Assembly (NCBI GenBank): GCA_012516935.1
Contig: JAAYVZ010000141.1
Coordinates: forward strand, 62,001-126,000
DNA from: Holophagae bacterium
GTDB lineage: Bacteria; Acidobacteriota; Thermoanaerobaculia; Thermoanaerobaculales; Thermoanaerobaculaceae
DNA: 64,000 bases
Direction: 5' to 3'
The position numbers and the translations under genes were made by a program. Position 1 is the first letter of the stretch. Every line of letters begins with the position of its first letter. Below, piece by piece: positions 1 through 64,000 of this stretch. The notes below the pieces were generated by a model. That model did not search any database. It saw nothing but the letters and a program-made list of their open reading frames with translations, and had not been told where the DNA came from.

Positions 1-442
1 TAGCAGCGTGAACGCGGTCCCCCACCTCGGCGGTGAGCGCCAACCAGAAGATCTCCGGGAGCCGCTGCCCGTAGTCGTGTAGGATGGCGTTTTCGAGGTA
101 GTCGGCGATCTTGCCAGCGACGACCCGCCGCAGCTCGACCAACCCCGACTTGTCGAGCTGCTCGTTGGAGGCGAGTGCGCGCCGGTTGGCCGCCTCGGCA
201 TCGATGAGCCGCCCGAGCTCCCGGCAGAACACCTCCCACTCGCCGGTGGCGGCGTGGGGGTAGCCCAGAGCGACCGGGCGCTGCTCGTCCTCGGCGAACA
301 GCCAGTAGGGCTGCGGCACGCGCGTCGCCGCCTCGTCGAACACCCGCGTCCACTCGCCCGCGACCTCCCGGGGCGTAAGGAAGGCGAGCTGCGGCGAGCT
401 CTCCTGCAGCACCTGCTCGATCGGACCGGGCGCTTCCGCCAT
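1..442 (-). CDS. hypothetical protein, 3' end beyond window
   Basis: An open reading frame with no stop runs from an ATG at 442 on the minus strand to the window edge (147 codons visible). The protein starts MAEAPGPIEQVLQESSPQ and is acidic, rich in Glu, Leu and Ala, with no signal peptide or membrane segment in the visible part; I do not recognise the family. It begins 28 bp after the comM stop codon on the same strand, so it could be cotranscribed, but a TACAAT hexamer (451-456, minus strand) just before the ATG may be its own promoter. Its codon use (G/C at most third positions) matches its neighbours. The coding call is fairly safe; the function is unknown. Confidence 0.65.
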   Translation of the reverse strand, partial: MAEAPGPIEQVLQESSPQLAFLTPREVAGEWTRVFDEAATRVPQPYWLFAEDEQRPVALGYPHAATGEWEVFCRELGRLIDAEAANRRALASNEQLDKSGLVELRRVVAGKIADYLENAILHDYGQRLPEIFWLALTAEVGDRVHAA

Positions 443-470
443 ACTTCCTCATTGTACGGCGGCCCGTCCC

Positions 471-1994
471 TCATGCTCGTGAGGCGCGTTCGAGGGTGCG
501 GTAGGCGACCGCCTCGGCGACGTGACGGGCCGTGACCTCCGGACACCCCTCGAGGTCGGCGATCGTCCGGGCGACCCGGAGAACGCGGTGGACACCGCGG
601 GCCGACAGCCCGAGTCGTCCCACCGCCAGCTCGAGCAACCGCTCCCCCTCACGGTCCGGCTGGCACCACCGGCGTAGTTGGGGGACGGACAGGGCGGCGT
701 TGCACGCTGCCGCCCCTCGCTCGCCCCGGGCGAGCTGGCGGGCTCGCGCCGCCACGACCCTGGCGCGAACCGTGCCCGAGCTCTCCCCACACCCGTGGCC
801 CATCAGCTCCCCGAAACCCACCGCCGGCACCTCGAGCTGGAGGTCGATGCGATCCAACAGCGGTCCGGAAAGCCGGGCGCGGTAGCGCTGGATCTGCGGC
901 GGCGTGCACCGGCACTCGCGTCGGGGATCGCCGAGATGTCCGCACGGGCAGGGGTTGGAGGCGGCGACGAGCTGGAACCGGGCGGGGAAGCGCAGAGAGC
1001 CGACGGCCCGAGCGATCACCACCTCACCGCTCTCCAGCGGCTGGCGCAGCACCTCGAGCACGTCTCGCCGGAACTCGGTGATCTCGTCGAGGAAGAGCAC
1101 CCCGTTGTGCGCCAGCGAAACCTCGCCGGGCCGCGGCGTCGACCCTCCGCCCACCAGCCCGGCCGCCGAGATCGTGTGGTGCGGCGCCCGGAACGGCCGG
1201 TGGGCGATGAGACCAGCCGGGCGTGGCACCCGCTGGGCCACCGAGTAGACCTTGGTGGTGGCGAGCGCCTCCCCCTCCTCGAGGGGCGGTAGGATTCCCG
1301 GCAGCCGTTGGGCCAGCATCGTCTTGCCGGCACCCGGCGGCCCCATGAGCAGGAGGTGATGCCCGCCGGCGGCGGCGATCTCGAGGGCGCGCTTTGCCTG
1401 AGGTTGCCCGCTCACCTCGGCGAGGTCGGGTCCCTCTGGCGGCGCGGCGGAAGGGCCGCCGTTGCCCCCCCTCACCGGGGGAATCTCCCGCTCCCCACGC
1501 AGGAACGCCACCCCCTCCGCGAGGCTGCACGCTGGCAGCAACCGCGCGCCGGCGACGACCCTGGCTTCGGCCAAGTTCTCGACCGGCAGGAGCACCGAGG
1601 CGCCGGCCTCGGTTGCCGCCTCGACGATTGGCAGCACCCCACGCACCGGGCGCAACACGCCGTCGAGCGCCAGCTCCCCGAGCAACCAGAGGTCCGGGGG
1701 AACCACCGGCGAGTGGCCGCACGCTGCCAGCACCCCGCATGCCATCGCCAGGTCGAGGAGCGCGCCTTCCTTGCGCTCCTCGGCCGGCGAGAGGTTGACG
1801 ATGATGGCGCGACCGGTCATGTCGGCGCCCAGGTGCCGGATCGCCGCCAACACCCGCTCCCGCGCCTCCCGGACCGCCGCGTCCGGCAACCCGACCACCG
1901 CCAGATCACCGGAGCCGTAGCGGGCGGCAACCTCGACCTGGACGCGCAGCGCCTCGACACCTCGGGGCACCGCTGAGTACACACGAGTCACCAT
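471..1994 (-). CDS. comM: YifB/ComM-family Mg-chelatase-like AAA+ ATPase
   Basis: A 507-residue cytoplasmic AAA+ ATPase, the usual length for ComM. In naturally competent bacteria ComM is a hexameric helicase that promotes branch migration during integration of transformed DNA. The N-terminal ChlI-like domain carries VGLPDAAVREARERV. The ATPase core has a Walker A motif (GPPGAGKT) and Walker B (VLFLDEI), followed by the C-terminal Mg-chelatase-type domain. I chose the ATG at 1994 (MVTRVYS) because it has a GGGGGAG Shine-Dalgarno 4 nt upstream and matches family N-termini; longer in-frame extensions are not plausible. The leader contains a small CCCC-GAAG-GGGG hairpin next to the Shine-Dalgarno. 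A GACAAT hexamer at 2035-2040 (minus strand) may be the -10. Whether this organism is competent cannot be told from here. Confidence 0.93.
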   Translation of the reverse strand: MVTRVYSAVPRGVEALRVQVEVAARYGSGDLAVVGLPDAAVREARERVLAAIRHLGADMTGRAIIVNLSPAEERKEGALLDLAMACGVLAACGHSPVVPPDLWLLGELALDGVLRPVRGVLPIVEAATEAGASVLLPVENLAEARVVAGARLLPACSLAEGVAFLRGEREIPPVRGGNGGPSAAPPEGPDLAEVSGQPQAKRALEIAAAGGHHLLLMGPPGAGKTMLAQRLPGILPPLEEGEALATTKVYSVAQRVPRPAGLIAHRPFRAPHHTISAAGLVGGGSTPRPGEVSLAHNGVLFLDEITEFRRDVLEVLRQPLESGEVVIARAVGSLRFPARFQLVAASNPCPCGHLGDPRRECRCTPPQIQRYRARLSGPLLDRIDLQLEVPAVGFGELMGHGCGESSGTVRARVVAARARQLARGERGAAACNAALSVPQLRRWCQPDREGERLLELAVGRLGLSARGVHRVLRVARTIADLEGCPEVTARHVAEAVAYRTLERASRA

Positions 1995-2119
1995 GATCTC
2001 CCCCTTCGGGGCAGTGGCGTGGTGGGATTCCCGTATTGTCGTCTCTCTGCCGCCGCCCGTCAAGGCGCGGGCTCGTGGCGCCACGCACCGACGGGCCGAT
2101 GGCGCGGTATGCTGCGATC

Positions 2120-2275
2120 GTGAGCGCCGACCACGACGAGCAGATCGCCACGTTGAAGCGGTTGCTGGACGCCGAAATCCGGCGCCAGCTCGCACCTCAG
2201 ATCGGCTGCTGGCCCTTGCTCGTGGGCATCGCAGGGCTGCTGCTCGGGCTCGCTTTGCTGGCCGGCAGGGTGTGA
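2120..2275 (+). CDS. possible small single-pass membrane protein (51 aa)
   Basis: A short frame starting at GTG 2120 encodes an amphipathic charged N-terminus (DHDEQIATLKRLLDAEIRR) followed by one hydrophobic segment (about residues 30-47) and a stop at 2275. Support for it being real: a TATGCT hexamer at 2108-2113 lies exactly 6 nt before the GTG, the arrangement seen at several other starts in this window. The sequence also reads like a tail-anchored or C-tail membrane protein, with coding-like third positions. Against it: its last 79 bp overlap the 3' end of the CvpA-like gene on the other strand. A longer ATG start at 2036 is possible but would span the -10. No homologous family is recognised. 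Confidence 0.42.
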   Translation: MSADHDEQIATLKRLLDAEIRRQLAPQIGCWPLLVGIAGLLLGLALLAGRV

Positions 2276-2700
2276 ACAGCCAGCAGCGTCTGGCCGGCGC
2301 TCGACAAGAAGGTGGCGAACGGCGAGCTGACCGGGTGTCCGCCCACCGCGGCGAGGGCCAGGAGCACGCCCAGCACCAACGCTGCGAGTCCTCCCGCCAC
2401 CACCATTCCAGCGAGCCGGTCCAACCACCCCAGACGCAGCGCTTGCAGCGCCTTGTGCAGCCCTCGGGCGGCCACCCACACGACTACCGCAGCGATGAGG
2501 GCACAGACCACGACGGCAACGACGCGCACCCCGGAGCTCGGAGGCGTCCCCCCACTGGCGAGCGTGGCGGCGGCCGGGGCGACCCAACGCCCGGCCGCGA
2601 CGGCGGCCACGGCGGCTGCAAGCCCCGTGACCAGGCGCAGCGCCCCCCACAGACCAGCGAGCGCACAGCCGACGACAACGACCGCGAGCGCGATGTCCAT
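2197..2700 (-). CDS. CvpA-family membrane protein
   Basis: A 167-residue protein with four hydrophobic segments (roughly residues 2-22, 25-45, 62-84 and 103-125) and a Ser/Pro/Lys-rich C-terminal tail. Length, spacing and the small-residue-rich helices fit the CvpA family, membrane proteins linked to colicin V production in E. coli and to envelope stress and bile resistance elsewhere. The start is the ATG at 2700 (MDIALAVVVVG); the frame is open further upstream but the added residues are low-complexity and carry no better start. The C-terminal tail is the part that overlaps the small ORF on the opposite strand. The family call rests on topology and pattern, not on catalytic motifs. Confidence 0.72.
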   Translation of the reverse strand: MDIALAVVVVGCALAGLWGALRLVTGLAAAVAAVAAGRWVAPAAATLASGGTPPSSGVRVVAVVVCALIAAVVVWVAARGLHKALQALRLGWLDRLAGMVVAGGLAALVLGVLLALAAVGGHPVSSPFATFLSSAGQTLLAVHTLPASKASPSSSPAMPTSKGQQPI

Positions 2701-2980
2701 CGCCGCATGATACCGGAGGCACACGCACCGCGGCCCGCTCGTCGTGCCGCTGCCCAACGACGGCCTCGGTGAGGAGAAGGGCCACCGCGCGGTTGGAGGG
2801 ATGCCGATGGCCTGCGAGCGACGGCGGATCTCCTCGGTGAGCCGCTGACCGGCGTTGCTGGACCAGCGCCGATGCCGCTGCCAGCTCGTGCTCCGATCCG
2901 GCTGCAGTGTGGCCTTCCCGGCCCACTAGTGCTTCCCAGCCAACCACCCGTCCAGCGGGCCGGTGGTACCATCGTCGATC
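2701..2980. other. intergenic region between divergent genes
   Basis: This 280-bp gap separates the CvpA-like gene (minus) from the sulfatase-fold gene (plus). It contains the likely -10 of the latter (TACCAT, 2967-2972). On the minus strand about 2760-2880 reads in a coding-like way (for example QRLTEEIRRRSQAIGIPP) but has no usable start. The similar-looking continuation (ALLLTEAVVGQRHDERAAV) is in a different frame, so it could be a decayed small gene. I could not support an intact gene here. Confidence 0.4.
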
Positions 2981-5398
2981 GTGAGTCGAATCTCCCCCCT
3001 GCTCGTCGTGGCCGCCTTCCTCTGCCCAGGGGCGGGCCGCGCGGATGCGCAGGGGGCGGCCCGCTACCTCGGGTGGGAGGTACTCCGCCACGACACACCG
3101 GCGGTGATGTGGACCGACACCACCCACCGGGCACGCCTCGTCCTCCACAACCCCAGCCGCCAAGAGTGGTCGGAGAGCTCGGGGGACCACGTCTCCTATC
3201 ACTGGGTGCGGGCCGACGGCTCGCTCGCGGTCCGCGACGGGATCCGCACCTCGCTGCCCGGCCCGGTCAGGCCGGGACAAACGGCGAGGTTGGAGGTGAG
3301 GGTCCAAAGCCCCCCGTCGAGCGGGCTCTGGCGTCTCGAGTGGGACATGGTGCGGGAGCAGGTCGCGTGGTACGGGCCACCGCCTGGCGGCCCAGCGGTA
3401 CGAACCCACGTTCTGGTCGTGCGGCGCAGCATCGTCATGCTGGTCGGCCTGGCCGCAGCCTCGGCCATGGCAGCGCTGGCGGCGCGGCGGCGCCCGGGGT
3501 GGTTGCAGCCGGGCGGTTGGCCGCTCGAGGGAGTGGTGCCAGTAGTCTGGAACGTCGTCGCGCTGGCGATCGTGGCCGTGAGCTTCTCCGAGCTCGCACG
3601 CTGTCAGCTCTGGCAGGGGGCTGGGGGGCTGGTGGCGTCCTCGGCGACGCTGCTGGCACTCCCGTTGCTCGTGCTGCCTGCCAGATGGCGCATGCTCGGC
3701 GCCGGCGCGATGGCCACGTTTTGGACCCTCCTCGGGCTTGCCGACCTCGCCTACCTGCGGTTTTTCGGCAGCATCGTCCCCGCCGTCGCGGCCTCGGCTG
3801 TCGGTCAGGTGGGGCAGATCGAGGGGTCGGTCCTGGCGTTGCTGCGGCCGCTCGACTGGTGGCTCCTGACGGTCGGCGTGACCGGGATCGGGCTGGCGGC
3901 CGCCTGGCCGCGGCGCCCCACTATGAACCGTCGGCGGCAGCGCGTCGTCACCTGCGCCCTCCTCGTCGCGTGCTCAACCGGCGCGACCCCGGCTAGCCGA
4001 ACGCTCTGGCAGGGATTGCACGACCCAGCTCTCGCTGACCAGCTCTTCTCCCAGGCGATGCTGGTCGGCCGATGGGGGATGCTCAACGCCCACCTCTTCG
4101 ACCTTGCCCGCACGACCCGCGAACGACTTCAGGTGCGACGGCCGGACGAGGCGGCACTCGCCGAGGCGGTGGCGTATCTGCGCAACCGTCCCCCAGCCCC
4201 ACCTCCCGGAGGTGCGGCGCGGGGAGCCAATCTCGTGCAGGTGCAGGTCGAGTCGTTCCAGGCGTGGGTGGTCGGCGCCTCGATCAACGGGCAGGAGGTC
4301 ACCCCGTTCCTCAACCGCCTGCGGCGGGAGTCGCTGTACTTTCCCAACCTGTTCGACCAGAGCGGCCAGGGGCGCAGCTCCGACGGCGAGTTCATCACCC
4401 TCAACTCGCTGCTCGCTCTCGACCGCGGGGCGGTCTCGTTCCGGCGTCCCCACAACCGCTTCCTCGCCCTGCCCTCGGTGCTGCGAGCCAACGGGTACAC
4501 CACTCTCTCGGCGCATCCGTTCGAGCGGGGGTTCTGGAACCGGGCGGTGTTGCACCCACGCTACGGCTTCGAGCAGATGCTGTTCAAGCGCGAGCTGGGC
4601 GGCGGCGAGGTGATCGGCTGGGGGCTCGCCGACGAGCCGTTTTTCCGCAAGGTCGCGGCCCGGTTCCCGCACCTTTCCAGGCCGTTTTTCGCCTACCTCA
4701 TCACCCTTGGCCTGCACCACCCGTTCGACCAGTTCCCCGACCGCCACAAGGTCCTCGACGTCGGCGCTGCCGCCGAGACCCCGCTCGGCAACTATCTACA
4801 CTCCATGCACTACTTCGACACGGCACTGGCAACTCTGGTGCGGGAGCTGAAGCACCAGGGGTTGTGGGAGAGCACGGTGCTGGCTCTGCACGGCGACCAC
4901 GAGTCCGGGGTCGCGATCGACCAGCAAGTGCTGACCCTCCTCGGGGTGCCGAGGTGGGAACCGTCGATCGAGGTGCGGTTGCGGAAGGTGCCGTTCCTCG
5001 TGCACCTGCCGGGGGACCGGCTGGCGGGGGACCGGGCAGTCGTCGGTGGGCAGGTAGATATCGCCCCGACACTGCTGGACCTACTGGGGCTCCCACGCCC
5101 ACCTTGCTTCGCAGGGCGCTCACTGCTGTCCGACGCACCGTCATGGGTGGTGCTCAACAGCGGGTCGGCGGTGCAAGGCGACCGGCTGTTCGTGGCCAGG
5201 GGTCTGCAGATCCCACCGGAGGGGGCTTGCTTCGCCTTCCCGGACGGTGAGCCGAGACCCTTGAGCGAGTGCGAGCCGGGGCGCCGGGCCGCCGAGCGTG
5301 AGCTGGAGATGACGCGCCGGGTGGTGCTCTTCGACCTGGTGCCGCGAGTCGTTGGGGAGGAGCAGGTGAGGTTTTTGCCCAAGGGAGGGACATGGTGA
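2981..5398 (+). CDS. LTA-synthase-like sulfatase-fold phosphotransferase, membrane bound
   Basis: An 805-residue protein: a signal-peptide-like N-terminus, a beta-rich extracytoplasmic region (about 30-145), several transmembrane helices (about 150-310), then an alkaline-phosphatase-superfamily domain resembling LtaS and MdoB-type phosphoglycerol transferases. Visible catalytic elements are Glu424 (VQVESF), the nucleophile motif [10 protein letters not shown] with Ser466 where LtaS has Thr, and HGDHE with Asp639/His640 as metal ligands. The likely role is transfer of a phospho-alcohol head group onto a periplasmic glycan or lipid; the substrate is unknown. The GTG at 2981 is chosen because TACCAT lies 8 nt before it; an ATG at 2963 would precede the -10. 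The stop overlaps folD by 7 bp, so this starts a three-gene operon with folD and coaE. Confidence 0.82.
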
Positions 5399-6321
5399 TG
5401 GCGCGGGTACTGGACGGAGCGGCGGTGGCCGCTGAGCTGCGGGCCAGGGTGGCGGTCCGAGCACAGGAGCTGGTGGCGAAGGGAGTATCGCCCCGCCTCG
5501 AGGTGATCCTCGTCGGAGAGGACCCGGCGTCGCGGGTATACGTGGGCGCGAAGGCCCGGGCATGCCAGGAGGTCGGGGTCCGGTCGACGACTCACGCGCT
5601 GCCCGCCACGACGAGCGGCGACGAGCTCGCGGCCCTCATCGCGGCCCTCAACGCCGACTCGGACGTGGATGGAATCCTCCTTCAGCTCCCCTTGCCGGCG
5701 CCTCTCGACGGCCGCCGTTTCCTCGACCTCATCGACCCCAGCAAGGACGTGGACGGCTTTCACCCCTTCAACGTCGGCCTGCTGCAGCAGGGCCGGCCGG
5801 CGTTCGTGCCGTGCACGCCCGGCGGGGTCATGGAGCTGCTCGATGCCAGCGGCGTGGCGCTCGCTGGCGCCCAGGCCGTGGTCGTCGGGCGCTCGGAGAT
5901 CGTCGGCAAGCCGATGGCGGCGCTGTTGCTGCACCGCCACGCCACGGTGACCGTTTGCCACTCGCGGACCCGCGACCTGCCGGCCGTCTGCCGCCAGGCC
6001 GATGTGCTCGTGGCAGCGGTAGGCAAACCAGCGCTCATCGGCGGCGACTACATCAAGCCCGGAGCGGTGGTGATCGACGTCGGCGTCAACCGGGTCGAGG
6101 ACCCGCAGCTCGTCGCGCGGCTCTTCCCCGGTGACCCAGCACGTGCGGCGCAGCTCGCCAAACGCGGCTACACGCTGGTCGGGGACGTCGACTTCGCCGC
6201 CGCGGGGGCGGTGGCCGGTGCGATCACACCGGTACCCGGTGGAATCGGGCCGCTCACCATCGCCGGCTTGCTGCTCAACACCGTGCGCGCGGCCTGTCGC
6301 CGACGTGACCTGCCGTGCTGA
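5392..6321 (+). CDS. folD: bifunctional methylenetetrahydrofolate dehydrogenase/cyclohydrolase
   Basis: A 309-residue FolD, which interconverts 5,10-methylene-, methenyl- and 10-formyl-tetrahydrofolate in one-carbon metabolism. Signatures present include the catalytic Lys region [14 protein letters not shown], the substrate motif [21 protein letters not shown], the nucleotide-binding [11 protein letters not shown], and the C-terminal GDVDF and [12 protein letters not shown]. Length is slightly above the usual 280-300. The ATG at 5392 has GGAGG upstream and overlaps the end of the preceding gene; a second ATG lies at 5398. The coaE start overlaps the stop by 7 bp, so translation of all three genes is probably coupled. 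Confidence 0.97.
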
Positions 6322-6974
6322 GGGTCGGGCTTTCCGGGGGTGTGGCGAGCGGCAAGAGCACGGTGGCGGCGCTGCTCGCCGCTCGGGGAGCCGCCGTACG
6401 GGACGCCGACGTCCTGGTCGCCGAGCTGTACGGGCCCGACACGCCGTGCACGCGGGCGATTGCCGGACGCTTCGGGCCAGGAGTGCTGGCTCGGGACGGC
6501 GGCGTCGACCGCCGGGCGCTGGGCGCCGTGGTGCTGGCCGACGCCGAGGCACGGCGCTGGCTCGAGGCGCTCGTCCACCCCGCCGTGCGTTCGCTGATCG
6601 CAACGTGGCTGGAGGGTCTTTGCGCTACTCACCCGGCGAGCGAGGTGGCGGTCGTCGAGGCGGCGCTGCTGGTCGAGACCGGGGCGTGGCGAGACTACGA
6701 CCGGCTCGTCGTCGTCTCGGCCCCGCTCGAGCTGCGCCGTCAACGGGCGAGGGCGGCGGGCTGGGATCCCGAGGTGCTGGAGCGGGTGGTCGCCGCCCAG
6801 CTCGGGGAGGCAGAGCGGGAAGCGGTGGCCGACTACGTCATCGTCAACCACGGGGGCCGCGATGCGCTCGCAACCGCTGTCGAGCGCTTGTGGACCCGGC
6901 TCCGAGAGGACGCGGCGGCGGCCGGCAGCGGCCGGCTCCTCGTGCCGCGCCGGCCGGCACTCAAGCTGGGCTGA
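6315..6974 (+). CDS. coaE: dephospho-CoA kinase
   Basis: A 219-residue kinase for the last step of CoA synthesis (ATP-dependent phosphorylation of the 3'-OH of dephospho-CoA). The P-loop [12 protein letters not shown] opens the protein, [10 protein letters not shown] matches the acceptor-binding region, and [12 protein letters not shown] and [11 protein letters not shown] match family blocks. A short Ala/Gly/Arg-rich extension follows the core at the C-terminus. The GTG start at 6315 lies inside the end of folD, so the two are coupled. The 3' end overlaps the convergent rdgB by 14 bp, leaving no room for a terminator between them. Confidence 0.95.
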
Positions 6975-7539
6975 GCCAGCTCAGACGAGCCTCGACGAGC
7001 TGCCGGCGCAGTGCGTCGAGGGCGAGAAAGCGATGGGAGCGAGCGTTTTTCTCCGCCGCCGGCATCTCCGCGTAGGTCCTCCCGCCTCCCCAAACCGGAG
7101 CGAACACGACGTCCCAACCGAACCCCTCCACCCCCCGTGCGGCGTCGACGATGACACCCTCGACCATCCCGCTCCCGACCCACTCGAAATCGCCGGCCCG
7201 GACCACGGCGATGCAGCGGGCCGTGGCGCCCCGGTCGGTGAAGCCAGCGAGCAGCCGCGGCAGCGCCTGCGGACCCGCCGCCTCCAGCAGCCAGCGGATG
7301 AGGGGACCGGGGAACCCTCCCACGGCGTGCAGCTCCAACGCTGTGTCCTCCACCAGCACCGGCCGCCCCAGCAGTCTCGCCGCCTCCGAGGCTTTGTGGC
7401 GAGCCACCGTTGCCAGGTCGAGCCCCTGGATCTCATTCAGGTGAAGGCGCCGGGTGGTCAGGCGAAAACCCAGAATCTGCTGGGCCTCCCTGCGCTTGTG
7501 CGGGCTCGAGGTGACGAAAGTGAGCGGCGGCACGCTCAC
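6961..7539 (-). CDS. rdgB: XTP/dITP pyrophosphatase (HAM1 family)
   Basis: A 192-residue house-cleaning enzyme that hydrolyses non-canonical purine nucleoside triphosphates (XTP, ITP, dITP) to monophosphates. Family motifs seen: an N-terminal TSSPHKRREAQQIL (variant of the T/SxNxxKxxE motif), VLVEDTALELHAVGGFPGP around the metal-binding Asp, GFGWDVVF, and the C-terminal SHRFLALDAL. The GTG start overlaps the cyclase stop codon by 4 bp (GTGA), so the two minus-strand genes form an operon. The N-terminal SSPHK variant resembles archaeal or HAM1-like members more than E. coli RdgB, but the fold-defining motifs are intact. Confidence 0.93.
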   Translation of the reverse strand: MSVPPLTFVTSSPHKRREAQQILGFRLTTRRLHLNEIQGLDLATVARHKASEAARLLGRPVLVEDTALELHAVGGFPGPLIRWLLEAAGPQALPRLLAGFTDRGATARCIAVVRAGDFEWVGSGMVEGVIVDAARGVEGFGWDVVFAPVWGGGRTYAEMPAAEKNARSHRFLALDALRRQLVEARLSWLSPA

Positions 7540-9116
7540 GCGTCCGGCCCGCCCAGCTCCTCGGTGAGCACCCTGAACACCGAAAGCTTACCCTGCAGGC
7601 CACGGAGCTGGATGTTGCCCAGGTGCTCGGTGGGGAACAGATGGCCGACCGCCCGCTGGGTAGCCGGCCCGACCACGACCTGCCCGGGCTTGGCCACCAT
7701 CTCCTCGAGTCGGGCGGCGACGTTCACGGTGTTGCCGAGAACGGTGTAATCGACGCGGGTGGCCGAGCCGATGTCGCCCACGACGACGAGCCCGGAGTTG
7801 ATGGCGATCCGCACCTCTACCACCTCGTGCCCAGCCTGCGCACGCTCGCGGTTCCAGTGCGCGAGGCGCTCGAGCATGGCGAGCGCCGCTCGCACCGCGC
7901 GCTCGGCGTGGTCACCCTGCTGCAGCGGCGCACCGAAAAACGCCATCACCGCGTCGCCGATGAACTTGTCGAGGGTGCCACCGAACTCGAACACAGCGTC
8001 CGAGGCGAGGGTGAAGAACTCCCCCAAAAAGCGGGCGACATCGGGTGGATCCATGATCTGGCAGCGGCTCGTGAAGCCAACGATATCGGCGAACAGGACC
8101 GAGACCTCGCGGGTCTCGTGGCGCTCGCCCTCGGCGGCCGGTGCCTTGCGCTCCACGATGGCTTCGACCACGGCCGGCGAGTGGTAGCGCTCGAGCCGCT
8201 CGCGGATGCGCTTTTCCTCGCGGATCGAGTCGTTGAGGCGCGCCCGGTCGATCGCCACCGCGGAGTAGTTGGCGAGGGCGGTGAGGAGATCGAGATGCTC
8301 GGCGGTGAAGCAACCGATGGCGAGCGGCGTGTCCACGAACAGGACCCCAATCACCGAGTCGCGGTGCCACAACGGCGCGCACATGGCGGAGCGAATCTGG
8401 TGCAGGCGAACCGACATCCCAGCCGCGAACCGCTCGTCCGCCTGGGCGTCGGACGTCAACACCGCGACCTTCTGACGGCTCACGAGATCGAGGATGGTCT
8501 GCGACACGGGCGCCTCGGCGAGCTGATGGCCGCCGCGTGAGCGCGCCATCCGTAGCTCGGCGTTGCCGTCGGGTGTGAACAGCAGGATAAACGCGCGGTC
8601 GGCGGGGAGCTGCTCGAACACCGCTTCCATCACCTTGTCGAGCACCGGCTCGAGCTCCTCTACCTCGAGTAGGGTGCGCGCCACCTGGGCCAGCGCCTCG
8701 AGCACCCGCTCGCGGGCCGTAACCCCCGTGGTGTGTCGCCGCACCGGCTCGCGCTCGAGCCGGAAGTCCTCCCGAAACTCCTCGAGCGAGCGCAGGAACG
8801 TGGACGAGCTCACGCCCAGGTTCTGGAACGACTCGGTGCGGTGGAATGAGATCGTGAAGTTGCCCACCAGGAGCTGGTCGCCGTCGGCGAGCAGCGCCTC
8901 CGCCGCGTAGGTGCCGTTGACCTTGACCCCGTTGGTGGAGCCGAGGTCGACGATCCACCACGCCTCGCCGCGCGGCTCCACCCGCGCGTGGTGGCGCGAC
9001 ACCGAGAAGTCCTTGAGCACGATCTGGTTGTCCGAGGCACGGCCGATCCCGACCGGGGTGCTCTCGAGCCGTACCTTGCGGCTGGCATCGCCTTCTGTCC
9101 ATCGCAGCTCGGCCAT
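7536..9116 (-). CDS. FHA-GAF-class III adenylate/guanylate cyclase
   Basis: A 526-residue soluble signalling protein in three parts. An FHA domain (about 15-90, with GRASDNQIVL and VSRHHARV and the STNG motif) binds phosphothreonine partners. A GAF domain (about 150-300) senses a small ligand. A C-terminal class III cyclase domain (about 340-520) follows, with both metal-binding Asp residues (LFADIVGFT and GDAVMAFF), the Lys of TLDKFIGD and the DYTVLGNTVNVAARLE block carrying the transition-state Asn and Arg. The Lys plus Asp pair predicts ATP as substrate, so cAMP is the likely product; this is inference. The ATG at 9116 follows TACAAT by 6 nt with no Shine-Dalgarno. It is first in an operon with rdgB. 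Confidence 0.92.
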   Translation of the reverse strand: MAELRWTEGDASRKVRLESTPVGIGRASDNQIVLKDFSVSRHHARVEPRGEAWWIVDLGSTNGVKVNGTYAAEALLADGDQLLVGNFTISFHRTESFQNLGVSSSTFLRSLEEFREDFRLEREPVRRHTTGVTARERVLEALAQVARTLLEVEELEPVLDKVMEAVFEQLPADRAFILLFTPDGNAELRMARSRGGHQLAEAPVSQTILDLVSRQKVAVLTSDAQADERFAAGMSVRLHQIRSAMCAPLWHRDSVIGVLFVDTPLAIGCFTAEHLDLLTALANYSAVAIDRARLNDSIREEKRIRERLERYHSPAVVEAIVERKAPAAEGERHETREVSVLFADIVGFTSRCQIMDPPDVARFLGEFFTLASDAVFEFGGTLDKFIGDAVMAFFGAPLQQGDHAERAVRAALAMLERLAHWNRERAQAGHEVVEVRIAINSGLVVVGDIGSATRVDYTVLGNTVNVAARLEEMVAKPGQVVVGPATQRAVGHLFPTEHLGNIQLRGLQGKLSVFRVLTEELGGPDA

Positions 9117-9122
9117 GCCGGT

Positions 9123-9128
9123 ATTGTA
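9123..9128 (-). promoter_or_regulatory. -10 element of the cyclase-rdgB operon, likely leaderless
   Basis: TACAAT on the minus strand ends exactly 6 nt before the cyclase ATG at 9116. With normal spacing, transcription would begin at or next to the ATG. No Shine-Dalgarno can be seen, and no convincing -35 lies 17 nt further out. Confidence 0.5.
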
Positions 9129-9257
9129 CCTGCCCCGTCCCACCCCTCCAGTCGAGCGTCGAGAGTCGCGCGCTCTTCCCGGCGCCGCTCACACGGCCCT
9201 GCTCCCGGCCTGGCCACCTCCACCCACCCCGGTATCCCGCGGTGCCACCGTGCACCG

Positions 9258-9336
9258 ATCGGGATAGGGGGCGGCGGGTGGTGACCGCCGCTCCCCTCCC
9301 ACACCACCGGACACGCGGATCCGCATCCGGCGGTTC
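9258..9336 (-). ncRNA. orphan group II intron 3'-end-like RNA (domain V/VI-like hairpins)
   Basis: Read on the minus strand, this stretch forms two hairpins in series. The first pairs CCGCCGGA (9326-9333) with TCCGGTGG (9304-9311) around a GCGGATCCGC core. The second pairs GGGG and GCGGCGG with CCGCCGC and CCCC (about 9262-9300), ending in CCCTATCCCGAT. The string GGTGGTGTGGGAGGGG between them is what I remember from the region after the maturase ORF in bacterial group II introns. No reverse-transcriptase ORF or 5' intron part is present: upstream on this strand lie only the TonB-receptor terminator and gene. It is therefore best read as a remnant. The assignment is from memory of the motif and is unproven. 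Confidence 0.4.
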
Positions 9337-9360
9337 GGGATGAGCATGTTGGGCGCACCC

Positions 9361-9393
9361 AAAGAAAGGGCCCCGGTCCGCGGACCGGGGCCC
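9361..9393 (-). terminator. Rho-independent terminator of the TonB receptor gene
   Basis: A perfect 26-bp palindrome (9368-9393, half-site GGGCCCCGGTCCG) is followed on the minus strand by TTTCTTT (9367-9361). It lies 22 bp after the receptor stop codon. Because the arms meet with no separate loop, the real hairpin must open a few central pairs. Confidence 0.85.
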
Positions 9394-9414
9394 GAGAAAC
9401 AGCGTCAGAACGAG

Positions 9415-12384
9415 CTAGAAGCGGAAGCCGGCCGACACCGTGAACGAGCGCGGCGTCTGGTAGTGGGCCGGCAGGGTCGGCTTGCCCCACAGCGGTCCCT
9501 TCATCCAGTTGGCGCCCGCCTGGGTGCACACGGTGCCCGAGGCGTTCTTCTGCGTGCACTCGACCGGCTTGGTGGTGAAGGGGTTGAAAGCGGTGAGCCC
9601 ACGGCCAGCGTTGTTGCTGGTGTAGACCGTGGTGTTGAAGGTCTGGAGCTCCTGCTCATTGAACACGTTGGTCACGGCCGGCGTGATGAAGAGCTGGATC
9701 TCCTTGCCCACAGCGTTGAAGGCGAAGGCGTAGGTGATGGAGATGTCGGTGCGGGTGATGTTCGGCGTCCGCCACTTGTCACGCGCGGTAAACCAGTAGT
9801 TGACGGTGCTCGGCGGGGTGAGGTACTGGTTCATCACGGCCTGCGACACGTACGGCTGGATGCGGATCGCCGCGGCGGCGCCGTAGGGGGTGCCGGAGAA
9901 GAAGTTCTGCATGAGCGACACGGACAGGCGGTTGTGCTTGCCGTTGAGGACGTCGTACACGGCGTACAGGCGCGCCCGGTGGGTGGCGTCGGAGGCAAGC
10001 AGGCCCTTGGGGTTGTACTGCTTGAAGGCCTTGAACTCCGGGTACTCGAAGACGCCCAGCGACACAGCGCCCGAACCGGTGGTCTCACCGATCACGTTGC
10101 CGTACAGCTTGGACCAGGTGTAGGAGCCGCCGGCGCTCAGGCGGTCGGTGACGCGCCAGGTGAACTGGGTCTGCAGCGAGTCGTACGTCCGCTCGAGGCC
10201 CTTATCGTGGTTCTCGACCAGCTTGAGGTCGAACAGGCCGTTGGGGGTCTCGATCTGGCCGGTGGTGCTGTCGACACGGGTGGTGTAGAAGTCGGAGAAG
10301 TCGCGGTGCACGTAGTCCACGCGGACCATGGCGTTGTTGCCGAGCCGCTTGGACAGGCCGAGGGTGAACTCGTCGGCCGACGGCGACACCAGGCTCTTGC
10401 GGATCTGGGTCGAGCCGCCGGGGATGTCGACACCTACCAGCGACGGGTTGTCGTCCTTCCACCCACCCAAGCCCTGCCACCAGGCGTACACCTTCTGGAT
10501 GACGGCCGGGCTCTGCAGGCAGCCGGCGCCCGTGGCTGGGTTGCAGGTATCGTTGATCGGCTCGCCGCTGTACTCGTAAAGGAACCACGCCGGCTGGCCG
10601 CCGGAGGAGGTGGAGTCGCCGACGCCGTTGGCGATCGACATCACGTACTTGGCGTAGCCGGCGTTGAAGATCCAGGAGCCCTCGCCGGTCGGGTCGTAGG
10701 TCACGGCCAGGCGCGGGGAGATCTTGGAGTCGTCGGCAACCTTGTTGTGGTCAGCGTTTTTGCCGTCGTTCTTGTCGTAACGGAGCCCGATATTGAAGCT
10801 GAAGTTGTTGTTCAGGCGCCACTTGTCGTTGATGAAGATGGACTTGGTCTTGAAATCGGTTCCCTTGGAGAGGTTGAGGATCGGGTAGTACTCCCAGTAG
10901 GAGCTCGACTCGGGGAGGATGACCGGGTAGAGCTGGTTGGCGGGGCCGACCAAGGTGTCGTCGGAGTAGAGGTTGAAGTTCGAGCCCGACTGGTAGTTGT
11001 TGGCCTTGCGGATGTCGGTGAACTGGTCGTACCCGAAAACGAGGTCGTGCGACCCCAGGTTGGCAGTCGACAAGAACCACGACCCCTTGGCCAGGTAGTC
11101 GTTGTTGTCCCGCCGCTCCTCGCCGCAGATGCCGCAGAAGATCGGGGCGTTGTACGAGTAGCCGTACTGGCCGTTGTCGAACACCACCGTGCCACCCGGA
11201 ATGGTCATGTCGGTGCCGCCCGAGTTGTACCAGGTGATGCGGCGCTTGGAGTACTGCGCCTCGACGAAGAAGTTGTCGGTGATCACGCCGTTGTAGTTGT
11301 AGGCGAACAGGTGGTTGGGCACCTGACGGTCGTAGACGGAGGCGAGATCCATGACCGGGATCGGCGTGAAGTAGTACCCCGAGTCGTCCTGGTCGCGCTT
11401 GATGTACGACCCGACGACACGGTGGTTCGGGGTGATGGCCGCGGTGGCCTTGACCTCGTACCGCGTGTCCTTGGAGCCGCGGGCGAACGGGATGTTGGTG
11501 ATCGCCGTCTGACCATCGAACTTCTGGTCGAACAGCCGACCGGCACCGAAGTACCACAGACGGTCCTTGATGAAGAACCCGCCCAGGGTCGCCTCGTAGA
11601 TATACGTGGTCTTGTTGGTCCGAGCGTTCCCGTACTTCGTCTCCTCGGTCCAGGTGGGGTTGTTGGCGGTGGTGCGGAACGATCCCGAGACCTCGTTGCC
11701 GCCCGACTTGGTGATGGTGTTCACCACGCCGCCGGCGAACCGGCCGTACTCCGCCGATACGCTCGCGGTGGAGGTGGTGGTCTCCTGGATGGCGTCCTCG
11801 ATGAACACGTTGGTGGCCTGGCCACGGATGTTCTCGTTGACGACCACGCCGTTCACCAGGTACAGGTTCTCATACGACTGCGCGCCCGAGATCTGCGCCC
11901 CGTTGACGCCGGCGGTGACGCCAGGAGCCATCGACACGTAGTTGTTGATGTCGCGGCCCAGAGGCAGCTTGTCGACCAGTGACTTCTCATAGGTGGTCGA
12001 CGCCTGGGACGTCGAGGAGATGGTCTCGTAGCTGCCGGTGACCGTCACCTCTTCGGCAACCTGCGCCATCGGCAGGACGGCGTCGATCTTGCTCGACACC
12101 GCCGCCGAGATCTTGGTCGAGGTCTCCTGGGTCTGGAAACCCGAGAGCTCGAACTTGACCCGGTACTCGCCAGGCGGCAGGAACTTGAAGATGTAATCGC
12201 CGTCCGCCGAGGTCACGGCGACGCGCGAGCCCTGCAGGCTGGGGGACGTGACGGTCACGGTCACGCCGGGCAGCGACTCCTTGCCGTCGGTTACACGGCC
12301 GGAGAGGGTGCCGGTGGGGTTTTGCGCGAGCAGCGGCAACGCGACCAAACCCATCAACAACGCAAGAACTGCAAAACGCTTCAT
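9415..12384 (-). CDS. TonB-dependent outer-membrane receptor with N-terminal CarboxypepD_reg-like domain
   Basis: An 989-residue outer-membrane protein. A signal peptide (MKRFAVLALLMGLVALPLLA) precedes a carboxypeptidase-regulatory-like beta-sandwich (about 25-105, GTLSGRVTDGKESLPGVTVT). Next come a plug domain (about 110-230, with the EVTVTGS motif and LYLVNGVVVNENIRG) and a long beta-barrel ending in aromatic F-R-F, as outer-membrane barrels do. This Oar-like architecture is abundant in Acidobacteriota and Myxococcota; the ligand (peptide, glycan or siderophore) cannot be inferred. The ATG at 12384 has GGAGGAAAGG directly upstream. It is a single-gene unit with its own promoter, a roughly 135-nt leader and its own terminator. 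Confidence 0.93.
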   Translation of the reverse strand: MKRFAVLALLMGLVALPLLAQNPTGTLSGRVTDGKESLPGVTVTVTSPSLQGSRVAVTSADGDYIFKFLPPGEYRVKFELSGFQTQETSTKISAAVSSKIDAVLPMAQVAEEVTVTGSYETISSTSQASTTYEKSLVDKLPLGRDINNYVSMAPGVTAGVNGAQISGAQSYENLYLVNGVVVNENIRGQATNVFIEDAIQETTTSTASVSAEYGRFAGGVVNTITKSGGNEVSGSFRTTANNPTWTEETKYGNARTNKTTYIYEATLGGFFIKDRLWYFGAGRLFDQKFDGQTAITNIPFARGSKDTRYEVKATAAITPNHRVVGSYIKRDQDDSGYYFTPIPVMDLASVYDRQVPNHLFAYNYNGVITDNFFVEAQYSKRRITWYNSGGTDMTIPGGTVVFDNGQYGYSYNAPIFCGICGEERRDNNDYLAKGSWFLSTANLGSHDLVFGYDQFTDIRKANNYQSGSNFNLYSDDTLVGPANQLYPVILPESSSYWEYYPILNLSKGTDFKTKSIFINDKWRLNNNFSFNIGLRYDKNDGKNADHNKVADDSKISPRLAVTYDPTGEGSWIFNAGYAKYVMSIANGVGDSTSSGGQPAWFLYEYSGEPINDTCNPATGAGCLQSPAVIQKVYAWWQGLGGWKDDNPSLVGVDIPGGSTQIRKSLVSPSADEFTLGLSKRLGNNAMVRVDYVHRDFSDFYTTRVDSTTGQIETPNGLFDLKLVENHDKGLERTYDSLQTQFTWRVTDRLSAGGSYTWSKLYGNVIGETTGSGAVSLGVFEYPEFKAFKQYNPKGLLASDATHRARLYAVYDVLNGKHNRLSVSLMQNFFSGTPYGAAAAIRIQPYVSQAVMNQYLTPPSTVNYWFTARDKWRTPNITRTDISITYAFAFNAVGKEIQLFITPAVTNVFNEQELQTFNTTVYTSNNAGRGLTAFNPFTTKPVECTQKNASGTVCTQAGANWMKGPLWGKPTLPAHYQTPRSFTVSAGFRF

Positions 12385-12658
12385 CCTTTCCTCCTTTTGC
12401 TGTGGTGACGCCGGGTCCACCCGGCAATCCTTGGCAGAAGCACGCGTGTACGACATGCTGTTGGCCAGGCTTGGCGTGCCCTCCTTTCCGGCCTTTCTCG
12501 CCCACCAGCTCGGGACGGCGAACGAGATAGTACCACCGATTCACAAAAAGCAATCACCGTGCCACCAAACGCGACGGCCCCCAGGGCGAGCATGGCCGTA
12601 TTCATTCGGGATCCCGAACAAAGCATCCGACACAGTGGACGGCTGGTTCCGGGCACGC
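12385..12658 (-). promoter_or_regulatory. upstream region and candidate promoter of the TonB receptor
   Basis: This 274-bp gap between rlpA and the receptor holds the likely receptor promoter: an extended -10 TGGTACTAT (hexamer at 12527-12532, minus strand), giving a leader of about 135 nt. Closer to rlpA is a perfect 14-bp palindrome TTCGGGATCCCGAA (12605-12618) with no U-tract after it, so it could be an operator rather than a terminator. I tested the leader by eye for cobalamin and c-di-GMP riboswitch cores and found neither. No gene is seen here. Confidence 0.45.
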
Positions 12659-13309
12659 TCAGTTACTCGCGTCCGGCAGACACGGCACAGCGACCGCTCC
12701 GGGGTAATCCGCGGCCAACCGGCGGGCCGTCGCCTCGGCCTCTTGGCGGCCTCGCAAAGCCTCCACACGCACCCGCGTGAGGCCCCCCGAGGCCGGTAGC
12801 AGACGCACGCGATAACCGAGATTGACAAGTGTCTCTCTGGCTCGTCTCAGGTTTTCAGGGCGCGCGAATGCGCCCACCTGGACCTCCCAACACGGTGCGT
12901 CGAGCATGCCGTCGCCCAGCACCAACACCGACACCCGCACCCGGGCGACCCCCACACCGATCAGCTGCAGCTCCGCCGCCGCCGCTCGCGACAGGTCGAT
13001 GATGCGGCCGGCGACGAACGGGCCGCGGTCGTTGACCACCACCTCGACGGCACGCCCGTTGTCCAGGCGCGTGACCACGACCCGGGTGCCGAACGGCAGC
13101 GTCCGGTGAGCTGCGGTCAGCTCACGTTGGTCGAAGATCCGACCCGAGGCGGTGGGACGGCCGTGGTAGGGCTCCCCATACCACGACGCGAGACCCTCCT
13201 CATCGCTGCCGGCAGCCGGGGGCCGGATCGAAGTGCAGGCCGCGAGCAGCGCGACGGCGACCCAACCAGCAGTCGGGACCAACTGCCGCCGCTCAGATCT
13301 CCGGAGCAC
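12659..13309 (-). CDS. rlpA: RlpA-family septal-ring lytic transglycosylase lipoprotein with SPOR domain
   Basis: A 216-residue lipoprotein. The N-terminus has a lipobox LLAAC after a hydrophobic stretch. Then comes a double-psi beta-barrel (about 45-130, GLASWYGEPYHGRPTASG) with the catalytic-type His (TAAHRTLPFGTRV) and Asp (VVVNDRGPF), and a C-terminal SPOR domain (about 143-213, CWEVQVGAFARPENLRRA). RlpA cleaves naked glycan strands at the septum, and SPOR binds denuded peptidoglycan there. The GTG at 13309 overlaps the purB end by 17 bp, so it is cotranscribed with purB. The open frame extends much further upstream, but that part is a shadow of purB. Confidence 0.9.
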   Translation of the reverse strand: MLRRSERRQLVPTAGWVAVALLAACTSIRPPAAGSDEEGLASWYGEPYHGRPTASGRIFDQRELTAAHRTLPFGTRVVVTRLDNGRAVEVVVNDRGPFVAGRIIDLSRAAAAELQLIGVGVARVRVSVLVLGDGMLDAPCWEVQVGAFARPENLRRARETLVNLGYRVRLLPASGGLTRVRVEALRGRQEAEATARRLAADYPGAVAVPCLPDASN

Positions 13310-14723
13310 GCTCGTCCTCCGCCACCGGCGGGTGCGCGGCCAGCCAGGGCTCGACCCAGCCCTCGAGGTACGCCTCGACCTGCTCGGGGGCCCGCCCCAC
13401 GAAACGGCTGGGGTCCAAAAGCCGCCCGAGGTCGGAGGCAGACAGCCCGAGCTGCGGGTCGGCGGCGACCAGCGACAGCAACGGGTTGGGGGCGCCGTCT
13501 TCCTTGATGCTGCGCGCCGCCTCGCGCGACAAACCGCGCAGCCGCTCGTGGAGCTGCTGGCGGTCGCCGCCGGCCGCCGTGGCCGCGAGCAGGATCTCCT
13601 CCAGGGCGAGAAACGGCAGCTCATCGTCGAGGTTGCGGCGGATCACGGCGGGGTAGACCTGCAGCCCGGAAGCCACCGAACGCCACAGGAGCAGAATCGC
13701 ATCGGCGCACAAGAACGCCTCGGGAAGCACGAGCCGGCGGTTGGCGGAGTCATCGAGGGTGCGCTCGAGCCACTGCGAAGCCGCGGTCCAGGCAGCGTTG
13801 GGCGCCAGGTTCACGAGATACCGAGCCAGCGCGCTCATCCGTTCGCACCGCATGGGGTTACGCTTGTACGGCATGGCCGAAGACCCGACCTGGGTGCTCT
13901 CGGCCGGCTCGTCGAGCTCCTTCAGCCGCATGAGCAGCCGCACATCGGTGGCAAAACGGGTCGCTGACTGGGCCAGGCCCGAAAGGCACGAAAGCAGGTA
14001 GTGCTCGGGCTTGCGCGGCGCCGTCTGGCCGGTCACCGGGTACGTCCCCGGGAAGCCAAACGCGGCGGCGATTCGCGCGTCGAGCTCCTGCACGCGCTCG
14101 TGGCTCCCCAAAAGCTGGAGAAACGACGCCTGGGTGCCGGTCGCACCCTTGGCTCCCCGCAGCAGCAGCCGTCCTGCCTCCACTTCGAGGCGCTCGAGGT
14201 CGGCCAGAAGATCCCACAGCCACAGACACGCCCGCTTGCCCACCGTGGTCGGCTGGGCAGGCTGGAAGTGGGTGTGCCCCAGGCAAGGGAGGGAGGCGTG
14301 ACGGCGGGCGAACGCCGCCAGCGCCGCCACCGTGGCGGCAGCCCGTCCGAGCAGCAGCCGGCAGGCTTCCCGGAGGATGACGAGATCCGCGTTGTCGGTG
14401 AGAAAGCAGGAAGTCGCGCCCAGGTGCAGCCAGGGGCCGGCGGCCGGTGCCACCTCGGCCAGGGCCCGAATGTGCGCCATCACCTCGTGGCGCGTCTCTC
14501 GCTCGATTTCAGCCGCGCGTCGGAGCTCCGCATCGGAGGGTTCGAGGCACGCGGCGAGCTGGCCGATCGCCTCCTCCGGAATGCCGACACCGAGCTCCCG
14601 CTCGGCTCGCAGGAGCTCGAGCCACAGACACCGCCACAAGCCGATGCGTCTGGCGGGAGAGAACAGCCGTTTCATGGAGGGCGAGGCGTAGCGGCCGGCA
14701 AGGGGGTGGATGAACTCGTGCAT
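13293..14723 (-). CDS. purB: adenylosuccinate lyase
   Basis: A 476-residue member of the fumarase/aspartase superfamily. It acts twice in purine synthesis, releasing fumarate from SAICAR and from adenylosuccinate. The superfamily signature appears as GSSAMPYKRNPMRCER (catalytic Ser loop), with the His-containing HLGATSCFLTDNAD and CLGHTHFQPAQPTTVGKR blocks. Length and the QASFLQLLGS-type blocks fit the longer, animal-like PurB subgroup. The ATG at 14723 (MHEFIHPLAGRY) has GAGAAT 6 nt upstream and no Shine-Dalgarno. It is followed by the overlapping rlpA. A pairing of purB with rlpA has no obvious functional logic. Confidence 0.94.
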   Translation of the reverse strand: MHEFIHPLAGRYASPSMKRLFSPARRIGLWRCLWLELLRAERELGVGIPEEAIGQLAACLEPSDAELRRAAEIERETRHEVMAHIRALAEVAPAAGPWLHLGATSCFLTDNADLVILREACRLLLGRAAATVAALAAFARRHASLPCLGHTHFQPAQPTTVGKRACLWLWDLLADLERLEVEAGRLLLRGAKGATGTQASFLQLLGSHERVQELDARIAAAFGFPGTYPVTGQTAPRKPEHYLLSCLSGLAQSATRFATDVRLLMRLKELDEPAESTQVGSSAMPYKRNPMRCERMSALARYLVNLAPNAAWTAASQWLERTLDDSANRRLVLPEAFLCADAILLLWRSVASGLQVYPAVIRRNLDDELPFLALEEILLAATAAGGDRQQLHERLRGLSREAARSIKEDGAPNPLLSLVAADPQLGLSASDLGRLLDPSRFVGRAPEQVEAYLEGWVEPWLAAHPPVAEDERAPEI

Positions 14724-14729
14724 ACACGC

Positions 14730-14735
14730 ATTCTC
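14730..14735 (-). promoter_or_regulatory. -10-like element of purB-rlpA, likely leaderless
   Basis: GAGAAT on the minus strand ends exactly 6 nt before the purB ATG at 14723, the same spacing as at the cyclase, uppP and sigma-factor starts. The hexamer is a weak match to TATAAT, and no clear -35 is seen. Confidence 0.35.
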
Positions 14736-14941
14736 CCACGATTGACGCCAGCCCTCGCAGGGTGCGGCCGAGCGTCCCCAGGTCCGGAGCGCGGGTGGCG
14801 GGAGCACCCGCCATCTCCGGCGTGCGCCGCAGCTTCAGGGACGGAGGGGCCGTGGCTGTGAACCGGAAGCCAAAAAGCTGCGAGGCGAGAGCCGTCGGTT
14901 GTCAGCCGGGAAGGTGGGAGGTGCGCTACCATGCGCCCGCA

Positions 14942-16258
14942 ATGAAGCTCTGGCAGGGCCTGCGCAACCGCATCGTCATGCTGGCCATCGGCGCCGCCGT
15001 GCTGCTCTTCGTGGTGGTGCTGGTGGTGTTCGAGGCGATCCGCCGGGGCGAGGCATCCGCCGCCCTCGCCCAACAGGCGGCGCTGGTGAGCGACGTGGTC
15101 GGCGAGCTGGTGGGCGAGCTGGTGGTGGCGCGGGACCGGGCACAGATCGAGGCCACGCTGGGGGGGCTCGTGTCGCGTGGCCAGATCCTGGGCGTGGTGG
15201 TGCTCAATGCCCAGCGCACCGTGATCGCCACGGCGCCGGGCTGGCTGCGCAAGGAAAGCCGGCTGACGGTGTGGCCAGGCGACGACGCCCGGGTGGTCAT
15301 GCTCGAGCTGCGGGGGTTTCCGGCGTTGGCCCACTTCCAGCCCCTGGTGGCCAGGGGGGAGATTGCCGGGGGCCTCTGGCTGGTGCTCAACCGCGAGCCC
15401 TTGGTGGCCGCCAACCGCCGCTTCCACACCGTGGCACTGCTCCTGCTCGTCGGTCTGGTCGGCTTCTGTATGGTGCTCGCCACGATTGGGGCGGAAAGCC
15501 TGGTGCGTCCGCTCGACGAGCTGGGCGACACCGTGGCGGCGCTCGGCCGCGGTGAGCTCGGCACCCGGCACGAAGCCCGCGGCCCCGAGGAGCTGGCCCG
15601 CCTGGGCCGGAGGGTGAACCGGATGGCCGAGCAGCTCGAAGCCTCCCAGGCGGCGCTCACGCGTCTGGCCTCGGACCTCGACCGCCAGGTGCGGGAGCGG
15701 ACGCGCGAGCTCGAGGAGTCGAGCCGGCGGTTCGCAGCCATCGCCAACACCGATCCGCTCACCGGGCTCGTCAACCGACGGGGGCTCGAGATCGAGCTCG
15801 ACCGCTACCTTTCGCTGTCGCGCCGCAACCAACAGCCGCTGGCCATCATCATGATGGACCTCGACAACTTCAAGACCTACAACGACCGGTGCGGCCACCT
15901 CTCGGGCGACACCGTGCTGCGGGCGGTGGCGGCAGCGCTGCGTGGGCGAGCCCGCGCCTCCGACGTGGTCGCTCGCTGGGGCGGCGACGAGTTCTGCCTT
16001 CTCATCCCGGCCACCGACCCGGAGGGCGCCTTGGCAGCGACGCGCCGGTTCGTCATCGCTGTCCTCGAGGCCATGGCCGACCTCTCGCGGGCCGACGTCT
16101 CGGCTGTGCTCGGGGCCTCCGCCGGTGTCGCCTGCTACCCCGAGGACGGTGAGGAGGCGGCCGAGCTCATCGCCCGGGCCGACGCTGCCCTCTACAAGGT
16201 CAAGGCCTCCGGTGGCAGCGGCGTCCTGCGCGCCAGCCCGCAATGGGCGGAGACGTAG
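14942..16258 (+). CDS. membrane diguanylate cyclase (HAMP-GGDEF)
   Basis: A 438-residue sensor. A transmembrane helix (about 10-33), an extracytoplasmic sensing region (about 35-160), a second helix (about 163-182), a HAMP linker (about 185-240), a coiled coil and a C-terminal GGDEF domain (about 270-430). The active site is intact (RWGGDEFCLL) and a product-inhibition I-site RASD sits five residues before it, so it should make c-di-GMP and be feedback inhibited. TDPLTGLVNRRGLE marks the domain start. The ATG at 14942 follows TACCAT (14927-14932) by 9 nt and has no good Shine-Dalgarno. No EAL domain and no obvious partner gene lie nearby. Confidence 0.93.
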   Translation: MKLWQGLRNRIVMLAIGAAVLLFVVVLVVFEAIRRGEASAALAQQAALVSDVVGELVGELVVARDRAQIEATLGGLVSRGQILGVVVLNAQRTVIATAPGWLRKESRLTVWPGDDARVVMLELRGFPALAHFQPLVARGEIAGGLWLVLNREPLVAANRRFHTVALLLLVGLVGFCMVLATIGAESLVRPLDELGDTVAALGRGELGTRHEARGPEELARLGRRVNRMAEQLEASQAALTRLASDLDRQVRERTRELEESSRRFAAIANTDPLTGLVNRRGLEIELDRYLSLSRRNQQPLAIIMMDLDNFKTYNDRCGHLSGDTVLRAVAAALRGRARASDVVARWGGDEFCLLIPATDPEGALAATRRFVIAVLEAMADLSRADVSAVLGASAGVACYPEDGEEAAELIARADAALYKVKASGGSGVLRASPQWAET

Positions 16259-16558
16259 GCCTCCCAACCCTCGCAGCCCGAAGGTCCGCGCCCACCGCCA
16301 CACCGACGATCCTGCCGAGGGCATCTTCTCCCTCGCCCCGCGGAGCGGGGAGAGGGCCGGGGTGAGGGGCCAAAGGTATTGGCTTCGTCCTTACCTCGCC
16401 CCACGTTGCCCCCTCACCCTGCCCTCTCCCCCGCTCACGCGGGGGCGAGGGGGCAAGCGCGGAAGTGTATCGACCGGAGGGCCGGGGTGAGGGGCCAAAG
16501 GTACTGGCCTCGTCCTTGCCTCGCGGTAAGCTGAAGGCACGGTACGCGGGAGGCGGAG
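16259..16558. repeat. intergenic cluster of G/C-rich REP-like repeats
   Basis: A 300-bp gene-free stretch. Two direct repeats of about 46 bp (16353-16398 and 16478-16523) differ at only three positions. They start with AGGGCCGGGGTGAGGGG and continue through CCAAAGGTA to CCTCG. Between them, about 16410-16430 carries the same core in inverted orientation (CCCCTCACCCTGCCCTCTCC). Short hairpins such as CCCCGCGGAGCGGGG (16336-16350) and CCCCCGCTCACGCGGGGG (16428-16445) flank these. The pattern is that of dispersed extragenic palindromes. The last 35 bp lead into the decarboxylase gene. Confidence 0.75.
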
Positions 16559-18013
16559 ATGGACGAGGGGCAGAGCTACCACATGACGCCGGAGGAGTTC
16601 CGGGACTGGGGCCACCGGGTGGTTGACTGGGTCGCCGCGTACTGGCAGCGGGTCGAGTCGCTGCCGGTGCGCTCCCAGGCTCAGCCCGGAGCGGTAAGGT
16701 CTCAGCTCCCACCCCACCCACCGGGGCACGGGGAGGGGTTCGGCGCGCTGCTCGCCGACCTCGACCGGGTCATCGTACCTGGCCTTTCGCATTGGCAGCA
16801 CCCGTCGTTTTTCGCGTACTTCCCATCCAACGTCTCGGGACCCTCGGTGCTCGCCGAGCTCCTCGCCTCGGGGCTCGGCGTGCAGGGGATGTCCTGGATC
16901 ACGAGCCCGGCCTGCACCGAGCTCGAAACCCACGTCATGGACTGGCTGGTCGAGATGCTGGGGCTGCCCGAGGGCTTCCTCTCGACCTCGGATGGCGGTG
17001 GTGTCATCCAGGACACCGCCTCGTCGGCGGCGCTGTGCGCTCTCCTCGCTGCCCGTGAGCGCGCGTCCGGTCTCGAGACCGATCGGCTGGGCTGCGATCG
17101 GCGGCTGGTGGCGTACGCGTCGACCCAGGCGCACTCCTCGATCGAGAAGGGTGTGCGTGTCGCCGGGCTCGGCCAACAGAACCTGCGCCTCGTCGAGGTC
17201 GACGAGCGCTTGGCGATGCGCCCCGAGGCGCTCGCCGCCGCCATGGCGGCGGATCGGGAGCGCGGGCTGGTGCCGTGCTTCGTGACCGCCACGATCGGCA
17301 CCACCTCCTCCAACGCCGTCGACCCGCTCCCCGCGATCGGCCCGCTGTGCCGCCGGCATGGCGCCTGGCTGCACGTCGACGCCGCGATGGCCGGTACCGC
17401 GATGCTCTGCCCCGAGCACCGCCACCTCCAGGCAGGGCTCGAGTGGGCCGACTCGTACTGCTTCAACCCTCACAAGTGGATGTTCACCAACTTCGACTGC
17501 GACTGCTTCTGGGTCGCCGACCGCCGGGCACTGGTGCGGGCGCTGTCGATCCTTCCGGAGTACCTGCGCAACCAGGCCACCGACTCGGGCCAGGTGATCG
17601 ACTACCGCGATTGGCAGGTGCCGCTGGGGCGACGCTTCCGGGCGCTCAAGCTGTGGGCGGTGATCCGCCACAACGGCGTCGAGGGGCTCCGCCACCACGT
17701 GCGGGCACACATCGCGCTCGCCCGGGAGCTGGCCGGGTGGATCGCCGCCGACCCCGACTTCGAGCTCGTGGTCGACCCGCCGCTCAACCTCGTGTGCTTC
17801 CGCCATCGAGGCGGGGATGCCGTCAACCAAGCGGTCATGGACCGGCTCAACAGCAGCGGCGAGATGTACCTCTCGCACACGCGCCTCGCCGATCGGCTGG
17901 TGCTGCGGCTGTGCATCGGCCAGACCTGGACCCGCCGCCCTCAGGTCGAGGCTGCATGGCGGCGAATCCGCGCCGCGGCCCGCCTCCTGGTCGACGGCGG
18001 CGATCGCCGCTGA
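16559..18013 (+). CDS. PLP-dependent group II (aromatic-L-amino-acid-type) decarboxylase
   Basis: A 484-residue enzyme of the aromatic amino acid/glutamate decarboxylase family. The PLP lysine is in NPHKWMFTNFDCD, the cofactor Asp/Ala block is HVDAAMAG, and the N-terminal substrate region reads HWQHPSFFAYFPSN, as in tyrosine/tryptophan/DOPA decarboxylases. The usual product is an aromatic amine; the actual substrate cannot be decided from sequence. The ATG at 16559 is preceded by GGAGGCGGAG. It is a single gene after the repeat cluster, with mtnA 78 bp downstream having its own -10. Length is normal for the family. Confidence 0.9.
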   Translation: MDEGQSYHMTPEEFRDWGHRVVDWVAAYWQRVESLPVRSQAQPGAVRSQLPPHPPGHGEGFGALLADLDRVIVPGLSHWQHPSFFAYFPSNVSGPSVLAELLASGLGVQGMSWITSPACTELETHVMDWLVEMLGLPEGFLSTSDGGGVIQDTASSAALCALLAARERASGLETDRLGCDRRLVAYASTQAHSSIEKGVRVAGLGQQNLRLVEVDERLAMRPEALAAAMAADRERGLVPCFVTATIGTTSSNAVDPLPAIGPLCRRHGAWLHVDAAMAGTAMLCPEHRHLQAGLEWADSYCFNPHKWMFTNFDCDCFWVADRRALVRALSILPEYLRNQATDSGQVIDYRDWQVPLGRRFRALKLWAVIRHNGVEGLRHHVRAHIALARELAGWIAADPDFELVVDPPLNLVCFRHRGGDAVNQAVMDRLNSSGEMYLSHTRLADRLVLRLCIGQTWTRRPQVEAAWRRIRAAARLLVDGGDRR

Positions 18014-18078
18014 GGGGCTCGCCAGGTGCGCCGCCCGCGGCACCGCCGAGCTCTATCCCCGCCGTTGCGGTGACGGGG

Positions 18079-18084
18079 TAGACT
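18079..18084 (+). promoter_or_regulatory. -10-like element before mtnA
   Basis: TAGACT ends 7 nt before the mtnA ATG at 18092; no Shine-Dalgarno is visible in the 7-nt spacer (CCCCCGC). This is consistent with a leaderless or near-leaderless mtnA-tsaD mRNA. A -35 is not evident. Confidence 0.35.
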
Positions 18085-18091
18085 CCCCCGC

Positions 18092-19117
18092 ATGACGACG
18101 GTGACCACCCGGGTCGAGCCGCTCCGGTGGGGCCGGGGCCTCGAGGTTCTCGACCAGCGCCAGCTCCCGTGGCGCCAGGCCTGGATCGAGGTGCGCGACG
18201 CGGCGCACGCGGTGCACCTCATCCGCGCGTTGGCGGTGCGCGGTGCCCCGCTGCTCGGCATCACCGCGGCGTACGCCCTCGCCCTCGAGGCGCTCCGGAC
18301 CCGTGACCTGCCGAGGCTGCGCATCGCCGCCGGCAGGCTCGCTGCGGCCAGGCCCACGGCGGTGAATCTGGCCCGGGCCGTGCATCAGGTGATGGCTGCC
18401 GTCGAGGCCGCTCGACCGCAGCAACGGGCGAGCGCCGCCGTGCAGGCTGCGATCACGCTTCATGGTCTGGACGCCGTGGCCTGTCAGCGCATCGGAGAGC
18501 TGGGGGCGCGGCTCTTCCGGGGCGAGAAGGTGTCGATCCTCACGCACTGCAATACCGGGGCCTTGGCCACCGGCGGGATCGGCACCGCCCTCGGCGTGGT
18601 GCGGACGCTGCACGCCCAGGGCCGGCTCGGCCGGGTCTTCGCCTGCGAGGCGCGGCCGGTGCTGCAGGGCGCCCGCCTCACGGTCTGGGAGTGCCAGCAG
18701 GACGATCTGCCGGTGACGTTGCTGCCCGACCACGCGGCGGCCACGCTGCTGGCCAGCGGTCAGGTGGATGGCGTGGTGCTCGGCGCCGACCGCATCGCCG
18801 CCGATGGCGCTGTCGCCAACAAGCTCGGGACCTACCCCCTGGCGGTGCTGGCGGCCCGTCACGGGGTGCCGTTGGTATCGGCCGCTCCGCTCTCCACGTT
18901 CGATCTCGCCTGCCCCGACGGGCGCTCGATTCCGATCGAGCAGCGCGACGGCGAGGAGGTGCGCCGGCTGGGTCGCCACCGCGTGGTGGATCCCTCCGTC
19001 CCCGTGTTCAACCCGGCGTTCGACGTCACGCCGCCGGAGCTCGTGAGTGCGATCGTGTGCGAGCGCGGGATCGTGCGCCCAGTCACTCGCGACACCGTCC
19101 GGGAGGCAGCGGGGTGA
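18092..19117 (+). CDS. mtnA: S-methyl-5-thioribose-1-phosphate isomerase
   Basis: A 341-residue eIF2B-like-fold isomerase that converts methylthioribose-1-phosphate to methylthioribulose-1-phosphate in methionine salvage. Motifs present: RGAPLLGITAAYA, the catalytic Cys in THCNTGALATGG, the catalytic Asp in GADRIAADGAVANKLGTY, and SAAPLSTFD. The C-terminus VFNPAFDVTPPELV is typical of MtnA and separates it from eIF2B subunits. No other methionine-salvage gene lies beside it. Its stop overlaps the tsaD start by 4 bp (GTGA), so the two are cotranscribed. Confidence 0.95.
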   Translation: MTTVTTRVEPLRWGRGLEVLDQRQLPWRQAWIEVRDAAHAVHLIRALAVRGAPLLGITAAYALALEALRTRDLPRLRIAAGRLAAARPTAVNLARAVHQVMAAVEAARPQQRASAAVQAAITLHGLDAVACQRIGELGARLFRGEKVSILTHCNTGALATGGIGTALGVVRTLHAQGRLGRVFACEARPVLQGARLTVWECQQDDLPVTLLPDHAAATLLASGQVDGVVLGADRIAADGAVANKLGTYPLAVLAARHGVPLVSAAPLSTFDLACPDGRSIPIEQRDGEEVRRLGRHRVVDPSVPVFNPAFDVTPPELVSAIVCERGIVRPVTRDTVREAAG

Positions 19118-20166
19118 GGACGCTGGGGATCGAGACCTCCTGCGACGAGACCGCGGTCGCGGTGCTGGAGAGCGACGGCGCGGTGCGCTTCTCGCTCATC
19201 TCCTCGCAGGCCGCGGTCCACGCGCCGTACCTCGGTGTGGTCCCCGAGCTGGCGGCTCGCCACCACATCGAGGCGCTACCGCGCCTGCTCGCCGAAGCCG
19301 ACCACCAGGCCGGGCTCGCTTCGGTCGAGCTCGTCGCCGTCACGCGCGGGCCGGGCCTCATCGGCTCCCTGCTCGTCGGTACCTGCTTCGCCCAGGCGTA
19401 CGCGTGGGGCCGGCGGCTGCCGATCACCGGGGTGGACCACCTCGAGGCACATCTCGTGTCGCCGTTCCTCAACCTCGAAGGACGGCCAGCCCGTCCACTG
19501 CCGGAACGGACGCTGTCGCTCGTGGTCTCGGGCGGCCACTCTTCGTACTTCCGACTCGACGCCGAGGGGGCTCGGCCGCTCAATCGGACGCGTGACGACG
19601 CGGCCGGGGAGGTGTTCGACAAGGTCGCGGCCGCGCTCGGGCTCGGCTACCCGGGCGGTCCGGCTGTGGATCGGCTGGCCGAGAGCGGCGACCCGCAGGC
19701 CTTCGCTTTCTCGGTCCCGCGCATCAAGGATCCACCGGGGAGCCTCGATTTCTCGTTTTCCGGCCTCAAGACCATGGTCATCCGTACGGCACAGGAGCTC
19801 ACGCCGCTGCCTCTCGCCGACCCCGCCTCCCCCCCACACGCCGTGCTCGACCTCCTGGCCTCGTTCCGGCGCACCGTCATCGACTGGCTGCTCGCGCCCC
19901 TCGATGAGCTGGTGAGGCGCTATCAGCCGCAAGGCGTCGCGGCCTCGGGGGGCGTGGCCGCCAACCACGAGCTGCGTCGGCGCCTGACGGCGTGGGGCTG
20001 GCGCACCGGAGTCGAGGTGCTCCTCCCTCCGCTTTCGCTCACCACCGACAACGCCGCGATGATCGCGCGCGCTGGCCAGCTCCGCGCCGCCCGCGGTCGG
20101 CTCGACGATCCGCTCACCCTCCGCGCCTATCCTCGCGCTTCATGGAAGAAGACGCGGGGACAGTGA
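19114..20166 (+). CDS. tsaD: tRNA N6-adenosine threonylcarbamoyltransferase
   Basis: A 350-residue ASKHA-fold protein that, with TsaB and TsaE, transfers the threonylcarbamoyl group to A37 of ANN-decoding tRNAs (t6A). Seen: the N-terminal LGIETSCDETAVAVL, the metal-site region ELAARHHIEALPRLL, the phosphate loop VSGGHSSYF, GYPGGPAVDRLA, and the C-terminal SGGVAANHELRRRL and LTTDNAAMIA. The start is the GTG at 19114, which shares 4 bp with the mtnA stop. Longer in-frame extension into mtnA is a shadow. Neither tsaB nor tsaE is in this window. Confidence 0.95.
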   Translation: MRTLGIETSCDETAVAVLESDGAVRFSLISSQAAVHAPYLGVVPELAARHHIEALPRLLAEADHQAGLASVELVAVTRGPGLIGSLLVGTCFAQAYAWGRRLPITGVDHLEAHLVSPFLNLEGRPARPLPERTLSLVVSGGHSSYFRLDAEGARPLNRTRDDAAGEVFDKVAAALGLGYPGGPAVDRLAESGDPQAFAFSVPRIKDPPGSLDFSFSGLKTMVIRTAQELTPLPLADPASPPHAVLDLLASFRRTVIDWLLAPLDELVRRYQPQGVAASGGVAANHELRRRLTAWGWRTGVEVLLPPLSLTTDNAAMIARAGQLRAARGRLDDPLTLRAYPRASWKKTRGQ

Positions 20167-20278
20167 ACGGCGACCGGTGAGCGGAAGCTCCCGGGCTCGC
20201 GCCTTTCCGTCCGCTTTCGGCTCTGCCCCACCCACCGATCGCCGCCCACCACTCACCGGCGGGAGGCGGGACGCATGG

Positions 20279-20284
20279 TATAAG
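20279..20284 (+). promoter_or_regulatory. -10 element of lepA
   Basis: TATAAG in the 153-bp gap between tsaD and lepA. Transcription would start about 20290 and give a leader of about 30 nt with a CGGGAGCGGAG Shine-Dalgarno before the GTG at 20320. The -35 match (TCACCG, 20253-20258) is poor. Confidence 0.45.
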
Positions 20285-20319
20285 CTGCATTTCTCCCGCA
20301 ACGCGGGAGCGGAGCCCGG

Positions 20320-22119
20320 GTGGACCAGCAGCACATCCGCAACTTCTGCATCATCGCCCACATCGATCACGGTAAGTCGACGCTGGCCGACCGCTTGCTC
20401 GAGCTCACCGGGGCGCTGTCGACGCGTGAGATGCAGGCTCAGGTCCTCGACTCGATGGAGCTCGAGCGCGAGCGTGGAATCACCATCAAGGCTCACACCG
20501 TGACGCTCCGCCACCGCACCGCGGACGGTGAGGAAGTCCGGCTCAACCTCATCGATACCCCGGGTCACGTGGACTTCTCGTACGAGGTCTCGCGCTCGCT
20601 CGCGGCCTGCGAAGGGGCGTTGCTCGTGGTCGACGCCTCCCAAGGGGTCGAGGCACAGACGTTAGCCAACGCCTACCTCGCCGTCGAGCAGGGGCTCGAG
20701 CTGGTGCCGGTGCTCAACAAGATCGATCTTCCGGCGGCCGAGCCCGAACGCGTGCGCGAGCAGATTGCGCAGGTCGTCGGGATCGACGCCTCGGAAAGCC
20801 TCGCCATCTCGGCGAAGAGCGGTGACGGCGTGGCAGCGGTTCTGGCGGCACTCGTGGAGCGCATCCCACCGCCGGGCGGTGATCCCGGAGCACCCTTGCG
20901 GGCGCTGGTCTTCGACGCCTCGTACGACCCGTACAGGGGCGTACGGTGTCTGGTACGGGTGGTGGACGGGGAGATGACCGTGGGGCAACCGGTCCGCTTC
21001 ATGGGCGTCGGGCACGACGACCAGGTGGCGGAGCTGGGGATCCTGACACCCAGGGCGGTACCGGTCGAGCGGCTCGGGGCCGGCGAGGTGGGGTACCTGT
21101 TCGCCGGTCTGAAGGAGCTGCGGCGGGTACGGGTGGGTGACACCGTCACCTCTTCCCGACAACCGGCGATTGCGCCGCTCCCGGGGTTTCGCGAGGCCAA
21201 GCCGATGGTGTTCGCCGGCTTGTACCCTGTGGACTCGACCGCGTTCGGCGAGCTGCGCGAAGCGCTCGAGAAGCTCTCCCTCAACGACTCGGCGTTTTCG
21301 TTCCAGGCCGACACCTCCCAGGCGCTGGGGTTCGGTTTCCGTTGCGGCTTTCTCGGTTTACTCCACATGGAGATCGTCCAGGAGCGGCTCGAGCGCGAGT
21401 TTGGCCTCGACCTCATCACGACCGCGCCGGGTGTGGAGTACCGCGTGCTCACCACGCGCGGCGAGGTGGTGGAGGTCTCGAACCCGGCCCAGATGCCCGA
21501 CCCGGGAAGCATCGAGGCGATCGAAGAACCGGTGATCCTGGCCACCATCCTCACCCCGGACGCCTACCTCGGCGGGATCCTCAAGCTCGCACAGGAGCGG
21601 CGTGGGGAGCAGATTTCGATGGAGTACCTCGGCGGCGGGCGGGTGTTGCTCGTCTACCGGCTGCCGCTCGCCGAGGTCGTGCTGGATTTTTTCGACCGGC
21701 TCAAGTCGGTATCGCGTGGGTACGCCTCGCTCGACTACCATCTCGACGGCTACCGCACGGGCGACCTGGTGCGGCTCGACCTGCTGGTCAACGGCGAGCC
21801 GGTCGACGCCCTGGCGACCATCGTCCATCGCTCGGGCGCCTACCAGCGGGCGCGGGGGCTCGCGGCCAAGCTCGGGGAGATGATCCCGCGGCAGCTCTTC
21901 GAGGTGGTCATCCAGGCCGCCATCCACAACCGGGTGATCGCTCGCGAGGTGGTGAGGCCGCTCCGCAAGAACGTCATCGCCAAGTGCTACGGCGGCGACA
22001 TCACCCGCAAGCGCAAGCTGTTGGAGAGGCAGAAGGAAGGCAAGAAGCGCTTGAAGCGTCTGGGCCGAGTCGATATCCCCCAAGAGGCGTTCTTGGCCGT
22101 CCTACGCGTCGAGACGTAG
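20320..22119 (+). CDS. lepA: elongation factor 4 (LepA), ribosome-associated GTPase
   Basis: A 599-residue translational GTPase of normal length. EF4 back-translocates or remodels stalled ribosomes and affects initiation. G1 is AHIDHGKST, the switch I region [14 protein letters not shown]3 DTPGHVDF, G4 NKID, and G5 SAKSGDGV. The LepA-specific C-terminal domain is recognisable ([20 protein letters not shown]). The GTG start at 20320 ([20 protein letters not shown]) is where the family begins. lepB follows 147 bp downstream on the same strand with its own -10, a common lepA-lepB adjacency. Confidence 0.97.
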
Positions 22120-22241
22120 CCTCGGAAAGGGTGCGCCGTGGTCGGTACCCGGGTGTGAGCCGAGGCCACCATCGCGAGCACCCTTCCGATCACGGCTCAC
22201 CGACCACCGCCGCTCGGCCGGACCCCGATCCCACCGTCTGA

Positions 22242-22247
22242 TAAGAT
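22242..22247 (+). promoter_or_regulatory. -10 element of lepB
   Basis: TAAGAT, 19 nt before the lepB ATG at 22267; the expected leader contains GGGGAG. The hexamer covers an ATG at 22246 that would otherwise extend the protein by seven residues, which argues for the downstream start. Confidence 0.45.
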
Positions 22248-22266
22248 GTGCGACCGGGGAGCTGGC

Positions 22267-22962
22267 ATGGCGAAGGGCCACTGGTTCAGGGAATACTACG
22301 AGGCCATCTTGGTGGCCGTCATCTTCACGCTCTTCGTGCGCACCTTCGTGGCCCAGGCGTTCAAGATCCCCACCGGCTCGATGGAGGACAACCTCCTCAT
22401 CGGCGATCACCTGTTCGTCAACAAGATGATCTACGCGCCGCATCTCGACACCCCGCTCCACGCGCTCATGCCGTACCGGGACATCCGCCGCGGCGACGTG
22501 GTGGTTTTCAAGTACCCCCAGGAACCCGAGCGGGACTTCATCAAGCGAGCGGTGGCGGTGGGCGGCGACACCCTCCAGGTGCAGGCCAAGAACCTCTTCG
22601 TCAATGGGGAGCCGGAGCAGAACCGGTTTGTCGTCCACAAGAGCCACGAGGTCTTTCCGGACTCCAGCTTCCTGCCATCCTCGGCGCGCAACCGCGACCA
22701 CTTCGGGCCGTACACGGTGCCAGCGGGCTTCGTCTTCTGCATGGGTGACAACCGTGACAACTCCCTCGACTCGCGCTTTTGGGGCCCGGTCCCGCGACAC
22801 TACTTCAAGGGTCGCGCTCTCATCATCTACTGGTCGTACGACGCCGAGCCCAACTCTCACCTCGTGCAGGGGCTCTGGAACCGTACCAAGCAGCTCGCGG
22901 AGGTGGCTTTGCACTTTTTCACCCGCACTCGCTGGCTGCGCACCTTCTCCCTCGTTCGCTGA
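22267..22962 (+). CDS. lepB: signal peptidase I
   Basis: A 231-residue inner-membrane serine protease that cleaves Sec and Tat signal peptides. One N-terminal transmembrane helix (about 10-30) is followed by the catalytic Ser block (PTGSMEDNLLIGDHLFVNK), box C (GDVVVFKYP), the catalytic Lys block (DFIKRAVAVGGDTL) and box E (MGDNRDNSLDSRFWGPV). The Ser/Lys dyad is intact. The ATG at 22267 (MAKGHWFREYYE) has GGGGAG upstream. A small membrane-anchored protein gene follows 66 bp later on the same strand. Confidence 0.96.
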   Translation: MAKGHWFREYYEAILVAVIFTLFVRTFVAQAFKIPTGSMEDNLLIGDHLFVNKMIYAPHLDTPLHALMPYRDIRRGDVVVFKYPQEPERDFIKRAVAVGGDTLQVQAKNLFVNGEPEQNRFVVHKSHEVFPDSSFLPSSARNRDHFGPYTVPAGFVFCMGDNRDNSLDSRFWGPVPRHYFKGRALIIYWSYDAEPNSHLVQGLWNRTKQLAEVALHFFTRTRWLRTFSLVR

Positions 22963-23003
22963 GCCGGTGGGAATCGGGAAGCACGCCGCCCGCGGAGGTG
23001 GTT

Positions 23004-23009
23004 TAGAAT
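23004..23009 (+). promoter_or_regulatory. -10 element of the small membrane protein gene
   Basis: TAGAAT (one mismatch to TATAAT), 19 nt before the ATG at 23029; the leader includes GGAAGGAGG. No good -35 was seen. Confidence 0.4.
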
Positions 23010-23028
23010 CGCGGAAGGAGGCACTTCC

Positions 23029-23412
23029 ATGGTACGTCGGTTCGAACGAGGCGAGGGCAAGATTGGTTGCGTCATCGGCCTGATTCTTTTGGCCATCGCC
23101 ATCTGGATCGGGGTCAAGGCGATACCGGTTCGCGTTTCGGTGGGCGCCCTGCAGGACTTCGTGGTGCAGACGGCCGAGAGGGCCTCCCTCCTGCGCGATA
23201 CCCCAGGAGGCGACTCGAAGGAGAAGCAGATCATCTGGCTGATCACGCAGAAAGCCGAGCAGGAGCGCCTGCCCGTCCAGCCCGACAATATCGAGGTGGC
23301 GCTCTCCTCGCAGCGTTGTATTATCAGGGTGAAGTACACCGTCCCGATCGACTTCGGCTTCTACACCTACAACTGGGCTGTCGTCCACGAGGCCGACCGC
23401 GTCCTTTTCTAG
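23029..23412 (+). CDS. small membrane-anchored protein, DUF4845-like
   Basis: A 127-residue protein with one N-terminal transmembrane helix (about 12-31, GCVIGLILLAIAIWIGVKAI) and an extracytoplasmic alpha/beta region of about 95 residues. A position just after lepB, the size and the layout resemble the DUF4845-type proteins often found next to signal peptidase I; this is context plus pattern, not a confident family hit. GGAAGGAGG precedes the ATG at 23029. It ends 14 bp before the permease ATG, so the two may be cotranscribed. The function is unknown. Confidence 0.75.
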   Translation: MVRRFERGEGKIGCVIGLILLAIAIWIGVKAIPVRVSVGALQDFVVQTAERASLLRDTPGGDSKEKQIIWLITQKAEQERLPVQPDNIEVALSSQRCIIRVKYTVPIDFGFYTYNWAVVHEADRVLF

Positions 23413-23426
23413 GGCACGCACAGCCC

Positions 23427-24899
23427 ATGGGACGATTGCGAAGCACCGTCTGGTGGCGGACTAAGCCTCTTTCCGATCTCCAGCTCGACGGGGAGAGGTC
23501 GGGCCTGCGGCGGGCGCTGGGTAGATGGGACCTCGTGGGGCTGGGGATCGGGGCCATCATCGGGGCTGGAATCTTCGCCACCGTTGGTACCGCCGCTGCT
23601 GGTGACGCTGCTCGACCCGGCGCCGGCCCCGCGATCATCCTCTCGTTTGTCTTCACGGCCTGTGCCTGCGGTCTCGCCGCTTTGTGCTACGCCGAGCTGG
23701 CCGCTATCGTCCCCGTCTCGGGCTCGGCGTACACCTACGCGTATGCGACGCTCGGCGAGGTCATGGCCTGGATCATCGGCTGGGACCTCATCATCGAGTA
23801 TGCAGTCGGGAACGTCGCCGTGGCGATCTCGTGGTCGGGGTACTTCTGCGAGATGCTCCGCGGGGTAGGAATTATCGTGCCGCCATGGCTGTCCACCGAC
23901 CTGCGCACCGCTCTCGCCAACCACGAGCTCGTGGCTTCGGCGCCCCACCTCCTCGGCGTGCCGATCATCGTCAACCTGCCGGCTGCCGGAATCGTGCTCC
24001 TCATCACCTGGCTGCTGGTGCGCGGCGTCAAGGAGTCCTCGCGCGTCAACGCCGGCATGGTCATCCTCAAGCTCGTGGTACTGACGTTCTTCGTCGTGGT
24101 CGGCGCCGCCTACGTCCAACCCGAGAACTGGAAGCCATTCGCGCCCAACGGCTGGCACGGGGTGTGGGCGGGTGCGGCAATCGTGTTCTTCGCCTACATC
24201 GGCTTCGACGCCGTGTCGACCGCCGCCGAGGAGACCCGCGATCCAGGCCGCAATCTGCCGATCGGCATCCTCGGCTCGCTCGCCATCTCCACCGTGGTCT
24301 ACATCTTGGTGGCGGTGGTGGTGACCGGGATGGTGCCCTGGTTCGACCTCCACACCGCGGAGCCACTCACCGTCGCGATGAACCGGCACAACCTCGGCTG
24401 GGCAGCCGGGATTGTGGCGGTCGGCTCGGTGGCGGCGCACACCGCCGTGCTGCTCGTCTTCCAGATGGGGCAGCCGCGCATCTTCTTCTCCATGGCACGC
24501 GACGGCCTGCTCCCGCCGGTGTTCTCGCGTGTGCACCCTCGCTGGCGGACCCCCCACGTGACGACGATCATCACCGGGGTCGTGGTGGCTTGCTTCGCAG
24601 CTTTCGCCAACATCGAAGAGATGGTTGACCTCACCAACATCGGTACTCTCTTCGCGTTCGCGCTGGTATCGGCGGGCGTCATCGTCCTGCGCCGCACCAA
24701 CCCAACCGCGCCCCGGCCGTTTCGGGTACCGTTGGTGCCGTGGCTGCCGTTGGCGGCGATGGCGGCGTGCCTGCTGTTGGCCGCAGGCCTGCCTGCGGTG
24801 ACGTGGGTGCGGTTCGGGCTGTGGCTGACCGGGGGCCTGGTGCTCTACATGCTGTACGGACGCCGTCACTCCCGCCTCTCCCGGTCGTCCCCCGACTGA
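23427..24899 (+). CDS. APC-superfamily amino-acid permease (CAT/YfnA-like)
   Basis: A 490-residue integral membrane transporter with 12 or more predicted helices. The first helix carries the APC signature GIGAIIGAGIFATVG, and YAELAAIVPVSGSAYTYAYA follows, as in cationic amino-acid transporters and Bacillus YfnA. The substrate is not decided by sequence; urocanate hydratase starts 112 bp downstream, so uptake of histidine or another amino acid for catabolism is a reasonable guess. The ATG at 23427 gives the family-like N-terminus (TKPLSDLQLDGERSGLRRAL); the frame extends upstream, but that part overlaps the preceding gene. Confidence 0.9.
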   Translation: MGRLRSTVWWRTKPLSDLQLDGERSGLRRALGRWDLVGLGIGAIIGAGIFATVGTAAAGDAARPGAGPAIILSFVFTACACGLAALCYAELAAIVPVSGSAYTYAYATLGEVMAWIIGWDLIIEYAVGNVAVAISWSGYFCEMLRGVGIIVPPWLSTDLRTALANHELVASAPHLLGVPIIVNLPAAGIVLLITWLLVRGVKESSRVNAGMVILKLVVLTFFVVVGAAYVQPENWKPFAPNGWHGVWAGAAIVFFAYIGFDAVSTAAEETRDPGRNLPIGILGSLAISTVVYILVAVVVTGMVPWFDLHTAEPLTVAMNRHNLGWAAGIVAVGSVAAHTAVLLVFQMGQPRIFFSMARDGLLPPVFSRVHPRWRTPHVTTIITGVVVACFAAFANIEEMVDLTNIGTLFAFALVSAGVIVLRRTNPTAPRPFRVPLVPWLPLAAMAACLLLAAGLPAVTWVRFGLWLTGGLVLYMLYGRRHSRLSRSSPD

Positions 24900-25011
24900 C
24901 GGCCGGGTGACGGCGATCGCTGCCCGGACGGGCGCTCGTCCTCGTTTTCATTCTTTCCCCCTGGGCGGATCGGCGCATCGGGGTCTACACTCTGTATCGG
25001 AGAGGTGCCTC

Positions 25012-27021
25012 ATGCCGGTAACGTTCGAGCTCGATTTCGACCAACTGCCGCCGCCGCCGTCCTTTGAGCCCGGTATCCGGCGGGCTCCCAGCCGCGGCTT
25101 CGCGCTCAACCCCAGCGACGCGGCGACCGCGCTTCGCAACGCCCTGCGCTACGTGCCGACCCGCTTTCATGGCGAGCTCGCCCCTGAGTTCATGAACGAG
25201 CTCGTCACGCGTGGCCGCATCTACGGCTACCGATTCAGGCCTGGTGGCCGGATCGTCGGCCGCCCGATCCACGAGTACCCGGGCAAGCTCCTGGATGCCA
25301 AGGGCATGCAGGTGATGATCGACAACAACCTCGATTTCGAGGTGGCGCTGTACCCGTATGAGCTGGTGACCTACGGTGAGACCGGCCAGGTGTTCCAGAA
25401 CTGGATGCAGTACCTCCTGTGCAAACGCTACCTCGCCGAGATGACCGCCGACCAGACGCTGGTGGTCTCCTCGGGGCATCCTCTGGGCCTGTTTCCGTCG
25501 CGCCCGGAGGCGCCGCGCGCCATCATCACCAACGGGCTGATGGTCGGCATGTTCGACAACCCCGAGAGCTTCCACCGGTTGGCCGCGATGGGCTGCGTCA
25601 ACTACGGCCAGATGACCGCCGGGGGCTGGATGTACATCGGCCCCCAGGGGATCGTGCACGGCACCTACATCACGCTGCTGGGCGCGGCGCGGCGCTATCT
25701 CGGTATTCCGGAGTCCGGGGACCTGCGGGGCCGGACGTTCATCTCCTCGGGCCTCGGTGGGATGTCGGGGGCGCAACCCAAGGCAATCGAGATCGCTGGC
25801 GGTGTGGGCGTGATCGCTGAGGTCGACCTTTCCCGCATCAAGACCCGCCACGACCAAGGGTGGGTGAGCCTGGTCTCCGACTCGCTGCCGCAGGTCGCGG
25901 CGTGGATGCACGCGTACCAGGACCGCGGCGAACCGATCTCCATCGCGTACCACGGCAATGTCGTCGACCTCCTCGAGTACCTGGACGCCAACCGCATCGC
26001 CGTGGACCTCGTGTCCGACCAGACCTCCTGTCACGCCGTGTACGAGGGTGGGTACACACCGGTCGGGCTGACGTTCGACGAGGGTCGCACGCTACTCCGT
26101 GCCGACCTGGCCGTCTTCAAGTCCAAGGTGGACGAGAGCTTGCGTCGTCACTTCGAGGTGCTGCGGCGCCTCACCGCCGGCGGCGCGCGCTTCTGGGACT
26201 ACGGCAACTCGTTCATGAAGGCAGTGTTCGACGCCGGCGTGGCAGAAATAGCCCGCAACGGCGTCGACACCAACGACGGCTTCGTCTGGCCCTCGTACGT
26301 CGAGGACATCATGGGGCCGTTGTGCTTCGACTACGGCTACGGCCCGTTCCGCTGGATCTGCCTGTCGGGAAATCCCGAGGACCTCAAACGAACCGACCGG
26401 GCAGCGCTGGCGTGCATCGACCCGGATCGCCGCGGGCAGGATCGCGACAACTTCAACTGGATCCGCGGCGCAGAGCGCAACCGGCTCGTCGTCGGCACCC
26501 AGGCGCGCATCCTCTACGCCGATGCCGAAGGGCGAGTGCGCATCGCCCTCGCTTTCAATGAGCTGGTGCGACGGGGGGAGATCGGGCCGGTGATCATCGG
26601 CCGCGATCACCACGACGTCTCGGGTACCGACTCGCCGTTCCGCGAGACCGCCAACATCTACGACGGCTCGAGCCTCACCTCCGACATGGCGCACCAGTGC
26701 TTCGCCGGCAACATCGCGCGCGGGATGACCTACGTCGTGCTCTCCAACGGCGGCGGGGTGGGGGTCGGGAAGGCGATCAACGGCGGCAACGGCATCCTCC
26801 TGGACGGCTCCGAGCGCATCGACCGCGTCCTCGCCTCCGGGCTGGAGTGGGACGTCATGGGCGGGGTCGCCCGCCGCGCCTGGGCCCGCAACCCGGGCGC
26901 CCGTGAGACCGTGCTCGCCTGGAACGACCGCATGGCCGGCCGGGGCCACATCACGTTGCCCGAGCTGGCTGACGAGGCGCTGGTCGCCACCGCGGTCGAG
27001 CACGCTCTGGGCAGGCAGTAG
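25012..27021 (+). CDS. hutU: urocanate hydratase (long form)
   Basis: A 669-residue NAD-dependent urocanase, step two of histidine degradation (urocanate to imidazolonepropionate). It is about 110 residues longer than the common 555-residue bacterial enzyme. The NAD-binding blocks are clear (GQMTAGGWMYIGPQGIVHGT, SSGLGGMSGAQPKA), as are VDLVSDQTSCHAVYEGGY, GPLCFDYGYGPFRWICLSG and the C-terminal SNGGGVGVGKAINGGNG. The ATG at 25012 is preceded by GGAGAGG. hutH, hutI and hutG are not in the window; the amino-acid permease upstream may supply substrate. A TACACT (24985-24990) could be the -10. Confidence 0.95.
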   Translation: MPVTFELDFDQLPPPPSFEPGIRRAPSRGFALNPSDAATALRNALRYVPTRFHGELAPEFMNELVTRGRIYGYRFRPGGRIVGRPIHEYPGKLLDAKGMQVMIDNNLDFEVALYPYELVTYGETGQVFQNWMQYLLCKRYLAEMTADQTLVVSSGHPLGLFPSRPEAPRAIITNGLMVGMFDNPESFHRLAAMGCVNYGQMTAGGWMYIGPQGIVHGTYITLLGAARRYLGIPESGDLRGRTFISSGLGGMSGAQPKAIEIAGGVGVIAEVDLSRIKTRHDQGWVSLVSDSLPQVAAWMHAYQDRGEPISIAYHGNVVDLLEYLDANRIAVDLVSDQTSCHAVYEGGYTPVGLTFDEGRTLLRADLAVFKSKVDESLRRHFEVLRRLTAGGARFWDYGNSFMKAVFDAGVAEIARNGVDTNDGFVWPSYVEDIMGPLCFDYGYGPFRWICLSGNPEDLKRTDRAALACIDPDRRGQDRDNFNWIRGAERNRLVVGTQARILYADAEGRVRIALAFNELVRRGEIGPVIIGRDHHDVSGTDSPFRETANIYDGSSLTSDMAHQCFAGNIARGMTYVVLSNGGGVGVGKAINGGNGILLDGSERIDRVLASGLEWDVMGGVARRAWARNPGARETVLAWNDRMAGRGHITLPELADEALVATAVEHALGRQ

Positions 27022-27090
27022 GCGCCGGAATCCAGCCCAAGCTCTTGCTGTTTTTCCATTTGAGGAGTAGCGTAGCGGCCGGAGGAGCGG

Positions 27091-27426
27091 TTGAGACAGA
27101 ATCACAACACGAATCGAGGCGGGCGTGGGCATGGAGACGGCAGCATCTTCGGCCTGTCGGGCTTCGTTAGACACCGGCCCCACCGCGACGAGGAGGGTGA
27201 GACCAACCTCGCGGCCCTCGCCCCCGGTGTCGCCGCACGCGTGCTCCACCTGTACGGTGGCCGCGAGCTGGTCACCCGCCTCGCGGCGCTCGGCTTCACC
27301 CCTGGTACCGAGGTACGCGTCGAGCAGAACTTCGGCCGCGGGCCGCTCATCGTCAATCTGCGCGGCACCCGCCTGGCGCTCGGCCGCCGCGAGTCGGGAC
27401 GCGTTCACGTTCTCCCCCTGGAGTAG
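27091..27426 (+). CDS. feoA: ferrous iron transport protein A
   Basis: A 111-residue protein with an SH3-like FeoA domain (about 38-110: LAALAPGVAARVLHL, RLAALGFTPGTEVRV, IVNLRGTRLALGR). FeoA is a small cytoplasmic partner of the FeoB iron channel. The TTG at 27091 has a strong GGAGGAG 3 nt upstream. It gives a His/Gly/Arg-rich N-terminal extension of about 35 residues not usual in FeoA, so an internal start is possible, but no in-frame ATG exists. It lies 3 bp before feoB, in a feoABC operon. Confidence 0.88.
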   Translation: MRQNHNTNRGGRGHGDGSIFGLSGFVRHRPHRDEEGETNLAALAPGVAARVLHLYGGRELVTRLAALGFTPGTEVRVEQNFGRGPLIVNLRGTRLALGRRESGRVHVLPLE

Positions 27427-27429
27427 CGC

Positions 27430-29484
27430 GTGAGCGCCGATCGACGCCGGTTCACCGTGGCCAACGGCGCCCTCCCGATCAGCCCGGCCTCTTCTCCCCA
27501 GCGGATACTGGTCGCTCTCGCCGGCCAGCCCAACGTCGGGAAAAGCACCGTCTTCAACCTCCTCACCGGACTCTCCCAGCACGTCGGCAACTGGGCCGGC
27601 AAAACGGTCGAGAAGAAGACCGGCACCCACCGCCACGGCGACGTCGAGCTCGAGCTCGTCGATCTTCCAGGTACCTACAGCCTCTCCGCCGCTTCGGAGG
27701 AGGAGCTCATCGCGCGGGACTTCCTGCTTTCGGCGCAGCCGGAGGTCGTCGTGGCGATCATCAACGCCGCGGCTCTCGAGCGCCACCTGTACCTCGTCGC
27801 CGAGCTCCTGCCGCTGCCGATCCGTCTGGTGGTCGGCCTCAACATGGTCGATATCGCAGCCCGGGAAGGCAGCGGGGTGGACGCCGTGGCGCTCGAGCGG
27901 GCCTTGGGTGTGCCGGTCGTACCGATGGTGGCGAGCCGCAACGAGGGAGTTGCCGAGCTGGTTGCAGCTATCGTGGCACGGGCACTGGGCTCGGGGACCG
28001 GCGAGCCTCGTCTGCCCGGTGTGCGCAGCGACCACCAGAGCGTGTGGAAAGAGCTTCAGGTGCTGGTGGCAGAGCATCTCCCTCCCACCCTGCCGAGCGC
28101 GTGGGCGGCCAGTAAGCTGCTCGAGGGCGACCGCGAGGTCACGCGCATCACGCGGGACGCGTGCCCCGCTCCAACCTGGGTACAGGTCGAGCGGCTGCTG
28201 GCTGCGCACGAGGATGGCATGCTGGCGGTCGCCTCGGGCCGGTACGAGTGGATCGCCCAAATGGTGCGGTCGGCGGTGCGGCTGCCGCGGGCTGGACAGG
28301 TGAGCGTCACCGAGCGGCTCGATCGCTGGCTGACCCACCCGGTCTGGGGACTGGCGGCGCTGGCCGGCGTCTTCGGGCTCGTCTACGGCCTCACGTTCCT
28401 GCTCGGCAAGCCGTTGCAGGAGCTCGTAGAGACGCTGATCACCCGCGGTCTCGGACGACCGCTCGGTGCCCTGCTCGCTGGCGCTCCACCCTGGGTCTCG
28501 GGCCTGTTCCTGGACGGCATCCTCGCCGGAGCTGGCGCGGTCGCCTCGTTCTTGCCGCTGCTCGCCATCTTCTTCGCCGTCCTTGCCGGGCTCGAGGACG
28601 TGGGGTATCTGGCCCGCGCCGCCTACGTGACCGACCGTTTCATGCACCTCGTGGGGCTGCACGGCAAGAGCTCGCTGCCGCTCATGCTGGGGTTCGGTTG
28701 CAACGTGCCGGCAGTGATGGGCGCTCGCATTCTCGACTCGCCCAAAGCCCGGCTGCTCACCGTGCTGCTCGCCCCCCTCGTGCCGTGCGCCTCGCGCATG
28801 ACCGTCATCCTGTTCGTGGCGCCGCTGTTCTTCGGGGCCTGGGCGCCGCTCGTGGCCTGGGGGCTGGTGCTGCTCGCGCTTGGCGTCCTGGTGGCGTTCG
28901 GCGTGCTCGCGGGTCGGCTACTGCTGCGTGGAGAGCGCGGGGTGTTCATCATGGAGTTGCCGCTTTACCACCGGCCCAAGCTGCGGACCATCGCCCTGCA
29001 GACCTGGCAGCACAGCCTCGAGTTTCTGCGCAAGGCCGGCACCGTCATCGTCGTCTTCTCGGCCATCGTCTGGGCGCTCTCGACGCTGCCGCACGGGCGC
29101 ATGGAGGATAGCCTCCTGGCTCGCGCAGGGCAGGCGCTGGCCCCTGCGGGCGCCGTGCTCGGCCTCGATTGGCGGCTGCTGGTGGCGTTGTTATCGTCGT
29201 TCTTCGCCAAGGAGAACGCGGTAGCGACGCTGGCCGTGCTGTTCGCCGGCGGGCACGAGCACCGGCTCGGTGAGACACTCGCCGCGGCGTTCACCCCGCT
29301 TGCCGCCCTCAGCTTCCTGGTCGCCTACACGCTCTTCGTGCCGTGCGTGCCGACCCTGGCCACGTTGCGCCAGGAGGCCGGCGGCTGGCGCTGGGCAGCG
29401 CTGTCGTTCGGCACCCTCCTCGTCCTCTCCCTGACCGCAGCGGCGCTGGTATTCCAGCTCGGCCGGCTGCTCGGGTGGGCTTGA
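27430..29484 (+). CDS. feoB: ferrous iron transporter FeoB
   Basis: A 684-residue inner-membrane Fe(II) transporter with an N-terminal G domain (about 25-190): G1 GQPNVGKST, G3 DLPGTYSL, and the FeoB-style G4 NMVD. A helical GDI region follows, then two Gate domains with about ten transmembrane helices (LPLLAIFFAVLAGLEDVGYLARAAY and GFGCNVPAVMGAR carrying the conserved Cys, and VPCVPTLATL). It starts at GTG 27430 and ends overlapping the next start by 1 bp (TGATG). It is somewhat shorter than E. coli FeoB (773). Confidence 0.95.
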   Translation: MSADRRRFTVANGALPISPASSPQRILVALAGQPNVGKSTVFNLLTGLSQHVGNWAGKTVEKKTGTHRHGDVELELVDLPGTYSLSAASEEELIARDFLLSAQPEVVVAIINAAALERHLYLVAELLPLPIRLVVGLNMVDIAAREGSGVDAVALERALGVPVVPMVASRNEGVAELVAAIVARALGSGTGEPRLPGVRSDHQSVWKELQVLVAEHLPPTLPSAWAASKLLEGDREVTRITRDACPAPTWVQVERLLAAHEDGMLAVASGRYEWIAQMVRSAVRLPRAGQVSVTERLDRWLTHPVWGLAALAGVFGLVYGLTFLLGKPLQELVETLITRGLGRPLGALLAGAPPWVSGLFLDGILAGAGAVASFLPLLAIFFAVLAGLEDVGYLARAAYVTDRFMHLVGLHGKSSLPLMLGFGCNVPAVMGARILDSPKARLLTVLLAPLVPCASRMTVILFVAPLFFGAWAPLVAWGLVLLALGVLVAFGVLAGRLLLRGERGVFIMELPLYHRPKLRTIALQTWQHSLEFLRKAGTVIVVFSAIVWALSTLPHGRMEDSLLARAGQALAPAGAVLGLDWRLLVALLSSFFAKENAVATLAVLFAGGHEHRLGETLAAAFTPLAALSFLVAYTLFVPCVPTLATLRQEAGGWRWAALSFGTLLVLSLTAAALVFQLGRLLGWA

Positions 29485-29789
29485 TGCTCGAGCGGCTACT
29501 CGATCGCCTCGCGGCCGGCGTGACCAGCGTCCCGGAGCTGGCGCGCTCGCTCGACACCTCACCCGAGCTGGTCGAGATGATGCTCGAGGACCTGGCCCGG
29601 CGCGGTCTCGTGCAGGCGGTGGAGAGCTGCGGTGGTGCCTGCCAAAGGTGCGGCGTGGCCGGGTGCTTGTCATCGTGGCGCGGCCGGGCGTGGACCGTGG
29701 CGGCTCCCTCCAGAGCGGTCGAGAAGGTCGAAGACCTGTCCCCCGCCCGGTCGAGCACCGAAAGCTCTCGCGGACACCGCCACCTTTGA
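29484..29789 (+). CDS. feoC: FeoC-like winged-helix Fe-S protein
   Basis: A 101-residue protein. Residues 1-50 form a small winged helix (VPELARSLDTSPELVEMMLEDLARRGLV), followed directly by a cysteine cluster CGGACQRCGVAGC and a polar tail. This layout, together with the 1-bp overlap with feoB, matches FeoC, an Fe-S protein thought to protect FeoB from proteolysis or sense oxygen or iron. The last 30 residues are Ser/Arg-rich and may be disordered. The start is the ATG at 29484, translationally coupled to feoB. Confidence 0.82.
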   Translation: MLERLLDRLAAGVTSVPELARSLDTSPELVEMMLEDLARRGLVQAVESCGGACQRCGVAGCLSSWRGRAWTVAAPSRAVEKVEDLSPARSSTESSRGHRHL

Positions 29790-29810
29790 CCCTCCTCCAC
29801 CCGACCCGGT

Positions 29811-29819
29811 TGGTATGAT
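29811..29819 (+). promoter_or_regulatory. extended -10 promoter of udp
   Basis: TGGTATGAT (extended -10, hexamer 29814-29819), 25 nt before the udp ATG at 29845; the leader carries GAGGGGG. A TTGACC further upstream is about 22 nt away, too far for a standard -35. The ATG at 29818 falls inside the hexamer and is therefore not a likely start. Confidence 0.5.
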
Positions 29820-29844
29820 GGCCGGTGCGAACGAGGGGGACGCC

Positions 29845-30621
29845 ATGAGCGCAGACGTCAAGTACCACGTACATCTCAACCGGGAGATGCTAGCGGGTGC
29901 GGAGGTCGCGATCCTGCCCGGAGATCCGGGGAGGGTCGGCAAGACCGCGAGGTATCTCGACCCCGAAGCGCATTTCCTGGCGTCCAACCGGGAGTTCACC
30001 TCGTGGCTCGCCACGCTCGACGGCCGCCAGGTGCTGGTCTGCTCGACCGGGATCGGTGGGCCGTCGGTGTCGATCTGTGTCGAGGAGCTGGCAGCGCTCG
30101 GCATCACCAGCTTCTACCGCATCGGCACCACCGGGGCGATCCAACCCGACATCGAGCTGCCGTGCGTGATCATCACCACCGGCGCGGTACGCCTCGACGG
30201 CGCCTCCACTCACTACGCGCCGCTCGAGTACCCGGCTGTGGCCGACCTCGAACTCACCAACTCGCTGGTTGCTGCAGCCCGTGAGCTGGGGCTTCCCCAC
30301 CGGGTGGGGATCACCGCCGCCTGCGACACCTTCTACCCCGGCCAGGAGCGCTACGACACCTTCACCGGCTATGTGCCACGCCGCTTCCAGGGCTCGCTCG
30401 AAGAATGGAAGCACCTCAAGGTGCTCAACTACGAGATGGAGTCGGCGACGCTCTTCGTCATCGCTTCGGTGTTCGGGCTGAAGGCGGCGATGGTTGCCTC
30501 CGCCATCGTCTCACGGACCCGCAGCGAGACCCCGGACGACGCGGTTTTGGCGCAGGCGGAGGAGAACCTGGCGCGGGTCATGAAAAGAGCGCTTCAGCTC
30601 CGCGGCACAGCGCGGTCCTGA
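29845..30621 (+). CDS. udp: uridine phosphorylase
   Basis: A 258-residue nucleoside phosphorylase (uridine plus phosphate to uracil plus ribose-1-phosphate). It tracks the E. coli Udp motifs closely: ILPGDPGRVGKTA, SNREFTSW, VCSTGIGGPSVSICVEELA, RIGTTGAIQP, VRLDGASTHYAPLEYPAVAD, DTFYPGQERYDT and NYEMESATLF. The ATG at 29845 (MSADVKYHVHLNREM) has GAGGGGG upstream. The class II photolyase begins 35 bp later on the same strand, so they may form one operon with the MFS gene after it. Confidence 0.96.
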   Translation: MSADVKYHVHLNREMLAGAEVAILPGDPGRVGKTARYLDPEAHFLASNREFTSWLATLDGRQVLVCSTGIGGPSVSICVEELAALGITSFYRIGTTGAIQPDIELPCVIITTGAVRLDGASTHYAPLEYPAVADLELTNSLVAAARELGLPHRVGITAACDTFYPGQERYDTFTGYVPRRFQGSLEEWKHLKVLNYEMESATLFVIASVFGLKAAMVASAIVSRTRSETPDDAVLAQAEENLARVMKRALQLRGTARS

Positions 30622-30656
30622 CTCCCGATGGCCGCCCGTATGTGGAGCACGGCCGC

Positions 30657-32120
30657 GTGAGCCAGATCCCCGATCTCCGCATACGCGCCTGCAACTGCGC
30701 ACCGCTCCGTCCGGATGGCGACTACGTGCTCTACTGGATGATCGCCAACCGGCGACCCCACTTCAACTTCGCGCTCGAGCACGCGACCGGAAAGGCGCAG
30801 CGGCTACAGAAAGGGCTGGTGGTGCTCGAGCCGTTGGCTGCGGACGACCCCTGGGCTTCGGACCGCCTGCATGCGTTCGTCATTCAGGGGATGGCGGCCA
30901 ACGCGGCGGCGTTCAGCCGGACCGGCGCCCGCTACCTCCCCTACCTCGAGCCGACACCAGGGGCGGGCAAGGGCCTCGTGGAGGCGCTCGCTGCCCGTGC
31001 GTGCCTGGTGGTGACCGACCGCTTCCCAGCGTTGGTCCTGTCCCGTCTGGTGACTGCGACGGCGGCGAAGCTCGATATTCGCGTGGAGGAGGTGGATGGG
31101 TGCGGGCTACTGCCGCTCGCAACGACGGCGCACGCGTACCCCTCGGCCCACACCTTCCGCCACTTCCTCCAGCAGGTGCTTCCCACCCACATCGAGGACC
31201 TCCCGTCACCCGACCCCCTCGCTGGAGCGCTGCTGCCGCCGGTGGCACTCCCACCCGAGATCGGGCATCGGTGGCCCCAGACGCGTCCGGCCGGGCTCAC
31301 GGCGGACCCGGCGAGCCTCTCGGTGTTCCCCATCGACCACACCGTGGCGCCATCCCGGACCCTCGGGGGCTGGTCGGCAGGGCGCCAGGTGCTCGCTGGT
31401 TTTCTCGACCGCCGGCTGTGCCGCTTCGCGACGGAGCGCAACCATCCCGACGCGGACGCGACCTCGGGGCTGTCGCCGTACCTGCACTTCGGGCACCTTT
31501 CGGTGCACGAGGTGCTGGTCGAGCTCGCCCGGCGGGAGGGATGGACACCCGACCGGCTGGTCGGAGGCGGCACCGGCGCACGCGCCGGCTGGTGGCGGAT
31601 GTCGGAGCCGGCCGAGGCGTTCCTCGACCAGCTCGTGACCTGGCGCGAGCTCGGCCACAACTTCGCCGCCACCCGCGACGACCTCGACGGGTACGAGTCG
31701 CTGCCGACCTGGGCGCGGCAGACGCTCGAACGGCACGCCACCGACCCGCGTCCGTACTGCTACGACCTCGGCACGTTCCTCGCCGCCGCCACCCATGACC
31801 AGGTGTGGAATGCGGCCCAGCGGCAGCTCCTGCGGGAAGGTCGTCTGCACACCCACCTCCGCATGCTGTGGGGGAAGAAGATCCTCGAGTGGTCCCGCTC
31901 GCCCCGCGAGGCGCTCGCGATCATGCTCGAGCTCAACAACCGCCTGGCGCTCGACGGCCGCGACCCCAACTCCGCCTCCGGCATCCTCTGGTGCCTCGGC
32001 CGCTACGACCGTCCGTGGAGCCCCGAACGGCCGATTTTCGGCACCGTGCGATACATGTCGAGCCAGGCCACGCTGCGCAAGGTGCGGATGCGCAACTACC
32101 TGGAGCGGTTCGGGTCATGA
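30657..32120 (+). CDS. class II cyclobutane pyrimidine dimer photolyase
   Basis: A 487-residue FAD-dependent DNA repair enzyme that uses blue light to split pyrimidine dimers. The class II hallmarks are present: PLRPDGDYVLYWMIANRR at the N-terminus, SGLSPYLHFGHLS, FLDQLVTWRELGHNFA, and the C-terminal MLWGKKILEWSRSPREAL, LDGRDPNSASGILWCLGRYD and FGTVRYMS. Class II enzymes are typical of animals, plants, archaea and a minority of bacteria. The GTG at 30657 is chosen for a GGAG 9 nt upstream; a GTG at 30642 would add five residues. Its stop overlaps the MFS gene by 4 bp. Confidence 0.93.
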   Translation: MSQIPDLRIRACNCAPLRPDGDYVLYWMIANRRPHFNFALEHATGKAQRLQKGLVVLEPLAADDPWASDRLHAFVIQGMAANAAAFSRTGARYLPYLEPTPGAGKGLVEALAARACLVVTDRFPALVLSRLVTATAAKLDIRVEEVDGCGLLPLATTAHAYPSAHTFRHFLQQVLPTHIEDLPSPDPLAGALLPPVALPPEIGHRWPQTRPAGLTADPASLSVFPIDHTVAPSRTLGGWSAGRQVLAGFLDRRLCRFATERNHPDADATSGLSPYLHFGHLSVHEVLVELARREGWTPDRLVGGGTGARAGWWRMSEPAEAFLDQLVTWRELGHNFAATRDDLDGYESLPTWARQTLERHATDPRPYCYDLGTFLAAATHDQVWNAAQRQLLREGRLHTHLRMLWGKKILEWSRSPREALAIMLELNNRLALDGRDPNSASGILWCLGRYDRPWSPERPIFGTVRYMSSQATLRKVRMRNYLERFGS

Positions 32121-33310
32121 CCGGGAGTCACGATCCCGCCATCCGCAGGCTGCCAGCGACGGTGCTGGTCCTGGGGGCGGTGAGCTTCCTCACCGACCTC
32201 TCGAGCGAGATGATCTACCCGCTGCTGCCGGTGTTCCTCGCCACCGTGCTGGCCGCCGGCCCGGTGGCGCTCGGGTGGATCGAGGGCGTAGCCGAGTCCA
32301 CGGCCGCGTTCGTCAAGCTCGCGGCGGGGCTGCGCTCGGACCGGGTGCGGCGACGCAAGCCGCTGATCCTGGGCGGCTACGCGCTCGCCGGGCTGGTCCG
32401 GCCGCTGATCGGGCTCGCGACCTCGTGGCTCGCGGTGCTCGGCTTGCGCTTTGCCGACCGCATCGGCAAGGGGCTGCGTACCGCGCCGCGCGACGCCCTG
32501 ATCGCCGACGTGACCGAGCCCGAGCAGCGCGGGCACGCGTTCGGCGTCCAGCGCACCCTCGATCACGCCGGCGCGGTCGCTGGCCCGCTCGTGGCCGCCG
32601 CGCTCCTGACCTGGGCGGGGCTGGGGTTGCGGGCGGTCTTCCTGCTCGCCGCCGTCCCCGCGGCGCTCATGGTGGTCGTCATCGTCCTCGGCGTGCGCGA
32701 GGCCCCGGCCGCGACGCATGAACACCCCGCGCTCCGCCTGCGGGGTGCGTGGAGCCAGCTCGACGGGCGGTTTCGCCTGTTCCTGGCGGCGATGCTGGTG
32801 TTCACCCTCGGCAACTCGACCGACGCCTTCATCCTCCTGCGGCTGCAAGGGGCTGGGGTCTCGGCGGCGGGGATCGCGGTCATGTGGGCGGCGTTCCACG
32901 TCGTCAAGATGGTCGCGACCTACCTCGGGGGGCGGCTCTCCGACCGGCTGGGGCGCCGGCCGATGGTGCTCGCGGGGTGGGCGGTCTACGCCGCGGTGTA
33001 CCTCGCGTTCGCCCTCGTCGACAGCCCGCGGGCCGTGCTCGTGACGTTCTTCTGCTACGGCGTGTACTACGGGCTCACCGAGCCGGTGGAGCGCGCCTGG
33101 GTGAGCGAGCTCGCCCCGGCCGGTCTTCGCGGCACGGCGCTCGGCCTGTACCACGGCGTCGTCGGGCTCGGCGCCCTCCCCGCCTCGGTGCTGTTCGGCC
33201 TCGTCTGGCAGCGTCTTGGCAGCGGAGCCGCGTTCGCCCTCGGGGCCTCGCTCGCCGCCGTGGCGGCGGCGCTGCTGCTGGGCGTCAGGTCGCGGTCCGC
33301 TGCCGCCTGA
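32117..33310 (+). CDS. MFS transporter
   Basis: A 397-residue, 12-helix major facilitator. The N-terminal FLTDLSSEMIYPLLPVFLA, the loop RSDRVRRRKPLILGGY and DRIGKGLRTAPRDALIAD are typical of an MFS_1 group found next to diverse genes and annotated only as putative efflux carriers. A second-half repeat RLSDRLGRRPMVLAG is also clear. The substrate cannot be inferred. The ATG at 32117 overlaps the photolyase stop (ATGA), indicating coupling. Its 3' end overlaps the convergent antiporter gene by 26 bp. Confidence 0.92.
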   Translation: MTGSHDPAIRRLPATVLVLGAVSFLTDLSSEMIYPLLPVFLATVLAAGPVALGWIEGVAESTAAFVKLAAGLRSDRVRRRKPLILGGYALAGLVRPLIGLATSWLAVLGLRFADRIGKGLRTAPRDALIADVTEPEQRGHAFGVQRTLDHAGAVAGPLVAAALLTWAGLGLRAVFLLAAVPAALMVVVIVLGVREAPAATHEHPALRLRGAWSQLDGRFRLFLAAMLVFTLGNSTDAFILLRLQGAGVSAAGIAVMWAAFHVVKMVATYLGGRLSDRLGRRPMVLAGWAVYAAVYLAFALVDSPRAVLVTFFCYGVYYGLTEPVERAWVSELAPAGLRGTALGLYHGVVGLGALPASVLFGLVWQRLGSGAAFALGASLAAVAAALLLGVRSRSAAA

Positions 33311-33743
33311 TCGAGGCCCAGGTGCCGAGCCCCAGCCCGATGACGGTCAACGGCACAACGAGGTAGAGCACCATCGCGCCGAGTACTGGCTGTCCGCCGT
33401 GACCCACCGCACCGAGCAGCAGGTAGGCGAGGGAGAGACCGTAGTAGGCCAAGAGCAGCGCCCCCTCGGCTCGCGAGACGGTGCTGCCGGTGAAGAAGAT
33501 CGGCAGGCAGACGATCGCCACCGCCCCATCGACCACGAAGCGCGCACCCAGCACCGCCATGCCGAGCCCGGCACCAACACTCACCGCCAGCTCCGGCGCC
33601 GAGGTCCCGAACGCCACCACGGTGAGACCGATCAGGAGTGAGGAGACGCCTGCCGCCGCCGCCAGCCGCACCGCGCCCCGCACCAGCAGCTCGGCACCGA
33701 CGACGAGCAGGGTGAGCCCTCCGACGAGGAGGAGCTCGCTCAC
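33285..33743 (-). CDS. internally shortened Na+/Ca2+ antiporter-family protein
   Basis: A 152-residue membrane protein. Residues 1-50 match the start of a CaCA exchanger including the alpha-1 motif (GAELLVRGA, GLTVVAFGTSAPELAVSV). After about residue 60 the sequence matches the C-terminal end of the same family (CLPIFFTGSTVSRAEGALL, a YY-containing helix, LVVPLTV). The middle of a normal 310-360-residue exchanger, including the rest of alpha-1 (GNVVGSN) and all of alpha-2, is missing, with the frame kept. It is either a decayed gene or a reduced protein. It starts 4 bp after the peptidase stop, as the second gene of that operon. Without alpha-2 it should not transport by the usual mechanism. 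Confidence 0.7.
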   Translation of the reverse strand: MSELLLVGGLTLLVVGAELLVRGAVRLAAAAGVSSLLIGLTVVAFGTSAPELAVSVGAGLGMAVLGARFVVDGAVAIVCLPIFFTGSTVSRAEGALLLAYYGLSLAYLLLGAVGHGGQPVLGAMVLYLVVPLTVIGLGLGTWASIRRQRTAT

Positions 33744-33747
33744 GGCG

Positions 33748-36700
33748 TCACCGGGCCCCGAGAGTGACCTGCGGCTGGAGCTCCTGATCTCCCCGGGCGA
33801 GCGTCACCGTCACCGTCTCGCCCGGGCGGCGGGTTCGGAGGGCGGCGGAGAGGTCCGCCAGACCCGACAGCCGCTGCTCGCCGATCGCGAGCAGCACGTC
33901 GCCAACCGCGATCCCGGCCCGCTCGGCCGGAGAGTCGGGCGTCACCTGCGCCACTCTGACTCCCGGCCCCTGAAAACCGAAGTCGGGCATGGTGCCGAGG
34001 CTGGCCCGCTGGCCACCGGTCGGCGGGGGCGCGATGGGCGCCGCGGAGGCCTGACCGAGCGTCGTCGTGAGCGGGTCGCGCCGTCCGCCCAGGTAGGAGA
34101 CCACCTCGGCCGCCACCGCGGCAACCTTGACGAGCCCAGCGGCGTCGAGCTTGTCGACGGTGTCGGACGGACGGTGGTAGTCGGCGTTGGGACCCGAGAA
34201 GAGCTGTACCGCCGGCACGCCGTGCGCAAGGCACGACACCTGGTCGGAGGCGTCGAGCTGCTCGGCGACGATCGCAACTGGCACCCCGGTGGTGGCGCCG
34301 GCGCCCATGAAAACGAACGGCCACTCGCGTGCCGAGTCCGAGCCGAGCACGTACAGCGTGCCCTCGTCGAGCCGACCCACGGTGTCCAGGTTGAGGCAGG
34401 CAACCGGCAGCTCGCCCGCCGCCATCCCAGCGAGTAGATGCTGCGAGCCGAGCTTGCCGGCCTCTTCACCGGTCACCACCGCGAACAGCAGCCGGCGCGA
34501 CGAGGGGGGTTGGGCCGCGAAGTGCCGTGCCAGCTCGAGCAGAACCGCCACGCCCGAGGCGTTATCGTCGGCCCCGGGGTGTACGCGCCCCTCGTTGCCG
34601 GCACGCACGTCCGGCCAGCCATGCCCCAGGTGATCGAGATGGGCCATAACCAACACCGGCGCCAGCCGCGGATCGGAGCCCGGCACGACACCGACCAGGT
34701 TGGTGAGCACCATCTTCCTTTCGGGCTTTCCGCCCTTCCACTCGAAGTCTTGGCGGAACGCAGCGTTCTGCCCGGGCCGCAAGCCCGCCTCGCGCATCGC
34801 CGACTCGACCCAGTCGGTGGCAGCAGCCAGCCCGGGCGTGCCGAGCCCTCGCCCCTCGCGTGCTGGGTCGGCGAGCCACGCCACCGTGCGTACCATGCGT
34901 GACCCGTCGAACACCGGTGGCAGCTTAGCGAGGGGCTCCCGTCGCGGGAGCCTGAGCTCCGGTAGCGGTCCATCCGTCAGCGACCGGACCAGTGGCGAGC
35001 CGGTCGCGGCCCAGATCCCCTTGGCCACGTTTTCGGGCGCCGCGCCGCGGAAGCCGAGGTAGCCGTACTTGCTGTAGTGGGGAAGCTTGCGCCCCAGGCC
35101 CGGGATCGCCGCCGGGGAGCTCGCTGCAAGCAGCGCTACCGCCTGCCCTGACCCTCCGGGGTGGCGGGCCACCAGCGCCAGCGAAAGATCGCTCTTGGCG
35201 AGCTGCTCGTGGCCGACGGCGACGGTCTCCGACGTGACCTTCACACCCTCCCCGGCCAACCGCTCCAGCACCGCTCCGACAAAGCGGTTCGACCAGCCGA
35301 GCACCCACACGTTACCCTCCGGCAGCACGGTGAGCTCGGAGTCCATCACCAGGTGCCCATCACCCTTACCTTTTTGCCAGACCGACACGAGGTCCCGCCA
35401 GGCGGCCAGCTCGCCCTCCCCAGCCCCGGCCGGGAGCACATAGCTGGGCCGGTCGTCGCCCAGCACGGTCGACAACGTGGGTGGAAGCTCGGCCGGGTCG
35501 AGCCGCCGCATGATGTCGAAACCAGGATCGACGTCCAAGCGGATGGGTCTGGACAGCAAAGGGACGATGGCGCTGGCCTTGCGCCCAGCCATTTGCACCA
35601 CGGCTGCTATCGCCGGTCCCTCGGTGACGGTGATGAGCACCGGGACGCGGAGCGGGAACGGCTCCTCGGGTTGCGTCTGTTCAAGCGTGAGCTCGAGCTG
35701 ATATCCAGCTCCATCCGGGAGCTCGCGGACAACCGCCGCCGCGATCGCCAGACGCGGCGCCCCCGGACGCGAGACCCAAGTCGCGAAGAAGGTCCGCCGG
35801 CTCGTGCCGGTCTCGGCCTCGAACGCTGCCTCGAGGTCGGCGAACGAGGCGCGCTGGTTGGCGTGCTTGCGCCAGAAGCGCGTGAGCCCGGCCAGGAAAG
35901 TGGCGTCACCCACATCCTGTCTCAGCATATGGAAGAGCATCAAGCTCTTGCCGTAGCCGACTGCCTCGGTGGCGGCCGAGGTGCGGGAACCGAACTCCGA
36001 GAGGGGAAAATCCTTGCCGTCGCGGACGAAATCCGAGTATTTCCTGAGCGTGTCTCGGCGGTAGCCAACACCCTCGCCGCGCTGCTCGGCTAGCAGGTGG
36101 TCGGCCATGTAGGTGGTGAGGCCCTCGCACCAGTTGCCACCCTCCGCCGCCACGTACACCGAGTTCCCCCACCAGTTGTGGAGCAGCTCGTGGGGGTACG
36201 AGGAGGTGAGGATCCAGGGAAAACGAATGACCTTCGGCCCCAGCAAGGTGAAGCCCGGCATCCCGTAGCCGGTCTCCCAGAAGTTCTCGACCAGTGCGAA
36301 CGAGGGCCAGGGGAACGCCGGAAGCATCGACTCGTACAGCGCCAGGTAGCGCTTCGTCGCATCGAGGTAGCGGCGGGCGAGCAGCGGGTCGGGCGTGCGC
36401 AGGAACGCCATGAGCTCGACGGGACCGGCCTGCTCCCGGACCTCGGTCCACGGGCCGGCGACCAGATAGACCTCCTCCACGGGGCGCTCGCACACCCACC
36501 GTTCGCGGCCCTCGCTCCTCGTGCGCCGCCCCTGACTCACGCTCCGCCACCCGGTCGGGGCGCTTGTCACCTCCAGCTCGAACGTCACGAGGGCGTCGCC
36601 GAAGGTCGGGACCCAGAAGCTGATACCGGCCAGGAACACGCCCTGCGGGTCGACGATCCCCGCTGTCTCGGAGAAGCTGCGTTGGTACTCCTCGTCCGGC

Positions 36701-37077
36701 GTTACCAGGGGGTGGTAGATCGACCCACCGTAGACGACCTCAACCTGCTCGGGAGCTTGCTGTCCCCGCAGCAGACGGTAGCTCTCGAGCGGGGCTGTGT
36801 GGACGACCGTCGCGGTCGTGGCGTTGATCCCCCCGAACGCTGCTGCCACCGGACCATCGACCGCCGCAAGGCGCCAGCCCGGCGTCACCGTGCGCGGCTG
36901 CAGCCCGGCATGGAGCACGAATTGCACGCTGTCCCCCGGCGGTGGGGTCAGGACGTCGCGTACCTCGACGCGGTGTGTTTCCGGAGTCAGGACGACAGAA
37001 AGCCGATGATGAGGAGGCGGCGCCGCGACGGCGACCGTCGCCAGCGGGACGGCGAGAACAGCGGTGAGGTGCAGCAT
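33748..37077 (-). CDS. M1 aminopeptidase-like / M28 peptidase / PDZ fusion, exported
   Basis: An 1109-residue protein. A signal peptide (MLHLTAVLAVPLATVAVAA) precedes an M1 gluzincin module with HELLH at about 296-300 and the third zinc ligand Glu in NWCEGL (about 318); no GXMEN exopeptidase motif is seen (the equivalent stretch reads GYGMPGFT). After a linker comes a complete M28 module: AHLDHLGHG (His813, Asp815), HPGADDNASG, TGEEAG, LNLDTVGR and YHRPSDT, giving all two-zinc ligands. A C-terminal PDZ domain (about 1015-1105) follows. It probably acts in the periplasm on peptides. The ATG at 37077 has GGAG upstream and TACAAT at 37093-37098. It is first in an operon with the short antiporter gene. 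Confidence 0.9.
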   Translation of the reverse strand: MLHLTAVLAVPLATVAVAAPPPHHRLSVVLTPETHRVEVRDVLTPPPGDSVQFVLHAGLQPRTVTPGWRLAAVDGPVAAAFGGINATTATVVHTAPLESYRLLRGQQAPEQVEVVYGGSIYHPLVTPDEEYQRSFSETAGIVDPQGVFLAGISFWVPTFGDALVTFELEVTSAPTGWRSVSQGRRTRSEGRERWVCERPVEEVYLVAGPWTEVREQAGPVELMAFLRTPDPLLARRYLDATKRYLALYESMLPAFPWPSFALVENFWETGYGMPGFTLLGPKVIRFPWILTSSYPHELLHNWWGNSVYVAAEGGNWCEGLTTYMADHLLAEQRGEGVGYRRDTLRKYSDFVRDGKDFPLSEFGSRTSAATEAVGYGKSLMLFHMLRQDVGDATFLAGLTRFWRKHANQRASFADLEAAFEAETGTSRRTFFATWVSRPGAPRLAIAAAVVRELPDGAGYQLELTLEQTQPEEPFPLRVPVLITVTEGPAIAAVVQMAGRKASAIVPLLSRPIRLDVDPGFDIMRRLDPAELPPTLSTVLGDDRPSYVLPAGAGEGELAAWRDLVSVWQKGKGDGHLVMDSELTVLPEGNVWVLGWSNRFVGAVLERLAGEGVKVTSETVAVGHEQLAKSDLSLALVARHPGGSGQAVALLAASSPAAIPGLGRKLPHYSKYGYLGFRGAAPENVAKGIWAATGSPLVRSLTDGPLPELRLPRREPLAKLPPVFDGSRMVRTVAWLADPAREGRGLGTPGLAAATDWVESAMREAGLRPGQNAAFRQDFEWKGGKPERKMVLTNLVGVVPGSDPRLAPVLVMAHLDHLGHGWPDVRAGNEGRVHPGADDNASGVAVLLELARHFAAQPPSSRRLLFAVVTGEEAGKLGSQHLLAGMAAGELPVACLNLDTVGRLDEGTLYVLGSDSAREWPFVFMGAGATTGVPVAIVAEQLDASDQVSCLAHGVPAVQLFSGPNADYHRPSDTVDKLDAAGLVKVAAVAAEVVSYLGGRRDPLTTTLGQASAAPIAPPPTGGQRASLGTMPDFGFQGPGVRVAQVTPDSPAERAGIAVGDVLLAIGEQRLSGLADLSAALRTRRPGETVTVTLARGDQELQPQVTLGAR

Positions 37078-37261
37078 GATCGCTCCGCGGCCATTGTACG
37101 TGGCCTTCTCCTGCAACCCCGAGGAGCGCCGCGGCATTGCCCCCTCCGACCGTACCTCCAGCTCCGAGGCGGCTGGCACCCGTCTTGCTGGTAAGCTTGC
37201 GTCGGTACGTACGGTGGGTGGTAGCCTCGGCCCAAGGTGACTGAGAAGAATGGAGATGGAA

Positions 37262-37837
37262 ATGCAGAGACGAGTGCGTCGCTCCTTGCTGCTGGCGCTC
37301 CTGATGTGGACCGGGGCCACTCTGGCACTGGCTCAGGAACGCTACTGCAACGGTCGCCCCCGTGTGCAACGGGGGGTCAAGGTGTATCCGAACGGCCGGC
37401 CCATCCAAATCGGAGATCTTGTGCTGTTCCCGAACGGCAATCCGACGACCGAGGAGGACGGCTCGCTCCTGTACCCGAGCGGCGCGCCGTTTTTCAAGAC
37501 CAAGGTCAAGGGCAAGGAGCAGCCGCGCTTCCTCTATCCCAATGGAAACACGTTGTCAAACGGCACAACCTCCTTCTACCCCAACGGCAAGGTCCTGTTC
37601 CAGAACGGCCTTTTCTACGACCAGAAGGCCAAGGTCGTGCCCCAAGGGCCGAGCCAGATCACGCTGCGGTGGCGAGACTACCACTACACCCTCGACGTGG
37701 TGGACGGGGTCCCCTCCCAGAAGGTCATCGCCATCAAGGTACGCGAGCTCGGCGTCGTGACCAGCTTCCGGCTGGAAAACGGAATGATCACCGAGGTCGA
37801 TGCCTACTGCGCCCCCCCCGAGACCCCCACGCCCTAG
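37262..37837 (+). CDS. secreted YPNG-repeat protein of unknown function
   Basis: A 191-residue protein with a signal peptide (MQRRVRRSLLLALLMWTGAT, cleavage likely after ALA-Q). The mature part begins with five imperfect repeats of 12-21 residues, each built round (V/L/F)-(Y/F)-P-(N/S)-G: KVYPNGRPI, VLFPNGNPT, LLYPSGAPF, FLYPNGNTL and SFYPNGKVL. A C-terminal beta-rich region of about 70 residues follows. The repeats resemble MORN/YwqK-type beta-hairpin repeats. The ATG at 37262 is preferred (GGAG 6 nt upstream) over ATGs at 37250 and 37256. It is divergent from the big peptidase and convergent, with a 4-bp overlap, with the phosphoglycerate mutase. Confidence 0.8.
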   Translation: MQRRVRRSLLLALLMWTGATLALAQERYCNGRPRVQRGVKVYPNGRPIQIGDLVLFPNGNPTTEEDGSLLYPSGAPFFKTKVKGKEQPRFLYPNGNTLSNGTTSFYPNGKVLFQNGLFYDQKAKVVPQGPSQITLRWRDYHYTLDVVDGVPSQKVIAIKVRELGVVTSFRLENGMITEVDAYCAPPETPTP

Positions 37838-39399
37838 GCCGCGCCCACCGGCCGGCCAATCCCGTGCACCAGAAGGTCGTAGGCGCGTCGCACCCGGTCC
37901 CAGTGCTGCTCGCGGTCGAGCGCCCAGTAGCGACCGATGACCGACACCAACCGGCCCAGCCCGAGCTCGGCGACGCGCTTTTCGACCAGCGCAACGTAGT
38001 CGGCTCCGGACTGCGGCCGCTCGCCACGTCGCCCGAGCAAACCGTGGACGAACACTTCCGGCACACCGACCCGGCGCGCCAGCTCGAGCAAGGCGAACAG
38101 GTGGTCCAAGCTGCCGTGCGAGGAAAAGAAGGAGACGATCCCCAGCAGGTGCAGTGGTCGCCGAGTATCGCGGGCCGCCTCGGCGGCCCAACGAAACGCC
38201 TCGTTGGTGAAAAAGCTGCCGTCCTCGATCGCCTCGGCGATGCGTACCCGGTCGGCCGGCACCACGCGGCCGGCGCCGAGGTGGAGGTGGCCGGCCTCGG
38301 AGTTGCCGACCGTGCCCGGTGGCAAGCCGACGGCCTCGCCGGCAGCCGCGAGGAGGGTGTGGGGGAACGCCCCCTGCAGCTCGTCCATAGCCGGCGTCGG
38401 CGTCGCAGCGATGAGGTTTCCGGGGCCCGGTGCAGCCACCCCCCAGCCGTCGCAAATCACGAGGAGCACACGACCGCAGCGCGGTAGCGACCCGCAAGCC
38501 AGCAAGCTGCGGCCGGTCATCTCTGCCGGCTTGTCGAGACCCAAAAGGTCGAGGATGGTCGGCGCCACGTCGCTGAGCGATCCTCCGTCGCGCAGCCGGC
38601 AGGACACCGCTCCCGGAGGCGGCACCACCAGGCAGGGGACGGGAGAGTCCGTGTGGCCGGTGTCGACCGTGCCTTCCGGAAACAGCCAGCGCTCCACCGT
38701 ACCGTGGTCGGCCGTGACCACGGCCGCAACCCCGCAGCGCCGAGCCGCTCGTACCATCCGACCCACCGCGGTGTCGACCGCCATCACAGCCTGCTCGATG
38801 GCGTCACGGCACTCACTATGGCCAACCACGTCGATGTTGGCGAGGTTGGCCACGATGAGTGCCTGAGCCGGGTCGGCGAGCTCCGCCTCGACGGCGTCGG
38901 CGACCTCTGCGGCGCGCATGGCCGGCGAGACGAGTGGCTCAGCGGGCGAGTCGAGCACGATCCGCCGCTCGCGCGGGAACGCCTCTTGGCGCTTGCCGGC
39001 AAAAAAGTACGAGACGTGGATCGCCTTCTCGCTCTCGGCCACACGGCTCTGACCCAGGCCGCTTCGACTCACCACTTCGGCGAGCGTGCCTCGCAGGTGT
39101 TCGAGCGGTGGAAACCCCACCCGTACCGGCAGCTTCGCGTCGTACTCGATCATCGTAACGAAGCGGAGATCCAAGCGCTCGACCGGGAACGGCGCGAACG
39201 TCGGGTCGACGAGAGCGGCGGTCAGCTCGACCTCGCGCTCGCCCCGGAGGTCATAGAAGATCACCGAATCGCCGGGCTCGATCCGCCCCACGGCGTGGCC
39301 GTCTCCAGCGACGCGGACCAACGGCTCCATGCGTTCCTCATCCTGACCTCGGCCATAAGCCGCCCGTACCGCCTCCGACATGCAAGAATCGATCACCAT
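37834..39399 (-). CDS. circularly permuted 2,3-bisphosphoglycerate-independent phosphoglycerate mutase-like protein
   Basis: A 521-residue protein with clear iPGM (GpmI/GpmM) homology but halves swapped. Residues 1-305 match iPGM from about residue 225 to the end: GRIEPGDSVIF, LRGER, FVTMIEYDA, SEKAIHV with Lys125, NIDVVGH with Asp190/His194, TADHG with Asp231/His232, TGHTDSPVP with His249, and DVAPTILDLLGL. After a short linker with two Cys, residues 312-521 match the iPGM start: VICDGWGV (Asp317), TVGNSEAGH with the nucleophile Ser367, SSHGSLDHLFALLEL, IGRYWALDRE, AYDLLVHG. The usual DGRD loop reads GRRG. The N-terminal helix (SEAVRAAYGRG) follows on directly from the C-terminal end of the canonical order. 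An alternative ATG is at 39381. Glycolytic mutase activity is inferred, not certain. Confidence 0.9.
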   Translation of the reverse strand: MVIDSCMSEAVRAAYGRGQDEERMEPLVRVAGDGHAVGRIEPGDSVIFYDLRGEREVELTAALVDPTFAPFPVERLDLRFVTMIEYDAKLPVRVGFPPLEHLRGTLAEVVSRSGLGQSRVAESEKAIHVSYFFAGKRQEAFPRERRIVLDSPAEPLVSPAMRAAEVADAVEAELADPAQALIVANLANIDVVGHSECRDAIEQAVMAVDTAVGRMVRAARRCGVAAVVTADHGTVERWLFPEGTVDTGHTDSPVPCLVVPPPGAVSCRLRDGGSLSDVAPTILDLLGLDKPAEMTGRSLLACGSLPRCGRVLLVICDGWGVAAPGPGNLIAATPTPAMDELQGAFPHTLLAAAGEAVGLPPGTVGNSEAGHLHLGAGRVVPADRVRIAEAIEDGSFFTNEAFRWAAEAARDTRRPLHLLGIVSFFSSHGSLDHLFALLELARRVGVPEVFVHGLLGRRGERPQSGADYVALVEKRVAELGLGRLVSVIGRYWALDREQHWDRVRRAYDLLVHGIGRPVGAA

Positions 39400-39422
39400 C
39401 GGTCCGTGCCTCGAGCGGAGGG

Positions 39423-39476
39423 ATTATCTCCCAGCTCGCCCGTGCTCTGGTCAATGCCCGGCGCAACCGGGATAAT
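39423..39476. promoter_or_regulatory. divergent promoter region of the permuted mutase and glgC
   Basis: GATAAT occurs on both strands: minus strand 39423-39428, with TTGACC at 39449-39454 (20-nt spacer, long), toward the mutase; plus strand 39471-39476, toward glgC. Each could be a -10. The glgC leader then carries GGAGGAGG. The shared 110-bp region could coordinate the two sugar-phosphate genes. Confidence 0.4.
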
Positions 39477-39510
39477 GCTGGCAACAGCCGGCGGCTCGGG
39501 AGGAGGCTGG

Positions 39511-40752
39511 ATGGCTCGCAAGAAGGTGATCTTCGAGGACACGCTGGCGCTGGTCTTGGCCGGGGGCCAGGGGGGCCGGCTTTCTCCCCTCACCAGCGAC
39601 CGGTCGAAACCGGCGGTGCCGTTCGGTGGGATGTACCGCATCATCGACTTCACGCTCTCCAACTGCCTCAACTCGGGGCTCAGGAAGATCTTCGTGCTCA
39701 CCCAGTACAAGTCGGGGAGCCTCGAGCGACACATCCAGCTCGGCTGGAATCCGGTGTTCTCGGTTGAGCTCGGCGAGTGGATCTACACCGTGCCGCCGCA
39801 GCTGCGAATCGGCCAGCGGTGGTACCTGGGCACCGCCGACGCGGTGTTCCAGAACGTGTACCTGCTCGAGCAAGTGCGGCCGGCTCGGGTGATGATCCTC
39901 TCCGGCGACCACGTCTACAAGATGAACTACAGCACGATGCTCGATTTCCACGATGGGCGGGAGGCGTTGGCGACGATCGCTGTCGTCGAGGTGCCAATCG
40001 AGCAGGCGAGTGCGTTCGGGGTCGTCGAGGTGGATGCGGACTGGCGCATCGTCGGCTTCCAGGAGAAGCCGACGAACCCCGTTCCCGTGCCCGGTAAGGC
40101 CGGTGTTGCGCTGGTCAACATGGGGGTCTACTGCTTCGAGACCGACACCCTCATCGAGGTCGTCTCCCGGGACGCGGAGCACCAGACCCGCCACGATTTC
40201 GGGCACGACATCCTGCCATCCATGGTGGCGAGCGGCCGGCTGTTCGCCTTTCCGTTCGTGGACGAAAACCGCAAGCAGGTGGCGTACTGGAGAGACATCG
40301 GCACCCTCGACTCGTACTTCGATGCCAGCATGGACCTCGTCTCGGTCGACCCGGTGTTCAACCTCTACGATCGAGCATGGCCGTTGCGCACCCTCCCCCA
40401 GCAGCTCCCTCCGGCCAAGACCGTCTTCGCCCAAGAAGAACCGGGAGGACGTGCCGGCATGATCCTGGACTCGGCCGTGTGCGGCGGGGTGATCGTGTCC
40501 GGCGGACGGGTCGAGAGGTCGATCCTCGGCCCGGAGGTCCGGGTCAACAGCTTCGCGCGGGTCACCGACTGCGTCCTCATGGACGGCGTGCAGGTGGGCC
40601 GCCACGCCCGTCTCACCCGCGCCATCGTCGACAAGGGGGTGGTCATTCCGCCCGGCTTCGTGATCGGCGAGAACGCCGTCGAAGACTGCAACCGCTTCAC
40701 GGTCAGCGAGCGCGGCGTGGTGGTGATCGCCAAGAGGATGGTGTTGAGCTGA
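39511..40752 (+). CDS. glgC: glucose-1-phosphate adenylyltransferase
   Basis: A 413-residue ADP-glucose pyrophosphorylase that makes ADP-glucose for glycogen synthesis. The nucleotidyltransferase core has LVLAGGQGGRLSPLTSDRSKPAVPFGG, the IDFTLSNCLNSG block, WYLGTADAVFQN, ILSGDHVYKMNY and the FQEKPTNP block with the sugar-phosphate-binding Lys. A C-terminal left-handed beta-helix (about 290-400) carries the allosteric-type region. The ATG at 39511 (MARKKVIFEDT) has GGAGGAGG upstream. No glgA or glgB lies next to it; it is divergent from the permuted phosphoglycerate mutase. Confidence 0.96.
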   Translation: MARKKVIFEDTLALVLAGGQGGRLSPLTSDRSKPAVPFGGMYRIIDFTLSNCLNSGLRKIFVLTQYKSGSLERHIQLGWNPVFSVELGEWIYTVPPQLRIGQRWYLGTADAVFQNVYLLEQVRPARVMILSGDHVYKMNYSTMLDFHDGREALATIAVVEVPIEQASAFGVVEVDADWRIVGFQEKPTNPVPVPGKAGVALVNMGVYCFETDTLIEVVSRDAEHQTRHDFGHDILPSMVASGRLFAFPFVDENRKQVAYWRDIGTLDSYFDASMDLVSVDPVFNLYDRAWPLRTLPQQLPPAKTVFAQEEPGGRAGMILDSAVCGGVIVSGGRVERSILGPEVRVNSFARVTDCVLMDGVQVGRHARLTRAIVDKGVVIPPGFVIGENAVEDCNRFTVSERGVVVIAKRMVLS

Positions 40753-40770
40753 CTGCCCCTTCCGGCGGTA

Positions 40771-40965
40771 TCACGTGCTTCCCGGGAGGCGGTCGCGAAG
40801 CACGATCGCCAACCTGCTGCCCCGACCGAGCCTGCTCTCCACCTGCACGACCCGCGGGTACCGGTCGATGCACCGCCCGCCGAGCGCTGGACAAAGTTCC
40901 TCGCCACCATCGCGCCGGCTCGCGCTCTGGTTCGCCTCCGCCAACCCCCCGCCGCTGCTGTGCAC
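40771..40965 (-). pseudogene. possible remnant resembling a histidine-kinase ATPase C-terminus
   Basis: In the 277-bp gap after glgC the minus strand has an open frame of about 65 codons with G/C-rich third positions. Its end, VVQVESRLGRGSRLAIVL, looks like the last strand of a histidine-kinase HATPase domain, whose consensus is roughly IxVESxxGxGSxFxIxLP. The part before it does not match the rest of that domain, so at best it is a decayed fragment. It lies downstream of uppP on the same strand. Chance similarity is quite possible. Confidence 0.2.
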
Positions 40966-41029
40966 CGGCGTCAGCTCGCTGCGTGTGGTGTTGCCACCGG
41001 GTCTCGAGTCGACACCGGCAGTCAACGGC

Positions 41030-41854
41030 TCAGGACGCGAGGACGAGGACGAGGAGCGCCGCCAGCGCGAAGCGGTAGAAGGCAAAGGGCACCAATGACA
41101 GGCGCTGGACCAGGCGTAGGAACCCCGTCACCGCCACCCAAGCGACAGCGAACGAGACAACGGTGCCGATGGCCAAGGCCGCTCCGAGGTGGGCATCCAG
41201 CACCTGCCAGGAGCGCACGAGATCGAAAAGCGTGGCGGCCACCATCACCGGCACCGCAACGACAAAAGAAAGCTCGGTCGCCGTACGGCGGTCGAGACCG
41301 ACCAACAACCCACCCGAGATCGTCGCCCCAGAGCGCGAAAAGCCGGGCCACAACGCGAAGCACTGCACGCAACCGACCGCTAAGGCCTGACGCAGGGTGA
41401 CCTCGTCCAGGCTCCGGGCCTTCGGCTTCGCCTGCCGCCGGGCCCACCGCTCGGCAGCCAGCATCAGAACGCCGCCGATCACCAAGCCGATCACCACCGG
41501 CCGCGCACTGAAAAGGTGTGTCTTGATCACCCCGTGCAGCAACGCACCGAGAGCGAATGCCGGCGCGCAGGCCACAGCGATGTGGGCGACCGTGAGGCCT
41601 CCCGTCCTGGCACGAGGCCACAACCCCTCTCCCCGCAGCCCTTCTCGCACCAGGGTTGCGAACCGACGCCGGTAAAGCCACAACACCGCCAGGATCGCCC
41701 CGAGTTGGATGACGATCTCGAGCGTCTCGGCCCGCTCCCCAGCGAAGCCGAGCCACTCCCCGACCAGGATCAAGTGACCGGTCGACGACACCGGGAGGTA
41801 CTCGGTGAGCCCCTCGACGATCCCCAGGATGAGGGCGAGCCACAGCTCGTGCAT
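41030..41854 (-). CDS. uppP: undecaprenyl-diphosphatase
   Basis: A 274-residue integral membrane phosphatase (BacA/UppP) that regenerates undecaprenyl phosphate for peptidoglycan and other glycan export; overexpression gives bacitracin resistance. Both family motifs are intact: the Glu-rich EGLTEYLPVSSTGHLIL near the N-terminus, and PGFSRSGATISGGLL in the second half. There are eight or so hydrophobic helices. The ATG at 41854 follows a TAAGAT by exactly 6 nt and has no Shine-Dalgarno, so the mRNA is probably leaderless. It is divergent from the cbb3 oxidase operon. Confidence 0.96.
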   Translation of the reverse strand: MHELWLALILGIVEGLTEYLPVSSTGHLILVGEWLGFAGERAETLEIVIQLGAILAVLWLYRRRFATLVREGLRGEGLWPRARTGGLTVAHIAVACAPAFALGALLHGVIKTHLFSARPVVIGLVIGGVLMLAAERWARRQAKPKARSLDEVTLRQALAVGCVQCFALWPGFSRSGATISGGLLVGLDRRTATELSFVVAVPVMVAATLFDLVRSWQVLDAHLGAALAIGTVVSFAVAWVAVTGFLRLVQRLSLVPFAFYRFALAALLVLVLAS

Positions 41855-41860
41855 CGCGCC

Positions 41861-41866
41861 ATCTTA
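41861..41866 (-). promoter_or_regulatory. -10 element of uppP, likely leaderless
   Basis: TAAGAT on the minus strand, 6 nt before the uppP ATG at 41854. No Shine-Dalgarno and no clear -35. A GATAAT on the plus strand (41896-41901) may serve the divergent cbb3 operon. Confidence 0.45.
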
Positions 41867-41977
41867 CGGCATGGACAGCGGCGACCGCAGTCGTCGATAA
41901 TGGACCGGCCTGCCCGCTCGCGCGCCGACTGCGCTCGCTGGCATCACGCCGCGTGAGCGGTCACAGGCGGGGGCGCG

Positions 41978-42175
41978 ATGACTCTTGTCTACGGGATAGT
42001 CTGGATCGTGATGGCGGCCTTCGCCGTGAGCGCGGTGGCCGCACTGGTGTGGGCAATCCAGCACGGGCAGATGGAGCGCTTCGCCAGCGCGGCACGCAGC
42101 ATCTTCGACGAGGAGGAGCCGGTCGGCAGGCCCACCGATGCTTTCCCCACCTCGGGCCTGGAGCGCCGCTCATGA
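41978..42175 (+). CDS. ccoS: cbb3-type oxidase maturation protein CcoS
   Basis: A 65-residue membrane protein with one N-terminal helix (about 3-27) followed by WAIQHGQMERFASAARSIFDEEE, matching the CcoS pattern of a single span, a short basic/aromatic stretch and an acidic 'DDE' cluster. CcoS is needed for cofactor insertion into cbb3 oxidase. It is the first gene of the operon here, whereas in many proteobacteria it follows ccoI. Its stop overlaps ccoN by 4 bp (ATGA). It starts at ATG 41978 behind a GGCGGGGGCG stretch. Confidence 0.82.
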   Translation: MTLVYGIVWIVMAAFAVSAVAALVWAIQHGQMERFASAARSIFDEEEPVGRPTDAFPTSGLERRS

Positions 42176-43626
42176 GCGAGCTTATGCCGTCCGCCGCCGA
42201 GCCCCAGAACGAGCCGCCGACTCGGGCAGAGATCGACCGCTCGTGCCGGGGGCCGCTGCTGGTCTTCATTGCCTCGGCCGTGTTCTGGCTCGTCATCGGC
42301 AGCCTGTGGGCGATCCTGGCCGCCGTCAAGATGCACACCCCGGGGCTGTTGACCTCCTGGGAGCCGCTCACCTTCGGGCGGGTTCGCCCCGTGCACCTCA
42401 ACATGACGATCTACGGTTGGGCGTCAATGTCGGGGATCGCGACCCTACTCTGGCTCCAAGCCCGGCTCGCCCGCACCCGGTTGCCGTTACCCAACCTCCT
42501 GATCGCCGGCGGCGTGGTGTGGAACCTGGCACTCGTCGCTGGCCTCGTGGAGATCAGCCTCGGGCACGGCACTTCGGTGGAGTGGATCGAGATCCCGCTA
42601 TTTTGGGCGCTGGTCTTCGCCTCTGTCTTCGCCGTCGTGATGGCTTCCTCGCTGACCATGTTCGCGCGCCGCAAGGTCGCGCACGTCTACGTCTCGCAGT
42701 GGTACCTGTTCGGCGCGGTGCTCTGGTTTCCGTTTCTGTATCTGATGGCCAACACCCTCATCCATACCGGCTTGACGCGGGGCGTGACGGCCGCGGCCAC
42801 CAACTGGTGGTTCGCTCACAACGTGCTCGGTCTGTGGCTGACGCCGATCGGCCTGGCCACCATCTACTACCTCATCCCCAAGGTCATCGGCGCGCCGATC
42901 CACTCGTACCACCTGTCGCTGCTCGGGTTCTGGTCGCTGGCGCTGTTCTACAACTGGGCCGGGACCCATCACCTCATCGGCGGGCCGCTGCCAGCGTGGC
43001 TGGTGACGGTGGGGATCGTCGGCTCGTTGATGATGTTCGTGCCGGTGATCACGGTGGGGATCAATCACCACATGACGATGGTCGGGCACTTCCGGCGTCT
43101 GAAGGACAGCCCGACGCTGCGCTTCATCGTTTTTTCCGGCATGAGCTACACCGCCGTGAGCCTCCAGGGCTCCCTCACATCGCTACGTAGCGTCAATGAG
43201 GTCAATCATTTCACCCACTACACCATAGCTCACGCCCACCTCGGGGTGTACTCCTTCTTCTCGATGGCGATGTTCGGGGCGCTGTACTACCTGCTGCCGC
43301 GCCTGACCGGCCGAGAGTGGGCGTCGGCGCGCCTCATCAAGCTTCACTTCTGGGCCTCGGCAGGCGGGCTCGCCCTCTACTGGGGGCCGTTGACCATCGG
43401 CGGGTGGTTGCAAGGGCTGCGGATGAACAACCCCGACGTGCCGTTTCTCGAGATCATGACCGACACCCTGCCCTGGCTGTGGGGACGCACGGCAGCCGGA
43501 ACACTCATGACTTTGGGGCATGTCGTGTTCGCCTGGCTGGTGGTGACGATGTTACGAGGCTCGGGGGGCGCACGCCCGGCCTCGTTCGCCGCCGCGACGT
43601 CGCCGATCGGGGAGGTGAAGCAATGA
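42172..43626 (+). CDS. ccoN: cbb3-type cytochrome c oxidase subunit I
   Basis: A 484-residue, 12-helix heme-copper oxidase catalytic subunit (C family). The haem/Cu ligands are visible: His in RPVHLNMTIYGW (low-spin haem), WWFAHNVLG, THHLIGGP (CuB), and HFTHYTIAHAHLG (haem b3 and low-spin haem). It reduces O2 with high affinity and pumps protons, so the organism respires at low oxygen. The ATG at 42172 overlaps the ccoS stop, and the end overlaps ccoO by 4 bp. Confidence 0.95.
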   Translation: MSELMPSAAEPQNEPPTRAEIDRSCRGPLLVFIASAVFWLVIGSLWAILAAVKMHTPGLLTSWEPLTFGRVRPVHLNMTIYGWASMSGIATLLWLQARLARTRLPLPNLLIAGGVVWNLALVAGLVEISLGHGTSVEWIEIPLFWALVFASVFAVVMASSLTMFARRKVAHVYVSQWYLFGAVLWFPFLYLMANTLIHTGLTRGVTAAATNWWFAHNVLGLWLTPIGLATIYYLIPKVIGAPIHSYHLSLLGFWSLALFYNWAGTHHLIGGPLPAWLVTVGIVGSLMMFVPVITVGINHHMTMVGHFRRLKDSPTLRFIVFSGMSYTAVSLQGSLTSLRSVNEVNHFTHYTIAHAHLGVYSFFSMAMFGALYYLLPRLTGREWASARLIKLHFWASAGGLALYWGPLTIGGWLQGLRMNNPDVPFLEIMTDTLPWLWGRTAAGTLMTLGHVVFAWLVVTMLRGSGGARPASFAAATSPIGEVKQ

Positions 43627-44231
43627 ACCGCGCGCTCTGGCTGTACCTGGGCGTCTTCGCCACGGTCATCGCGTCGTTCCTCGGGCTCGTGCAGCTCCCG
43701 GATCACCAGCTCCGAGGCCTGGAGCCGGTCAGGGACGAATCGGGGGTCGATCGCCCGCTGCGGCCCGAGGGCGGCGTGCTCGCTGGCCGGCAGGAGTACA
43801 TCGGTCTCGGATGCTTGTACTGCCACAGCCAGCAGGTGCGGCCCGACGGGTTCGGCGCCGACATCGCGCGCGGCTGGGGCATTCGGCGTTCGGTGGCCCG
43901 CGACCACATCTGGGACCCCCCGCCGGTGCTGGGCAGCATGCGCACCGGCCCTGACCTCACCAACATCGGTGCCCGTCAGCCCTCGGCGGCGTGGCACCTG
44001 CTGCACCTCTACCGGCCGCGCCTCACCTCTCCCGGGTCCATCATGCCTGAGTACCCGTTCCTGTTCACTCAGCAGCGTCTCGAGCTCGAACGCCCCGCCG
44101 ACGCGCTCTCCTTTCCCTCCGGTGATCCCCGTCCGGGTTGGGTAACCCTTCCCACCTACCGCGCCAAGGATCTCGTCGCGTACCTCGTCAGCCTCGACCA
44201 CTCGTACCCCGTCCCGGAGGTCCGGCCATGA
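43623..44231 (+). CDS. ccoO: cbb3-type oxidase subunit II, monohaem cytochrome c
   Basis: A 202-residue membrane-anchored cytochrome c. One N-terminal helix (about 5-23), the GRQEYIGLGCLYCHSQQ haem site (CLYCH), and the axial Met in IMPEYPFLF. It passes electrons to CcoN. The length is that of CcoO. It overlaps ccoN and ccoP by 4 bp each. Confidence 0.94.
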   Translation: MNRALWLYLGVFATVIASFLGLVQLPDHQLRGLEPVRDESGVDRPLRPEGGVLAGRQEYIGLGCLYCHSQQVRPDGFGADIARGWGIRRSVARDHIWDPPPVLGSMRTGPDLTNIGARQPSAAWHLLHLYRPRLTSPGSIMPEYPFLFTQQRLELERPADALSFPSGDPRPGWVTLPTYRAKDLVAYLVSLDHSYPVPEVRP

Positions 44232-44902
44232 CCCCGCCGAGCGAGGACCGGGACCGTCTTACTCACGAGGAGGATGACGGCGTCGTTCGCCTACACGAGC
44301 CGATCGCCCGCGAGCTCGAGGAGCCCAAGGACGGCTTCGAACCAACACCCACGTGGTGGGTCTTCATCGTCATGGCGCTGCTGGGCTGGGGTGGGTGGTA
44401 CCTCGGCACCTACTCCGGTAGCTGGCGCGCCGACGTGTACGACGAGCGCCCCGGCGCCGTCGTCGGCTCGGGGGCGACGATTCCGGTGTCGGTGGATCCG
44501 ATGGTGTTGGGCAAGCGCATCTACGCCAACTGCCAGACCTGCCACCAACCGGAAGGGCACGGCGTGGAGGGCAACTACCCACCGCTCGCCGGCTCGAGCT
44601 GGGTCACCGGCAGCCCCGAAACGCTGGTGCGGATCCTGCTCCACGGCGTGGAGGGCGAGATCGAGGTGGACAAACGGATATACAACCAGGCGATGCCGTC
44701 GTGGAAGCACCTGCGCGACGAGCAGCTCGCTGCGGTGGCGACGTTCGTTCGCGCCTCGTGGGGCAACGCGGCAGCGCCGGTCGCGGCCGAAACCGTGGAA
44801 GCGGTCCGAGCCGCCACCGCCACGCGCTCCCGGGCCTGGACGGCCGCCGAGCTGAGGCATGCCGAGGGTGCGGCCCCCGCCGGAGGCACCGCAGAACGTT
44901 GA
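44228..44902 (+). CDS. ccoP: CcoP-like membrane cytochrome c, single haem
   Basis: A 224-residue protein: an acidic cytoplasmic N-terminus, one helix (about 43-64, WWVFIVMALLGWGGWYLGTY), one cytochrome c domain with CQTCH and the axial Met in YNQAMPSW, and an Ala-rich tail. Canonical CcoP has two c-type haems and about 300 residues; only one CXXCH is present here, so this is a reduced, monohaem subunit. It is coupled to ccoO upstream and to the copper ATPase downstream by 4-bp overlaps. Confidence 0.9.
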   Translation: MTPPSEDRDRLTHEEDDGVVRLHEPIARELEEPKDGFEPTPTWWVFIVMALLGWGGWYLGTYSGSWRADVYDERPGAVVGSGATIPVSVDPMVLGKRIYANCQTCHQPEGHGVEGNYPPLAGSSWVTGSPETLVRILLHGVEGEIEVDKRIYNQAMPSWKHLRDEQLAAVATFVRASWGNAAAPVAAETVEAVRAATATRSRAWTAAELRHAEGAAPAGGTAER

Positions 44903-46944
44903 GCACGGTGGTGGAAACGCCGGCGCGCTGTGCCCTCGGGCCGGGCGTGGGTTGCTGCTCGGCACCACCAATGGCGGCCAGCGACCGCGCCGCTTGGTGG
45001 CGTATCGGCATCGGCGCAGTGATCGCTGCCAACAGCATGACGATCGATCTGGCGATCAACACCAGCGAGGCCGATCCCCGTACCCGCCTGCTCGTCCACC
45101 TCGGCGTGCTCGTGGCTACCGCCACGGTCATCGCCCTGCTAGGGGCGCCGCTGCTCGCTGCTGCCTGGCGCCAAGCCCGACAGTGGCGGCTGACGCTGGA
45201 GGCCATGTTCGTCCTGGCGATCAGCGGCTCGCTCGTAGCCTCGCTGGTGGCGATGACGAGCGGGGAGGGCGCCGTCTACTTCGAGGTTGCGGCGGTCTTG
45301 CTCGTCGTCTACAGCCTCGGTCAGCAGCTCGGCGGCACTGCCCAGCGGCGCGCTCTCGACGCCGTCGAGCGGTGGCAACGGGAGCTCGCCACCTGCCAGC
45401 TCGTCTCGGAGGACGGCCAGATCCGTTCCGTGCCCGTGGCCGAAGTACAGGTCGGGCGGATCGTCGAGGTGCAGCCCGGACGTCTCATTCCGGTCGATGG
45501 TGTGATCACGAACGGCGAGTCGTTCGTGCGCGAGGCCACGCTCACCGGCGAGCACCTCGCCGTCGTGCGGCGGTCGGGAGACCGGGTGTGGGCTGGTACC
45601 CACGCCGTGGATGGCCTGCTCCGCGTGGAGGCCACTTCACCTGGCAGCGCCCGCCGCATCGACGGGATCCTCGCTGCCGTGGAGCGCGCTCGTGCCGTTC
45701 CGGGCCGGCTGCAGCGCACGGCCGACCGCTTCATCGGTGTCTTCCTGCCACTGGTGAGCGCGGTCGCGGTGCTGACCGGGCTCGGGTGGGGGGTGGCACG
45801 AGGCCCGGTGGAGGGGGTGTTCAACGCCATGTCGGTGCTGCTGGTGGCGTGCCCGTGTGCGCTCGGGCTGGCGACACCGTTGGCCGTGTGGCGGGCGCTC
45901 GCGGCTCTGGCACAGCGCGGCCTCGTGCCCCACACCGGAGACGCGATCGAGCGCCTCGCCGGCGTGCGCACCGTGGTCATGGACAAGACCGGCACCATCA
46001 CCGAGTCGCGGAGTCGGCTCGTGGATCTGGTCGTGGCTGCCGACAGCCGCTTGAGCTCCGCCGAGCTGCGGGCGCTTTTGGCCCGGGTGGAGGCGGGCAA
46101 TCCCCATCCGCTGGCGGCGGCCTTCGCCGACTCCAGCGGCGAGACCAGCACGACGTGGCTGCCGGCCCGGGTGCGCCTCGTGCCGGGTGTCGGCATTGAG
46201 GCCGAGGTCACCGACGCCACCGGCAGGAGCGTGACGGTCGCGATCGGTACACCGACCCGCGTGTGCGCCAGCTCCCGGCACTCGATCGCCTGGGACAGGC
46301 TACGGTCGCATTGGCACACCGGCGCCAGGGGACAGGAGATCGCCGTGCTCGTCGACGGGGAGCTCACCGCAGCGGCGTTGGTGGGAGAGCAGCCGCGGCC
46401 GGGATGGTCGGAGCTGCGTGCGCGACTGGCCGCGCAGCGGGTCGGGCTCGTGGTCATGAGCGGAGACCCCGAAGCGGCGCGGGTCGGGCTCGGAGAGACG
46501 GAGATCCTGGCCGGCCTCGGCCCCGAAGACAAGCTCGATCGAGTACTGCGTCTGGAGGCCGACGGCCAGCACGTGCTGTTCGTCGGCGACGGGGTGAACG
46601 ATGCCGCCGCAATGGCTGCGAGCCACGTCAGCATCGCGGTCGGGGAGGGGGCGGAGCTGGCCAATGACGTGGCGTCGTTTTCCTGGCACGGCCATCACCT
46701 TGCGGATCTGGTCGCGGGGTTGGAGGCAAGTCGTGCCGCCGTCGGAACCATCCGCTCGAACCTCGGCTTCGCTGCGGCCTACAACCTCACGGGCGTGGCG
46801 TTGGCAGCGGCCGGCGCGCTGCATCCGATCGTTGCGGCGCTGCTCATGACCTGCTCGAGCCTGATTGTGACCTGGCGCGCCGCTGGCCTCGGCGGTCCGG
46901 ACGAGGAGCCGGACGAGGTGCTGGCGCCACTGGCGGCGACATGA
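44899..46944 (+). CDS. ccoI: copper-exporting P1B-type ATPase, CcoI-like
   Basis: A 681-residue P-type ATPase. It has CPC in the metal-binding helix (LLVACPCALGLATPLAVWR), the phosphorylation motif DKTGT, HP in GNPHPLAAA, and GDGVNDAAAMA. CPC predicts Cu(I) transport. In cbb3 operons this protein (CcoI/FixI/CopA2) supplies copper to the oxidase. There is no full HMA domain, only a short Cys-containing N-terminus (CALGPGVGCC) that may bind copper. The start is the TTG at 44899, sharing 4 bp with the ccoP stop; GTGs at 44908 and 44911 are alternatives. The stop overlaps the next gene by 4 bp. Confidence 0.92.
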   Translation: MSTVVETPARCALGPGVGCCSAPPMAASDRAAWWRIGIGAVIAANSMTIDLAINTSEADPRTRLLVHLGVLVATATVIALLGAPLLAAAWRQARQWRLTLEAMFVLAISGSLVASLVAMTSGEGAVYFEVAAVLLVVYSLGQQLGGTAQRRALDAVERWQRELATCQLVSEDGQIRSVPVAEVQVGRIVEVQPGRLIPVDGVITNGESFVREATLTGEHLAVVRRSGDRVWAGTHAVDGLLRVEATSPGSARRIDGILAAVERARAVPGRLQRTADRFIGVFLPLVSAVAVLTGLGWGVARGPVEGVFNAMSVLLVACPCALGLATPLAVWRALAALAQRGLVPHTGDAIERLAGVRTVVMDKTGTITESRSRLVDLVVAADSRLSSAELRALLARVEAGNPHPLAAAFADSSGETSTTWLPARVRLVPGVGIEAEVTDATGRSVTVAIGTPTRVCASSRHSIAWDRLRSHWHTGARGQEIAVLVDGELTAAALVGEQPRPGWSELRARLAAQRVGLVVMSGDPEAARVGLGETEILAGLGPEDKLDRVLRLEADGQHVLFVGDGVNDAAAMAASHVSIAVGEGAELANDVASFSWHGHHLADLVAGLEASRAAVGTIRSNLGFAAAYNLTGVALAAAGALHPIVAALLMTCSSLIVTWRAAGLGGPDEEPDEVLAPLAAT

Positions 46945-47600
46945 CTCGGAGCCACGACCGGGACCGGTGGGTCGCGTGGGTACTGGGTGGCGCCGTGGCA
47001 GTACAAGGGGTCATCCTCCTCTACCTCGGGCAGCTCGTCGGCCGTGCCGCTGTGCAGACGGTGCTGGTCTTCACCGCGGTCGGTCTGGTCACCCACCAGG
47101 CCTGGGTCTTTCGGGGACGGCTCTCGCACCGCGTCGACATGCTGCTCGTCATGCTGGCCCTCGGCGGGCTCGGCATGATCGTCGGGTGGTGGATCGACTT
47201 CGGCCTCCGACCGGCTCCCGAATGGATGCGTCTCGCTCAGCCGGCCCCTCATCCCTGGTCGTTCTGGTCTCGGGTATGGTCGTGGATGACCGGGCTCATG
47301 CTGCTGGGCGCAATCCCGCCGTCGCTGTGGTGGACACGGTGCGCCCGGCTCGCCCGGGAGAGCCACCGACGCTGGGTCTCCACCCATCTGATCGGCAACG
47401 CCGCCATGGTGGCGGGGATGATTTGGACCAACCGTTGGATCGGGCGTGCACTAGGGGTGTTGACCGGCTCACTCGTGGTCGGGGCGCACACGGCGATGCT
47501 CCTCGGGATGCTGGTTGGCATGGGGGTCGGCATGTGGCTCGGGGAGACGTTGCTGGGCTTGCGCCCGTGGCGTGATGGGCCAGTACCGCTGGGCCGGTGA
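46941..47600 (+). CDS. polytopic membrane protein of unknown function in the cbb3 operon
   Basis: A 219-residue protein with about six hydrophobic helices. Conserved-looking polar residues lie in or near them: THQAW, STHLIGNAAMVAGMIWTNRW, and a Met/His-rich last helix (AHTAMLLGMLVGMGVGMWLG). I recognise no family. It overlaps the CcoI-like ATPase by 4 bp and is the last gene of the operon. Together with the His/Met pattern, this makes a role in copper or haem delivery to the oxidase a reasonable guess. ccoG, ccoH and ccoQ are not seen in the operon. A short hairpin GAACCG-CAAT-CGGTTC (47599-47614) begins inside the stop codon. Confidence 0.85.
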   Translation: MTRSHDRDRWVAWVLGGAVAVQGVILLYLGQLVGRAAVQTVLVFTAVGLVTHQAWVFRGRLSHRVDMLLVMLALGGLGMIVGWWIDFGLRPAPEWMRLAQPAPHPWSFWSRVWSWMTGLMLLGAIPPSLWWTRCARLARESHRRWVSTHLIGNAAMVAGMIWTNRWIGRALGVLTGSLVVGAHTAMLLGMLVGMGVGMWLGETLLGLRPWRDGPVPLGR

Positions 47601-47701
47601 ACCGCAATCGGTTCGTGCACGCTGCCGGGTTCGACGTCCCGGTGCCCCCGCCAGCCCGGCCCGATTCGCCCTCGCAGTGGGAACCGCTGCGGTCTCCCGG
47701 C

Positions 47702-48292
47702 TCAGATGATCCGTGCTACGTCGTCGAAGCTCAGGCGGGGGGCGCGCGGGAAGAGCTTGGTGGGGTCGCCGTACCCAAGGTTGCACAGGAAGTTCGAGCG
47801 GACCGCCGTAGCGGCGAAGAACTCACGGTCCACGGCGGCGGCATCGAACCCCGACATGGGACCGCAGTCCAGCCCCACAGCCCGCGCCGCCAGAAGGAAG
47901 TAGGCGGCCTGGAGCGTCCCGTTGCGGAACGCCGTCGACGTGATCAGCTCTGGTTTGTCGACGAACCACGCCCGCGCGTCGGTGTGCAGCACGAGTCTCG
48001 GAAGCTGCTCGTAAAACTCCAGATCGTGGGCGAGGATCGCGGTGACCGGCGCGGCCATCGTGTGGGCTACGTTGCCTGGGTCCAGGCACGGTCGCAAGCG
48101 CGCCTTGGCCTCCGCGCTACGCACGAACAAGACCCGCAACGGCAGGCAGTTGGACGAGGTGGGACCCATCTTGGCAAGCTCCCACGCTTGCCGGAGCGTC
48201 TCATCGTCCACCGGCCGATCGAGCCAAACCCGATACGTGCGCGCCTCCCGAAAGATGACATCCAGCGCCCGCTCGTAGGTCAAGTTCTCCAC
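47702..48292 (-). CDS. nitroreductase-family FMN oxidoreductase (RutE/HadB-like)
   Basis: A 196-residue NAD(P)H-dependent flavoprotein. It has the nitroreductase signature region [19 protein letters not shown], the FMN-binding [18 protein letters not shown], and the C-terminal [19 protein letters not shown]. Size and motifs match RutE (malonic semialdehyde reductase of pyrimidine degradation) and its relatives, but no other rut gene is nearby, so the substrate is open. I chose the GTG at 48292 because GGAGGAGG lies 5 nt upstream; a GTG 18 bp earlier is possible. It is divergent from the ECF sigma gene. Confidence 0.9.
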
Positions 48293-48399
48293 ACCAACCT
48301 CCTCCCTCACCGAGGGCACCCTACCACCGTCCGGCTGTGACCCGCGTGGCCGAGACCGGGGAACCACCTCCGTGGGCGGCGGTCCAATCTCCCGGGGAT

Positions 48400-48429
48400 T
48401 TGAACGTGTCCGCCGGGCTGGCCTATTCT
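48400..48429 (+). promoter_or_regulatory. promoter of the ECF sigma factor gene, leaderless
   Basis: The most complete promoter in the window: -35 TTGAAC (48400-48405), an 18-nt spacer and -10 TATTCT (48424-48429). The ATG at 48436 is exactly 6 nt after the -10, so transcription should start at the A of the start codon. No Shine-Dalgarno is present. Confidence 0.65.
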
Positions 48430-48435
48430 TGCCCC

Positions 48436-49044
48436 ATGCCGTGGTGGGTCGTGGGTCGCGCCGCCACTCTCGAGGGCGAGGCGCTCGCCGTCGAGCGCCT
48501 GAAAGCCCGGGACGAGGCGGCGTTCGAGGAGCTCGTCGGCCGGCACGAGCGCGAGGTCTTCCAGCTCGCCCGCCGCCTGCTCGGCGACCACGAGGAGGCA
48601 CTCGACGCCACGCAGGAGGTGTTCCTGCGGGTGTTCCGTGGCCTTCCATCGTTTCGGGGACAGGCCACGCTGCGCACCTGGATCTGGGGCATCGCGCTCA
48701 ACGTCTGTCGCACCAGGCTGGGCTCGGCCCAAAGACGCCTGCAGCACCACCGGACGCCGCTGTTGACGGTCGACCGCGAGGGTGACGAGTGTCCACTGCC
48801 GCTGCCCGACGCGAGTCCCGGACCGGAGCAGGCCACCTACGGCGGCGAGCTTCGGCGCGCCCTCGAGCGCGCGCTCGCGGCACTCTCGCCCGAGCACCGG
48901 GAGGTCGTGGTGCTGCGTGACGTCCACGGCCTCGAGTACGAGGAGATCGCGGCGGTGCTGGGCTGCGCCCTGGGTACCGTGAAGTCGCGCCTGGGACGCG
49001 CCCGGGCAGCCCTGCGGCAGGCGCTGGAGGGGGTGTGGCCATGA
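48436..49044 (+). CDS. ECF-type RNA polymerase sigma factor
   Basis: A 202-residue extracytoplasmic-function sigma factor. Region 2 (about 25-95) includes [24 protein letters not shown] and [20 protein letters not shown]; region 4 (about 140-200) includes [23 protein letters not shown] and the recognition helix [15 protein letters not shown]. These are RpoE/SigW-like features. The gene overlaps the downstream anti-sigma gene by 4 bp. The region between ([19 protein letters not shown]) is an ordinary linker. The regulon and signal are unknown; the promoter does not look ECF-type, so simple autoregulation is not evident. Confidence 0.94.
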
Positions 49045-50054
49045 CCTGCGAGGAGCTGCGGGCGCTTTTGGAGTTCGAAGGCGCCGCGACCGGCGATGCG
49101 GCGCGAGAGCATCTGCGGACCTGTCAGGCCTGCGCCACAGAAGTTCAGCGGTGGCAGGCCGTGCAGGCGGAGCTGCACGACATGGGCCAGGAGCCGGCGC
49201 CTCCGTTCCTGCACTCGAGGATCATGGCGCATGTGCGAGCCGAGGCACCGACGCCCTACGCCCGCGCCGGGCTCCGGAGCTGGCGTGCGCCGGCGCTCGC
49301 AGCGTTCGGGGCTGCCGTGGTCGTCCTGGGGCTGGGGCTTTTCCGAGCGATCAGCCCGCCCGCGACGACGCCGGCGGGGGAGCGTGTGCGCATCGCCGAG
49401 AAACAAGGGGTACCCGCGCCCGCCGACCCACCCGACAGGGGCGGCGCCAGGGCTCCGGCGGCGGCCGTTCCGGCGCCGGCGTCCGTTTCGGCCACGCGGA
49501 GCGAGAAGATCGATGACGAGCAGCAGGTGGACCGTCGCACGGTCTCTGCAGCAGAGGACGACCTCGCGTTCGCGGCAAAGACCGAAGCTGGCAGGACCCA
49601 GAGCCACCCGTCCGAGACCGAGGCACGGCAGTCGTCGGGTGACGGCGTAGCCCCATCGGTCGTGGCCCAGGCCGCACCGGCAAAGGAGGGGGTGAGCCAG
49701 CTCGAGGTCGCCGCCCCAGCGGTGGCCCGAACCGGGAGCGAGGTCCCGATGGTTGGCACCCTTCAGACGATGGAGCGGAAGAAGGAGGCAGTGAGAGTCG
49801 TCCGTTGCCGGCTACAGCTCGAGGACGGCGCGGAGGAGCTCGACCTCGATCTGCAGGTCGCCCAGGCGCCGCCACCTCACGAGGTGTGGTCGGTCATGGT
49901 GGCTCCCGATGGCCGGCTCGAGGTGCTCGACGCACGCGGCCGGACGCAGCCGGTACCGGTCGAGCTCCAGCAACGGCTCTCACGGCAGCAGCAGCTCCGC
50001 CTCGGACGGTACCGGCTCAGCCAGGCTCCCGCTCGATCCGCGTCAACGCAGTGA
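49041..50054 (+). CDS. membrane anti-sigma factor with zf-HC2 (ZAS) domain
   Basis: A 337-residue single-pass membrane protein. The N-terminus has the zinc anti-sigma motif His-x3-Cys-x2-Cys (EHLRTCQACATE) that should hold the partner ECF sigma factor inactive. A transmembrane helix lies at about 78-98 (PALAAFGAAVVVLGLGLF). A long Ala/Pro/Glu-rich periplasmic linker and a beta-rich C-terminal domain (about 250-325) follow. The ATG at 49041 has GGAGGGGG upstream and overlaps the sigma stop (ATGA). The 3' end overlaps the convergent glycosidase-like gene by 38 bp. Confidence 0.9.
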   Translation: MTCEELRALLEFEGAATGDAAREHLRTCQACATEVQRWQAVQAELHDMGQEPAPPFLHSRIMAHVRAEAPTPYARAGLRSWRAPALAAFGAAVVVLGLGLFRAISPPATTPAGERVRIAEKQGVPAPADPPDRGGARAPAAAVPAPASVSATRSEKIDDEQQVDRRTVSAAEDDLAFAAKTEAGRTQSHPSETEARQSSGDGVAPSVVAQAAPAKEGVSQLEVAAPAVARTGSEVPMVGTLQTMERKKEAVRVVRCRLQLEDGAEELDLDLQVAQAPPPHEVWSVMVAPDGRLEVLDARGRTQPVPVELQQRLSRQQQLRLGRYRLSQAPARSASTQ

Positions 50055-51396
50055 GCGCCTCACCGCAGGTCGCAGTTTCCAAGCGGAGGTAGCGGGGCTC
50101 AGCGTCGAGCACGAGCCGGTCCAGGGCGATGGGCGCGCCGTCCAGGGTGCAGGCCTCAGCCAGCGGGAGGCGACCAGCCACTGCGAGTGGCCCCCGAGGG
50201 GCATACAGCACCGCCTGACACCCGTCCCCGGCAAGCAGGTATCCCCGCACCCACCGAAAGGCCTCGGGAAGACGGTGCACGGTACTCCCTACAGCCCGCA
50301 CCTGCAGGGTGCGCAGCGCCGCCAGAGCCGGCCGCGGGCGCCAGCTCTCCCCGTCCTCGTCGAGCAGGCCATACCCGCGCGCCACGAGCTGCCACCAGCT
50401 CGTGTTCGCCACGCATCCCGAGGCGGCGGCGGCCAGGTTGTACAGGACGAGGTAGGCCGCCTGCCGTGCCTCGTCGGTCTGCACGCAGCGCCCCGCCGGG
50501 CTGTGGCGACCGGTCCCACGCAACGGCCAGTTGAACTCGGTGAGGTGGAGCGGTACCAGCGGGTGTCCGCTCGCTTCGACCACGGCGCGGAGGAGCAGGA
50601 TCTTGCGCCGGAGGTCGAAATGGCGGTACTGGCGGTTCTCCGGGGAGCCTCGGCGGTCGACGTAGAGGAGTGCGGCAATGCCGTCGAAATCGAACGGCCG
50701 GTGACCACCCAGGAACTGCACCGTGAAGTGGTACTCGAAGTCGATCACCGAGGGGCCCAACCATCGGTAGCCCGGCAGTGTCCGGCGCACCTCGGCCACG
50801 CCGTCGAGCATCTGCACATACTCCTGTGGCCGCCACACGCCCCACTTTTTCCGGTTGGGTGCCTGACCCACCTGGAAGGCGTGCGCGATCGGTCCCAGCC
50901 GGCCCACCACCCGCTCGACGTGCGCACGCCACCGGGAGGGGTCCACCACGGCTGCCCGATCCTGGACCAGCACGAAGGTGAGCAAGTACCCAGCTCGCAC
51001 CAGCTCGTGCAGCTCGGGCTCGAGCGCCAGCACCGGCTCGGACTCCCACACCGGCACCCGCAGCAGCAGCGACCGTACGCCCAATCGTTCGAGCTGCTCA
51101 CGATACCTCTCCCAGCTTTCCGCACGGGGGGAGACGGCGACTCCGAAGGTCGTGTTCGTCACCGGTGTCGGCACGGGAGGATGGTGCAGCAGCCGGCGGT
51201 ATGCCGCCGTGATCGGTGCGAGATGGCGCAGGCTGCATCCGACCAAGGAAAGGAAGTGTGCCGCGTCGCCCCTCGATACCCAGAGCTTGCGCAGGTACGA
51301 GAGGTCGGTGTGCGGCTGGTGGTGGCGATCGTCCCAGCGGAACCGGTCGCGGCCTGGGGTGGAGCGGGGTGAAGCCCCGCCTGGTCCCTCAGACAC
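50017..51396 (-). CDS. glycoside hydrolase-like TIM-barrel protein
   Basis: A 459-residue, apparently cytoplasmic protein (no signal peptide). The middle resembles clan-A glycosidase barrels: FGVAVSPRAESWERYREQLE, FQVGQAPNRKKWGVW and LTEFNWPLRGTG. The Glu of LTEFNW sits where the nucleophile is expected. The usual acid/base motif (GNEPN-like) reads GQAPN, so the acid/base Glu seems to be missing. Similar proteins occur in LPS-core gene clusters of some proteobacteria; here it stands alone. The GTG at 51396 has GGAG 6 nt upstream. Function and activity are uncertain. Confidence 0.7.
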   Translation of the reverse strand: MSEGPGGASPRSTPGRDRFRWDDRHHQPHTDLSYLRKLWVSRGDAAHFLSLVGCSLRHLAPITAAYRRLLHHPPVPTPVTNTTFGVAVSPRAESWERYREQLERLGVRSLLLRVPVWESEPVLALEPELHELVRAGYLLTFVLVQDRAAVVDPSRWRAHVERVVGRLGPIAHAFQVGQAPNRKKWGVWRPQEYVQMLDGVAEVRRTLPGYRWLGPSVIDFEYHFTVQFLGGHRPFDFDGIAALLYVDRRGSPENRQYRHFDLRRKILLLRAVVEASGHPLVPLHLTEFNWPLRGTGRHSPAGRCVQTDEARQAAYLVLYNLAAAASGCVANTSWWQLVARGYGLLDEDGESWRPRPALAALRTLQVRAVGSTVHRLPEAFRWVRGYLLAGDGCQAVLYAPRGPLAVAGRLPLAEACTLDGAPIALDRLVLDAEPRYLRLETATCGEALTALTRIEREPG

Positions 51397-51503
51397 TGCC
51401 CGCTCCCGGCTCCGAATCGACGCTCACCCGAGCAGTCTACCGAACTCGACGACGGCCCCGGAGACTCTGCTAAAGTGTGCGGTTGCGGGGGGTGAAGCGG
51501 GTC

Positions 51504-52112
51504 ATGGCAGCGCCGCCGCGTGTGCTCGCGTGGAAGCACTTTTCGGAGGTGGCCGAGGAGCTGTTCAAGGTCCTCGGGCGTTCGGAGCTCGCATGGGCCC
51601 AGCAGATGTGGGGCTACCTCGCAAAGGCCGGCCTGTGCACGGTCGACAGCGAGCTCGATCGCTGCCGCGTGTGCCTTCGCTTCATCGCCCTCGCCTGCGT
51701 CTACCGCGACTTCTGCGCCCTGGCGTGGAAAAAGCGGCTCTCCCCCCACTTCCACGAGTGGGCGGTCTACCTCGACCTGCACCCGCTGCGCCTCGGCCAG
51801 CTGCTGGGAGCGAACGCGCCCCTACCCGAGGCAAAGCGGGATGAGGACCTCGTCCACGCTGCTGTCCAGGTGCTGGCCAACCGGGAGAGAACCGAGCTAC
51901 ACCGCGCGCTGGTGCATGCTCTCGGCAACCCATCGCGGTTGTTCATCACCATGTGGCGCACCCGCGAGCATCCGGCCGGCACGGCCGGGGCCGCCAAGGA
52001 CAAGCACGAGACCGATGACCAGATCCTCAACGACCTGTCGTTCGAAAAGATCGACGCCTACGAGTACGTCTCCAAGGGCTTCGTGACCGCCACTCCGCCT
52101 CCCGGCGTCTGA
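51504..52112 (+). CDS. hypothetical protein (about 202 aa)
   Basis: A soluble, mostly helical protein with no signal peptide. Noticeable stretches are AWKHFSEVAEELFKVLGRSE, a CRVCLRF motif, YRDFCALAWKKRLSPHFHEW and a charged C-terminal part rich in Asp, Lys and His. I recognise no family. Start choice is uncertain: the ATG at 51504 is listed, with GTG 51492 and GTG 51477 also in frame; a TAAAGT hexamer ends at 51476. After the stop lies an inverted repeat (52116-52136, GGGAAACC / GGTTCCC) without a U-tract. Confidence 0.75.
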   Translation: MAAPPRVLAWKHFSEVAEELFKVLGRSELAWAQQMWGYLAKAGLCTVDSELDRCRVCLRFIALACVYRDFCALAWKKRLSPHFHEWAVYLDLHPLRLGQLLGANAPLPEAKRDEDLVHAAVQVLANRERTELHRALVHALGNPSRLFITMWRTREHPAGTAGAAKDKHETDDQILNDLSFEKIDAYEYVSKGFVTATPPPGV

Positions 52113-52281
52113 GCCGGGAAACCGCAGTTGGTTCCCACTACGAGGGCGAGCCGTGCCGCACTGGCGAACGCGCTCGCGGATCACACCCGGCAGCGTGCGG
52201 TGCCAGCACGCCTGGGGTGCTCACCGCTGCGTTCGCCCACCATCGCTTCTGCGACCAGCCGATCTGGGGTTTCCCAGCCGC

Positions 52282-53079
52282 TCATGATTCGGAGACGGCG
52301 GTCGGGAGCACGTCGGCCGTGGCCGCCCGTCGCAGGAACTCGGCCATCCCCGCCCTGTCGGCATCGTTGAGCTCGAAGTGCAGGATCTGCTCGAGGTAGG
52401 TTCGTACTTCCGCTATGGTGCGGCCATGGGCCTGCGCCCACCTCGTCAGCAGCTCCTCCCAATGAGCCCGGGCATGAGCGTGTGAGGCGACGAGAAGGTC
52501 GGAGGTCGTGGTCGGAGCCACCGGCGAGAGCGCCCAGACTGCGAAGACGAATGGTAACCCGGTCCAATCGTTCCACGCAGCCGCAAGGTCGAGCTCGCAC
52601 AGGCCGGTTTGCCCCGCCACCCGCATCGCCGGATCACCGATGATGACCGTAGCGTCCGCGTTCGCGAGCATGTTCGCAAGGGGAGGATCGACGGTCACCA
52701 GGTGGGGGCGAACGCCGAATTTCTCGGTCAGGAGGAGACGCGCGAGGGTCACCGCGGAACGCGAGGCGCGGTGGATCGCCAAGGTCGCGACGCGCTCGGG
52801 AGGCACCTTCGAGATGAGCAGGACGCTGGTCACCGCTCCCCGGCACGCCACCCCGAGCCCGCTGTGCACCTGCACGCCAGGCAGCGACGGGAGGCTGGCC
52901 ACCGGCACGAGCGCCGCTCCCACGGCGCCGCTTGCCAGCCTCTGGGCGCAGGTCCCGGGCTCCGCGCTCTCGAAGCGGTACGAGAACGGGGCATCGATCC
53001 CGGCCTCGAGACCGGCAAGCAGCGGGCGGGCGTTGAGGTAGGCGATACCCGCCACCCCGACCGGCTCAGGCACGGCCAC
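52282..53079 (-). CDS. mqnA: chorismate dehydratase of the futalosine menaquinone pathway
   Basis: A 265-residue periplasmic-binding-protein-like enzyme (MqnA) that dehydrates chorismate to 3-enolpyruvylbenzoate, the entry step of futalosine-type menaquinone synthesis. Family blocks: GIAYLNARPLLAGL at the N-terminus, ALVPVASLPSL, SRSAVTLARLLLTE, ATVIIGDPAM and GLPFVFAVWAL. No other mqn gene is in the window. The start may be GTG 53079 or GTG 53073, which has a better-spaced GAGAGG. It lies downstream of rho on the same strand. Confidence 0.92.
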   Translation of the reverse strand: MAVPEPVGVAGIAYLNARPLLAGLEAGIDAPFSYRFESAEPGTCAQRLASGAVGAALVPVASLPSLPGVQVHSGLGVACRGAVTSVLLISKVPPERVATLAIHRASRSAVTLARLLLTEKFGVRPHLVTVDPPLANMLANADATVIIGDPAMRVAGQTGLCELDLAAAWNDWTGLPFVFAVWALSPVAPTTTSDLLVASHAHARAHWEELLTRWAQAHGRTIAEVRTYLEQILHFELNDADRAGMAEFLRRAATADVLPTAVSES

Positions 53080-53175
53080 CTCTCACCACCCATGCAGGCT
53101 CACGCCACCAGGCAGCCGGCTGCACCGGTGGAGCTTTCTGTCCCGTTTCGCCAGGCCAGCACCGGTTCTGCGACA

Positions 53176-54561
53176 TCATCCCTGGCTCATGAGCTCGAGG
53201 AACTCCCTATTGGTGTGGGTGCGCTCGAGCCGTTCGAGAAGCAGCTCCATGCACTCGACCGTGGAGAGCGGATTGAGCACCTTGCGCAACACCCACACGC
53301 GCTTGAGCTCCCATTGCTCGAGCAGCAGCTCTTCCTTGCGGGTTCCCGACTTGTTGATATCGATGGAGGGGAAGACGCGCTTTTCGGTCAGCTTGCGGTC
53401 GAGGTGCACTTCCATGTTGCCGGTACCCTTGAACTCCTCGAAGATGACGTCGTCCATCCGCGAGCCGGTGTCGATGAGGGCGGTGCCGATGACGGTGAGC
53501 GAGCCACCCTCCTCGATGTTGCGCGCGGCGCCGAAAAAGCGCTTGGGCTTCTGCAGCGCGTTGGAGTCGACGCCGCCGGAGAGCACCTTTCCGGACGGCG
53601 GCACCACGGTGTTGTAGGCGCGTGCCAGCCGGGTGATCGAGTCGAGCAGGATAACGACATCGCGCTTGTGCTCGACCAGCCGCTTGGCCTTCTCGAGCAC
53701 CATCTCTGCCACCTGCACGTGGCGATACGCCGGCTCGTCGAAGGTCGAGGAGATGACCTCACCCTTGACCGAGCGCTGCATGTCGGTGACCTCTTCCGGG
53801 CGCTCATCGATGAGCAGCACGATGAGGATCACCTCCGGGTGGTTGGTCGTCACCGCGTTGGCGATCGCCTGCAGCATCATGGTCTTGCCGGTGCGCGGCG
53901 GGGCCACGATGAGTCCGCGTTGGCCCTTGCCGATCGGTGTCATGAGGTTCATGACCCGGCAGGTCATGTTCCCCTCGACCTCGAGGTTGATGCGCTCGAG
54001 CGGGTACAACGGCGTGAGGTTGTCGAACAGCGTCTTCTCGTGCGAGAAGTCGGGCGGCTCGAAGTTGACAGCCTCGACCTTGATGAGGGCGAAGTAGCGC
54101 TCCCCTTCCCGCGGCGGGCGGATCTGCCCCGACACGGTGTCGCCGGTGCGCAGGTTGAAGCGCCGGATCTGGGAAGGCGACACGTAGATGTCGTCCGGTC
54201 CCGGCAGGTAGTTGTACTCCGGCGCGCGCAAGAACCCATAGCCGTCGGGCAAGATCTCCAGCACGCCCTCACCGAAGATCAGGCCCTCACGCTCGGTCTG
54301 TGCTTGGAGAATCCTGAAGATGAGGTCCTGCTTGCGCATGCCGGCGGGGTTCTCGACCTCGAGCTCGCGCGCCACCTGGGTCAGGTCGCCGATAGCCATG
54401 TCCTTGAGCGTGCGCATGTCCAGACGCTGCTTGCCCTCGGTCGGCGTGGCTTCGGCCTCCAGTGTCTCCTCGTCCAGCACCACTGGTAGCCCCTCGGGGT
54501 TGGCGGCGCCACCCTTGCGACGGCCTCGACTGCGGCCTCGTTGCACCTTTTCATCTGCCAT
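53176..54561 (-). CDS. rho: transcription termination factor Rho
   Basis: A 461-residue hexameric RNA helicase. The N-terminal basic segment ([11 protein letters not shown]) precedes the RNA-binding CSD ([21 protein letters not shown]) and the ATPase core ([17 protein letters not shown] Walker [22 protein letters not shown]-loop region [18 protein letters not shown]). The C-terminal end is normal (TNREFLELM). The ATG at 54561 has GGGAGCC upstream. The engB stop codon is 1 bp before the start, so engB and rho form an operon. Confidence 0.97.
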
Positions 54562-54562
54562 T

Positions 54563-55165
54563 TCAGGCTCCCTGTCCAGGATCGTTCGTATTCTCCAGAG
54601 TCGTGAGGATGGCCGTCAAGAGCGGACGACAGCCGCTGGCGGTCGTAGCTGAAACCGCGAGCGGCGCCGACTCGAGCTCGAGGTCGCGCTGGATCCGTCG
54701 CCCCGCCTCAGCCAACGCCCCACGCGCCATCTTGTCGGCTTTCGTGAGCACCATCAAGAGCGGTTTGGCGGCTTGGCGTACGAAGCCCACCAGGTCGGCA
54801 TCGAGCGGCGAGGTGGGGATGCGGGGATCGACCAACCCCACCACCAGTCGCAGCCGCCGCTCCTCCTGCAGGTAGGCGGATACCTGTGCACCCCACTGCC
54901 GCCGCTGGGTCATCGAGGTCCGGGCGAAGCCGTACCCCGGGAGGTCGACGAAAAAATAGCGGCCGTTCACGAGGTAGTAGTTGATCGTTCTCGTCTTCCC
55001 CGGCTGTTTCGATACACCTGCCAGGTTCGTTCCCAGCAGCGCGTTGAGCAGGCTGGATTTGCCGACGTTCGAGCGCCCGGCGAAGGCGACCTGGGGCAAG
55101 GCCTCGCCGGGGCCCTTGCGGAAATCCGCCACCGTGGCGCGCAGTGTGACGCTGTCGACTCGCAT
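54563..55165 (-). CDS. engB: ribosome biogenesis GTP-binding protein YsxC/EngB
   Basis: A 200-residue GTPase needed for 50S subunit maturation. G1 is [17 protein letters not shown]2 [11 protein letters not shown]3 DLPGYGFA, and G4 TKADK. In many homologues the segment after G3 reads LIDARHGPTELD; here [11 protein letters not shown]. It lies 4 bp after the lon stop on the same strand and 1 bp before rho, so lon-engB-rho is probably one unit. The lon-engB order is widespread. Confidence 0.94.
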
Positions 55166-55169
55166 ACCT

Positions 55170-57569
55170 TCACTGGTGCGAAAGCGACGCCGGGGTTTTG
55201 CCGACCGCCTCGTCGGTACTGACCGCTTGGAGCGTCGGCAGCGCCCCGGTGAGGGCTAGGGCGACGACCTCGTCCATCTCCTTGACGAAGTGAAACTGCA
55301 TCACCGACCGTACCTCCTCGGGGATGTCCTCGAGGTCCTTCTCGTTCTCCACCGGCAGGATGACCTCACGCAGGCCGGCACGGAACGCCGCCAGCACCTT
55401 GTCCTTGATCCCCCCGACCGGCAGCACCTTCCCACGCAGCGTGATCTCGCCCGTCATGGCGATGTCCTGCCGGACCGGTACGCCGGCCACCGCAGAAAGC
55501 AAGGCGATGCCCATCGTGATCCCGGCCGACGGCCCGTCCTTGGGGATAGCACCCTCCGGTACGTGGACGTGGATGTCGCGGGTGTCGAAGAAATCGGCTG
55601 GGAGCGAGAGATGGGGCGAGCGCGCCCGCACATACGAGAGCGCGGCGCGCGCCGACTCCTGCATGACCTCGCCGAGCTGCCCGGTGAGGGTCAACGCTCC
55701 CTTGCCGCGCATCAGCCCCACCTCGGTCGAGAGCAGCTCCCCTCCCACCTCGGTCCAGGCGAGCCCGGTGGCGACGCCGACCTCGGCCTGCTCGCTGGCC
55801 CGGACCAGGCGATACCGGGGTTTGCCGAGCAGCTCCCGCACCTTCTCCGGCGTCACCGTGATCGCCGCCCCAGCGGGCGTCGCCTGCTTGAGGACCTCGC
55901 GCGCCAGCTTACGACAGCACGACGAGATCTCCCGCTCGAGGTTGCGCACCCCCGCCTCACGGGTGTAGCGCTCAACCAGAAGCGTGATGGCGTCGTCCGA
56001 GAACTCGACCGCGAAATTCGCCAGACCCTGCTGCTCGACCTGCTTGCGAACCAGGAACTGCTTGGCGATCTGGAGCTTCTCGTAGTGCGTGTAGCCCGAG
56101 AGCTGGATCGTCTCCATGCGATCCTGAAGCGCCGGTGGGATGGTGTGCGTGACGTTGGCGGTGGCGATGAAGAACACCCGGGAGAGGTCGTACTCGACGT
56201 CGAGATAATGGTCGACGAAGGTATGGTTCTGCTCGGGGTCCAATACCTCGAGCAGCGCCGCCGCTGGGTCGCCCCGGAAGTCCGACGCCAGCTTGTCGAC
56301 CTCGTCGAGCAGGAAGACCGGGTTGGTGGTGCCGGCCTTCTTCATCATCTGGATGATCTGACCGGGGAACGCGCCGATGTACGTGCGGCGGTGCCCACGG
56401 ATCTCCGCCTCATCCCGCACCCCTCCGAGCGAGAGGCGCACGAACTTCCGGCCGGTGGCGCGGGCGATGGACTTGGCGAGCGACGTCTTGCCGACCCCGG
56501 GTGGGCCGACGAAGCAGAGGATCGAGCCCTTGGGCTTGCGCACGAGCTGTCGCACGGCCAGGAACTCGAGGATCCGCTCCTTGACCTTGGTCAGACCGTA
56601 GTGGTCCTCGTCGAGCACCTCCTCCGCCCGTGTAACGTCACGATGCTCCTTGCTGGATTTCTTCCACGGCACGGACAGCAGCCAGTCGAGGTAGTTGCGG
56701 GAGACCGTCGCCTCGGCCGACATCGGGGCCATCGACTCCAGACGCTTGAGCTCCCCCAGCGCCTTCTCCTTGGCTTCCTTGGGCATGCCGGCGGTCTCGA
56801 TCCGTCTGGCGAGCTCCTCGAGCTCCTCCTTGGTGTCGGTGCGGCCCAGCTCCTCGTTGATCGCCTTGATCTTCTCCGACAGGTAGTACTCCCGCTGCGC
56901 CTTCTCCATCTGTTTCTTGACCTTGGCGTTGAGACGGCGGTCGATGTTGAGCTTCTCGATCTCGACGTCGAGAAGGTCGTTGAGGCGCTGCAGCCGCTCG
57001 AGCGGGTTGACCATCTCGAGCAGCCCCTGTTTGTCGGGCGTCGGGATCGGCAGCGCCGCTGCCAGAGCGTCGGAGAACGCCTCCGGATCCTCGGTTTGGA
57101 GCTCGGCGAGCACGGCGTCAGCACCGATCTGCTGCGACACACGTGCGTACTGTTGGAAGAGGTTGGTGAGCACCGACAGGTACCGACCCAGGCGCTGGTC
57201 GCCGACGTGCGGTGCTGCCAGCACCTCCACGTGCGCCTCGTAGCCGGCGCCTTCGCGCTGGTACAGGCGCTGCCAGCGCCCGCGGATCATACCTTCGACC
57301 CCGACCTTGATGGTGCCGTTGGGAAACGTCACGTGCTGCAGGATCGAGGCGATCACGCCGCACTCGAAGACATCGGCGGCGCCGGGTTCGTCTTGTTGCG
57401 GGTCCTTCTGGGTCACGAGGAAGATCTGCTTGCCCGGCTCCTCGAGTGCCCGCCGCAGGGCGGCGACGGAGGCGGGACGTCCCACCACAAACGCCGACTT
57501 CATGCGTGGGAACACCACCATGTCGCGCAAGGGCACGACCGGTAAGATACGGATTTCGGGACTAGGCAT
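55170..57569 (-). CDS. lon: ATP-dependent protease Lon
   Basis: A 799-residue LonA protease. The N-terminal substrate-binding domain (about 5-200), AAA+ module with [15 protein letters not shown] (Walker A), and the C-terminal peptidase with catalytic Ser in [12 protein letters not shown] and Lys in [14 protein letters not shown]. Length and motifs are standard. The ATG at 57569 follows GGAGCC. It is the third protease gene of the tig-clpP-clpX-lon run, a common order in many phyla. Confidence 0.98.
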
Positions 57570-57626
57570 GCCAGGCTCCAGAATCGAGAACTGCCAAGGG
57601 GAGAACCAGCCGTATAGGGTGGTGTC

Positions 57627-58871
<1,245 letters not shown>

Positions 58872-58927
58872 GTCCCACGTCCCAGGCTCATTCTACACCC
58901 CGACAGCGCAACGCACGGTCGGCACCG

Positions 58928-59512
58928 CTATTCCCGGCGATCGATGATCTTGTCGACCAAACCGTAGACGAGCGCATCCTTTGCCTCGAGGATGAAGTCG
59001 CGCTCGGTGTCGGCGTTGATCTTCTCGAGGGTCTGACCGCTGTGACGCGCGAGGATCTCGTTGAGCCGCGCTCGCAACCGCAAGATGTCGCGGGCGTGGA
59101 TGTCGATGTCGGTGGCCTGGCCCCCCAGCCCGAACGCCAGCGGTTGGTGGATGAGCACCCGAGAGTGCGGCAGGGCGTACCGCTTGCCCTTGGCGCCTCC
59201 GGCCAGCAGCACCGCCGCCATCGAGGCGGCCATCCCCATGCAGATCGTCATGACGTCCGGCTTGACGTACTGCATGGTGTCGTAGATCGCCAAGCCGGCC
59301 GAGATCGAGCCGCCGGGGGAGTTGACGTACAGCACGATGTCCCGCTCGGGGTTCTCGGCCTCGAGAAACAGCATCTGGGCGATCACCACCGAGGCGATGT
59401 GGTCGTCGATCGGTTCGCCGAGAAAGATGACGTTGTCCTTGAGGAGGCGCGAGAAGATGTCGAACGCCCGTTCTCCGCGCCCGGTCTGCTCGATCACCAT
59501 CGGAATCAGCAT
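58928..59512 (-). CDS. clpP: ATP-dependent Clp protease proteolytic subunit
   Basis: A 194-residue serine peptidase. Catalytic Ser in [14 protein letters not shown], catalytic His in [12 protein letters not shown], and Asp in the NADTERDF region; the N-terminal [19 protein letters not shown] and [10 protein letters not shown] are typical. The ATG at 59512 is preferred (GGGAG 7 nt upstream); a GTG at 59518 overlaps the tig stop by 4 bp and is also possible. It is part of the tig-clpP-clpX operon. Confidence 0.97.
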
Positions 59513-59514
59513 GC

Positions 59515-60795
59515 TCACGCTCCCTCGGGCTCGCCGAACGGCCGCAGCACCTGCTCCACGGCCTTCTCCCGCCGCATGATCGCCGTCACCCGTCCGAGCC
59601 CACCCGACTTCGACAGGTTACCCCGAAGCTCGGCGAACGGCACGCCCATGCGGGCAGCCTGGCGCTGGACCTCCCGGTTCACCTCGGCGTCGCTCACGGT
59701 CAGGCCCTGTGCCTCGGCCAGCGCATCGAGCAGCAGCTCGGCCCGCATCCGGGTCTCGACGCGTCCTCGCATCTCCTCCCGCACCTGGTTCCAGTCCAAC
59801 GCCGCTTTCTCCGGGTCGATGCCGCGCTGTGCCAGCGTGTGGGCGAAGTCGAGCACCTCCTTGCGGGTCTCCTCGTCGACCGGGGTCTCGGGCAGGTCCA
59901 GCACCCGCCCCTGCGCAAGGTGCGCCAGCAACGCCTGTCGCCACTGCTCGTGCCGGGCGCGCAGCTTTTCGAGCCGGAGGTCGGCCTCGACCCGCTCGCG
60001 CAGCGCCACCAGGCCGCCCTCGAGACCGAGCGAGGTCGCGAGATCGTCGTCGAGCTCGGGTAACCGCTTGCGGCGCACGCTCTTGATCACCACGCGGTAG
60101 CTCACCACGACGCGGCGCGACGCCTCGCCCTCGCCCTCGTCGACCTCGCGCTCGGCGCGCACTTCTTCTCCGGGCTTGTGGCCGCGAACGGCCGCCTCGA
60201 GCTCGGGAAAGACCTCCCCGGCGCCGAGCACGAACAGTGACCGCTCGTCGTGGAACGACTCGTGCTCGCCGCCCGGAAAGCTACCCCAGACCTCCGCCTC
60301 GACCAGCATCCCCTCCTCGACGACCACGTCCTCCAACGGCTCCCAGGTGGCCTGCCGGTCGCGCAGCACCGCGAGCGCCCGGTCGATTTCCTCTGCAGTG
60401 GGAGCGAGGTCGAACGGCGGAGGAACGAAGCCATCGAGAGCCGGCAGCTCGACCTCGGGGTAGACCTCGAACTCACCCGAGAACTCGAGCGAACCGTCGT
60501 CTTTCCAGGTCACCTCACGCACACCGAAAGGCGTGGCAGGGCGCAGCTTCTCGCTCTCGCGCACCGCCTGCCAGGTTTGACGCAGCAGGTGCTCCTCGGT
60601 CTCCTGTCGGATGTCGTCGGCGTAGCGGCGTTCGACCATGGTACGGGGGGCTTTGCCACGGCGGAAACCGGGCACGACCGCCTTGCGCATTACGGTAGCG
60701 AGGATGTGCGCACGCTCTTCACGTACCTGATCAGGAGCTATCGTGGAGTTGACCACGACCCGGCAGGGAGAAGGACGCTCAATCGTATAGGCCAT
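59515..60795 (-). CDS. tig: trigger factor
   Basis: A 426-residue ribosome-associated chaperone and peptidyl-prolyl isomerase. The ribosome-binding signature is PGFRRGKAP in the N-terminal domain, a degenerate FKBP-like PPIase domain sits at about 150-235, and a long helical C-terminal domain follows. The ATG at 60795 has GGAGCC upstream. The 3' end of tRNA-Leu is only 12 bp upstream on the same strand, so the 5' end of this mRNA may be made by tRNA processing. Confidence 0.94.
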
Positions 60796-60807
60796 ATGGG
60801 CTCCAGT

Positions 60808-60892
60808 TGGTGCGAAAGGGGGGACTCGAACCCCCATGGGTTGCCCCACGAGATCCTAAGTCTCGCGCGTCTACCAGTTCCGCCACTTTCGC
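60808..60892 (-). tRNA. tRNA-Leu (anticodon TAG)
   Basis: A class II tRNA with acceptor stem GCGAAAG/CTTTCGC, anticodon stem CGAGA/TCTCG with loop CTTAGGA giving anticodon TAG, a long variable arm (TGGGGCAACCCA), T-arm GGGGG-TTCGAGT-CCCCC, and encoded CCA (60808-60810). It reads CUA-type leucine codons. It lies 13 bp after tRNA-Lys and 12 bp before tig. Confidence 0.95.
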
Positions 60893-60905
60893 AAGGACAC
60901 GGAAT

Positions 60906-60981
60906 TGGTGAGCCGCCAAGGAATCGAACCTTGAACCTAGGGATTAAGAGTCCCTTGCTCTGCCAATTGAGCTAGCGGCCC
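60906..60981 (-). tRNA. tRNA-Lys (anticodon CTT)
   Basis: A 76-nt tRNA with encoded CCA (60906-60908). Acceptor GGGCCGC/GCGGCTC (one G-U pair), anticodon stem AGGGA/TCCCT with loop CTCTTAA giving CTT, and a T-loop TTCGATT. It reads AAG. Its 5' half also encodes the last residues and stop codon of the upstream glycosyltransferase frame. Confidence 0.95.
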
Positions 60982-61968
60982 ACCGCCTCGAGAGATCATA
61001 GCTTCCCGTTGTGAGACGTGCAAGTCCTCGCCGCCGACAGCCATCTGTGCCGCCCAGGCGACGCGCTGCGGGCACATCGCGGCGAGCCCTGCCGGTCCGG
61101 CCCCGATGAGCGTCCGGACCCTGCCCGCCGCTCCGGTCCTGGCAGGATCCGTAGGTCCATGCAGCACCACCGTGGGGCAACCCACCGCGGCTGCCAGGTG
61201 GGTGAGGCCGGAGTCGTTACCCACTGCGACGTTGCTCGCGTGCAGCAGCCCGGCGATCAGATCGAGCCCCCAGCAGGTCGGCACCGCCGTACCTTCGCAG
61301 CGGGCAGCGACGCTCTCGAGCAGGGGCTCCTCGCCTGGGCCCCCGAGGACCAGCACGGCCCATCCCGCTCTCCGCAACGCTCGGCCGACCGCGGCGAAGC
61401 GCTCGGCCGGATAGCGCTTGGCGGGAAGGTGCCGTGCCCCGGGACAGAGCACCACCCCGCCCTGCCCCCCGGTGAGCTCGCTCAGGGCCTGCTTCCCGGC
61501 CCGCCGGCACGCAGCGCTGAGCGGGAGGTCTCCCGCCTCGTCGGCAACCGGAGGCAGCCCGAGCAGCGCCAGCGCACCGTCCAGGTCGTGGCGCTGGTGG
61601 TGGCGGCGACAGACCGGGAAGGTCTCGAGCCCGAGCCAACCAGCGCCGCGACCCGCGCTCGCCAATCGCCGGACCGCGGACGTCGCTGCCAGGAGCAGCT
61701 TCGCGCGCGTGCTGTGACGGGCGGTAAGGGCCACCTCGAACGACGCACCGATCGTGCGGCGGGCCCAGGTCCAGCCGGCGCCCGGCGGGCGCGCCACCAC
61801 CCCGACACCGAAGCCACGGCCGAGGGGGAGATGAGCCTCCGGCAGCAGGAGCGTCGTTTCGCCTTCGCGGTTGGCACGCACCATCGCCCGCAACGCCGGC
61901 AGCGCGTGCACCAGGTCACCCAGCCAGTTGGGTAGGTCGATGAGCAGACGAGTCGGCAGGCGTCCCAC
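60937..61968 (-). CDS. glycosyltransferase family 9 (heptosyltransferase-like)
   Basis: A 343-residue GT-B enzyme resembling ADP-heptose:LPS heptosyltransferases (WaaC/WaaF). Near the start is [22 protein letters not shown], and in the C-terminal domain the nucleotide-sugar motif [16 protein letters not shown] and [12 protein letters not shown]. It should add a heptose-like sugar to lipid A-core. I chose the GTG at 61968, 7 bp after the preceding gene's stop. No stop occurs before the tRNA-Lys gene: the frame runs 45 bp into it and ends at the TAG in the anticodon arm, so the last 15 or so residues ([13 protein letters not shown]) are tRNA-encoded. Confidence 0.88.
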
Positions 61969-61975
61969 GCTGGTT

Positions 61976-62740
61976 TTACGGACGGCGTTGGCCGGTCGTC
62001 GCGGCCTCCCAGGCGAGCATCCACTTGAGCCACGCTCCCCATGCTGCCAGCGCCGCGACCGCCATCCCCGGCCAGCCATCGAGACAGCCCAGCCGCAGCA
62101 CGATCCCCCGCAACAGCCGCCATCCCGCGTGCGCGAACGCCCGGCCCGGCGTCGCCATGCACCCAGCCGCCGCCAGGTCCGCGGCACCGCGGCGTGCGTA
62201 GTCCTCGAGCTTGGGAAGGTACTGCGCCAGAGAACGCAGGGTGTGGTGCTCGAGCGCACCATGCAGCCTCCCGATCGAGGCTGCCTCGACCGCGCCATGT
62301 ACCGCCCGCAAGGTGAAGCTCGCCCGACCACGGCGGAGCAGCCGCACGATCCGGTCGCCCGCCCAGTCGCCCCAGCACAGCCTCCGACCGAAAGCGAAGT
62401 TGTGGCGCGCGACGGAGAACGCGTCTTCGGTGGCAGTGGGCAGACAGGTGCTGATCTCGGCCCGTAGGGAGGGTGTCACGCGCTCGTCGGCATCGAGCAC
62501 CAGCACCCAACTGGAGGTGCATTGCGCAAGCCCCCAGTTGCACTGGGCAGCGCTGGACTCGAACCGATGCTCGAGCACCCTGGCTCCGGCCGCCCGCGCG
62601 ATCTCCGGGGTTCGGTCGGCCGAGCGTGGGTCGACCACGACGACAACCTCTTCGGCCCATGCCGCGACGCTGGCCAGCGCCCCCGGCAGCATCGACGCCT
62701 CGTCGCGGGCGGTCACCAGAACACCCAGCAGGCTGCTCAC
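61976..62740 (-). CDS. glycosyltransferase family 2, WaaE-like
   Basis: A 254-residue GT-A enzyme. LVTARDEASMLPGALASV opens the nucleotide-binding fold, VVVDPRSADRTPEIAR is the variant of the usual VVDSGSTDGT motif, and WVLVLDADERVTPSL is the DxD-type block, close to WaaE/KdtX LPS-core glucosyltransferases. The C-terminal part has hydrophobic helices that may associate with the membrane. It starts at GTG 62740, overlapping the YmdB-type gene stop by 4 bp, and ends 7 bp before the GT9 start, so the three genes form an operon. Confidence 0.9.
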   Translation of the reverse strand: MSSLLGVLVTARDEASMLPGALASVAAWAEEVVVVVDPRSADRTPEIARAAGARVLEHRFESSAAQCNWGLAQCTSSWVLVLDADERVTPSLRAEISTCLPTATEDAFSVARHNFAFGRRLCWGDWAGDRIVRLLRRGRASFTLRAVHGAVEAASIGRLHGALEHHTLRSLAQYLPKLEDYARRGAADLAAAGCMATPGRAFAHAGWRLLRGIVLRLGCLDGWPGMAVAALAAWGAWLKWMLAWEAATTGQRRP

Positions 62741-63531
62741 TGACCGTGTCCTCCCTCCCGCCGCACCCGCTCGATGCGCAGGGCCAACCCACTCTGCTCA
62801 TCTACGTCAACGACCACGCCGCACAGTGCCCCGCCGCCCGTCGCGGTTTCGAACGCCCGCGGCGTGGCGTACAGGAAACGCTCCAGGATCGGCCGTGGCT
62901 TGAAGCCGATGATCCCCTCGTAGGCGCCGGTCATCCCCACGTCCGTGATCGCCGCCGTCCCCTTCGGCAGCACCCGCTCGTCGGCGGTGGGTACGTGCGT
63001 GTGGGTCCCGAGCACGGCGCTGACGCGCCCGTCGAGGTACCAGGCCAAGGCCTGTTTTTCCGACGTCGCCTCGGCATGCATATCCACCACGACCACCCGG
63101 TTGGGGGCTCCGAGCTCTGCCAGAAGACGGTCGGCGACGCGGAACGGGCACTCGATCGGGGACATGAAGGTCAGCCCCTGGAGATTGATCACCGTCACGG
63201 GCACCCCCTTGGCGGTCGGCACCGTGACCATACCCCGCCCGGGGTTGCCGGCCGGATAGTTGGCAGGGCGCAGCAAACGCGGCTCGGTATCCAACAACGG
63301 CAAGGTCTCCCGCTTGTCCCAGACGTGATTACCCGTGGTGAAGACGTCCACCGGCAGGCGCCGGAGCTCACTCCACACCGTGTCGGTCACACCAAACCCG
63401 CCGGCGGCGTTCTCGACGTTCACCACCGTCAAGTCCGCCACAACCTCCCCCTGCAGGCGGCGCAGGTGCTCGGACAGCGCCTGCCGGCCCACCTTGCCCA
63501 CGACATCGCCGACGAACAGAATTCGAAGCAT
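62737..63531 (-). CDS. YmdB-family metallophosphoesterase
   Basis: A 264-residue dinuclear-metal phosphodiesterase; Bacillus YmdB hydrolyses 2',3'-cyclic nucleotides. Motifs: MLRILFVGDVVGKVGRQAL, VNVENAAGGFG, TTGNHVWDKRE, VVVDMHAEATSEKQAL and LGTHTHVPTADERVLP. All metal ligands appear intact. The ATG at 63531 has GGAGGGCGAGC upstream, and TATGCT (63556-63561) may be the -10. It heads an operon with two LPS glycosyltransferases, with no obvious functional link. Confidence 0.92.
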   Translation of the reverse strand: MLRILFVGDVVGKVGRQALSEHLRRLQGEVVADLTVVNVENAAGGFGVTDTVWSELRRLPVDVFTTGNHVWDKRETLPLLDTEPRLLRPANYPAGNPGRGMVTVPTAKGVPVTVINLQGLTFMSPIECPFRVADRLLAELGAPNRVVVVDMHAEATSEKQALAWYLDGRVSAVLGTHTHVPTADERVLPKGTAAITDVGMTGAYEGIIGFKPRPILERFLYATPRAFETATGGGALCGVVVDVDEQSGLALRIERVRREGGHGQ

Positions 63532-63608
63532 GCTCGCCCTCCGGGATCGGAAAGCATACACCGTTGCCGCCTACGCCCCCACCGAGCGGCGGGGAACTCA
63601 CAACGGGA

Positions 63609-64000
63609 TCAGGAAACGAGCGCCTCGCTGCCAGCCAACCTGGCGAGCGCTTCGGGGTCGAGGACGGTGACGACCGGGCCCTCGACCCGCACAACGCCCT
63701 GTTTCTCGATCTTTCTGAACGTCCGCGACAGGACCTCGGGGGCGGTGCCGCACAGCGAGGCAACCACGTGCTTGGGCTCTTCCAGGCGCAGCGAGGCGCC
63801 GCGCAGGTTCGCCACCCCGGAGCGGACGCACGCGGACCACAGGTAGGCGGCGACTCGCTCCTCGACGCTGCGCAGGGCGAGGCCGTCGATGAGGTCGACG
63901 AGCCGCCGCATCCACACCGAGAACGACGTCAGAATGGCGACCGCCACCTCCGGGCGCCGGTGCAGCAACGCCACCAGATCGGCGGCGCTCACGCGGGCCA
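63609..64000 (-). CDS. Crp/Fnr-family transcriptional regulator, 5' end beyond window
   Basis: The frame is open to the window edge, so only the C-terminal 130 or so residues are visible: the dimer helix (VSAADLVALLHRRPEVAVAIL, then WMRRLVDLIDGLALRSVEERVAAYL) and the winged helix-turn-helix (EPKHVVASLCGTAPEVLSRTFRKI, GVVRVEGPVVTVLDPEAL). The N-terminal cNMP/Fe-S sensing domain lies outside, so the ligand is unknown. An internal GTG at 63992 is unlikely to be the true start because it would leave only half a protein. Confidence 0.85.
   Translation of the reverse strand, partial: ARVSAADLVALLHRRPEVAVAILTSFSVWMRRLVDLIDGLALRSVEERVAAYLWSACVRSGVANLRGASLRLEEPKHVVASLCGTAPEVLSRTFRKIEKQGVVRVEGPVVTVLDPEALARLAGSEALVS

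Follow-up and report, generated by a model that had tools for sequence, protein, structure and literature searches.

A naturally occurring, circularly permuted relative of cofactor-independent phosphoglycerate mutase in a Holophagae bacterium and in Clostridia

Within the stretch of 64,000 nucleotides from a Holophagae bacterium that was analysed here (the window), one gene encodes a protein, P0001, which beyond reasonable doubt is a circularly permuted member of the cofactor-independent phosphoglycerate mutase (iPGM) family. From the retained catalytic residues and the changed substrate pocket, we infer that it is probably a naturally permuted phosphomutase or phosphotransferase of the iPGM family (alkaline phosphatase superfamily), with a substrate that is most likely neither 2- nor 3-phosphoglycerate. 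The same order was found in Clostridia, where the gene is part of a recurrent operon.

The open reading frame starts with ATG and codes for 521 amino acids. Using phmmer, the iPGM of B. stearothermophilus (1EJJ) was identified as the best match among the solved structures (E = 2e-107 for the whole sequence), and the alignment consists of two collinear blocks in swapped order (Table 1). The Pfam family iPGM_N is cut by the break, with the model positions 135-217 in the N-terminal and 1-130 in the C-terminal part of P0001. As essentially each residue of a normal iPGM occurs once, the break is clean, as was stated in the initial annotation, which had placed it at about residues 220-228 of a normal iPGM instead of the approximately 210-218 found here. 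The residues listed there (Ser367, Asp317, Asp190, His194, Asp231, His232, His249, and Lys125) are all present. The linker does contain the two cysteines that had been described, but it is about 10 and not about 8 residues long, and the cysteines are private to P0001 and not conserved in its relatives. Where listed, the linkers of other permuted members also have about 10 residues.

Table 1. Features of the permuted gene and its divergent neighbour (window positions; residue numbers of 1EJJ in brackets).
Feature	Position	Strand	Basis
Whole gene, circularly permuted iPGM-family protein P0001	37834..39399	-	ORF call, TIGR01307, phmmer
Residues 9-300, canonical iPGM C-terminal half (1EJJ 218-509), now first; contains Arg52, Arg55 (R261, R264), Lys125 (K336), Asp190/His194, Asp231/His232, His249	38500..39375	-	phmmer, residue table
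Residues 301-310, linker from old C terminus to old N terminus	38470..38499	-	phmmer
Residues 311-515, canonical iPGM N-terminal half (1EJJ 6-210), now last; contains Asp317 (D12), Ser367 (S62, phosphoserine), His428 (H123), Arg490, Arg496	37855..38469	-	phmmer, residue table
Gly459 codon, equivalent of Asp154	38023..38025	-	residue comparison, AF2 model
glgC-type glucose-1-phosphate nucleotidyltransferase, divergent neighbour	39511..40752	+	Pfam

The glgC-like gene is the sole neighbour shared within the window genus and is divergent in the genus-mate G001 as well (L090 ORFs). On the other side, a gene for a protein with repeated YPNG motifs and no Pfam family (window 37250-37837) converges on the permuted gene, the ends overlapping by 4 bases. 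The window also contains a very long ORF (33748-37320), in which parts resembling an M1 peptidase, an M28 peptidase and a PDZ domain were seen by inspection and whose true start is probably located downstream of the listed GTG.

The structure of P0001 was predicted with AlphaFold2 (AF2) from its own sequence, those of two Clostridial members and the unaltered halves of canonical relatives. The model reached a mean pLDDT of 93 and a pTM of 0.84, and the only stretch with a pLDDT below 50 is formed by residues 459-462, including Gly459. A Foldseek search against the PDB returned only iPGMs below an E-value of 0.001, each matched via about half of the chain (e.g., 4MY4, 265 columns, 2.1 A, TM 0.47), which is the outcome to be anticipated if a permuted chain is aligned sequentially. 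The permuted protein is predicted to fold like an iPGM.

A first survey of 80 relatives in genome contigs revealed two further permuted genes, both Clostridial (L009 and L010), and the remaining relatives have the canonical order or, where the contig ends, one half only. Targeted searches brought the total to 19 permuted proteins, encoded in 18 genomes, two of the window genus and 16 of Clostridia. All 19 have the swapped order, among them the protein of the genus-mate, which is 73% identical to P0001. The permuted gene occurs in 2 of 149 genomes of the window's class, both from the window genus, and in 13 of 200 genomes of the family of G060; G061, G115, and G810 are single cases within larger samples, and G1092 carries two copies. 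This rare and patchy distribution may point to horizontal transfer. No relatives were found on viral contigs, and of 44 matches in plasmid records the ten listed were all in two pieces, as the canonical order gives.

An assembly or sequencing artefact, i.e., a chimera of two iPGM copies, was considered since the window genome is a fragmented draft of 293 contigs. The gene, however, is internal to a long contig, the genome has no other iPGM_N locus, and the identical order is found in the independently assembled genomes of the genus-mate and of 16 Clostridia, whose proteins form one clade with P0001 and share derived residues in both halves. With 17 further genomes carrying the swapped order, a chimera is ruled out for all practical purposes.

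The two copies in G1092 are paralogs on either side of an ABC transporter (L189, 4579-6249 and 12094-13794), the first of which has GSD at positions 152-154 versus GRS or GRD. In Clostridiaceae strain 9 (L010/G061), there is an apparent frameshift in the permuted gene at around 6200. A canonical iPGM of G060 (G060:C89:2050-3328) is also split into frames. Either case may reflect a sequencing error or decay.

When the six permuted members found first were rotated back to the canonical order, they formed one branch with an SH-aLRT support of 97. For 18 members, the halves were analysed separately, and in both cases the permuted proteins were located on one side of a branch (support 88 for the N half and 96 for the C half). 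Furthermore, the breakpoints agree within a few residues. On this phylogenetic evidence, the permutation appears to have arisen once; independent permutations in the window genus and the Clostridia are not favoured, because each half gives one clade and the breakpoints coincide.

Between P0001 and the protein of the genus-mate, a dN/dS of about 0.19 (NG86) was calculated, and 102, 87, and 248 of 519 codons differ at the first, second and third position, respectively. This low ratio and the excess of third-position differences indicate purifying selection on the permuted protein. The family thus forms one clade in independent genomes and is under purifying selection with an intact reading frame, apart from the frameshifted member mentioned above. 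The circular permutation proposed in the initial annotation is therefore borne out by the sequence blocks, the AF2 model, its presence in 18 genomes, the single clade and the dN/dS, and the search of related genomes that had been called for shows the order to recur. Circularly permuted proteins usually originate by tandem duplication, fusion and trimming. Here, an iPGM gene was probably duplicated in tandem and fused, after which the outer halves would have been lost, so that the chain now starts and ends within the transferase domain.

Active-site residues were compared in 1EJJ numbering between the 19 permuted and 96 canonical proteins, the latter retrieved by using P0001 as query and hence not a random sample. 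All 19 permuted proteins retain the metal and phosphoserine residues D12, S62, D403, H407, D444, H445, and H462. Among the substrate-binding residues, H123, R185, and R191 are kept in 19 of 19, R153 in 18 of 19, and R261, R264, and K336 in all 18 proteins with a readable position. The position of Asp154, which we take to contact a substrate hydroxyl, is Asp in 96 of 96 canonical proteins, whereas the permuted proteins have Ser (16), Gly (two, in the window genus) or Asp (one). The single member retaining Asp154 has lost Arg153, and an intact Arg153-Asp154 pair is found in none of the 19 permuted proteins, compared with all 96 canonical ones. Within the substrate set (H123, R153, D154, R185, R191, R261, R264, K336), the window protein differs at D154 alone. 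The His123 loop (119-125), DGGVHSH in canonical proteins, is rewritten to xxSSHGx. Neither this rewriting nor the exchange at position 154 was noted in the initial annotation. The replacements V64A, G121S, V122S, and S124G were found in 19 of 19 permuted proteins and D263E, A265E, and T334S in all 18 that are readable. The window genus retains some canonical features that are lost in Clostridia, such as GRY versus the Clostridial GRG. According to the legend of Fig. 4 in PMC5382265, the phosphoglycerate-binding residues on which the S. aureus iPGM was superposed include positions 153-154; apart from this legend, no literature on the role of Asp154 by residue name was found.

Since the metal and serine residues are kept and position 154 and the loop are altered, the phosphoserine chemistry is probably retained and the substrate side changed. 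In the proposed mechanism, the two-metal site would transfer a phosphoryl group from the substrate to Ser367, from which either the substrate or another acceptor would then receive it. The pocket is remodelled on its acceptor and substrate side throughout the permuted family. Because the transferase domain retains its arginines, the substrate may still be a phospho-acid and conceivably even phosphoglycerate.

The protein could be a bona fide phosphoglycerate mutase that is merely permuted, with residue changes that tune the reaction, and that duplicates GpmA in the window genus or iPGM in Clostridia. This would be in line with the retained substrate residues and with the equivalog TIGR01307, which scored 435 bits for P0001 (NCBIfam cut-off 331) and was above its cut-off in every permuted member tested. 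The divergent glgC would fit a role at the branch point of 3-PGA and glycogen, where the cyanobacterial iPGM is a control point (PMC12077085). On the other hand, the Arg153-Asp154 pair is broken throughout, the whole 119-125 loop is rewritten, and the window genome (98% complete) already encodes a GpmA-type 2,3-BPG-dependent phosphoglycerate mutase (dPGM; L007, NF010713 with 420 bits versus a cut-off of 305). With this enzyme present, the permuted protein is dispensable as glycolytic phosphoglycerate mutase in the window genome, and its being the sole such enzyme of the host is ruled out. The co-occurrence of dPGM and iPGM in one genome has precedent in diverse bacteria, and iPGM paralogs were rare among 702 genomes surveyed (PMC2964296). 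Among the Clostridial hosts, a separate canonical iPGM with unsplit iPGM_N was found in 8 of 16 (partial or frameshifted in two), and a search limited to iPGM gave none in the other eight, whose genomes may be incomplete. Taken together, a genuine phosphoglycerate mutase is considered unlikely.

The window genome also contains an ApgM-like gene directly after the threonine synthase gene thrC (L003, 1501-2754), and its score exceeds the cut-offs of an iPGM model and of TIGR02535, a proposed homoserine kinase.

In at least eight Clostridial genomes, three to four HAD hydrolase genes are located directly before the permuted gene, and in most of these a PfkB kinase gene follows it (L180-L187, L131, L134, L135). 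A divergent LacI regulator is found nearby in several loci. Genes for the permease, the UgpC-like ATPase and the solute-binding protein of an ABC importer, together with one for a small membrane protein that is conserved and has about 170 aa, are likewise close to the permuted gene in several, including the deepest copies. The best solved match of the kinase is TM0415 (E 6e-39), a PPi-dependent kinase that phosphorylates myo-inositol and whose true acceptor may, according to its own paper, be another compound (PMC5931981). Four of the five PPi signature residues (K171, R229, R232, and M266) are kept in the kinase of L183, and F221 is replaced by Val. The solute-binding protein had no match in the PDB.

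From its gene content, the Clostridial cluster seems to serve the uptake and processing of a phosphorylated compound, for which inositol phosphate or a related polyol phosphate is our best guess. The compound would probably enter the cell through the linked importer and be processed by the HAD phosphatases and the TM0415-like kinase. In the window genus, this operon is absent from the vicinity of the permuted gene, and no match to the kinase was obtained when the two genomes (G000, G001) were searched, without a positive control there. Because of this and of the retained GRY, the function may differ between the window genus and the Clostridia.

The adjoining HAD phosphatases could also be taken as a sign that the permuted protein is itself a phosphatase, in which the phosphoserine forms and water takes the phosphate in place of the other hydroxyl of the substrate, as in the alkaline phosphatase relatives. 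The intact metal and serine residues and the loss of the substrate-binding Asp of the transferase domain would agree with this. Since the entire transferase domain and its conserved arginines, which a simple phosphatase would not need, are under the purifying selection described above, this explanation is regarded as quite improbable.

The preferred explanation thus remains a permuted phosphomutase or phosphotransferase, and the evidence on its substrate leans towards a compound other than phosphoglycerate. The designation as iPGM given in the initial annotation holds for fold, ancestry and catalytic residues and fails at the substrate-binding pair; a working phosphoglycerate mutase is unsupported in view of the host's GpmA, the broken pair and the operon setting in Clostridia. 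More tentatively, and with slightly less than even confidence, the family may be a neofunctionalised one derived from a glycolytic enzyme, which would belong to a Clostridial operon for import and catabolism of an organophosphate (perhaps inositol phosphate) and would have passed on its own to an apparently acidobacterial lineage, with both family and operon undescribed so far. In agreement with the initial annotation, the open-access literature searched yielded no report of an iPGM that is circularly permuted in nature, although such an absence is not proof.

The family offers a rare opportunity to study jointly the natural permutation of a central-metabolism enzyme, a pocket change and a new genomic setting, in a clade that has persisted in two distant groups of bacteria. 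Since annotation pipelines would label the permuted genes gpmI, the databases probably contain them unrecognised, with the risk of misleading metabolic reconstructions. The Clostridial operon is a concrete and testable lead to a new phosphorylated-nutrient pathway in gut and rumen bacteria.

Among known systems, the closest is iPGM/GpmI itself (TIGR01307; iPGM_N PF06415 nested in Metalloenzyme PF01676; 1EJJ), to which the permuted protein is homologous over about its whole length with approximately 38-49% identity by half. Metal ligands, phosphoserine, Lys336 and substrate arginines are retained, whereas the permuted proteins have swapped halves with ends at about 210-218, a broken Arg153-Asp154 pair, a new 119-125 loop and the substitutions D263E, A265E, V64A, T334S, and M404V. 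ApgM/aPGM and the proposed ApgM-like homoserine kinase (TIGR00306, TIGR02535) belong to the same superfamily and share the serine/two-metal site, but they have the normal order, their similarity is weak and partial, and the window genome has a separate copy (L003); the proposed kinase is an example of a substrate change within the superfamily. GpmA (NF010713) catalyses the reaction assigned in the initial annotation with an unrelated fold and mechanism. The Clostridial PfkB kinase is closest to the TM0415-type PPi-dependent myo-inositol kinase (1VK4, 5YSP; PMC5931981), although the Clostridial operon is unlike the Thermotoga inositol operon of TM0415. Compared with these systems, the permuted iPGM relatives are best read as an undescribed subfamily with a substrate other than phosphoglycerate.
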